Shown one piece after another: positions 1-28,917 of a stretch of DNA of 28,917 nt. The stretch is from the IMG/VR virus record IMGVR_UViG_3300035689_000064, positions 1-28,917 of that record; one strand, 5' to 3'. Source of the DNA: a virus. A program made the translations under genes and the position numbers. The notes beneath the pieces were generated by a model, which was given only the letters and a program-made list of their open reading frames with translations, was not told where the DNA came from and made no database searches. How positions within the stretch are numbered: the first letter of the stretch is position 1; every line of letters starts with the position of its first letter.

Positions 1-120
1 GGTGTATGGGGTGGAAACAATGGCAATATTGGTTATTTTGATTTTCGTCTACCCGCAGGGTGGTTAGGTACTATTTCAGGAAACGTTTATATCACTATTG
101 GATTCGGTAACTGCCCATAA
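1..120 (+). CDS. 3' end of tail protein (duplicate of 28791-28910)
   Basis: This open frame has no start in the window and stops at TAA 118-120. It is the second copy of the last 39 codons of the 613-residue tail protein encoded at 27069-28910. It is present only because the contig ends overlap. It is neither a separate gene nor a broken one. Confidence 0.9.
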   Translation, partial: GVWGGNNGNIGYFDFRLPAGWLGTISGNVYITIGFGNCP

Positions 121-127
121 ATTTAAG
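1..127. repeat. terminal direct repeat, left copy
   Basis: Bases 1-127 are identical to bases 28791-28917. The repeat carries the last 39 codons and stop (118-120) of the tail gene that starts at 27069, plus seven bases. An exact 127-base overlap equals a common assembler k-mer size, so the simplest reading is a circular or circularly permuted genome whose contig ends overlap. A true packaged terminal repeat is possible but less likely. Confidence 0.95.
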
Positions 128-129
128 AA

Positions 130-3100
130 ATGGAAACAGCTTTAATATTATATACCCAAGCGGATAATACTCCGTATTTGGTAGACTTATACGAAAATGA
201 GAACATCTCTTTGAACTATTCGTTCAATGACATTAAAGACCTCACACCACGTGGTAACTTTTCACGTACTTTTCGCATTCCATTCACGGAGACCAATGCC
301 AAGATATTTGGATTTGTGCAAGAGAATACTTTTCAATTCAGTGGGTTCAATCCAAAGCGCAAAATCAATGCATCAATCACAGTTGATACCATTCCAATCA
401 TTGAGGGATATGTTCAATTCAAAGCTGCATATACAAGCAATGGTGAAGTGTCCGATTTGGAGATTGTATTCTTTGGTAACGTAGTGGATTTTTTCAAGAC
501 CATTGGGGATGCTGATTTCAAAAACTACATAGCTTCAGAACTACAAACTGATTATCCAATTGATATAACATTCAGCACAATTGATGATGTTGCAGGTTAT
601 GCAGATATCCAATTTGGATTAACTGATAGGGGCAACAAATGGGTGGGCAATAGCTTATCCGATGGGCGGTCTATTTATTATGATCCCACGCTATGGTATG
701 ACCAAATTTTAGAGGAGATTGTTAAGCCATACGAACTCACTCCATTCGTAAAATCAAGATACATATTTGATAAGATTTTCGCATTGAGTGGATTCACATT
801 CAATGAAGCAAATAGCACCACACTTTCAGAGCAGTTAGATAAGATGTGGATACCATTTACAAGTGAAGGTAACACAATGGTTATGATTGGTGGCAATGGT
901 GACCAAGCGGTGTATAGAGTTGAAGGTGGAATTGATAATGTTGGATTTGATGGGAGTGATTTTGCACCAATTACTCTTGCTGATGGTACAACTATTTATA
1001 GCTATACAGTTCCTGCGATGAATATCATTAGTGATCCAGGTACAAACGTAACTGGAGACAATATTTATACTGCGCCATTTAGTGGTAACTACATAATCAA
1101 TGCAGTATTATCTATTGAGCAATATAATTCTTGTAGTGGCGGCGCAGTACTTGGATTTTTAAGAACTACTCCAATTGGTGATAAATTTATTACTCCAGTT
1201 AGTTTATCAAATACATTTTTATTTGGTATAAATGGACAACAAACAGCAGCTGTAAGTTTAGGAGCTACATCAACTAATGAATTTTTTTTAGAATTTGGAA
1301 CAACAGTTGAATTAGTTTTATGGGATACAACAGCAACTACCTTTCCTGTAGGGGCATTGCGTTTCAAAGATATAAGTACAGAAACAACTGAGCCATTTAA
1401 TCAAAATTCCAATATTGAATGCGTATCTGCATCAAAGACTTATGGCAATCCAATTGACTGGAAAATTAATGCACCAATAATGAAATGCAGTGAGTTTATC
1501 TCATCACTTTTCAAGATGTTCAATTTGGTAGTTATTCCTGATGACATCAACCCACGATTGTTGACATTAAAGCCAATTTTAGAATATCTTGCTGAAGGCA
1601 GTACAAAGGATTGGTCAAATAAATTAGATATATCAAAGGACATCACATTAACGTCAACGGCTGATTATCAAGCTCAAAAGAATCTTTGGACTTACAAGCA
1701 ATCGAATGACTACTTAAATAACATTTACAATTCGCAAGGTAACCGTGTTTATGGTCGGTTGGAATTGGTTGATCCTGAGAATGACTTTGCCACAAATGAT
1801 TACAAGGTTGAATCATTCTTTTTTCCTTCACCTTGCGCATTGATTAACAATACTGATTTTGCCATTCCAAAATACATAAATGAAAGCGGAACTTATGTAG
1901 CACCTGGGCCTCGCATTCTTTACAAGACTAATGACCAAATAAAGGTTGACATTTATGACAATGAAACTAATAATTTCACATCAAGATATTTCTATTTATT
2001 CAACCATTACACAAGTAACATTCCGACTATTGATGATGAAGATTTGAACTTTGGACAAGAGGTCTCTTTGCAGCGAATCGAATCACAACCTTGGAAAACA
2101 TTGTATGCACGTTATTGGAATGATTACATAGCTGACATTTATGCGCCTGATGCACGTGTGATTGAAGCGTTTTTTGCTTTGGACTTTGCAGATATTTATC
2201 AATTCCAATACAATGACCAAATATTCATAAGAAATTCATATTGGAGGATTCTTGAAATTAGCGACTATGTGGTGGGGATGCAGGACACGGTGAAGGTGAA
2301 ACTTATCAAAATGGTGAGCGCGACCCCCGATTGCTTACTTGTTCCAGATAGTGTAATGAATGCAAATGGAACTGTCCCATTTGTGGATGGCAATGGAGAC
2401 CCTGCGGCGGCAACTGAAGCGTGTTGCAATTTGTACGGATATTTATGGGTGAATGACAATTGTTTTGCCAAGGTACCTGATGGAAAGGAAAAGACTTTGA
2501 AGGCAGGTAATTCAAATGAATTGCTTACTACAACTCCAATCAAAGTAACTGATGCGACTACATTGATAACTACTCCCAACAACACTATTGATAGAAGCGT
2601 ATTGAATACGATTGTATATGGAACAAGGAATGTAGTTGAAAGGCAGGTGTCCAATAGTTTGGTAGGTGGCACAGACGCAAAAGCAATCAACAGAGGAATA
2701 ACCATTGGTAGCGGTGGAGATTACGCAGGTGAATATCAAAGCGGAATCATTCAACTCAAAGGTAGTGGAGATTTCACAAATGACACAACACCAATAACAA
2801 TAACCAATTCGGGAATTTATATAACCGTTCCAGATGATTGTGTTTGGTATGCAAAATTGATGCTAACCGTTGGACAAATCAATCTTGGAATAGATGGCAA
2901 TGGAGTAGTAGAATTTAATTTGCATTTAGCCACAAGCGCAGGGGTGTTAAGCGTGAAAGATGCAATCATTGTAACTGAAAATTTAGAAACGTTTAGCGGC
3001 AACTTTGAGTTTGATGTGGACATTATCGGACTGACTTTTGCTCCACGTTTGCTCCTTAAAAATGACACGTATCCGCAAGACAATATCTTTGTTGGCGGTC

Positions 3101-3132
3101 AATTAATTTACAACCAATATCATTATGAATAA
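130..3132 (+). CDS. large tail tip / baseplate protein (1000 aa)
   Basis: This is the largest protein of the phage and lies directly downstream of another large tail protein once the circle is closed. The N-terminus (residues 15-100, with LYENE, RTFRIP and GFNPKRK) matches a pattern I recall from large tail proteins of Bacteroidota phages. Residues about 277-417 form a Gly/Thr-rich beta segment with YTAPFSGNYIINA, reminiscent of C1q/TNF-like jelly rolls. Residues about 790-880 are rich in Asn, Thr and Gly (TIVYGTRNVVERQVSN) and look like a beta-solenoid. The last 100 residues form another beta-rich tip. The likely role is the tail tip or receptor-binding assembly. No catalytic motif is visible. 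The structural assignment is confident; the exact position in the tail is inferred. Confidence 0.7.
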   Translation: METALILYTQADNTPYLVDLYENENISLNYSFNDIKDLTPRGNFSRTFRIPFTETNAKIFGFVQENTFQFSGFNPKRKINASITVDTIPIIEGYVQFKAAYTSNGEVSDLEIVFFGNVVDFFKTIGDADFKNYIASELQTDYPIDITFSTIDDVAGYADIQFGLTDRGNKWVGNSLSDGRSIYYDPTLWYDQILEEIVKPYELTPFVKSRYIFDKIFALSGFTFNEANSTTLSEQLDKMWIPFTSEGNTMVMIGGNGDQAVYRVEGGIDNVGFDGSDFAPITLADGTTIYSYTVPAMNIISDPGTNVTGDNIYTAPFSGNYIINAVLSIEQYNSCSGGAVLGFLRTTPIGDKFITPVSLSNTFLFGINGQQTAAVSLGATSTNEFFLEFGTTVELVLWDTTATTFPVGALRFKDISTETTEPFNQNSNIECVSASKTYGNPIDWKINAPIMKCSEFISSLFKMFNLVVIPDDINPRLLTLKPILEYLAEGSTKDWSNKLDISKDITLTSTADYQAQKNLWTYKQSNDYLNNIYNSQGNRVYGRLELVDPENDFATNDYKVESFFFPSPCALINNTDFAIPKYINESGTYVAPGPRILYKTNDQIKVDIYDNETNNFTSRYFYLFNHYTSNIPTIDDEDLNFGQEVSLQRIESQPWKTLYARYWNDYIADIYAPDARVIEAFFALDFADIYQFQYNDQIFIRNSYWRILEISDYVVGMQDTVKVKLIKMVSATPDCLLVPDSVMNANGTVPFVDGNGDPAAATEACCNLYGYLWVNDNCFAKVPDGKEKTLKAGNSNELLTTTPIKVTDATTLITTPNNTIDRSVLNTIVYGTRNVVERQVSNSLVGGTDAKAINRGITIGSGGDYAGEYQSGIIQLKGSGDFTNDTTPITITNSGIYITVPDDCVWYAKLMLTVGQINLGIDGNGVVEFNLHLATSAGVLSVKDAIIVTENLETFSGNFEFDVDIIGLTFAPRLLLKNDTYPQDNIFVGGQLIYNQYHYE

Positions 3133-3307
3133 TCCACAACAAACATTTAAGAATATTTGCGATATGCAAAAGATGGGCATTAAGTCAACGCATCCATCGC
3201 ACGAAAATAAGTTACCAAATTGGCTAACCAAAGGCATCAATTTGAGCGTTGTTGCTACTTTATTAATGGGTACTATTTACTTAATAAAAATGATTTGTAA
3301 TGGCTGA
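3125..3307 (+). CDS. small membrane protein
   Basis: This 60-residue protein overlaps the tail-tip gene before it and the tape-measure gene after it by 8 bases each, so it is translationally embedded in the tail operon. The N-terminal half is polar. Residues about 38-57 (INLSVVATLLMGTIYLIKMI) form one transmembrane helix with a very short C-terminal tail. I do not recognise the family. Its place between tip and tape measure suggests a tail or lysis accessory role, but nothing in the sequence proves that. Confidence 0.6.
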   Translation: MNNPQQTFKNICDMQKMGIKSTHPSHENKLPNWLTKGINLSVVATLLMGTIYLIKMICNG

Positions 3308-5126
3308 TAATAAATACGTTTTAGAATTTCAAATAGATGATAGCGGTGTTGTTAAAAAGGTTGACAATATTAGCAAAAAGGTTGATGACATTGGAGGTAA
3401 TGCAAAAAAGTCAGCAACAGCAGCAACTAAATCTTTCAAAGATATGGCAGGTAACATTGCCAAGTCTTTGGGTGTTATTGGTTTGGTTGCTACTGCTATT
3501 GGGGCGGTAAAAGAAGTCCTTGCAGGTAATCAAAAAATAGTTGATTTTTTCAGCGTGGCAATGGGAACATTGTCAGATATTGTAAAAGATACATTCAACT
3601 TTATTACTGAAAATGCAGGGCAAGTAGTTGACTATTTCAAAGCAATATTTGAGGATCCTCTTGGTTCATTACAAAAGTTAGGTGAGGCCATTAAAGAAAA
3701 TCTCATTGAGCGTTTTGTTTCTTTTGGTGAAACATTGGGATTAATTGGAAAGGCAGTAGCTGAATTTTTCAGTGGTGAATTTTCCAAATCTTTTGAGACA
3801 TTAAAGGCAGCAGGAAAAGAAAGTATTGATGTACTTACTGGGGTTGATGATACGGTTGACAAAGTCACGGAAACAGTTACTACTGCTGTTGAAACTTTTG
3901 GTAAATATATAAGTAAAACTGTTGAAGCAAATCAGCAATTAGTCACATTGCAAAACAATGCTAAGTTAGCCGCAGCAGAACAAGCGAGATTAGCCGAACA
4001 ATATGATAGAAGTGCTGAATTATTGCGCCAAGCACGTGATGATGAGCGAAAGTCTATTGATGATAGGATTAAAGCTAATAATGAATTAGCTGATGTTTTA
4101 GATAAACAAGAGAAAGCGGAATTAGCAGCAGCAAATGCACAAGTAGCAGCAGCATCTGCAATGGTTCAGCATAACAATACTATTGATAACCAGGTAGCAT
4201 TAACACAAGCACTTGCAAATGCTGATGGTGTACGTGCAAAAATTGCAGGGTTAAGGTCGGAACAACAGATGAATGACCTTGCATTAAGCAAAGAAAAGAA
4301 CGAATTGCTGAAAAGTGAAAGCGAAGCAACTGCTCAATTGTCACTTGAAAATCAAAAGTTCTACGCAGAAAGAATTAAAGATGATAATGCAAGATTAAAT
4401 GCGCTCAAATATGTATTAGGTGAAGAACGCAAACTTGAATTAGCAAGATTGCAAGAGCAAATAGATACTTATGCATTAGGAACACAGGCAAGAGTTGATG
4501 CGCAAATAGCATACAATCAAAAGAAACAAGAGTTAGATCAACAAGAAGTCGCATTAGATGACCAATTAAAGGAGGTCAAAAAGAAGAATATCCAAGAGCG
4601 ATTAGATGCCGAAGCACAAGCTGAACAAAAAAGAGTTGAAATAGCAGCAAATGCAGTTGGTGCATTGATGGCAATTACTGATGCGGTTGGTAAAAATGAT
4701 AAGGAGGGTGCAAAAAGAAGATTTAAAATAAATAAAGCATTGGGTATTGCACAAGCAGGTATCAATACCTATATGGCTGTAAACGCTGCATTAACAGCAG
4801 GAGGTAACCCAATCAAGTTGGCTACTGGTGCGCAATTCGTTGAAGCAGGAATAGCACTTACAATGGGACTTGCTAACGTGGCTGCAATTGCTAAAACTAA
4901 ATTTGATGAGAGCGCAGGAAATGCACCATCTACATCAGGTGGAGGTGGGGGTGCAATGGGTGGAGGCGGTGGAGGTTCTACATCTGCACCTGCATTGGAT
5001 TTATCTTTCTTGAACAATGGACAAACGAAAGCACAACCGTTACAAACGTACGTTTTAGCTACTAATGTGACAAGCGCTCAGGATGCGCAACAGAAGATTT
5101 TAGACCAATCAAAACTAATAAAATAA
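3300..5126 (+). CDS. tape measure protein
   Basis: The protein has 608 residues. After a short N-terminal stretch it has a hydrophobic segment (about 54-77), then a long Ala/Glu/Lys/Gln-rich coiled-coil region (about 200-460). A second hydrophobic stretch near 475-535 (GIAQAGINTYMAVNAAL and TMGLANVAAIAKT) is very typical of tape-measure C-termini in this phage group. A glycine-rich linker and a short tail follow. Tape measures occupy the tail-tube lumen and set tail length. At about 1.5 angstrom per residue, 608 residues predict a tail near 90 nm. Unusually, the gene lies after the tip genes and just before the prohead protease. Confidence 0.8.
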   Translation: MADNKYVLEFQIDDSGVVKKVDNISKKVDDIGGNAKKSATAATKSFKDMAGNIAKSLGVIGLVATAIGAVKEVLAGNQKIVDFFSVAMGTLSDIVKDTFNFITENAGQVVDYFKAIFEDPLGSLQKLGEAIKENLIERFVSFGETLGLIGKAVAEFFSGEFSKSFETLKAAGKESIDVLTGVDDTVDKVTETVTTAVETFGKYISKTVEANQQLVTLQNNAKLAAAEQARLAEQYDRSAELLRQARDDERKSIDDRIKANNELADVLDKQEKAELAAANAQVAAASAMVQHNNTIDNQVALTQALANADGVRAKIAGLRSEQQMNDLALSKEKNELLKSESEATAQLSLENQKFYAERIKDDNARLNALKYVLGEERKLELARLQEQIDTYALGTQARVDAQIAYNQKKQELDQQEVALDDQLKEVKKKNIQERLDAEAQAEQKRVEIAANAVGALMAITDAVGKNDKEGAKRRFKINKALGIAQAGINTYMAVNAALTAGGNPIKLATGAQFVEAGIALTMGLANVAAIAKTKFDESAGNAPSTSGGGGGAMGGGGGGSTSAPALDLSFLNNGQTKAQPLQTYVLATNVTSAQDAQQKILDQSKLIK

Positions 5127-5127
5127 A

Positions 5128-5724
5128 ATGAAAGAAGAAGAAGTAAAAGTCATTGAGTACACCATTGATGACAGTGGATATCTTGGAGTACACGCAATGT
5201 CATTGGTAGAAAATCCTGCTATTGAAGTGGATTTTGTAGCACTATCTAAGACACGCAAAGTACAACAAGCTGCAGTTGAGGAAGGTGAGCGCAAGATGGT
5301 GTATGGTGCAGTGATGTTGCCCGAACAATTGATTTACCGAGTTGATGCCGTGGGGCGGGAGTATTATTGTAAATACTCAAAGGAGACCATCAATAAAATA
5401 GCGCAGGAATATCTTAAAAGAAATATGCATCACAATAGCAATTTAGAACACGAAATCCCAATTGCAGGTTGTACGGTTGTGGAGTCATGGATCACAGAGG
5501 GACAATTTGACAAGAGCCAAAACTTTGGATTTTCTTTCCCTGAAGGTACGTGGTGTATTGGAATGAAGATAGACAATGATGAGGTGTGGCAATCCATTAA
5601 GCAAGGTGATGTTAAAGGATTTTCACTCGAAGGATTCTTTACTGAAATATCAGATGAGTATATGACTCAACAAGAGATTGAAAAAATAATGAAAGAACTC
5701 GAAAACGAGTTAAGCGGATTGTAG
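5128..5724 (+). CDS. prohead protease, XkdF-like
   Basis: This 198-residue protein resembles the XkdF-type putative phage serine proteases, which act in head maturation. Visible signs are the N-terminal LGVHAMSLVENPAIEVDF, the MVYGAVMLPEQ strand, the NLEHE pair of acidic and His residues, VVESWI, and the closing GTWCIGMKI ... VKGFSLEGFF block. These correspond to the conserved core of that family. The gene starts 1 base after the tape-measure stop and is followed by an intrinsic terminator, then by the scaffold and major capsid genes, the usual order for a head-maturation module. The catalytic residues are not assigned with certainty. Confidence 0.8.
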   Translation: MKEEEVKVIEYTIDDSGYLGVHAMSLVENPAIEVDFVALSKTRKVQQAAVEEGERKMVYGAVMLPEQLIYRVDAVGREYYCKYSKETINKIAQEYLKRNMHHNSNLEHEIPIAGCTVVESWITEGQFDKSQNFGFSFPEGTWCIGMKIDNDEVWQSIKQGDVKGFSLEGFFTEISDEYMTQQEIEKIMKELENELSGL

Positions 5725-5760
5725 AATTACACCAGTGCAGGTGTATGTTTACCCGACAAA

Positions 5761-5790
5761 AAAGGCCTCCACGTTTGGGGGCCTTCTTTG
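5761..5790 (+). terminator. intrinsic terminator after the protease gene
   Basis: AAGGCCTCC (5762-5770) pairs with GGGGGCCTT (5777-5785) to give a 9-bp GC-rich stem with one G-U pair and a 6-base loop, followed by CTTTG. It ends the transcript coming from the tail genes. The rest of the 155-base gap up to 5880 contains no gene. It has short inverted repeats of GTAG/CTAC (about 5837-5863) and no clear TAnnTTTG box, so a late promoter of another type may lie there. Confidence 0.8.
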
Positions 5791-5879
5791 TTGAAACAAC
5801 TAAACAAACTTAAACGAAAACTATGCGGAACAAAAGTAGGTGTTTTGCTACTAATAGGTAGAAAAACAAAAAAGTAGAT

Positions 5880-6467
5880 ATGAACAAAGTAACAGAAATT
5901 GTTTCTAAGTACGCAGATAGATTGAAAGCATTTGGCATTCAATTGTCAGCTGACGGAGAAATAACAAAAGAAGCACAAATGGCGATGGCCATTCTTGCCG
6001 ATGGCACTGAGGTATATTCTCCAGATGCTGAATTCGCAGTAGGTAGCGAACTTTTCGTAATGGATGCAGACGGCAATCCCGTTCCTGCTCCCGATGGAGA
6101 ACACACAACTGCTGAAGGTAAAATGATTGTTGTAAGTGGTGGACTTATCACTGAAATCAAAGAACCAATGGAAGAAGAGCCAAAGGTTGAAATCGAAATT
6201 GAAAAGGAAGAACAAGCTGCTTTCGATGGTGTTAGCCGTGAAGAATTCGAGTCAACAATCAATTCTTTGATGGAGGCTTTTGAGGCTAAGATTGCATCAT
6301 TGAACGCTGAAAAAGAAACTCTTTCTTCTGCTATCGAAAAGATGAGCAAACAACCCGCTACAGATAGCGTGAAGAAGTCAGTTGCAGTTACTCAAAGCGC
6401 ACCAATTGATTTGGCTAAAATGGATTCTAAAAACAGAATCTTCTCAATCATAAACAAATACAAATAA
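5880..6467 (+). CDS. head scaffolding protein
   Basis: This 195-residue acidic protein lies directly before the major capsid gene. The N-terminal part (about 1-100) has DGTEVYSP and DADGNPVPAPDGEH, a small beta-rich region often seen in scaffolds of Bacteroidota phages. Residues about 100-160 are Glu/Lys-rich and predicted to form a coiled coil (EEFESTINSLMEAFEAKIAS). The C-terminus is basic (SIINKYK), fitting the capsid-binding end of scaffolds. The likely role is to template procapsid assembly and then be removed by the upstream protease. Function is inferred from position and composition rather than from a unique motif. Confidence 0.75.
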   Translation: MNKVTEIVSKYADRLKAFGIQLSADGEITKEAQMAMAILADGTEVYSPDAEFAVGSELFVMDADGNPVPAPDGEHTTAEGKMIVVSGGLITEIKEPMEEEPKVEIEIEKEEQAAFDGVSREEFESTINSLMEAFEAKIASLNAEKETLSSAIEKMSKQPATDSVKKSVAVTQSAPIDLAKMDSKNRIFSIINKYK

Positions 6468-6483
6468 AAAATAAAAAAGAAAA

Positions 6484-7413
6484 ATGGCTGATTCATTATC
6501 AATCAACAGTTCAACCTACACAGGTGAATTAGCGTTGCCATACATCAACGCAGCTATCTTATCAGGAGATACTTTAGCTAAAAATTATGTAACACTAAAA
6601 GAAGGTGTAAAGTACAAGGCTGTAATGAAGAAGTTGTCAAATGCGGCATCTTTGGTACAAGCTGCATCTTGCGACTTTTCTCAAGCAGGATCATTGAATT
6701 TGGATGAGTCAGTATTGACTGTATCTGATTTGAAAGTAAACTTGGAACTTTGCAAAGCTGAATTTGCACGTGATTGGGAAGCGTCTCAAACTGGTCGTGG
6801 ATTTATCAATGATGTAGTTCCTGCAAATTTCTCTGATTTCTTGATCGGTTATGCTGCTGCAAAAGTTGCTGAAAACATCGAATTCACTATCTGGCAAGGC
6901 AACACAACTGTTGGTTCTACTTATCCTGCATTCAACGGATTTGAGAAAACAGTTAACGTAGCAAGTACTTACTACCGTAATGATTGGAATGCTGGAGCTA
7001 TGGCAGTTGGTACTGTAATTGATAACTTGAATGAAGTAATCAACAACTTGCCAGTTGCATTGATTGGTTCGCCTGAGACTAAGTTGTATATGAACAGACA
7101 AACTGCTCAGTTCTATCGCCAAGCGGTTGCTGCAGATGGTTACTTGCAACAATTCCAAGCTTATTCAGATTTCAATTTGCAGTTCAACGGATACGACATT
7201 TATGTATGTCCTGGAATTAGCAACGGAACAGTAATCGCAGCACAACCTTCAAATATGTTTGTAGGTGTAGATGCAAATTCTGACTTCGCTGAAGTAAGAG
7301 TAGTTGACATGACTTTGACTGATGCATCTGATAACGTACGTATGGCTATGAGATTCCGTGTAGGAGTTCAAGTAGGTGTATTGGGTGACGTTGTTTATTG
7401 CTACAACGCATAA
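6484..7413 (+). CDS. major capsid protein
   Basis: The protein has 309 residues, follows the scaffold gene by 16 bases, and is followed by an intrinsic terminator, as expected for a very highly expressed gene. It resembles capsid proteins of Bacteroidota siphoviruses: a short N-arm, AEFARDWEASQTGRGFIND, the FSDFLIGYAAAKVAENIEFTIW helix, and a C-terminal part ending MRFRVGVQVGVLGDVVYC. Codon usage is smoother and less AT-rich than in neighbouring genes, also suggesting high expression. The fold is presumably HK97. There is no sign of an N-terminal delta domain, consistent with a separate scaffold. Confidence 0.85.
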   Translation: MADSLSINSSTYTGELALPYINAAILSGDTLAKNYVTLKEGVKYKAVMKKLSNAASLVQAASCDFSQAGSLNLDESVLTVSDLKVNLELCKAEFARDWEASQTGRGFINDVVPANFSDFLIGYAAAKVAENIEFTIWQGNTTVGSTYPAFNGFEKTVNVASTYYRNDWNAGAMAVGTVIDNLNEVINNLPVALIGSPETKLYMNRQTAQFYRQAVAADGYLQQFQAYSDFNLQFNGYDIYVCPGISNGTVIAAQPSNMFVGVDANSDFAEVRVVDMTLTDASDNVRMAMRFRVGVQVGVLGDVVYCYNA

Positions 7414-7427
7414 TAATAACCACAAGT

Positions 7428-7466
7428 AAAGGGGAAGGTGGTTAGGTCTGCCTTCCCTTTATTTTA
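7428..7466 (+). terminator. intrinsic terminator after capsid gene
   Basis: AAAGGGGAAGG (7428-7438) pairs with CCTTCCCTTT (7451-7460) to give about 10 bp with one bulged G, followed by ATTTT. It lies between the major capsid and tail-tube genes and probably sets their relative expression. Confidence 0.75.
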
Positions 7467-7490
7467 ACTAATAAAAAAAAATATAAAATT

Positions 7491-8033
7491 ATGGCTTGTG
7501 AATTAACCGCAGGATTTCTATTAGATTGCAAAGATACAATCGGTGGAATCAAAGCAATATACTTGCAACAGCACGCTGACTTTTTGAGTAATATCAGTAT
7601 TGATGGCGCAGAAGAAGTAAATGGTTTGCCTACTGCAACCATATATAAATACATTTGCCCAAAGCATACTGGTAGCTTTAGCGAGGAAGTAGCATCAAGC
7701 GTTGAGAATGGAACAATTTTCTACACTCAGACTGTAACCGCTACATTCTTTGCGTTGACTGCTGCACGTAGAAAGCAATTGGAATTGGTCGGTAAAAATC
7801 GTCTCATTGTTTTTGTTCAAGATAACAACAATAACATCTGGATGGTTGGTCGTTTTGATGGTGCTGAAGTTACCGCAATGACTACCGCTACTGGAGTTGC
7901 GAAGGGTGATCTAAACGGATATACCATTACACTGACTGCAGAAGAAAAGAATAAGGCTTACAGATTGGAGTCATTCACATCTGTTCCTTTCGATAACTTC
8001 GCAGGAATCACTGTTGTAGCACCAACTATTTAA
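7491..8033 (+). CDS. tail tube (major tail) protein
   Basis: This 180-residue beta-rich protein follows the capsid gene. The pattern CKDTIGGIKAIYL, then SFSEEVASSVENGTIFYTQTV, RLIVFVQDNNNNIWMVG, TGVAKGDLNGYTITLTAEE and a short C-terminal strand is what I know from tube proteins of Bacteroidota siphoviruses. Such proteins form the stacked hexameric rings of a non-contractile tail. The gene is flanked by the terminator at 7428-7466 and by a promoter and hairpin at 8014-8114, so it may be a monocistronic, highly expressed unit. No separate sheath gene exists, consistent with siphovirus morphology. Confidence 0.75.
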   Translation: MACELTAGFLLDCKDTIGGIKAIYLQQHADFLSNISIDGAEEVNGLPTATIYKYICPKHTGSFSEEVASSVENGTIFYTQTVTATFFALTAARRKQLELVGKNRLIVFVQDNNNNIWMVGRFDGAEVTAMTTATGVAKGDLNGYTITLTAEEKNKAYRLESFTSVPFDNFAGITVVAPTI

Positions 8034-8042
8034 TTATCTTTG
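8014..8042 (+). promoter_or_regulatory. Bacteroidota-type promoter, near-leaderless
   Basis: TTG at 8014-8016, an 18-base spacer, then TATCTTTG at 8035-8042, matching TAnnTTTG. The ATG of the next gene is at 8050, about where transcription should begin, so the transcript would be nearly leaderless. The -33 box lies in the end of the tail-tube gene. Confidence 0.55.
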
Positions 8043-8049
8043 TAAGTAG

Positions 8050-8454
8050 ATGAATTACTTACAGACGAATACTGCATCGCAAACCCTTCTTCTTTCATTA
8101 GAAGAGGGGGTTTTGCTTTTACCTCCGTTTACGGACTATCTGTTAATCTTACAAAATGAGATTACATTACAACTATTTGCGGTCATTCCTATCTTAGTTG
8201 ATAGCAATGAGCGAATAACTACTTTGAGCGTGAGCACTGATACAGATGATGCGGAGAATGGTAGTATTCTTATCACTCAAAGCGGTCGTTACAATTATAT
8301 TATTTATGGTCAAAATTCAAGTACTAACTTAGATCCTGAGGATGCTGTTGTAGTTGGAGAATTGAAGCGTGGATTCATTGAATTCACTGCGCTCACTCAA
8401 TATTTTGACCAACCGAACCTAACCATACCTAATGACATCGAATACAATGGCTAA
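8050..8454 (+). CDS. conserved phage structural protein, unknown role
   Basis: This 134-residue protein lies between the tail-tube and portal genes. Beta strands dominate (TLLLSLEEGVLLLPP, TDYLLILQNE, GRYNYIIYGQNSSTNLDPEDAVVVGELKRG). The YxIYGQNSxTNLDP block recurs, as I recall, in small proteins at this place in Bacteroidota phages, suggesting a minor capsid, decoration or tail-tube-associated protein. No enzyme motif is visible. Its first codons also form a strong hairpin (8081-8114), described separately. The stop overlaps the portal start by 8 bases. Confidence 0.6.
   Translation: MNYLQTNTASQTLLLSLEEGVLLLPPFTDYLLILQNEITLQLFAVIPILVDSNERITTLSVSTDTDDAENGSILITQSGRYNYIIYGQNSSTNLDPEDAVVVGELKRGFIEFTALTQYFDQPNLTIPNDIEYNG
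8081..8120 (+). terminator. terminator-like hairpin inside the 5' end of a gene
   Basis: AAACCC and TCTTC (8081-8092) pair with GAAGA and GGGTTT (8101-8114) to give an 11-bp stem interrupted by a small internal loop, followed by TTTGCTTTT. It lies 31 bases inside the gene that starts at 8050. It could end transcripts of the tail-tube gene or attenuate the portal operon. Confidence 0.5.
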
Positions 8455-10453
8455 CATTGACGAAATAAAGCAACGCATTGGAGCAACTCAAATAGAGATG
8501 GCCAAGTACGTTAAAATTGATCCCATTGAAAAGGAAGATAGAAAGGGATGGGTTAACTATGGTGAAGGCAATGCCTTCCCTCAATATTTGATAGAACTTT
8601 ACAATGAGTCACCAATACACGGAGCGTTGGTGAACTCTATTAGTTATATGATTGCAGGCCGTGAATTGACTGCATCAACTCCGCAAGCGGTGAAAGAGAT
8701 TAGCCGTTTGAATTTAGACTCAATAATCCATCCAACATCTTTAGATTTGAAGTTGCAAGGTGGCTTTTATTGGGAAATCATTTGGTCAATGGATAGAAGT
8801 ACCATCGCGCAGATAAACCATTTGCCATTTGAGAATTGCCGACTTGCGTGTAGTGATGAGGCAGATGATGTTGTTGGTGTGTGGTATTCGAGAGATTGGA
8901 CTGATACGAGAAAGAAAAAGAATACACCTCATTTCATTCCGATGTTCGATGTCAATACCAATGAAGCTGAGCCAAAACAAGTATTGTTCGTGCATAGCTT
9001 AATGGTAGGTAGTGAATACTATCCGAAACCTGATTACGTTGGTGCAATCAATGAGATTGAAAAGATGCGCCAACTTAGCGAGTATCAAGTTAACTTGATT
9101 CTTAACGGATTCTTTCCATCACTCATCGCATCTTTCAATAATGGCATCCCATCATTGGAAGAACAGCATATGATTAAGAACCAATTGCAAATGTCCATCC
9201 AAGGTTCTGAGAATGCAGGGAAAGTGTTGACATTCTTCAATGAAGAAAGAGACAGAGGTGTTGAGTTCACTCCATTTCCAGTGTCCGATATGGATAAGCA
9301 ATTCACTACGTTGGTTGATCAATCAATGGAGGCAATTCTTGTGAGCCATAGAGTAACATCTCCTTTGTTATTTGGTGTACGTGCAGGCGGTGGATTGGGT
9401 AGTAATACCGATGAGATGCAAACGGCAATGCGCATATTCCAACGTCAAGTAATTGAGCCATTTCAAAGACTAATTACAAGCGCAGTTGAAGAGGTGTTAG
9501 CTTCATTTGGTGTGTTTGCTAATGTCAAAATTGTACAGAATGATTTGTTCGCAGATGATACCGTAGTAGATGCAAGTGGTGCAGTAGCGCAACCAGTTGA
9601 TGTTGCAAGTCAAGCAATGAATGGAGCGCAAATTTCATCACTACTTGAAATCATTACACAAGCGACTGCTAATGTGTTGACTATTCCAAGTGCAAAGGCT
9701 GTATGTAAAACTGCATTCCCAACAATGACAGATATGCAAATCAATAATATATTTGATAACCTATCAACTGTTGCTATTGATCCTACTCAAGTAGTCCAAA
9801 AAAAAAAAGTTAAGTCAGAACACGAAAGCATTTCTAAAATCTGCTGTTCATCAGAACAAGATTTTACAGATGAAGAGGGAAGAATCTTCATTGATGAGTT
9901 AAAGTCGAAAGCTGAATATATTGATATTGAGGAATGGGAATTGATTAGTGAGGAAGATGTATTAGATCCTGAGAATGAATTGAACTATACCTCACAACTC
10001 TTTAACAAGATGCCATCAATGAATGATGCCAATGGTGGGGATAAGTCGCAATGGGGTGATGCAGGACTTTACAAATTACGTTATGCATATTCTCAAAATT
10101 TATCAGCTAACTCACGTGAATTTTGCGTTGAAATGGTAGGAATGTCAAAGGCAGGAGCGGTGTTTAGATATGAGGATATTGAAAATATGAGTGAGAAAGG
10201 AGTTAATGGAGATTTCGCACCAACTGGGGCATCAACTTATTCGATTTTCCGCTACCTCGGGGGGGCATTTTGCCATCATGTTTGGAAGCGTCAAATCTAT
10301 ATGAGAAAGAGAGATTCAAAAGGTAGAATTCTACCTAATGAAGGTCTTAAAAATGATAAAAGAGTAGCTAATAATCCGTTTGTTCCAAGAAAAGGAATCG
10401 AAGGAATTGCACCAATAAATAGACCAGGAAGAGGTTCACTTAAATACCAATAA
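8447..10453 (+). CDS. portal protein with C-terminal MuF-like domain
   Basis: The 668-residue protein is read from ATG 8447; an in-frame ATG at 8432 would add five residues and overlap the previous gene more. Residues 1-450 resemble phage portal proteins (YGEGNAFPQYLIELYNESPIHGALVN, the FYWEIIWS strand, and RVTSPLLFGVRAGGGLGSNTDEM). Portals form the dodecameric DNA channel. After residue 450 comes an A11-encoded KKK, an acidic linker (EEWELISEEDVLDPE), and a domain with SREFCVEMV, GDFAPTGASTYSIF and GGAFCHHVWKR. The spaced Cys/His set recalls the C-terminal part of MuF/SPP1 gp7-like head-morphogenesis proteins. The portal call is firm; the C-terminal domain identity is inferred. Confidence 0.8.
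   Translation: MANIDEIKQRIGATQIEMAKYVKIDPIEKEDRKGWVNYGEGNAFPQYLIELYNESPIHGALVNSISYMIAGRELTASTPQAVKEISRLNLDSIIHPTSLDLKLQGGFYWEIIWSMDRSTIAQINHLPFENCRLACSDEADDVVGVWYSRDWTDTRKKKNTPHFIPMFDVNTNEAEPKQVLFVHSLMVGSEYYPKPDYVGAINEIEKMRQLSEYQVNLILNGFFPSLIASFNNGIPSLEEQHMIKNQLQMSIQGSENAGKVLTFFNEERDRGVEFTPFPVSDMDKQFTTLVDQSMEAILVSHRVTSPLLFGVRAGGGLGSNTDEMQTAMRIFQRQVIEPFQRLITSAVEEVLASFGVFANVKIVQNDLFADDTVVDASGAVAQPVDVASQAMNGAQISSLLEIITQATANVLTIPSAKAVCKTAFPTMTDMQINNIFDNLSTVAIDPTQVVQKKKVKSEHESISKICCSSEQDFTDEEGRIFIDELKSKAEYIDIEEWELISEEDVLDPENELNYTSQLFNKMPSMNDANGGDKSQWGDAGLYKLRYAYSQNLSANSREFCVEMVGMSKAGAVFRYEDIENMSEKGVNGDFAPTGASTYSIFRYLGGAFCHHVWKRQIYMRKRDSKGRILPNEGLKNDKRVANNPFVPRKGIEGIAPINRPGRGSLKYQ
9798..9808 (+). 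other. A11 homopolymer at the portal domain boundary
   Basis: Eleven A residues encode the end of a Gln codon and three Lys codons exactly where the portal body meets the C-terminal domain. Slippage by +1 gives a stop (TAA 9812-9814) within a few codons; -1 gives about 30 further codons. It is a candidate slippage site for making portal with and without the C-terminal domain, or simply a sequencing-prone run. Confidence 0.4.
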
Positions 10454-10456
10454 AAA

Positions 10457-11032
10457 ATGCCAATACCACAAGAAATATTACTCATAAATGAGGAATACAT
10501 AAAGAAGTTCACTCCTTTAACCGATGCAGTTGATCCCAATTTAATCAGACCTGCCATCTATCTTGCGCAGGATAAGTATTTGACCAACTTTTTGGGGACA
10601 AATTTAACAGTAAGATTGAAGGACGATGTAGCAAATGGCACATTATCTGGAGACTACGAAACATTACTCAATGAGTACGTGCTGAAAGTAGTATTGTGGT
10701 GGACTATGGTGGAACTTTACCCATCTCTTTTGTATAAGCACGACAACGGAAACTTAGTGAGTAGACAAAGCGAGGACACAACGCCTGTAACTAAGTTCGA
10801 GATGGAGTCATTGAAAGAGGCTGCACGTCAAAACGCAAGATGGTATACAAAAAGAATGGTAGACTATTTGTGTTTTAATTCAACTTTATTTCCCGAGTAC
10901 ACCAACAATACTGACAACAACATTTTCCCTGATAGAAACCCATACGGAAAGAGCAACTTTTTAATATCTAATTCATATAGACAATGGCGCAACCAATGGT
11001 CAATAAGAGACTTTCTACCCCCATCGTATTAA
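10457..11032 (+). CDS. head-tail connector (DUF6712-like)
   Basis: This 191-residue protein begins 3 bases after the portal stop. It is mostly helical. The opening LINEEYIKKFTPLTDAVDPNLIRPAIYLAQD followed by YLTNFLGT, and the helix VLKVVLWWTMVELYPSL, match the DUF6712-type proteins found after portal genes in Bacteroidota phages. They are thought to be adaptor-like rings between portal and tail. The C-terminus is aromatic and Asn-rich. Position and fold class agree with a connector, though no experimental link is visible from sequence. Confidence 0.7.
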   Translation: MPIPQEILLINEEYIKKFTPLTDAVDPNLIRPAIYLAQDKYLTNFLGTNLTVRLKDDVANGTLSGDYETLLNEYVLKVVLWWTMVELYPSLLYKHDNGNLVSRQSEDTTPVTKFEMESLKEAARQNARWYTKRMVDYLCFNSTLFPEYTNNTDNNIFPDRNPYGKSNFLISNSYRQWRNQWSIRDFLPPSY

Positions 11033-11091
11033 AGCGAAAGGAGTATGAAAAACTATTAAAACAATACCTTAAAAAACAAGAAAAGAGATGA
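10984..11091 (+). CDS. small basic protein, 35 aa
   Basis: This short reading frame starts inside the connector gene and ends at an ATGA overlap with the holin start, which argues for translational coupling. The product (MAQPMVNKRLSTPIVLKRKE, then a Lys-rich helix) is strongly basic, with a probable amphipathic helix at the end. I do not recognise it. The tight overlap and the otherwise empty 55-base gap support it; its short length leaves doubt. Confidence 0.45.
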   Translation: MAQPMVNKRLSTPIVLKRKEYEKLLKQYLKKQEKR

Positions 11092-11495
11092 AAGTTAAGT
11101 TGTGGTTATTGGGTATTGCAACCGTCTTTTTGCCCATCAAAGAATTGATGATTACAATCGGTTTTTTGGTGGCTATGGATATGGTTGTTGGTATCTGGAA
11201 AGCTATCAAATTAGGTCAGCGCATCCGTTCACGCAGGATGAGTGATACCATCACAAAGTTGATGTTGTACCAAATCGCAATAGTTAGCGGATTTCTTATT
11301 GAGCAATATGTAATTGAGCAACTTATTCCCATCACTAAGTTAATAGCTACCGTAGTTGCAATCATTGAGTTCAAGTCAATTATTGAAAGTATTGAGTCAG
11401 TGACTGGAAAGGATTTGTGGAGTAAGATTAAAGCTATTATAGGTAGAAAGAGCGAAGATTTAACCGATGCAATGACGGATGGAAAAGGTAAGTAA
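11088..11495 (+). CDS. holin
   Basis: This 135-residue membrane protein lies directly before the endolysin. The N-terminus (VKLWLLGIATVFLPIKELM), then IGFLVAMDMVVGIWKAIK, a basic loop (GQRIRSRRM), MLYQIAIVSGFLIEQYVI and a fourth hydrophobic stretch (TKLIATVVAIIEF) give about four transmembrane segments. The DxxxGxxxA signature after the second helix is characteristic of the phage holin family often annotated in Bacteroidota phages. The hydrophilic C-terminus overlaps the endolysin start by 17 bases. The role would be to permeabilise the inner membrane at lysis. Confidence 0.8.
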   Translation: MKVKLWLLGIATVFLPIKELMITIGFLVAMDMVVGIWKAIKLGQRIRSRRMSDTITKLMLYQIAIVSGFLIEQYVIEQLIPITKLIATVVAIIEFKSIIESIESVTGKDLWSKIKAIIGRKSEDLTDAMTDGKGK

Positions 11496-11940
11496 GTATG
11501 TAAGTTACTTTGAAGTAACCCATAGCAACCAAGCTAAGGCATTGAAGATTGGGAATATCCCAAACGCTGAACAATTGGGGAATTTGAAGCTCGTATGTAC
11601 CAACATTTTTGATAAGGTGCGTGAGCATTTCGGAAAGCCCATTGGTATCTCATCAGGTTTCCGAAGCTATGAATTAAATCAACGCATAGGTGGGAGTAAG
11701 TCCAGTTTACATATGCAAGGTATGGCACTTGATATTGATGGGGATATTCACGGAGATATAAGCAATAAAGATATATTTGATTACATCAAAAAAAATTGTA
11801 CTTTTGACCAACTGATTTGGGAATTTGGAAGTGAGAACGCACCATCTTGGGTTCACGTAAGTTACAATAAGAATGGGAATAGAGGTCAAGTGTTACGTGC
11901 GGTCAAGAGTGGTGGTAGAACTGTTTACCAACCATTCTAA
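11479..11940 (+). CDS. endolysin, M15 peptidase
   Basis: This 153-residue protein has a complete zinc peptidase site of the M15 family (D-Ala-D-Ala carboxypeptidase-like): SGFRSYELN at 59-67, SSLHMQGMALDI with the S-x-H-x-x-G-x-A-x-D pattern (His78, Asp85), and WVHVSY with the third zinc ligand His126. No signal peptide or wall-binding domain is present, so it needs the upstream holin to reach peptidoglycan. It would cut peptide cross-links of the host wall. Length and motif spacing match stand-alone phage M15 lysins. Confidence 0.9.
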   Translation: MEKVSKYVSYFEVTHSNQAKALKIGNIPNAEQLGNLKLVCTNIFDKVREHFGKPIGISSGFRSYELNQRIGGSKSSLHMQGMALDIDGDIHGDISNKDIFDYIKKNCTFDQLIWEFGSENAPSWVHVSYNKNGNRGQVLRAVKSGGRTVYQPF

Positions 11941-11945
11941 AATAT

Positions 11946-12932
11946 ATGGCAGAAAGTCAAAAAACAAAAATCGCGCGTGAATTGCGTGAGCGTTTTCCAG
12001 ATACACCAACTTTAACGTTGGCTAAAAAGTTAAGCAAAGAACATTTCGAAACATTCTTGGGTGTTGAAGATGCGCGTCACGCACTGCGTAGGATTGAAGG
12101 AAAGACTGGTAAATACAGACCTGCCGACAAATCTTTTATAGTGGAGAATGATAGACCACGTAACCCATTCAAGTTGCCAAAGTCGTATGCAAAAGGTCGA
12201 AAGCATATTGACATCAAAGGCAAAAAGATTTTAATACTATCCGATATTCATATTCCATACCACGATATTGATGCGTTGTCAACTGCTATCCAGTGTGGTA
12301 TTGATGAAGGAGTAGACACGGTTGTATTAAATGGAGATGCATTAGACTGCCATATGATTTCTGACTTTGTCAAGGATCCAAAGAAACGTAAATTCAAGGA
12401 TGAACTTTACGCAATGCGGACTTTCATTTATGAGTTGAGGCAAACTTTTCCAGATGCTGAAATAATCTATAAAGAAGGCAACCACGAAGAACGCTACTGG
12501 CGTTATATGCGTGTGAAAGCACCCGAACTTTTTGATATAGATGCATTTGATTTCGCAAGTCTTTGCCATCTTGATAAGCACAACGTGCAATGGATTGAAG
12601 GCAAGAATAAATTAAACGTAGGCGGTCTATCAATATTTCACGGTCACGAATTCGGAAAGCAATTTATACCTTCTGTAAACGTTGCCAGAGGTCTATTCTT
12701 AAAGACCAAAGCAAATGCAATGTGCGGACATCATCATCAGACTGCTGAACACACTGAGCGTGATGTAAATGGCAAAGTTATCACGTGTTGGGGTGTTGGG
12801 TGTCTCTCTGAATTATCACCTGATTACAACCCATATAGTAAATACAATCACGGATTCGCTATAATAACTAAAGGCAATGGAAAAGAATTTCACGTTAAAA
12901 ATTATCGTATTAATCAAGGCAATATCTATTAG
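11946..12932 (+). CDS. metallophosphoesterase
   Basis: This 328-residue protein carries the calcineurin-like phosphoesterase motifs in order: DIHIPYHD (Asp100, His102), NGDALD (129-134), EGNHEERY (Asn179, His180), FHGHEFG (His232) and GHHHQ (261-265). Residues 1-60 form a helical, basic, probably HTH-like extension (FPDTPTLTLAKKLSKEHFE) that could bind DNA. The substrate is unknown; phage relatives may act on nucleic acids or nucleotides. It sits between the endolysin and the spanin-like pair, so it may be a lysis-cassette passenger. All metal ligands are intact. Confidence 0.85.
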   Translation: MAESQKTKIARELRERFPDTPTLTLAKKLSKEHFETFLGVEDARHALRRIEGKTGKYRPADKSFIVENDRPRNPFKLPKSYAKGRKHIDIKGKKILILSDIHIPYHDIDALSTAIQCGIDEGVDTVVLNGDALDCHMISDFVKDPKKRKFKDELYAMRTFIYELRQTFPDAEIIYKEGNHEERYWRYMRVKAPELFDIDAFDFASLCHLDKHNVQWIEGKNKLNVGGLSIFHGHEFGKQFIPSVNVARGLFLKTKANAMCGHHHQTAEHTERDVNGKVITCWGVGCLSELSPDYNPYSKYNHGFAIITKGNGKEFHVKNYRINQGNIY

Positions 12933-13191
12933 TATTGGTATTGCAATTGGTATATTGATATGTGAAAAAAACTATAAACCAATCACAAAATCGGTTTACC
13001 ATAACGATACAATTGTTGTATTAAAAGCAACAGTTGACACGCTGAAATTGGAACGCATTAAATTAAAGACCATTTATGAAAAGGACATTGATACTATCTA
13101 TCTTATGGATACTACTGCCATTGATAGCGCATACTCAAAAGCTATCGAACGACTCATCGAACTGGAGCAGGCTCGATTCTTTGCGAACTGA
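12877..13191 (+). CDS. inner-membrane spanin-like protein
   Basis: This 104-residue protein overlaps the phosphoesterase gene by 56 bases. It has one N-terminal transmembrane helix (about residues 7-29, ending GILICEK) followed by a charged, largely helical segment in which DT-x-x repeats recur (NDTIVV, VDTLKL, IDTIYL, MDTTAID). Topology matches an inner-membrane spanin (Rz-like) with a periplasmic rod. The next gene overlaps it by 116 bases in another frame and has a signal peptide, as in nested Rz/Rz1 pairs. There is no sequence motif diagnostic of spanins, so the call rests on topology and position. Confidence 0.5.
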   Translation: MEKNFTLKIIVLIKAISISIGIAIGILICEKNYKPITKSVYHNDTIVVLKATVDTLKLERIKLKTIYEKDIDTIYLMDTTAIDSAYSKAIERLIELEQARFFAN

Positions 13192-13450
13192 GCGCAGGTT
13201 AGTTGTGTTGGGTGTACGTTCACTTGATTACTACATTGAAGTTAATTCTAATTTAAGTAAGGAGAATCAGTCACTAACCAAGATGAATGCAGTTAATGAG
13301 TCATATATCGAACAATTAGAGGGATTAAATGAGGGATTAAGTGAGGAATTAAATGAGGGATTAAAGGCAAAAAAAAAGTGGCGTAATACCACTCTTTTAA
13401 TTGTTAGTGCGAATGTCATTTTTTTGACATCATTCTTTTTAAGTAGATAG
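13076..13450 (+). CDS. exported coiled-coil protein, second spanin-like member
   Basis: This 124-residue protein has an N-terminal signal peptide (MKRTLILSILWILLPLIAHT), a coiled coil containing four near-identical 4-residue units (EGLN, EGLS, EELN, EGLK) and a C-terminal transmembrane helix (LLIVSANVIFLTSFFL). It overlaps the preceding membrane protein out of frame. There is no lipobox Cys, so it is not a classical Rz1 lipoprotein; a unimolecular spanin-like arrangement is possible. It is the last gene of the rightward late block. Its end overlaps the convergent leftward gene by 35 bases and contains terminators for both strands. Confidence 0.5.
   Translation: MKRTLILSILWILLPLIAHTQKLSNDSSNWSRLDSLRTERRLVVLGVRSLDYYIEVNSNLSKENQSLTKMNAVNESYIEQLEGLNEGLSEELNEGLKAKKKWRNTTLLIVSANVIFLTSFFLSR
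13319..13366 (+). repeat. four 12-base tandem repeats in coding sequence
   Basis: GAGGGATTAAAT, GAGGGATTAAGT, GAGGAATTAAAT and GAGGGATTAAAG follow one another in frame. They encode four 4-residue units of a coiled coil. Near identity at DNA level implies recent duplication by slippage. Confidence 0.85.
13369..13394 (-). terminator. intrinsic terminator of the leftward block
   Basis: On the minus strand AGTGG (13393-13389), a 7-base loop and CCACT (13381-13377) are followed directly by nine T residues. It lies just past the stop of the last leftward gene, inside the coding sequence of the last rightward gene. Confidence 0.6.
13413..13440 (+). terminator. intrinsic terminator of the rightward late block
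   Basis: ATGTCA (13413-13418), a T6 loop and TGACAT (13425-13430) are followed by CATTCTTTTT. It lies within the last codons of the exported coiled-coil gene, just ahead of its stop at 13450, and overlaps the end of the convergent gene. Confidence 0.55.
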
Positions 13451-13625
13451 CAAAATCAAGAGCTTCTTCGTATGCGTGTTGCATCCATTCCTTTTCTGAT
13501 AGATTCGCATTATCTACCGTTGTGCCATACTTAGCCCTGCCCATTTTCTCACGTGAGATTAGGTCGCTAATAACCTCTTTGTAGATATCGGACTGGCAGT
13601 TATCAAAGTCGTGTGTGATATTCAT
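13416..13625 (-). CDS. conserved phage protein, MazG-like helical fold suspected
   Basis: This 69-residue protein is the last gene of the leftward block. It carries the pattern KMGRAKYGTTV, NANLSEKEWMQHAYEEALDFAIYLKR, which recurs in small phage proteins annotated as hypothetical or as nucleotide pyrophosphohydrolase-like. The acidic EE-x-x-D spacing in the last helix is reminiscent of MazG-type metal ligands, but the protein is too short for a full domain unless it oligomerises. The function is therefore only suspected. Its 3' end overlaps the convergent late gene by 35 bases. Confidence 0.65.
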   Translation of the reverse strand: MNITHDFDNCQSDIYKEVISDLISREKMGRAKYGTTVDNANLSEKEWMQHAYEEALDFAIYLKRMMSKK

Positions 13626-13628
13626 ATC

Positions 13629-13889
13629 TTAATAATTTTTGAATTTAGGTAAATCAAGTTTTTTAGTTACACCAATTAAATCACAGACTACCCACCAATC
13701 TTTACCTTTATTCATTTCAGCCATTAGACTCACACCCCACTCATCTTTACATAAAGAAAATCTATAAAAGTCTTCATATGTAGTATATTGTTTGATCCAA
13801 GGAATACTAAGTAATTGTTCCGTAGTTAAAAAATGATTTTCCAATGGTTCGCAAGATGAATAATTTGCGATATGTTGTTTTGCTATCAT
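13629..13889 (-). CDS. hypothetical protein, 86 aa
   Basis: I do not recognise the family. The product has several Trp and Cys residues and a segment WGVSLMAEMNKGKDWWVVCDL predicted to form beta strands. No membrane segment or signal peptide is seen. It lies in the leftward small-gene operon and its start overlaps the stop of the upstream gene by 4 bases (ATGA type at 13886-13889), so the two are translationally coupled. It is likely an accessory or host-takeover gene by location only. Confidence 0.6.
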   Translation of the reverse strand: MIAKQHIANYSSCEPLENHFLTTEQLLSIPWIKQYTTYEDFYRFSLCKDEWGVSLMAEMNKGKDWWVVCDLIGVTKKLDLPKFKNY

Positions 13890-14236
13890 AGTTTTACTTG
13901 CAATTTGGGTTGTGTTTGTTGTTGCGTACGGATATATTCCGTTAGTTCAGGTAACATCCAATATCCATATTCCGCCAAAACTGCTGTAAAATCGGACATT
14001 TGGCGAGTTATATCTGGTAGCATTGCACCGTCTGCATCCCACAAAGCTGTGATAGTCTTGCCGTGTTCACGTTGAATGGACTCATTTAAGCGTTTCAATA
14101 GCATCTTTGTTTGATGATTATAGAACCATTTAATATCCTCACATTCGTCACCTGCATAGATGGAGGCCTGCAACCACATAAGTAGGTTTAGCACCTTGAT
14201 TTTTTCAAGTTCGTCTTGAGTGATTTCTGTTTTCAT
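13886..14236 (-). CDS. hypothetical helical protein, 116 aa
   Basis: This is a predominantly alpha-helical protein (LEKIKVLNLLMWLQASIYAG, then LLKRLNESIQ, then SDFTAVLAEYGYWML). It has no motif I can assign and no membrane segment. It belongs to the operon that starts with the RNA ligase. Its start is 1 base from the upstream stop (14238) and its stop overlaps the next gene by 4 bases. Confidence 0.6.
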   Translation of the reverse strand: MKTEITQDELEKIKVLNLLMWLQASIYAGDECEDIKWFYNHQTKMLLKRLNESIQREHGKTITALWDADGAMLPDITRQMSDFTAVLAEYGYWMLPELTEYIRTQQQTQPKLQVKL

Positions 14237-14237
14237 T

Positions 14238-14399
14238 TTATTTAGTTTTATTTACGTGCCAGTACATATCGCACTCATTGTTTTTGAAGGGAACTACAGT
14301 AAAATAAGCTTGATAAAATTCATCTTCTTTTGCTGTGTATCTGTAGCAATTTTGCTTGATTGGGCAATTAGTGCCTTTGCATTTTGTGATGTCTGCCAT
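14238..14399 (-). CDS. small Cys-rich phage protein, 53 aa
   Basis: This short gene fills what would otherwise be a 200-base gap. The product begins MADITKCKGTNCPIKQNCYR and has a fourth Cys near the end (NNECDMYW). The pattern C-x4-C-P-x4-C-Y-R-(F/Y)-T-A-K followed by Y-x2-Y and a late Cys is a recurrent small-protein family in phages, probably zinc-binding, of unknown function. Flanking genes abut it closely (1 base downstream), and the conserved pattern makes it credible despite its size. Confidence 0.7.
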   Translation of the reverse strand: MADITKCKGTNCPIKQNCYRYTAKEDEFYQAYFTVVPFKNNECDMYWHVNKTK

Positions 14400-14448
14400 A
14401 GTTATTTATTTTTATTAGTTTCGTGTATTCCGATGTTATACGCAAGCA

Positions 14449-15003
14449 CTACCTACGTACTCCGAAATCAGATTTACGTAATTTACACATACGACCATCG
14501 GACTTATGATGAAATACAATTCCTTCAATATCATTTTCGGGATTAGATAAATATTTTTTTAAATATTCAAAAGAATCATCTTCTAAACTTAATCTATATT
14601 CTCCGTGTCTAATCAAAGCGTGTCCGTTAATTTTTTCTGGATTACCTTGTATTTTTTCGCCACAAAGTTCGTAAGTTCCATCAAGCCATTTTTCGTGTTT
14701 ATCGTATGCTTCAAAGAAATATTTATCTTCATTTTTACTTCTATCGCATTTTAACCAATGTGGATGATGTCCTGTTATTAAATCAGCTTCTTGACAAGGT
14801 ATTGCACCTTCAGGAACTTGACGTCCTTTTTTAACATCATAACGTTTGTAAATTTCTCCATTTATAATCGCAGTTGAAGTTCCATCGTATTTCCTTGTAG
14901 GTATTCCGTCGGTAAAAACCCATTCGTTTTCAGCATTTACTTCGTTGATTACTCTGCCCAAATCATGTGGGTCTTTCTTAAATAATGTGCTAATTTTTTT
15001 CAT
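14449..15003 (-). CDS. RNA ligase (DUF5565-type nucleotidyltransferase)
   Basis: This 184-residue protein has the signature motifs of covalent nucleotidyltransferases: motif I KYDGTS with the adenylated Lys38, motif IV EGIVFHH at 160-166 and motif V CKLRK at 173-177. An intermediate region (YELCGEKIQGNPEKINGH) fits motif III/IIIa. It is close in size to stand-alone adenylyltransferase domains and lacks a C-terminal extension. Known relatives join RNA ends or repair nicked RNA, often to counter host tRNA-cutting defences. It heads a small leftward operon with its own promoter at 15025-15056, just downstream of the terminase gene. Confidence 0.8.
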   Translation of the reverse strand: MKKISTLFKKDPHDLGRVINEVNAENEWVFTDGIPTRKYDGTSTAIINGEIYKRYDVKKGRQVPEGAIPCQEADLITGHHPHWLKCDRSKNEDKYFFEAYDKHEKWLDGTYELCGEKIQGNPEKINGHALIRHGEYRLSLEDDSFEYLKKYLSNPENDIEGIVFHHKSDGRMCKLRKSDFGVRR

Positions 15004-15024
15004 TTTTATTTAGTTATTAGATTT

Positions 15025-15056
15025 CAAATGTATTAAGCGAATGCGTATTTACCAAA
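15025..15056 (-). promoter_or_regulatory. Bacteroidota-type promoter for RNA-ligase operon
   Basis: On the minus strand: TTTG (15056-15053), a 20-base spacer, then TACATTTG (15032-15025), a perfect TAnnTTTG box. Transcription would begin near 15018, with the RNA-ligase ATG at 15003. The promoter straddles the end of the large-terminase gene. Confidence 0.7.
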
Positions 15057-16319
15057 ATTCTTTTTGAGTTCGTAGAATGCCCTCATCATAATGGCATCTG
15101 CAAAGTCGGGAGATATACCGTGTCTCTTTTTCAAATCTTCTTTGTTGGTCACTCGCAGCTTTCCATCACTATCTATTTTCTCCCTGCGTATCATCTCCAA
15201 TTCTTTGACAATAGTATCTTTATGCGTACCTTCAAATGTGATGGCATTACTTGAAATCAATTCACCTAACTTGAAATAGCAGTCGCATTTAAGATTCATA
15301 TAATTGTCACGCACTGCTTTTGATCCGTTAAGAAATCCTTTGCAATGGAGATAATCTTTCGCACCTCCGCCGATGCCATCCTCATCCACCAGTACGTTGG
15401 AAAGTCTTACCAAGTGATTTTTGATAAGTTCATTGATGGTATCCACAACCTCGTTAATAGGCTTGTGTTTTAATACCACGAACTTTTCAGCGTGTAAATT
15501 ATTCCACACAATTATCACTGTCCTATCATCACCCATTCGTGCGATATCCGCAGTGATGAATTTATCTCCCAAATTAGTTGAAGGTCTGAAGCATCTCAGT
15601 AAATCATCATATTCATAAAGTCTATCTTTGGTCTCATCGTAATCCCAGTCACCTTCTAAAAGTCTTTTGCGGTCAATATCGGGCAACATCTGTAATGATT
15701 CGATGTACACTGGCGATATGTGTGGGTTGTCCGTTGGTAGAGCCTGAATAAAGCGTCTATCCTTTCTGATTGAGTTATTACGTTGCGCATCAAAGAACTC
15801 TCTATACAACCATCCTTTGTGGGGATTGCAGGTCAATAGTCCTTTTGGATTGTCATTGATTAATTTATAGCGGACACGTGAATTTAAGATATTGATACAC
15901 TTTTCGCTCACCTCACTTGCCTCGTCAACAAAGTAGTCTGTGATTTCAAGCGACCCAAATCTTGAAAAATCTGCGTCTGAAGGCATATCAGCCAAGTCCA
16001 TCAAGATAATCTGTGAGCCATTGTACCAATTTATCACATGGTCTTGACCATTGTAAGTAAAATGTTTTCCTGCGATTAGATTGTACTTAGTGCATAGTTC
16101 AAAGAAAGTCGCAAGTGTGGATAGTCGCAACTTTTTTAATTCAGCACGGCCTATTAAACCACGTGTGCCGGGATACTTTAACCGCCTTTTTATTTGCCAA
16201 TCGCAACCTAAAAAAGATTTTCCAGAACCTGCAGAACCACCATACAATAATTGACGGCAATCATTGTCAATCGCAAGATAAGATAGAGCTTCTTTTTGCT
16301 TATCGTGGAATTCTATCAT
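15033..16319 (-). CDS. terL: terminase large subunit
   Basis: This 428-residue DNA-packaging motor has both domains intact. The ATPase has Walker A GGSAGSGKS (27-35), Walker B YFVDEA with Glu133, and the coupling motif LLTCNPH (161-167). The nuclease has FITADIAR (Asp258), LVDEDGIGGG and the closing HGISPDFADAIMM acidic cluster. It cuts concatemers and drives DNA into the portal. Unusually, it is on the minus strand inside the replication-type operon, opposite to all structural genes and to the putative small subunit at 22907. Its start overlaps the upstream gene by 4 bases. Confidence 0.93.
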   Translation of the reverse strand: MIEFHDKQKEALSYLAIDNDCRQLLYGGSAGSGKSFLGCDWQIKRRLKYPGTRGLIGRAELKKLRLSTLATFFELCTKYNLIAGKHFTYNGQDHVINWYNGSQIILMDLADMPSDADFSRFGSLEITDYFVDEASEVSEKCINILNSRVRYKLINDNPKGLLTCNPHKGWLYREFFDAQRNNSIRKDRRFIQALPTDNPHISPVYIESLQMLPDIDRKRLLEGDWDYDETKDRLYEYDDLLRCFRPSTNLGDKFITADIARMGDDRTVIIVWNNLHAEKFVVLKHKPINEVVDTINELIKNHLVRLSNVLVDEDGIGGGAKDYLHCKGFLNGSKAVRDNYMNLKCDCYFKLGELISSNAITFEGTHKDTIVKELEMIRREKIDSDGKLRVTNKEDLKKRHGISPDFADAIMMRAFYELKKNFGKYAFA

Positions 16320-17083
16320 AAGCCATCCTTTATTTTTTGTTGCAATATGTGGCTATCCATTATATCAGAATAGATGAGTCTTGATAATTCACACTGGTAA
16401 TCGTCTTTGAACTTCTGGCGACTCAACTTGTCCAATCTTTTTGCTTTGTATGCACTAATTGATTGAGCGTCTAAGGTCTTTTTATATGCCATAAATTGCC
16501 ATTTCTTCCAGTCCTCATCAGTCCACATTTCATCTTTGATTATCTTCTTATCATAAAATGTGCGAACCTTCATCGGTGCTAACATCAACACAAAATCTCT
16601 TTTGTTTTCGCGCCATAGTCGGATGTCCTCATTAAAAGTATCAGTCCAATCTACTGGCTCATCACTTGTGGTAGATGGCAATTCTATCTTAGCTTTCTTT
16701 TTGTCAATTGCTAAATTAGTTTTCATCTTGAAATCATTGTAGGATTTTAGCACATCGGAAAGGAAAGCTACCGACATCATATTAAATGATTCGATACGTG
16801 TCCATTCTTGACCAACTGCATTGAGTTGGAAGGCCAATGCCATTTCTCCAGTTGTAAGGTATGGATAATGCGTCTGCATAGTCACATACAGAAGATTCGT
16901 TTCCTCATCTGAGGGCAGGTTTTTGATACCATATAGTACTATACCATAGGCGATTGATTGCTTAAAAATGGATAGCGTAATATCGCAAATCCGAGGGGAT
17001 TCAAGACTTGTGATAAATGCCTTTTCGTTATGAGTTAACCCACTGTTGTATTGTGTCTCTTTGAATTCTACCAATTGTGTCAT
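16316..17083 (-). CDS. probable replication-associated protein, 255 aa
   Basis: The pattern HYPYLTTGEMALAFQLNA followed by FNMMSVAFLSDVLKSYNDF is one I recall from uncharacterised proteins that sit in replication regions of Bacteroidota phages. The N-terminal part is helical. The second half contains an acidic/basic linker and a long helical tail rich in Lys and Asp. No Walker motif or nuclease motif is present, so it is not a helicase itself; a loader or initiator-accessory role is only a guess from context. It overlaps the upstream gene by 56 bases and the terminase by 4. Confidence 0.55.
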   Translation of the reverse strand: MTQLVEFKETQYNSGLTHNEKAFITSLESPRICDITLSIFKQSIAYGIVLYGIKNLPSDEETNLLYVTMQTHYPYLTTGEMALAFQLNAVGQEWTRIESFNMMSVAFLSDVLKSYNDFKMKTNLAIDKKKAKIELPSTTSDEPVDWTDTFNEDIRLWRENKRDFVLMLAPMKVRTFYDKKIIKDEMWTDEDWKKWQFMAYKKTLDAQSISAYKAKRLDKLSRQKFKDDYQCELSRLIYSDIMDSHILQQKIKDGL

Positions 17084-17402
17084 TGTGTTGATTTTTAGTT
17101 GTTACAAATTTACTTAAATCCCAAGCTGAGCGAACTGCTGCCTTCCAGTCTTTCATCTTATTCTTGCCGTACTTCCAACCGGTATTGGTGTAATGGCTGA
17201 TAAAGACATCCGCAAAATTAAGCGCATCTTCGGAGTTGGCATTGGGCATTCTTTCGAGAAAGTAGTCAGCGACTTCTTCAAGCGATGGAGCAGTGAAACG
17301 ACATTCTTTGGATTTTGTTTGATTCATCAATTGTTCCATCTTGCTCAATCTCTCTTCGAGATATGAGATTCTTGAACATAAAGACTGGTAGTTGTTTTCC
17401 AT
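17028..17402 (-). CDS. replication-region protein with FTAPSxEEV...MKDWKAAVR domain
   Basis: This 124-residue protein has an N-terminal coiled coil (SRISYLEERLSKMEQLMNQ) followed by a conserved module: FTAPSLEEVADYFLER, then FADVFISHYTNTGWKYGKN, then KMKDWKAAVRSAW. I know this module from small proteins and from C-termini of primosome-type proteins in Bacteroidota phages and prophages. It probably mediates a protein contact in replication initiation. The coiled coil supports the start at 17402, although that start overlaps the DnaA-like gene by 125 bases. Confidence 0.65.
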   Translation of the reverse strand: MENNYQSLCSRISYLEERLSKMEQLMNQTKSKECRFTAPSLEEVADYFLERMPNANSEDALNFADVFISHYTNTGWKYGKNKMKDWKAAVRSAWDLSKFVTTKNQHNDTIGRIQRDTIQQWVNS

Positions 17403-17868
17403 TTAGTTGTTGTTTTAGTTCGCTGCAATTATAGCCATATTTCTCGAATTTGTCAAAACACTCTTCAGCAATAGTTCGGTAACTCATATCATTCGTGTAC
17501 AATTCAATAAACTTTTTAGCGTTGCTTATTGCTGATGCATGGTCTAAGTTAAAGAGTGATCCGATATACTGCCAAGTATGTTCAGTTGCAAAATAATACA
17601 ACGCAATGTAATAACTTCGAGCGTCTGCAATTGGGCGGGTGCGTATCTTTTGCTTTAACTTTTCAACCGATATACCAAGAATATCAGAACAGCATTCGTC
17701 TAAAATTTCAGCAACAGTTCGGAATTCGCCTGCGTGTTGTATAAGTGTTTCAAGATGTTCTATTATCTCATCCTTTTCTTCGTGAATCATTAAGTCTTTG
17801 AGATTAGTCAAATGCATCACACTGCTAACTTTTAGATTATCAATAACCTTTATCAAATCTTTATTCAT
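17278..17868 (-). CDS. DnaA domain IV-like origin-binding protein
   Basis: Residues about 53-125 resemble the C-terminal DNA-binding domain of bacterial DnaA: a helix ending ISVEKLKQKIRTRPIADAR (the basic-loop region), the YYIALYYFATEHTW helix, IGSLFNLDHASAISNAKKF (the DnaA signature region) and a final helix. The AAA+ ATPase part of DnaA is absent. A stand-alone domain IV could mark a phage origin or redirect host DnaA or helicase. The last 43 residues overlap the next gene in another frame and look unlike the rest, so they may be dispensable. The gene sits directly downstream of the small HTH protein. Confidence 0.75.
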   Translation of the reverse strand: MNKDLIKVIDNLKVSSVMHLTNLKDLMIHEEKDEIIEHLETLIQHAGEFRTVAEILDECCSDILGISVEKLKQKIRTRPIADARSYYIALYYFATEHTWQYIGSLFNLDHASAISNAKKFIELYTNDMSYRTIAEECFDKFEKYGYNCSELKQQLNGKQLPVFMFKNLISRREIEQDGTIDESNKIQRMSFHCSIA

Positions 17869-18095
17869 CAGATATAGTTTACAGGTTCGTGTTCGTTTTC
17901 ATTTTCAGCTACCGCCAATGAAATCAATTCGCATTTGTCAACTCCAATCAACTTGGATAACTTATCAATGTGGTTAATGCTCATTGTGATTGGGTACGTT
18001 TCGTACTTGCGACCAGTAGGCCAAGTTACACCCATTGCCTTTGCAAATTCGTAAGTGGATGGGTAGTGCGTTCTTATTAGTGTTCTAAATTTCAT
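17868..18095 (-). CDS. small HTH DNA-binding protein
   Basis: The 75-residue product resembles Cro/C1-type helix-turn-helix proteins: STYEFAKAMGVTWPTGRKYE for the first two helices and recognition helix, then MSINHIDKLSKLIGVDKCELISLA, the usual packing helices. It ends in an acidic tail (ENENEHE). Without an integrase in the genome, it is more likely a transcriptional modulator of the early block than a lysogeny repressor. Its stop overlaps the DnaA-like gene start by one base. A 10-base-arm inverted repeat lies 35-60 bases upstream and is a candidate operator. Confidence 0.65.
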   Translation of the reverse strand: MKFRTLIRTHYPSTYEFAKAMGVTWPTGRKYETYPITMSINHIDKLSKLIGVDKCELISLAVAENENEHEPVNYI

Positions 18096-18132
18096 AATGT
18101 TTTCTTAAGTAAGTAAATAATTCTTTCGGGCT

Positions 18133-18155
18133 ATCAAAGTTGATAACCCCCCTTA
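18133..18155. promoter_or_regulatory. inverted repeat between SSB-like and HTH genes
   Basis: GGGCTATCAA and TTGATAACCC form a near-perfect palindrome with one mismatch and a 2-base centre. It follows the SSB-like stop and precedes the HTH gene on the minus strand. No T-tract follows on that strand, so an operator or RNA-processing hairpin is more likely than a terminator. Confidence 0.4.
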
Positions 18156-18800
18156 AAAAGGGAGGTCATCAGCGTTGTTAGATTTGCCGTCTTGGATAGC
18201 ATCCTTGTAAGGATTTTCACCTGATGTTAAATAGATTTCAAAGGCCTGAGCAGTAGCGCAAATCAATCCAATCTGTTGGTTGATTGGTTGACCTTCGCCT
18301 TTATGCAAATCAACTGCTGCCTTTAGTGCTACTGCACGTGCGATGTCAGCTTTATCTTCGGGAGATTTACCAAAAGACTTTCCACCACCTCCACCATTCC
18401 AAGCGGGTTTCTCATCTTTCGCCCATTTGATGTTCCAATACTTACCGTTCTGCGTGTACTCGTAATTCTTTTCATCCCCTACTTTCCACGTTGGTACTTG
18501 CGTCTTGGCGAAGCATCCGCCTACATCGCCGTTTTCCATTTCAACCTCAAATTTAAAGAGGTCATTCCAGGTGCCATTGTTTTGAATGGACTTGATTTTT
18601 GATGTTTTCATTTTATTTTGATTTTTAATGATTTCTTGATATTTTTTTTCTAAATCTGTTTCAAAGTCTATGTGCATCATCACACCTCTGTAAGCAACTG
18701 TAATGAGCCTACCTTGACTGAATTCATATTCTTGCCTTTTGCGTTCACGATATGAAAGCGGTTTGCCAGTTTTGAATTCGTCCCAATATTCCCAAGTCAT
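18153..18800 (-). CDS. SSB-like single-stranded DNA-binding protein with N-terminal extension
   Basis: The 215-residue frame ends in DDLPF, the acidic tip typical of SSB proteins that recruits replication and repair partners. Residues about 64-130 (MKTSKIKSIQNNGTWNDLFK, GGCFAKTQV, WNIKWAK) have the strand pattern of a small OB fold, followed by a Gly-rich linker (WNGGGGGKSFGKS) and a helical C-terminal part. An internal ATG at 18611 (residue 64) has an A-rich upstream tract and may be the start of the SSB proper. Residues 1-63 (YRERKRQEYEF, GVMMHIDFETDLEKK) would then be a fused or separate small domain. The gene overlaps the upstream 57-residue gene at ATGA. Confidence 0.65.
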   Translation of the reverse strand: MTWEYWDEFKTGKPLSYRERKRQEYEFSQGRLITVAYRGVMMHIDFETDLEKKYQEIIKNQNKMKTSKIKSIQNNGTWNDLFKFEVEMENGDVGGCFAKTQVPTWKVGDEKNYEYTQNGKYWNIKWAKDEKPAWNGGGGGKSFGKSPEDKADIARAVALKAAVDLHKGEGQPINQQIGLICATAQAFEIYLTSGENPYKDAIQDGKSNNADDLPF

Positions 18801-18970
18801 TTCTTATAGGTCTTTTCTTTGAGCAATGCCTCCATCCTTTCAAATGGTTTGCGTGGTGAACTATCCGCTATGTGCTGAGCAATCGCATTGAAATCAAGTT
18901 GCTCTGATGGGTAGCTTGATGACATCACACAGATAAACTTGCGTGGGTAGGTTAAATCAAATGGTTTCAT
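18797..18970 (-). CDS. small hypothetical protein, 57 aa
   Basis: The gene begins at ATG 18970, overlapping the stop of the upstream gene by 14 bases, and ends at an ATGA overlap with the SSB-like gene. The product starts MKPFDLTYPRKFICVMSSSY and ends in a basic helix (ERMEALLKEKTYKK). I do not recognise it. Overlaps at both ends and the absence of any other gene in this 170-base stretch make it likely to be real. Confidence 0.6.
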   Translation of the reverse strand: MKPFDLTYPRKFICVMSSSYPSEQLDFNAIAQHIADSSPRKPFERMEALLKEKTYKK

Positions 18971-19193
18971 AAACAATCGTCTTTTTTAATTTCTCAATTA
19001 GAATATCATATTCTTCACGACTCATTAACCAACGGCGACCAGTGTCATCTTTCCATATTTTAAGGATAGCAAGTAAGGCCGCACGTTCGTTGATGTTTAA
19101 AACGAAGATAGATGAATCCAAAGGACAATGCATCTTATCAAAACCACTGATGTCTTCACCAATGATCATAACAGGTTTTCTTTGATTTCCCAT
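18957..19193 (-). CDS. hypothetical protein, 78 aa
   Basis: The product has a compact appearance (VMIIGEDISGFDKMH, then NINERAALLAILKIWKDDTG, then a Lys-rich final helix). No membrane segment or catalytic motif is visible. I do not recognise the family. It follows the second early gene by 3 bases and overlaps the next gene by 14 bases, so it is part of the leftward early operon. Confidence 0.6.
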   Translation of the reverse strand: MGNQRKPVMIIGEDISGFDKMHCPLDSSIFVLNINERAALLAILKIWKDDTGRRWLMSREEYDILIEKLKKTIVYETI

Positions 19194-19196
19194 AAC

Positions 19197-19397
19197 TTAA
19201 ATGATTTGAAAGATGAATGCTTCAACTCCATTAACGTGATACTTACCAGAATAGGCATGGCAGTAACCGTGTTCATCCATATGGTATTTAATACCATTGT
19301 CGTGAGCGTAATCAATCACAGTAGCGTTTGCCTGCTCCAATGATTCGCAATTGATGGCTTGTTGATGAAAGCCTTTGAAAATGTGAACTTGATACAT
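19197..19397 (-). CDS. small early protein, 66 aa
   Basis: I choose ATG 19397 (MYQVHIFKGFHQQAINC). An upstream in-frame ATG at 19448 would add 17 Gln/Lys/Asn-rich residues translated from what looks like an A-rich leader with a GTGCG/CGCAC hairpin. The product has His, Tyr and Gly spread through (YHMDEHGYCHAYSGKYH), perhaps an alpha/beta mini-domain. The function is unknown. It is the second gene after the main leftward promoter, a typical position for host-takeover proteins. Confidence 0.6.
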   Translation of the reverse strand: MYQVHIFKGFHQQAINCESLEQANATVIDYAHDNGIKYHMDEHGYCHAYSGKYHVNGVEAFIFQII

Positions 19398-19457
19398 AGT
19401 GTTTTGTTTTTGTTGTTTGTTTGTGCGTTGTGGATGCGCACCCCCCATTTTTATTTT

Positions 19458-19640
19458 TTAGAACCAATTAGCTTTGCACCATTTGGTCACTTGTGAATTT
19501 AAGGTTCTTTCAGTGTGAGCATATAAACTCCAGATTTCTTTTCCATCTTCTTTGATAGATGCGAAGTTACCGTTGTCAGTGTAAAGATATTCCACTTCAA
19601 ACTTTCTAAGATTCCAAAAGATTTTGTTTGCTGTTTTCAT
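19458..19640 (-). CDS. first early leftward gene, 60 aa
   Basis: The start ATG at 19640 (MKTANKIFWNLRKFEVEYL) is preferred. A start at 19670 would lie inside the promoter's TAnnTTTG box, so its ten extra residues cannot be on the mRNA. The product is small and mixed alpha/beta with several aromatic residues and no recognisable domain. It is the promoter-proximal gene of the whole leftward block, so it is presumably made first after infection. Confidence 0.65.
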   Translation of the reverse strand: MKTANKIFWNLRKFEVEYLYTDNGNFASIKEDGKEIWSLYAHTERTLNSQVTKWCKANWF

Positions 19641-19667
19641 TTTGTTTTTGTTTCGTTGTTTGTTTGA

Positions 19668-19697
19668 CAAATATAGAAATAAATTTTAATATGTCAA
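19668..19697 (-). promoter_or_regulatory. main leftward early promoter
   Basis: On the minus strand: TTG (19697-19695, within TTGACA), a 19-base spacer, then TATATTTG (19675-19668), a perfect Bacteroidota TAnnTTTG box. An A/C-rich leader without Shine-Dalgarno runs to the ATG at 19640. This is the best promoter in the window. Confidence 0.8.
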
Positions 19698-19758
19698 GAA
19701 AAAAATTAAAATATTTTTAGTTTTCCAATGTTTTCGGGGGTTTCAGGATGCATTTTTT

Positions 19759-19792
19759 TTTGTCCATCCTATTGAAATTGTGTTTAATTTAG
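19759..19792 (+). promoter_or_regulatory. probable rightward early promoter
   Basis: TTTG (19759-19762), a 22-base spacer, then TAATTTAG (19785-19792), one mismatch from TAnnTTTG. The ATG of the nuclease gene is at 19797, so the message would be nearly leaderless. It lies back to back with the leftward promoter in a 155-base AT-rich divergent region. Confidence 0.5.
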
Positions 19793-19796
19793 TGCA

Positions 19797-20192
19797 ATGA
19801 AAGGGAAAATTATCCAATCAATGAAGCCACGTGCGAAGAAACCATTGGCAGGGGAGGCGGGTGTACAGGTTGCCATTGTGCAATATATCAAAATGCAGTA
19901 CCCAAACGCACTTTATTGCGCCTCTGCGGGGGGAATGTTTACCTCAATGAAGCAGGCTATTAAAATGAAAATGACTGGATACGTGAAAGGATTTCCTGAT
20001 TTGCAAATATGCGAACCCAATGAGAAATACCACGGTCTTTTCATTGAGGTCAAGACGGATAAAGGTGTTGTGAGCAAGGAACAAAAGGAATGGATAAAGC
20101 AATTGAACAAACGTGGGTATTATGCTACTTATGTGAAAGGCAGCGAAGATGCCATTAAATTGATAGATGCATATTTCCAAAACGCAATATGA
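19797..20192 (+). CDS. VRR-NUC domain nuclease
   Basis: This 131-residue protein matches the VRR-NUC family of PD-(D/E)XK nucleases: AGEAGVQVAIVQYIK (Glu on the first helix), a strand, KMTGYVKGFPDLQI (Asp68), GLFIEVKTDKG (Glu84 and Lys86) and SKEQKEWIKQL with the conserved Gln96. Phage VRR-NUC proteins are structure-specific endonucleases probably used to resolve branched DNA during replication. It is the first gene of the rightward early block, just past the divergent promoter region. Confidence 0.85.
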   Translation: MKGKIIQSMKPRAKKPLAGEAGVQVAIVQYIKMQYPNALYCASAGGMFTSMKQAIKMKMTGYVKGFPDLQICEPNEKYHGLFIEVKTDKGVVSKEQKEWIKQLNKRGYYATYVKGSEDAIKLIDAYFQNAI

Positions 20193-20649
20193 TCAGCATA
20201 GGCGGTTAGCCGTCAACTTGTGCGGCGGCAACGTTTACGAAGCGGACGACCTTCTGCATGATACTTTGCTATGCATCTTTGAAAATGGCAATGAGATACG
20301 CAATAGTGAGCATTACATAAATCACGCACTGAAAATCGCGCACTGGTCGAATCGTTCCCACTACCATAACACCATTCGCAAGTTTAATCAAATGTCGGAT
20401 GAGCCTACGGAATCACAACTGAGAGATTATGAGAGTGTGACTGTATGGTTGGGTGACCGCATTACAAATGAGCAACTTGATATCTTGATTAGTAGACTTC
20501 CATTCTTTGAGCGAGAGGTGTTTTATCTTTATGCCTTAAATGACTTTTCATATAACGACCTATCCATTGATACTGGTATCCCTAAGAAAGTCCTTTACAA
20601 CGCAGTTAAATACGCAAAAAACGAAATAAAAAAAGCTATTGTGATATGA
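20167..20649 (+). CDS. sigma-70-like RNA polymerase sigma factor
   Basis: This 160-residue protein has a region-2-like segment (AVNLCGGNVYEADDLLHDTLLCIFE) with the D-L-x-x-(D/E) style of ECF sigma factors, and a region-4-like HTH near the end (ISRLPFFEREVFYLYALNDFSYNDLSIDTGIPKKVLYNAVKYA). The linker is short and there is no region 1. It overlaps the nuclease gene by 26 bases. It is the most likely activator of phage middle or late transcription, since most of the late block shows no TAnnTTTG promoter. Confidence 0.7.
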   Translation: MHISKTQYDQHRRLAVNLCGGNVYEADDLLHDTLLCIFENGNEIRNSEHYINHALKIAHWSNRSHYHNTIRKFNQMSDEPTESQLRDYESVTVWLGDRITNEQLDILISRLPFFEREVFYLYALNDFSYNDLSIDTGIPKKVLYNAVKYAKNEIKKAIVI

Positions 20650-21140
20650 ATAAGATAATTGAAATGGCAAATATGCGGATGGCTATTTGTCGTGAATGCC
20701 CGGTATACAATTCAACTACCCGAACTTGTGGCACTCCACTAAATAAATTGAACCCATTTGCTACACCTGTAACGTTGGATGGTGTGACCTTTAAGCCGTG
20801 CGGATGTTTCCTTGATCTCAAAACTAAAATGACTTTTCAGGATTGTCCAGGTGGACGTTGGCCCATTGTAGTGGATAGCGAAAAGAAAGCGCAAGCGAAA
20901 GAGTTGGTAGCATCCGTTAAGGCAACCAATGTGCTAACTGATCCGCAGCGCAGGTTGTTAGCCGAATTTGATGAGTTGATGAAAGGCAGTAAAGGTAAGG
21001 TGAGTAGTTGTGTGCCGTGCGTTAATAAGATGATTGACGACCTCCATAACCAACTAAAAACTGAGGAGGTGCTACTTACTACAGAAGAAACCACAATACC
21101 TAAGAAACGTGGAAGAAAACCAAGAAAATCAGGAATATGA
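20646..21140 (+). CDS. Cys-rich zinc-binding phage protein
   Basis: The 164-residue protein has Cys pairs C-R-E-C-P-V-Y (15-21), TRTCGTPLNKL, KPCGCFLDLKTK and FQDCPGGRWP, a spacing that suggests a zinc ribbon. A later SSCVPCVNK pair and a basic tail (KKRGRKPRKSG) resembling an AT-hook follow. It overlaps the sigma-like gene at ATGA. Similar proteins occur widely in Bacteroidota phages without known function. Partner or cofactor of the sigma factor is an inference from the coupled translation. Confidence 0.65.
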   Translation: MNKIIEMANMRMAICRECPVYNSTTRTCGTPLNKLNPFATPVTLDGVTFKPCGCFLDLKTKMTFQDCPGGRWPIVVDSEKKAQAKELVASVKATNVLTDPQRRLLAEFDELMKGSKGKVSSCVPCVNKMIDDLHNQLKTEEVLLTTEETTIPKKRGRKPRKSGI

Positions 21141-21334
21141 TGAGTCTGCTTCATTTTTGTTTTATGTCCTATGGACTGATCGCATTGTTACTTATTGGGT
21201 TGATGGCAGTGATGATGCTAAGGCGAACCCTACCTACTTCAATTGAAAATATTTTGGGAATGATATTTACCGCATTTTGTTGGCCTGTTGTGTTGGCAAT
21301 GACAATTGTAGAATTGTTCAAAAGTAGTGAGTAA
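21137..21334 (+). CDS. small membrane protein, two TM helices
   Basis: The 65-residue product has two hydrophobic helices (FCFMSYGLIALLLIGLMAVM and IFTAFCWPVVLAMTIVEL) joined by a short basic turn (LRRTLP). It overlaps the Cys-rich gene by 4 bases and ends the rightward early block. It could be an immunity or superinfection-exclusion protein, but there is no direct evidence. Confidence 0.6.
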   Translation: MMSLLHFCFMSYGLIALLLIGLMAVMMLRRTLPTSIENILGMIFTAFCWPVVLAMTIVELFKSSE

Positions 21335-21362
21335 TTAACAGACAACCATTGACCTGAATTAC

Positions 21363-21730
21363 TATCTTTGTGATGTTGAGATGATAAAGTACTGCCCCTT
21401 TGGTTTTTAGAATCTCAACAATTCAAAAAATCATTGGGGCATTCTCTTTTTAATGGCGGTGTAAATACGCTTGGTTAAAAGGAGTAAGCGTTACAAGGGG
21501 ATGATGGCACAGCGCAGCGGTAGCATTAAGGACAAAGCCGCAAGACCATCACACGAGCCGAGAATCGTGTTAAAGTAGTGTCCAGGTCAAAGGTCAACGG
21601 TGATACTTTGAAACTTGAAGGTGAGGGACTCATTCGACAGATTGAATCTTAATCATCAAAGGGGAGTGACCACTGAGGTGAAAGTCAGTAGGATATTCTC
21701 ATTCCCTTTTGGTTCAGGATCTATTCTCTA
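21363..21730 (+). ncRNA. candidate structured RNA between early and late blocks
   Basis: No protein gene fits 21335-21764. Starting from a TATCTTTG box (21363-21370; no well-spaced -33 box), the strand can form: TGTTGAGAT/ATCTCAACA (21374-21382 with 21412-21420); TGCCCC/GGGGCA (21393-21398 with 21436-21441), a pseudoknot over the first stem; ACGCTT/AAGCGT (21467-21472 with 21486-21491); TGATGG/CCATCA (21502-21507 with 21546-21551) enclosing GCGG/CCGC; GGACA/TGTCC (21530-21534 with 21579-21583), a second pseudoknot; CACGA/TCGTG (21552-21556 with 21565-21569); TCAAAG/CTTTGA (21587-21592 with 21606-21611); and a final stem of about 14 bp (21655-21668 with 21700-21713). It matches no RNA class I know. 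Confidence 0.55.
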
Positions 21731-21747
21731 GATTAAATAATATTACT

Positions 21748-21755
21748 TATATTTG
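21748..21755 (+). promoter_or_regulatory. TAnnTTTG box before the next rightward gene
   Basis: TATATTTG lies ten bases before the ATG at 21765. No well-placed TTG is seen 17-23 bases upstream, so this is half a promoter by consensus. If used, the message would be nearly leaderless, as at 8035-8050. Confidence 0.45.
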
Positions 21756-21764
21756 TTATTATAT

Positions 21765-22121
21765 ATGATTATACTACCTGCTCAAATCGAATCAATCAAA
21801 TCTCGCAAGGATAGGACAACAGCCATTGTTATTGGCACTAATGAATTAACTCCTACCCAAGCGGGGCAAATATTCAGTCTGCAAAATTCATTCGTTTATT
21901 GCGCTCTAAAAGAGGAGGAGTTTGCTACTAATGAAAAGGAGGTGATGAATGATCTTAAAGCCGACTTTGAAATAGAAAAGAAATCGAATGGTCAAAGGCT
22001 AAGGAATGTCCTTTACAAACTATACGAACAAGACAAAGAAGGATTCTTGACCTTCACTAAATATTACGACCATAAGATGGAACAACTAATAAACCACTTT
22101 AAGACTAAGTTAGAAATATGA
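21765..22121 (+). CDS. conserved phage protein, 118 aa, unknown function
   Basis: The start at ATG 21765 gives MIILPAQIESIKSRKDRTTA; a TTG four codons upstream would overlap the promoter box. The pattern IESIKSRKDRTxxIVIGTxELTPxQAGxxFxLQ followed by LKADFE and a helical C-terminus (QRLRNVLYKLYEQ) recurs in Bacteroidota phages. It suggests a small beta-barrel plus helices, possibly a nucleic-acid-binding accessory protein. No catalytic motif is visible. It is the first protein gene after the structured-RNA stretch. Confidence 0.7.
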   Translation: MIILPAQIESIKSRKDRTTAIVIGTNELTPTQAGQIFSLQNSFVYCALKEEEFATNEKEVMNDLKADFEIEKKSNGQRLRNVLYKLYEQDKEGFLTFTKYYDHKMEQLINHFKTKLEI

Positions 22122-22252
22122 ATAAAGAAAGATTGAAATGTGAAATATTTGATGCTATTATGTGGCTCATTGCTTTCACCATTAAAATAAGTGTGATTGG
22201 ATTAGTAATCTATTCAGTCATTAGATTTGTGAAATGGTCTTGGAATTTGTAA
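22118..22252 (+). CDS. small membrane protein, 44 aa
   Basis: The gene starts at an ATGA overlap with the upstream stop and fills the gap before the methyltransferase. The product (MNKERLKCEIFDAIMWLIAF and on) has one long hydrophobic helix (IMWLIAFTIKISVIGLVIYS) and a short basic-aromatic tail. It is too short to classify. Coupled translation and a clean membrane profile support it. Confidence 0.55.
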   Translation: MNKERLKCEIFDAIMWLIAFTIKISVIGLVIYSVIRFVKWSWNL

Positions 22253-22269
22253 ACATCAAATTTTAACAA

Positions 22270-22905
22270 ATGAAGTTGAGCGACAAGATAACCATTACCA
22301 ATGAAGATAACATGGCATTGATGTCTCGCTATCCTGATGGCTATTTTGATTTAGCCATTGTTGATCCGCCTTATGGGATAAATAAATCATTAAAAGGATG
22401 GGGAAAAGATACTGATGTGCGTCCATTTGGAAGATTGTATAGGCAGCATAGTTGGATTGATGAATTGCCAACAAAAGAATATTTTGATGAATTATTCCGA
22501 GTTTCAAAAAACCAAATAATTTGGGGCGGTAATTATATGACGGAATTTTTGAGTCCTCAAAGAGATTGGATAATTTGGGATAAAAAGCAAAGTGATGGTG
22601 TAAATTTTAGTATGCATGAAATGGCATGGACAAGTTTTAACCACGTGCCAAGATTATATCGTGAAGCCGTTGTTTTAGATAAACTACACCCAACTGAAAA
22701 ACCTATAGGATTATACAAATGGCTTTTAACACAAAAAGCGAAACAAGGCGACAAGATACTTGATACTCATTTGGGCAGTGGTTCCATTGCAATAGCGTGC
22801 CATGATTACGACTTTGAGTTAACAGCGTGTGAGTTGGATTCAGAATATTATGATAACGCAATAAAGCGAATTAAAAGCCATATGGCTCAACAAAAACTTT
22901 TTTAA
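22270..22905 (+). CDS. DNA methyltransferase (DPPY type)
   Basis: This 211-residue protein has motif IV DPPYG at 32-36 in the N-terminal half and the AdoMet-binding motif I region LDTHLGSGS at 164-172 in the C-terminal half, the circularly permuted beta-class order. HPTEKP and ELDSEYYDNAIKRI also fit. It would transfer a methyl group to adenine N6 or cytosine N4; specificity cannot be read. There is no restriction endonuclease beside it, so it is solitary and probably protects phage DNA from host restriction. It lies 17 bases after a small membrane gene and 1 base before the TerS-like gene. Confidence 0.88.
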   Translation: MKLSDKITITNEDNMALMSRYPDGYFDLAIVDPPYGINKSLKGWGKDTDVRPFGRLYRQHSWIDELPTKEYFDELFRVSKNQIIWGGNYMTEFLSPQRDWIIWDKKQSDGVNFSMHEMAWTSFNHVPRLYREAVVLDKLHPTEKPIGLYKWLLTQKAKQGDKILDTHLGSGSIAIACHDYDFELTACELDSEYYDNAIKRIKSHMAQQKLF

Positions 22906-22906
22906 T

Positions 22907-23197
22907 ATGGGATTACCAAAAGGACAAACCAATAACCCAAACGGCAGACCAGTAGGTTCTAAGTCTGAAAAAACAAAGCAATGGGAATCATTGGGTGAAT
23001 CAATCACAGGTCAACAAGCTGAACAATTCAATGCGTTTCTGGATAAGCTATGGTCAAGTCGTAACGATGAAGATAAAATGATAGCGAGTGAGTTGTATCT
23101 CAAAACTCTTGAATACTTCAAACCTAAGCAGGCAAGAAATACCATTGTCGGAGATACCGACAACCCAGTGCAAATAATCATATCTGACAAATTGTAA
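22907..23197 (+). CDS. putative terminase small subunit / DUF5681-like DNA-binding protein
   Basis: The 96-residue product opens with GLPKGQTNNPNGRPVGSKSE, a basic Asn/Gly-rich motif seen in small-terminase-like and DUF5681-type proteins, followed by a helical core (QQAEQFNAFLDKLW, KMIASELYLKTLEYFKPKQA) and an extended tail. If this is TerS it would recognise phage DNA for packaging, with TerL encoded more than 6 kb away on the other strand. The helical core and motif are visible; the terminase function is inferred from families I know. Confidence 0.55.
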   Translation: MGLPKGQTNNPNGRPVGSKSEKTKQWESLGESITGQQAEQFNAFLDKLWSSRNDEDKMIASELYLKTLEYFKPKQARNTIVGDTDNPVQIIISDKL

Positions 23198-23214
23198 GCA
23201 ATCTACTGAACAAA

Positions 23215-23445
23215 ATGAGAGCGATAATCGAATTTGATTTAGACGAACCAACCGACATTGAGGCTCACAAACGTTTTACCAACTTGAATGGGGTGTATGT
23301 TGCCCTTTGGGAATTCGATCAAGAGATGCGTAGACAAATCAAGTATAATACCCAAGAGTATAATGGTGAGCAATTGGACGCACTGGATAAACTTCGGGAT
23401 AAATTTTACGAGATACTCAATGATAATCAAATAAAAATAGACTAA
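23215..23445 (+). CDS. conserved phage protein, 76 aa
   Basis: The product begins MRAIIEFDLDEPTDIEAHKR and ends in a helix KLRDKFYEILNDNQIKID. This AIIEF(D/N)L ... LWEFDQEMR ... KFYEILNDN pattern is common in small phage proteins of Bacteroidota and Firmicutes. The function is unknown; an alpha/beta fold is likely. It lies in a run of small coupled genes, overlapping the next start by 1 base. Confidence 0.7.
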   Translation: MRAIIEFDLDEPTDIEAHKRFTNLNGVYVALWEFDQEMRRQIKYNTQEYNGEQLDALDKLRDKFYEILNDNQIKID

Positions 23446-23651
23446 TGACGGCAAAGGAAAAGGCTCAAGACATTTATGATAAAGTCTATAATGGGATGGG
23501 CAATGGTGTGCCTAAAAAATATGCACTCAAATGCGCTACGATTTTCATTGATGAAATGATAGACTACTTAGCTGAATGGGCTGATGAGGATGGTGCTGCG
23601 CTGCACGTTATTTACTTATCACAAGTTAAAAATGAAATAATAAAGTTATGA
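23445..23651 (+). CDS. conserved small helical phage protein, 68 aa
   Basis: The pattern KEKAQDIYDKVYNGM, KYALKCATIFIDEMIDYL, YLSQVKNEIIKL is a recurrent small helical phage protein in which the middle helix usually reads A-x-x-x-V/I-D-E-I. The function is unknown. It overlaps its neighbours by 1 base upstream and 4 bases downstream, so it is translationally coupled. Confidence 0.7.
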   Translation: MTAKEKAQDIYDKVYNGMGNGVPKKYALKCATIFIDEMIDYLAEWADEDGAALHVIYLSQVKNEIIKL

Positions 23652-23827
23652 TGGATCAAGACCAAGCAAAAGAAACAGCCAAGCACACATACACTATGTG
23701 CGTTCTATTTGGCTTATGGCTACAACAAAAGGAGCAACGCAAACGCCTTGCGAAAACTGAAATGGTGAGACTATTTGATGAATGGATGGATAAGATTTTA
23801 GACGATGTCAACAATGCAAAAGATTAA
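23648..23827 (+). CDS. small helical protein, 59 aa
   Basis: It starts at ATG 23648 in an ATGA overlap with the upstream stop (a second ATG follows directly) and overlaps the tail-chaperone start by 23 bases. The product (MMDQDQAKETAKHTYTMCVL and on) is helical and charged, with LQQKEQRKRLAKTEMVRLFDEW in the middle. I do not recognise it. Coupling at both ends supports translation. Confidence 0.55.
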   Translation: MMDQDQAKETAKHTYTMCVLFGLWLQQKEQRKRLAKTEMVRLFDEWMDKILDDVNNAKD

Positions 23828-24392
23828 GTTATCCCTTGACTATAATACCATAACGGTAAAGCAGTATGTTGACTTCCTGAATAATGAAGGCAATGATATT
23901 GGTCAAGTGTCCGCTATAATGGGACAGTCCAAAGACTTTGTGCGTAAGCTTACACCTGAGGATATGGAGAAAGTTATCAATGGCTTTCGTGAGGTCATTG
24001 CTAACCCAATGGCAAACCACCAACACAAATGGAATCGGTACGGATTCATTCCGGATATCAATAAAATTTCATTCGGTGAATGGTTAGACCTTGATACCAA
24101 CTGCAAAGACTTTCCAAAGAATCTTCCAAAGCTATTGTCTATCCTATACCGTCCCATCTCATCTGAGATTGGAACTAAGTACAAGATTGAGCAGTATACT
24201 GCCGACCATCTATCCAATGCAAAAGACTTTGAGTCTATGCCGTTATCAATTGCGAATGGTGCGCTGCTTTTTTTTTCGACTATCGAAAGCGAATTAGTGA
24301 CCACTTCCCTCTCGTTTTTAGAGCAGCAGATCCAGGAGAACTTGACGAAGGCGATGAAGATAATGGAGGAGGAGTTGCAACAAGCGAACTAG
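23805..24392 (+). CDS. tail assembly chaperone, short form (gpG-like)
   Basis: The 195-residue product has features of tail assembly chaperones of this phage group: an N-terminal domain (ITVKQYVDFLNNEGNDIGQVSAI), the central GFIPDINKISFGEWLDLDTNCKDF block, LPKLLSILYRPI and the helical GALLFFSTIES ... FLEQQIQENL end. It would hold the tape measure soluble during tail assembly. A T9 slippery run at 24268-24276 allows -1 shifting into an extended form, as in the lambda G/GT pair. The start could also be the ATG at 23814. Confidence 0.75.
   Translation: MSTMQKIKLSLDYNTITVKQYVDFLNNEGNDIGQVSAIMGQSKDFVRKLTPEDMEKVINGFREVIANPMANHQHKWNRYGFIPDINKISFGEWLDLDTNCKDFPKNLPKLLSILYRPISSEIGTKYKIEQYTADHLSNAKDFESMPLSIANGALLFFSTIESELVTTSLSFLEQQIQENLTKAMKIMEEELQQAN
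24268..24276 (+). other. -1 ribosomal frameshift site, T9
   Basis: Nine T residues form a slippery T-TTT-TTT heptamer in the frame CTT-TTT-TTT-TCG. Slippage by -1 joins the first 157 codons of the chaperone gene to the frame that runs to 24559. That frame opens at 24233 and has no ATG. Confidence 0.7.
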
Positions 24393-24559
24393 CGGAACGC
24401 TACGGATGGTTTCACGTAATCGAAGAGTTAGCCGACAGAGATGTGACCAAGTTCGATGCCATCACAGAGACGCAAGCATCTACCATCTTTGCACACTTAT
24501 CATACCGGATAGATTATTACAATTTCCAGAAACAATTGCTGTCTAAAAATGAACATTAA
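24275..24559 (+). CDS. frameshifted extension of the tail assembly chaperone (gpT-like)
   Basis: After -1 slippage the frame reads FDYRKRISDHFPLVFRAAD, an acidic Gly-rich linker (ELDEGDEDNGGG), then a compact domain SELAERYGWFHVIEELADRD ... FDAITETQASTIFAHLSY and stops at TAA 24557-24559. This gives 94 residues and a fused product of 251. The YGWFHVIEELA block looks conserved and is not a random shadow frame. No ATG lies in the open stretch from 24233, so it can only be made by frameshifting or from a rare start. By analogy, the minor fused form would bridge the tape measure and tail-tube protein. Confidence 0.7.
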   Translation, partial: FDYRKRISDHFPLVFRAADPGELDEGDEDNGGGVATSELAERYGWFHVIEELADRDVTKFDAITETQASTIFAHLSYRIDYYNFQKQLLSKNEH

Positions 24560-24574
24560 AGCTACTTAACTTAT

Positions 24575-25045
24575 ATGAGCGATTCATCACTATACACGTA
24601 TAACGTAGTCATTGGTAAATTCGAGGATTTCTCCAATAGCCACGCACTAATCAGAAGGTTCACACACGGACAAATATCCCAAGCTGACTTGGAGAAAGAA
24701 GGTGAGTGGCCTTGGATGCACGTTACACCAACATCATTTTCATTTGATTCAGGTGCGTTGACCTATTCCTTTGATGTTTACTTCGCAGATTTGCCACGTG
24801 ACAAAGAGGAAAAGACGGAGTATCAGCGTCAATCAATGAGTGAGTGTATTCAATTGGCAGGAGACTTTGTTGCAATGCTCGAAAATGGGAGCATCTTTGA
24901 TGAATCAGTTGTATTGGGAAAGCCAATTTCAGCGCAGCCATTTATTGAAGAATTTTCGCACGTCTTAACAGGTGTGCAATTGTCCATTGACATCACAGTG
25001 GATTATCAGTGGAACGCTTGCATAATTCCTTACATAGGCGAATAA
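24575..25045 (+). CDS. putative tail completion / terminator-like protein
   Basis: This 156-residue protein follows the chaperone pair. The order HALIRRFTHGQ, EGEWPWMHVTPTSFSF, GALTYSFDVYFADLP, ECIQLAGDFVAML, QPFIEEFSHVLTGVQLSIDI and WNACIIP is a pattern I know from one small protein in tail modules of Bacteroidota phages. Its alpha/beta make-up fits a tail terminator or neck protein, but this is a structural guess. Its TAA shares one base with the ATG of the next gene. Confidence 0.55.
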   Translation: MSDSSLYTYNVVIGKFEDFSNSHALIRRFTHGQISQADLEKEGEWPWMHVTPTSFSFDSGALTYSFDVYFADLPRDKEEKTEYQRQSMSECIQLAGDFVAMLENGSIFDESVVLGKPISAQPFIEEFSHVLTGVQLSIDITVDYQWNACIIPYIGE

Positions 25046-26310
25046 TGAAGAAACTGCAATACACTACAAATGATCCTGCTGCAAGTACTGACTATTTAGC
25101 TGCGGACAACACTTGGAAAACAATACCAGGCGGTGGGGGTGGGAGTGGTATACCTCACGGCAATACTTCAGGGACGGATACTTACACAACCACAATTAGT
25201 GGGGTGATTGCTTACAATGATGCGGATGCGTTCTTGATTAGGTTTGTGATTGGCAATACAACTTCAGCAACGCTAAACATCAACTCACTTGGTGCGATTC
25301 CATTGTACCGAAATAATGATGGTGAGGTGATTGGTGGTGATATTATTAGTGGTGCTGAAATGCTATGCGTTTACAACTCCACAACTAACCGATTTCAAGT
25401 TATTGGCACTGCTCCAAATACATTGCTCAGTTATGTGACCAATGCTGAATCCACAACCATAACAAAAGGACAAGCGGTATACGCATTTGGTGGGCAAGGT
25501 GACCGTCTTAAAGTTAAGTTAGCAAGCAATACAACGGATGCACTTTCGGCGCAGACTATTGGTGTGGTATTGTCTACTTCAATAGGTGCGAATCAGAAAG
25601 GATTGATAATAATGCAAGGTCAAATTGATGGTCTAAATCTTTTCCCTACTTCAACGTGGGCGGATGGTGATCCAGTTTATCTTGGCTCAACTGCAGGTTC
25701 GTTTAGTCACACCAAACCACTTGCACCAAATCATTTGGTTTATCTTGGATTCGTTACAACTGCCAGTAATGGGAGTGCAGGGCGTATGTATGTACGTGTG
25801 CAGAATGGTTATGAATTAGGAGAAATTCATGATGTATCTTTAACATCGCCTACTAATGGTCAAGTATTAACCTATAATTCATCAACTGACTTATGGGTTA
25901 ATCAAACACCAACTGTATCCACGTCAAAATCATTTTTAATAACATTTTTAGATAACACTATTTCTGCATCAACTACATCTTATATTACTTTTGGTAGCAC
26001 AAGTTTTTTAAGTGTTGAAGCTAATAGGCTTACAGTAGCTCCTGCAGCATCTACTTTCTCTAAATTTTACGTTAAAATTTACACCTCACAAAGTGGAACT
26101 GGCTCTTTGGTTTTTACCTTAAGAAAAAATCAAGTTGATACCGCAGTAGTTACAACCATTGCAGCAGGGAGCGCAAGTGGAACGGAAGCAAATAGTGGAG
26201 CAACCTCAGTAGCTTTTAGCGCAGGAGATGATATTGGTATAAAGGCAGTCAATAACGCAACTGCAACAAGTGGAAGGGTTATGAACTTATCATGCCAGGT
26301 GGAAATATGA
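25045..26310 (+). CDS. tail fibre protein
   Basis: Start ATG 25045 (MKKLQYTTNDPAASTDYLAA) is preferred over 25009 because it abuts the upstream stop. The 421-residue protein has a Gly5 linker at about 30 (IPGGGGGSGIPHG), a Thr/Asn-rich beta domain (YTTTISGVIAYNDADAF, NSLGAIPLYR, NSTTNRFQVIGT), a second domain with QAVYAFGGQGDRLKVKLA, and a C-terminal beta sandwich (LVFTLRKNQVDTAVVTT, VAFSAGDDIGIKAVNNA) resembling receptor-binding tips. The DNA of the last 400 bases is more AT-rich than the rest. It is likely a host-recognition fibre. Confidence 0.65.
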   Translation: MKKLQYTTNDPAASTDYLAADNTWKTIPGGGGGSGIPHGNTSGTDTYTTTISGVIAYNDADAFLIRFVIGNTTSATLNINSLGAIPLYRNNDGEVIGGDIISGAEMLCVYNSTTNRFQVIGTAPNTLLSYVTNAESTTITKGQAVYAFGGQGDRLKVKLASNTTDALSAQTIGVVLSTSIGANQKGLIIMQGQIDGLNLFPTSTWADGDPVYLGSTAGSFSHTKPLAPNHLVYLGFVTTASNGSAGRMYVRVQNGYELGEIHDVSLTSPTNGQVLTYNSSTDLWVNQTPTVSTSKSFLITFLDNTISASTTSYITFGSTSFLSVEANRLTVAPAASTFSKFYVKIYTSQSGTGSLVFTLRKNQVDTAVVTTIAAGSASGTEANSGATSVAFSAGDDIGIKAVNNATATSGRVMNLSCQVEI

Positions 26311-26504
26311 GATATATAATTACAACAAAAGGAGAGTTGCAAATCTTAGAAGTTATTGGGTACAATATCTTTTTTGGATGGGATATGAGCGATGATTACG
26401 CACCATTTAGGAACGCACTAATTGAAAAGGGTATTGATGCCTTTGTTGACCTTTTAATTGAAGATAGTAACACCGCATTTTTAACGTTCACCAATGGCTA
26501 CTAA
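26307..26504 (+). CDS. small protein downstream of the fibre, 65 aa
   Basis: It starts at an ATGA overlap with the fibre gene stop and overlaps the next gene by 11 bases. The product (MRYIITTKGELQILEVIGYN ... FFGWDMSDDYAPFRNALIEK) is small and mixed alpha/beta. I do not recognise it. It may be a fibre chaperone by analogy with genes found just after fibres, but this is only positional. Confidence 0.55.
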   Translation: MRYIITTKGELQILEVIGYNIFFGWDMSDDYAPFRNALIEKGIDAFVDLLIEDSNTAFLTFTNGY

Positions 26505-27069
26505 TCCAATCAATGAATTGATGAACGAGTTTGGGCAGGAGGTTGTGGAACGTGCTATGCTCAATCTTGGTGTATATCGCACCGTGAACGGAAAGAAACG
26601 CAGGGCGGTCGCATCTGACACATTACGCAAGTCATTGACGTACCGGTACGATAGCAAATATAGACGCATTGATTTCTTTGCGAAAGGTACTGCGAGTGAA
26701 TATTCGGTATTTGTTGAAGAGGGTGTGAATGGTTATCAGGTTAATAACAACTCTCGATTTTCATTTAGAAAAAAGTCGGTTGATGTGGATGCGATTCGTA
26801 ACTGGATGAAGATTAAACGCATACAACCACGTGAACCAAATGGGGCATTCAAAAAGTTCGCTACTCCAAAAGCAAAGGAAGATGCTACCGATTGGATGGC
26901 AAGTAAGATAGCAAGGTCAATAGCACGGAGGGGTATCAAACCACTATTCTATTTTAGAGATGCCGTGAATGAAACGGTAGTCGATTTTAACGATAGATTT
27001 TTAGCAGCCTTAAAAGGTGAAATCACAATAGCAATCGAAGAAAATTTACAAGGTAAAATAAAAATATAA
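26494..27069 (+). CDS. HK97 gp10-like neck / tail completion protein
   Basis: The 191-residue basic protein has LRKSLTYRYDSKYRRIDFFA followed by EYSVFVEEGVNG, the typical phage gp10-like arrangement of a strand pair ending in Y-(S/A)-x-(F/Y)-V-E-x-G, then AIRNWMKIKRIQPRE, SIARRGIKPLFYFRDAVNE and a helical C-terminus. Members of that family join head and tail. Position between the fibre and a large tail protein is compatible. The first residues overlap the previous gene by 11 bases and the stop overlaps the next start by one base. Confidence 0.6.
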   Translation: MATNPINELMNEFGQEVVERAMLNLGVYRTVNGKKRRAVASDTLRKSLTYRYDSKYRRIDFFAKGTASEYSVFVEEGVNGYQVNNNSRFSFRKKSVDVDAIRNWMKIKRIQPREPNGAFKKFATPKAKEDATDWMASKIARSIARRGIKPLFYFRDAVNETVVDFNDRFLAALKGEITIAIEENLQGKIKI

Positions 27070-28910
27070 TGGCATACAACGCAGCAGTCAGAGGTCTTTC
27101 AGCGCAAGGAGTAGATGAATTCAAAGGAATGTGCTACTCAAACAACGATGTCTCATTCACAATGACTTCATCCGAGTTCGCAAATAGTGGCTTCAAATAC
27201 GTGGTAGAAATAGAAGATTCATTAACTGGCAATGAGTACAAATTTTATATTGCGCCCAATGCGGTAGGTAGTGGTGTATTTAATGCAAAGACTATCTTTA
27301 ACCAATTAGTAACGACTGGCGTAACTATTCCCAATAGTGATGATGTGATACTGCAAATATCCGATGCGTTAGTAATGAATGATAATTTAGTGGGAAAATT
27401 CAAGATACGACTTTTTGAGGGATATGATGTAGCAGGGGTATTCACTGAGGACGATTCAGTCACAGTTACCTATGATTTGATGTGCGTATATGGCAAAGGT
27501 AAAAGCAATTTCCTTGTAATGGGTAGTAACGACACCAAACCAATCGCACTTAGCCAATGCTACGACAATACGATAGGTTTTAACGCTGAGACCATAGCTT
27601 CACGGATCAATATTCCTGCGACATTACAACAAGAGGTTATCAATTGGCAACGCATATCAAGGTCTAATGTTACAGGCGCTCAGGATAGCGCATACAAGAT
27701 TCTTTCTTGGATTGCGGATGATGGCACTTTCATAAATCAAAACTATCCCTACGTAAACATTGAGAATTTTAGATATGTATTATATGACAACGCATATGCT
27801 GAAATCATAACATTTGACATTCTTATGGCATTCTTAGATGGCGCATTAATTCATATTCCTGCAGGATTAAAGAACTTAGTGGATGGCGCATATATATCTC
27901 AAGAACAAGCTGACGATACATCCTTTTGGACAATAGTTGGAATTGACGTAGCAGAGGATGAGGTGACTGCGAAGTACGGATTTTATATTGATGAGGATTG
28001 CAAACACAATCCAGTGCATTTGTATTGGTTAAATCAATTAGGTGGATGGGATAGCTACTCTTTCATAAAAAAGAATGAGCGTTCTATTGATGTCGAAAAG
28101 AAAAGATACAAGACATATCTTGGCAACTATAATACGGCGGATGTTGATACTCCATTTGACACAAAGAATTATTCAAGGTCACTCAATGAGCGTGAGCCCA
28201 TTACAAAGACATTCATCAATTTAACAAGCGATTGGGTAACTGAGAGTGAATATAAGTGGATGAAAGACTTGTTCTACTCAAAATCAGTATGGATGGTTGA
28301 TGACAACGTTGATGGTTACACTATTCTCCCTGTTGTTGTTGAGGACACAAACTATTTGATGCGCCGTGAAAGGAATAGTCGTAAATATAACCAATCATTG
28401 CGCCTTCAATTAGCGAACGAATATGATACGCTGAATATTACTGCGAGTCAATATCCAATACCAGGCCCTGATCCTTGCGTATTCTTTGATACATTTACTT
28501 ATATATCTGGTTCTGCTCCATCAATTACTTTAGGTACTAATTTAGGTGATGCGTGTAATTTAGTTTTGACCAATGCAACGCCTGGTAGATATTGTACAAT
28601 TGGAGTAGGTGTGATTGGTGATACTCCCGTACAAGGTCAATCGTATTACGTACAAATTGACTACACTACAGCCATGCCATCACAACCGCCTGCAAAAAGA
28701 TTTGGATGGATTAAATTAGGCAATATGTTAAGCGGTGGAACTATTACATATTTTGATATGATGGATCCAGGAACTCCAATTATCGCGACAGGTGTATGGG
28801 GTGGAAACAATGGCAATATTGGTTATTTTGATTTTCGTCTACCCGCAGGGTGGTTAGGTACTATTTCAGGAAACGTTTATATCACTATTGGATTCGGTAA
28901 CTGCCCATAA
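27069..28910 (+). CDS. large tail protein (distal tail / tip), 613 aa
   Basis: This beta-rich structural protein begins MAYNAAVRGLSAQGVDEFKG. Its middle contains WQRISRSNVTGAQDSAYKIL, FYIDEDCKHNPVHLYWLNQLGGWDSY, RSLNEREPITKTFINLTSDW and EYKWMKDLFYSKSVWMV, all of which I recall from large tail proteins of Bacteroidota phages. The final 150 residues, after a Pro-rich hinge (PIPGPDPC), are Gly/Thr/Tyr-rich and may be a carbohydrate-binding tip. It crosses the contig joint; the last 39 codons appear twice. It is followed at 9 bases by the 1000-residue tail gene on the circle. Confidence 0.7.
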   Translation: MAYNAAVRGLSAQGVDEFKGMCYSNNDVSFTMTSSEFANSGFKYVVEIEDSLTGNEYKFYIAPNAVGSGVFNAKTIFNQLVTTGVTIPNSDDVILQISDALVMNDNLVGKFKIRLFEGYDVAGVFTEDDSVTVTYDLMCVYGKGKSNFLVMGSNDTKPIALSQCYDNTIGFNAETIASRINIPATLQQEVINWQRISRSNVTGAQDSAYKILSWIADDGTFINQNYPYVNIENFRYVLYDNAYAEIITFDILMAFLDGALIHIPAGLKNLVDGAYISQEQADDTSFWTIVGIDVAEDEVTAKYGFYIDEDCKHNPVHLYWLNQLGGWDSYSFIKKNERSIDVEKKRYKTYLGNYNTADVDTPFDTKNYSRSLNEREPITKTFINLTSDWVTESEYKWMKDLFYSKSVWMVDDNVDGYTILPVVVEDTNYLMRRERNSRKYNQSLRLQLANEYDTLNITASQYPIPGPDPCVFFDTFTYISGSAPSITLGTNLGDACNLVLTNATPGRYCTIGVGVIGDTPVQGQSYYVQIDYTTAMPSQPPAKRFGWIKLGNMLSGGTITYFDMMDPGTPIIATGVWGGNNGNIGYFDFRLPAGWLGTISGNVYITIGFGNCP

Positions 28911-28917
28911 ATTTAAG
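28791..28917. repeat. terminal direct repeat, right copy
   Basis: Identical to bases 1-127. It contains the 3' end of the tail gene ending at 28910. Joining the two copies gives a 28,790-bp circle in which the tail gene at 27069 is followed 9 bases later by the 1000-residue tail gene. Confidence 0.95.

What the first reader, a model, noticed from the sequence alone, without database searches (positions are those of the whole stretch)
21363..21730. Unassigned structured RNA candidate between early and late gene blocks
A 430-base stretch without a protein gene holds at least eight complementary pairs by eye. Two are pseudoknot-type: TGCCCC/GGGGCA crossing the TGTTGAGAT stem, and GGACA/TGTCC crossing the GCGG/CCGC stem. 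The 3' end forms a stem of about 14 bp with a nested ACTGA/TCAGT hairpin. It is richer in G than neighbouring genes, starts beside a TATCTTTG box and ends just before the TATATTTG box of the late side. It fits no tRNA, tmRNA, RNase P or intron core that I can recognise. It could be a phage regulatory RNA, a packaging RNA or an RNA acting on host defence.
Basis: partly seen in the sequence, partly recalled or inferred. Interest (0 to 1): 0.8.

Follow-up and report, generated by a model that had tools for sequence, protein, structure and literature searches.

The report
Self-targeting guide RNA in phages
This stretch of a freshwater Flavobacterium-type phage encodes two folded RNAs; the larger is a diverged member of a widespread, barely described phage RNA class that carries an exposed short copy of the DNA lying just beyond its own gene, as if built to bind its own birthplace and perhaps to start DNA replication there.

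Summary
Window 21335-21764 encodes two separable structured RNAs behind a Bacteroidota-type promoter. Module 1 (about 21373-21441) is an H-type pseudoknot. RNA-A (about 21444-21738) has ten helices and two pseudoknots, with overwhelming covariation across 34 relatives (65 pairs, 96% paired, 36 pairs doubly changed, 0/500 shuffles). At Rfam's cut-offs nothing matches the window. Divergent relatives, however, match RF02932 (Betaproteobacteria-1, function unknown) at E about 1e-5, and two independently built covariance models link the sets in both directions. The combined class occurs in about 60 fetched viral loci and in Acidovorax phage AP1, often beside helicase/primase, recombination or terminase genes.

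The new feature is a 9-nt loop segment (window 21639-21647, AGATTGAAT) that is repeated same-sense just past the RNA's 3' motif (21730-21738, AGATTAAAT). Copies differ between phages but change together (0/20000 permutations in two subsets). Mismatches are mostly G in the RNA against A in the target, which is G.T wobble if the RNA pairs with its own template strand. Best mechanism, inferred: a ColE1 RNA II-like transcript that loops back onto its template, forms an R-loop and primes or opens an origin. No expression or functional data exist. The packaging or anti-defence ideas have no specific support.

The parts
21363..21370 (+). TATCTTTG, Bacteroidota -7 promoter box of the ncRNA transcript
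   Evidence: sequence; the TATNTTTG box stands directly before module 1 in all collected relatives and directly before RNA-A in L059, which lacks module 1
21373..21449 (+). Module 1: H-type pseudoknot (21374-21382/21412-21420 crossed by 21393-21398/21436-21441 and an inner extension), followed by a U-rich stretch
   Evidence: covariation on 34 sequences, 0/500 shuffles; present with RNA-A, RNA-B or RNA-C downstream
21444..21484 (+). RNA-A P1 hairpin (CTCTTTTTAA/TTAAAAGGAG); equivalent of the UGGUCGG...CAGCG hairpin of RF02932
   Evidence: 8 of 10 pairs doubly changed; A3 alignment bridges the loops
21488..21515 (+). RNA-A P2 (GCGTT 21488-21492 / AGCGC 21511-21515), pseudoknotted with P3
   Evidence: GCGTT/AGCGC, GCACT/AGTGC and GAGCT/AGCTC variants, 100% paired
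21502..21551 (+). RNA-A P3 (21502-21507/21546-21551) enclosing P4 (21517-21520/21538-21541)
   Evidence: compensatory changes; same topology in the RF02932-like set
21530..21583 (+). RNA-A P5 (GGACA 21530-21534 / TGTCC 21579-21583), crosses P3 and P4
   Evidence: 3 of 5 pairs doubly changed; same in the RF02932-like set
21552..21611 (+). RNA-A P6 (21552-21556/21565-21569) and P7 (21587-21596/21601-21611)
   Evidence: all 5 pairs of P6 and 6 of 10 pairs of P7 doubly changed
21639..21647 (+). DR1, guide-like segment AGATTGAAT in the loop and 3' side of a weak 3-bp hairpin (P8, 21630-21632/21643-21645)
   Evidence: co-varies with DR2 in 18 distinct pairs, 0/20000 permutations
21658..21710 (+). 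RNA-A P9 (21658-21669/21699-21710) with nested P10 (21672-21676/21685-21689)
   Evidence: P9 has the weakest support (88.5% paired)
21717..21729 (+). 3' motif GGATCTATTCTCT just before DR2 (counterpart of UUCACC or GCUC in other members)
   Evidence: conserved in RNA-A
21730..21738 (+). DR2, AGATTAAAT, same-sense copy of DR1 just beyond the RNA's conserved 3' motif; the complementary template strand is the proposed pairing target
   Evidence: no reverse-complement copy of the window repeats
21748..21755 (+). TATATTTG, own promoter box of the next gene (ATG at 21765, nearly leaderless)
   Evidence: sequence; same arrangement seen by eye in L040, L043, L030

Best explanation
RNA-A is a non-coding transcript of a phage RNA class that includes Rfam RF02932. 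Shown: the folded core with a double pseudoknot, and an internal segment (DR1) that co-varies, same-sense, with the DNA just past the RNA (DR2). Inferred: as RNA polymerase leaves the gene, DR1 loops back and pairs with the template strand at DR2, keeping the bubble open behind the polymerase. The resulting R-loop in the flanking DNA then primes or opens a replication origin, as RNA II does for plasmid ColE1. Module 1 would be a stabilising or regulatory 5' cap of the same transcript (inferred).
For: Class and fold: RNA-A covariation; the RF02932-like set has the same crossed helices (score 0.70 against 0.09-0.18 when slid); links between the sets. Guide/target coupling: motif-anchored type I set, 23 pairs, 6.5 of 8 identical against 2.8 when swapped, 0/20000 permutations; RNA-A set, 18 pairs, 0/20000. 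Mismatch direction: at positions 2-9, G(DR1)/A(DR2) 12 against A/G 3; at position 6 of RNA-A, 15 G/A and no A/G. No reverse-complement copy lies near, so the template strand at DR2 is the simplest partner. In several members DR1 sits in a hairpin loop after GGCUCC. Context: directly after Toprim primase and helicase, or just before a T7-type primase (identified by eye from its zinc-finger start), or near ERF, VRR-NUC or terminase. The 60 nt after DR2 are lower in GC than the contig in 25 of 26 members and purine-rich (0.65 against 0.53). ColE1 model: PMC5043065.
Against: No transcript, R-loop or replication data. GC skew in the two complete phages does not mark the RNA as an origin. In the window itself and in L059 the flank after DR2 is AT-rich but not purine-rich, and ordinary intergenic AT-richness and Shine-Dalgarno purines could explain part of that signal. 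The window phage has a DnaA C-terminal-like protein, which could be a conventional initiator, although no DnaA boxes are enriched. A 9-bp hybrid is short without a helper protein. In any single genome the repeat is not significant; the evidence is comparative.
Confidence: 0.42

Rival explanations
1. The RNA guides a protein (phage or host nuclease, terminase or recombinase) to DR2, for example for packaging, homing or site-specific cleavage, with the 3' motif (UUCACC, or UCUC/GCUC in RNA-A-like members) acting like a flanking recognition motif.
For: Programmable guide/target coupling with a fixed adjacent motif; terminase genes lie close in L172 and L256 by annotation or sequence inspection and nuclease genes in others.
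Against: No protein family is shared by all members in the 5-kb flanks; the most widespread cluster occurs in 9 of 33. The target lies next to the RNA gene itself, unlike a defence or homing target.
Confidence: 0.17
2. The RNA regulates transcription in cis: DR1 pairs with the template strand inside the next promoter and switches it on or off, or the RNA (with module 1) is a put-like antiterminator of the operon.
For: In the window DR2 lies 9 nt upstream of the TATATTTG box of the next gene; module 1 is a promoter-proximal pseudoknot ending in a U-run.
Against: RNA-A is replaced by RNA-B or RNA-C before the same gene, without a detected co-varying repeat; the following genes differ widely across the class.
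Confidence: 0.14
3. The RNA belongs to a mobile element (bridge-RNA-like or intron-like) that inserts beside DNA matching its guide; DR2 marks the insertion site.
For: Guide equals 3' flank and differs between phages; A, B and C types alternate at one site.
Against: No recombinase or reverse transcriptase was recognised next to it; the RNA sits at a syntenic core position in the flavobacterial set; RNA-B and RNA-C sites do not look like an empty copy with DR2.
Confidence: 0.1
4. A trans-acting RNA, for example an anti-defence decoy or RNA-polymerase-binding RNA; the repeat serves another RNA partner.
For: Exchangeable ncRNA and tRNA-like cassettes at one locus resemble an accessory island.
Against: Does not explain why the repeat partner always lies just 3' of the RNA, nor the wobble direction.
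Confidence: 0.12

Closest known systems
Rfam RF02932, Betaproteobacteria-1 RNA
   Same: Homologous core: P1, P2, P5 helices and, shown here, P3, P4 and both pseudoknots; divergent RNA-A relatives score 35 bits over the full model; RF02932-like members are phage RNAs with the same DR1/DR2 repeat.
   Different: The window is far below the cut-off and its loops differ (UGGCGG and ACAAGGGGAU instead of UGGUCGG and ACUGUGGGA). RNA-A is about 295 nt against a 120-position model. The Rfam structure lacks P3, P4 and the pseudoknots, and no function is recorded.
ColE1 RNA II preprimer (PMC5043065; pairing of its G-rich stretch with the template strand near the origin recalled from Masukata and Tomizawa 1990, not read here)
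   Same: Folded non-coding transcript; an internal segment able to pair with the template strand near the transcript's 3' end.
   Different: No sequence relation; here the pairing segment is a variable 9-nt guide; priming, RNase H and antisense control are untested.
GOLLD/ROOL ornate RNAs (PMC12286853, abstract only)
   Same: Large folded RNAs; their occurrence in phages is from memory.
   Different: No Rfam match; much smaller; a guide-like repeat is not known to me for them.
IS110 bridge RNA (from memory)
   Same: RNA loops that pair with DNA beside the RNA gene.
   Different: No transposase recognised nearby; one 9-nt guide segment found rather than paired donor and target loops.

Membership tests
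RF02932 Betaproteobacteria-1 | Score at or above the curated cut-off (49.4 bits) | tested here: not met
   Window: no match at gathering score or E<=10. L059 35.8 and L068 35.2 bits. Hence: superfamily relative, not an RF02932 member by cut-off.
RF02932 Betaproteobacteria-1 | P1-P2-P5 helix order in register | tested here: met
   Covariation in RNA-A and in the RF02932-like set; model R1, built without RNA-A, places its best window match at 21443-21600 (7.1 bits, E 0.013 for 1.2 kb, filters off). With default filters over the whole window it gives no match.
RF02932 Betaproteobacteria-1 | Conserved loops UGGUCGG...CAGCG and CUGUGGGA | tested here: not met
   Window has UGGCGG and ACAAGGGGAU; intermediates L059 (full motif) and L068 (UGGCGG, ACUAGGGGAU) bridge them.
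Phage RNA superfamily (RF02932 + RNA-A) | Match to a bridging covariance model that excludes the window | tested here: met
   Model R2: window E 2.5e-30 (it contains close relatives of the window), other members down to E 6e-8, no matches in eight RNA-B, RNA-C or cultured-phage controls.
Phage RNA superfamily (RF02932 + RNA-A) | Same-sense DR1/DR2 coupling | tested here: met
   RNA-A set 18 pairs, 0/20000; type I set 23 pairs, 0/20000.
ColE1 RNA II-type preprimer | Internal RNA segment complementary to the template strand near the 3' end | tested here: met
   DR1/DR2.
ColE1 RNA II-type preprimer | RNA 3' end primes DNA synthesis after RNase H processing | not testable with these tools
   Needs experiment.
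ColE1 RNA II-type preprimer | Strand-composition switch marking an origin at the RNA | tested here: inconclusive
   No skew minimum at the RNA in AP1 or MW202545.
tRNA / tmRNA / other catalogued RNA | ARAGORN call or Rfam match in the window | tested here: not met
   The group I intron and RNase P models of Rfam are covered by the same search.
CopA antisense RNA (RF00042) | Gathering score 60 | tested here: not met
   21.8 bits, E 0.17 on module 1.
IS110 bridge RNA | Adjacent IS110-type transposase | tested here: inconclusive
   None recognised among the flanking genes examined, but only representative proteins were scanned.

The most novel reading that the evidence does not exclude
A widespread class of phage RNAs, spanning phages of Bacteroidota and Proteobacteria, carries a programmable guide loop that must match the phage's own DNA immediately downstream of the RNA gene. 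It would be an RNA-guided, protein-light way to mark or open a viral replication origin (or packaging site), a self-targeting guide RNA system with no described counterpart.
Probability: 0.4. Interest if true: 0.93.

Novelty: new variant of a known kind. Interest (0 to 1): 0.82.

Why it matters
An Rfam entry with no known function turns out to be the visible tip of a broad phage RNA class with a double-pseudoknot core and a guide-like loop coupled to adjacent DNA. If the loop really binds its own template strand, these phages have an RNA-directed way of acting on their own genome, most likely at replication initiation. That can be tested in a cultured phage (Acidovorax phage AP1) by compensatory mutation of DR1 and DR2. 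It also gives a sequence signature for finding further members.

Tried and rejected
JUMPstart/ops element: weak Rfam hit at 21510-21527 (16.2 bits); the GGTAG part varies in L006 and L068, so treated as chance. CopA: below cut-off. Origin test by GC skew: uninformative. DnaA boxes: not enriched, 34 found against 48 expected. A third, reverse-complement copy of the guide near the RNA: none consistent. Unanchored search for 9-mer repeats in single genomes: not significant against shuffles, so only the motif-anchored and covariation tests are used. RNA-B and RNA-C as hidden members: not matched by R1 or R2, no convincing co-varying repeat. RNA-A in 84,980 species genomes: none by an exact pattern; R1 in 296 Bacteroidota genomes: none, but without a positive control. 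RF02932 could not be searched in Betaproteobacteria genomes because no handle there could be obtained. Pattern CTGTGGGNAAGGNGCTGAAA in genomes gave only chance hits. Flavobacterium phage 11b and Cellulophaga phi19:1, nearest cultured relatives by terminase and by the downstream gene, do not match the model. Literature: the 2017 source paper of RF02932 is not held; no paper found that describes this feature.

Full report
Observation. The gap between the genes ending at 21334 and starting at 21765 holds no credible ORF. Rfam and ARAGORN find nothing at their cut-offs. One strand folds better than shuffles (z -3.2), which alone would be weak evidence.

Two modules. A gene just upstream (20646-21140) recovered 71 related loci, and an exact RNA word recovered more. 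Comparing them showed that the region has two separable parts. Module 1 follows the TATNTTTG promoter box directly and is an H-type pseudoknot whose two crossing helices both co-vary (97.2% of cells paired, covariation 0.254 against 0.069 shuffled). After it comes one of three RNAs: RNA-A (as in the window), RNA-B or RNA-C, never two in one locus in our set, sometimes with a tRNA-like element between. L059 has RNA-A directly behind a promoter box, without module 1.

RNA-A. In 34 distinct sequences 65 proposed pairs are 96.1% standard; 36 pairs change on both sides; none of 500 shuffles reaches this and sliding the partners drops pairing to 35-43%. Two pseudoknots are included: P2 crosses P3, and P5 crosses P3 and P4. 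The structure was read from these sequences, so the percentage paired is somewhat favoured; the double changes and the per-helix counts are the stronger evidence. RNAalifold, which cannot draw pseudoknots, independently recovers most of P1, P4, P6, P7 and P10.

Family. Divergent members L059 and L068 match RF02932 (Betaproteobacteria-1, no function recorded) over the whole model at E 1.5e-5 and 4e-5, below the family's cut-off. A degenerate pattern of that family's loops then fetched about 60 viral loci that pass a helix filter, about 30 of them distinct, after removal of coding false positives. A genuine RF02932 match (76.5 bits) lies in phage contig L172 upstream of nuclease, terminase and portal genes. 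The RF02932-like set has the same five-helix core as RNA-A, including the two crossings that Rfam does not annotate (25 pairs, 92.9% paired, covariation 0.697 against 0.18 shuffled). Model R1, built from that set without RNA-A, finds L059, L202, L216, L193 and L184 (E 6e-10 to 1e-8) and weakly L066. In the window it gives nothing with default filters, and with filters off its best match is in the right place (21443-21600, 7.1 bits, E 0.013 for 1.2 kb). Model R2, built from bridging members and RNA-A relatives without the window, finds the window at E 2.5e-30 and RF02932-like members down to 6e-8, and none of the eight controls. The chain is thus solid, while the direct step from RF02932 to the window is weak.

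Guide-like repeat. In RF02932-like members the nine bases after GGCUCC in the 3' part recur, same-sense, right after a CACC motif at the RNA's 3' end. Anchoring by motif only, without looking at the repeat, 23 distinct pairs agree at 6.5 of 8 positions against 2.8 when partners are swapped, 0/20000 permutations, although three pairs are visibly mis-anchored. In the RNA-A clade the counterpart after ...CGAC and after ...TCTC(T/G) also co-varies: positions 1-5 change together in all 18 distinct pairs (A/A, G/G, T/T and so on), 0/20000. In the window these are 21639-21647 AGATTGAAT and 21730-21738 AGATTAAAT. Mismatches run one way: G inside the RNA, A in the flank (type I positions 2-9: 12 G/A against 3 A/G; RNA-A position 6: 15 G/A, no A/G). 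That is what G.T wobble pairing between RNA DR1 and the template strand at DR2 would leave. No reverse-complement copy lies in or near the RNA (one 7-mer in each of two loci, at unrelated places). In several members the guide sits in a hairpin loop with varied closing stems (by eye). In any single genome such a repeat is unremarkable. Related members share descent, so the permutation figures are not independent-event probabilities, but at least nine different guide sequences each match their own flank.

Context. Members lie directly after a helicase and Toprim primase (L187, L236, L256, L294), upstream of the same cluster (L191, L218), just before a T7-type primase recognised by eye (L250, L257), near an ERF annealase (L182), near VRR-NUC nucleases (window, L184), or near terminase genes (L172, L256). 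Acidovorax phage AP1 and complete phage MW202545 carry it at E 2e-20; in AP1 it follows helicase and primase. In 26 members the 60 nt past DR2 are purine-rich on the sense strand (0.65 against 0.53) and of lower GC than the contig in all but one; the window is AT-rich but not purine-rich there.

Mechanism. Steps shown: structured RNA; family; coupled repeat with wobble direction. Steps inferred: transcription; pairing of DR1 with the template strand at DR2; R-loop; replication. ColE1 RNA II is the precedent for a folded transcript that holds its own template open and primes replication (PMC5043065). Against it: no skew signal at the RNA, a DnaA-like HTH protein in the window phage, and no transcript data. 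An RNA-guided protein, control of the next promoter, a mobile element, or a trans role remain possible.

Host and relatives. The phage is a tailed phage of the flavobacterial kind: terminase 44% identical to Flavobacterium phage 11b, and the downstream gene 37% identical to Cellulophaga phage phi19:1. It was not found in 84,980 species genomes by an exact RNA pattern.

Noticed in passing
L035 2491-2546; also L019, L028, L049, L055, L057, L063: RNA-B loci carry a polypyrimidine mirror repeat of about 27 nt per arm (TTTTCTTTTCTTTCTTTTTCTTTTTT-A.C-mirror), H-DNA type, nearly unchanged between phages whose neighbouring protein is only about 40% identical.
   Followed up: partly
L012 2217-2437 and 29 further loci: RNA-B: an alternative non-coding element at the same site, with an apparent pseudoknot switch (TTGCC/GGCAA to TTGGC/GCCAA). 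No Rfam match in the loci scanned.
   Followed up: partly
L030 4805-5192, L041 4792-5170 and 16 further loci: RNA-C: a third alternative RNA of about 380 nt, some copies ending in a terminator-like hairpin with a T-run. No Rfam match in the loci scanned; covariation not tested.
   Followed up: partly
L002 4805-4896; L010, L004, L017, L011: tRNA-like element between module 1 and the next RNA, with acceptor, D and T arms but an abnormal anticodon region; Rfam tRNA 39.5 bits in L002, not called by ARAGORN. Possibly a tRNA mimic.
   Followed up: partly
L020 about 4805-4935, and L005: A further possibly tRNA-like insert between module 1 and RNA-A that neither ARAGORN nor Rfam calls.
   Followed up: no
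17278-17868 (-): Protein with a DnaA C-terminal helix-turn-helix (Pfam E 1.4e-7, just above cut-off): possible phage replication initiator.
   Followed up: partly
20167-20649 (+): Sigma-factor-like protein (PHROG 1740, E 2e-9) three genes upstream of the RNA; could direct late promoters.
   Followed up: no
L027, L024, L037, L042: A gene read by eye as ParB-nuclease-like sits between RNA-B and the conserved downstream gene; different small genes occupy this slot in other phages.
   Followed up: no
21748-21767: The downstream gene has a -7 box only 9 nt before its ATG, suggesting a nearly leaderless mRNA independent of the RNA; the same spacing or less is seen in L040 and L043.
   Followed up: partly
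Rfam RF02932: The Rfam model lacks P3, P4, both pseudoknots and the whole 3' half with the guide loop; the family could be rebuilt from the loci fetched here.
   Followed up: partly
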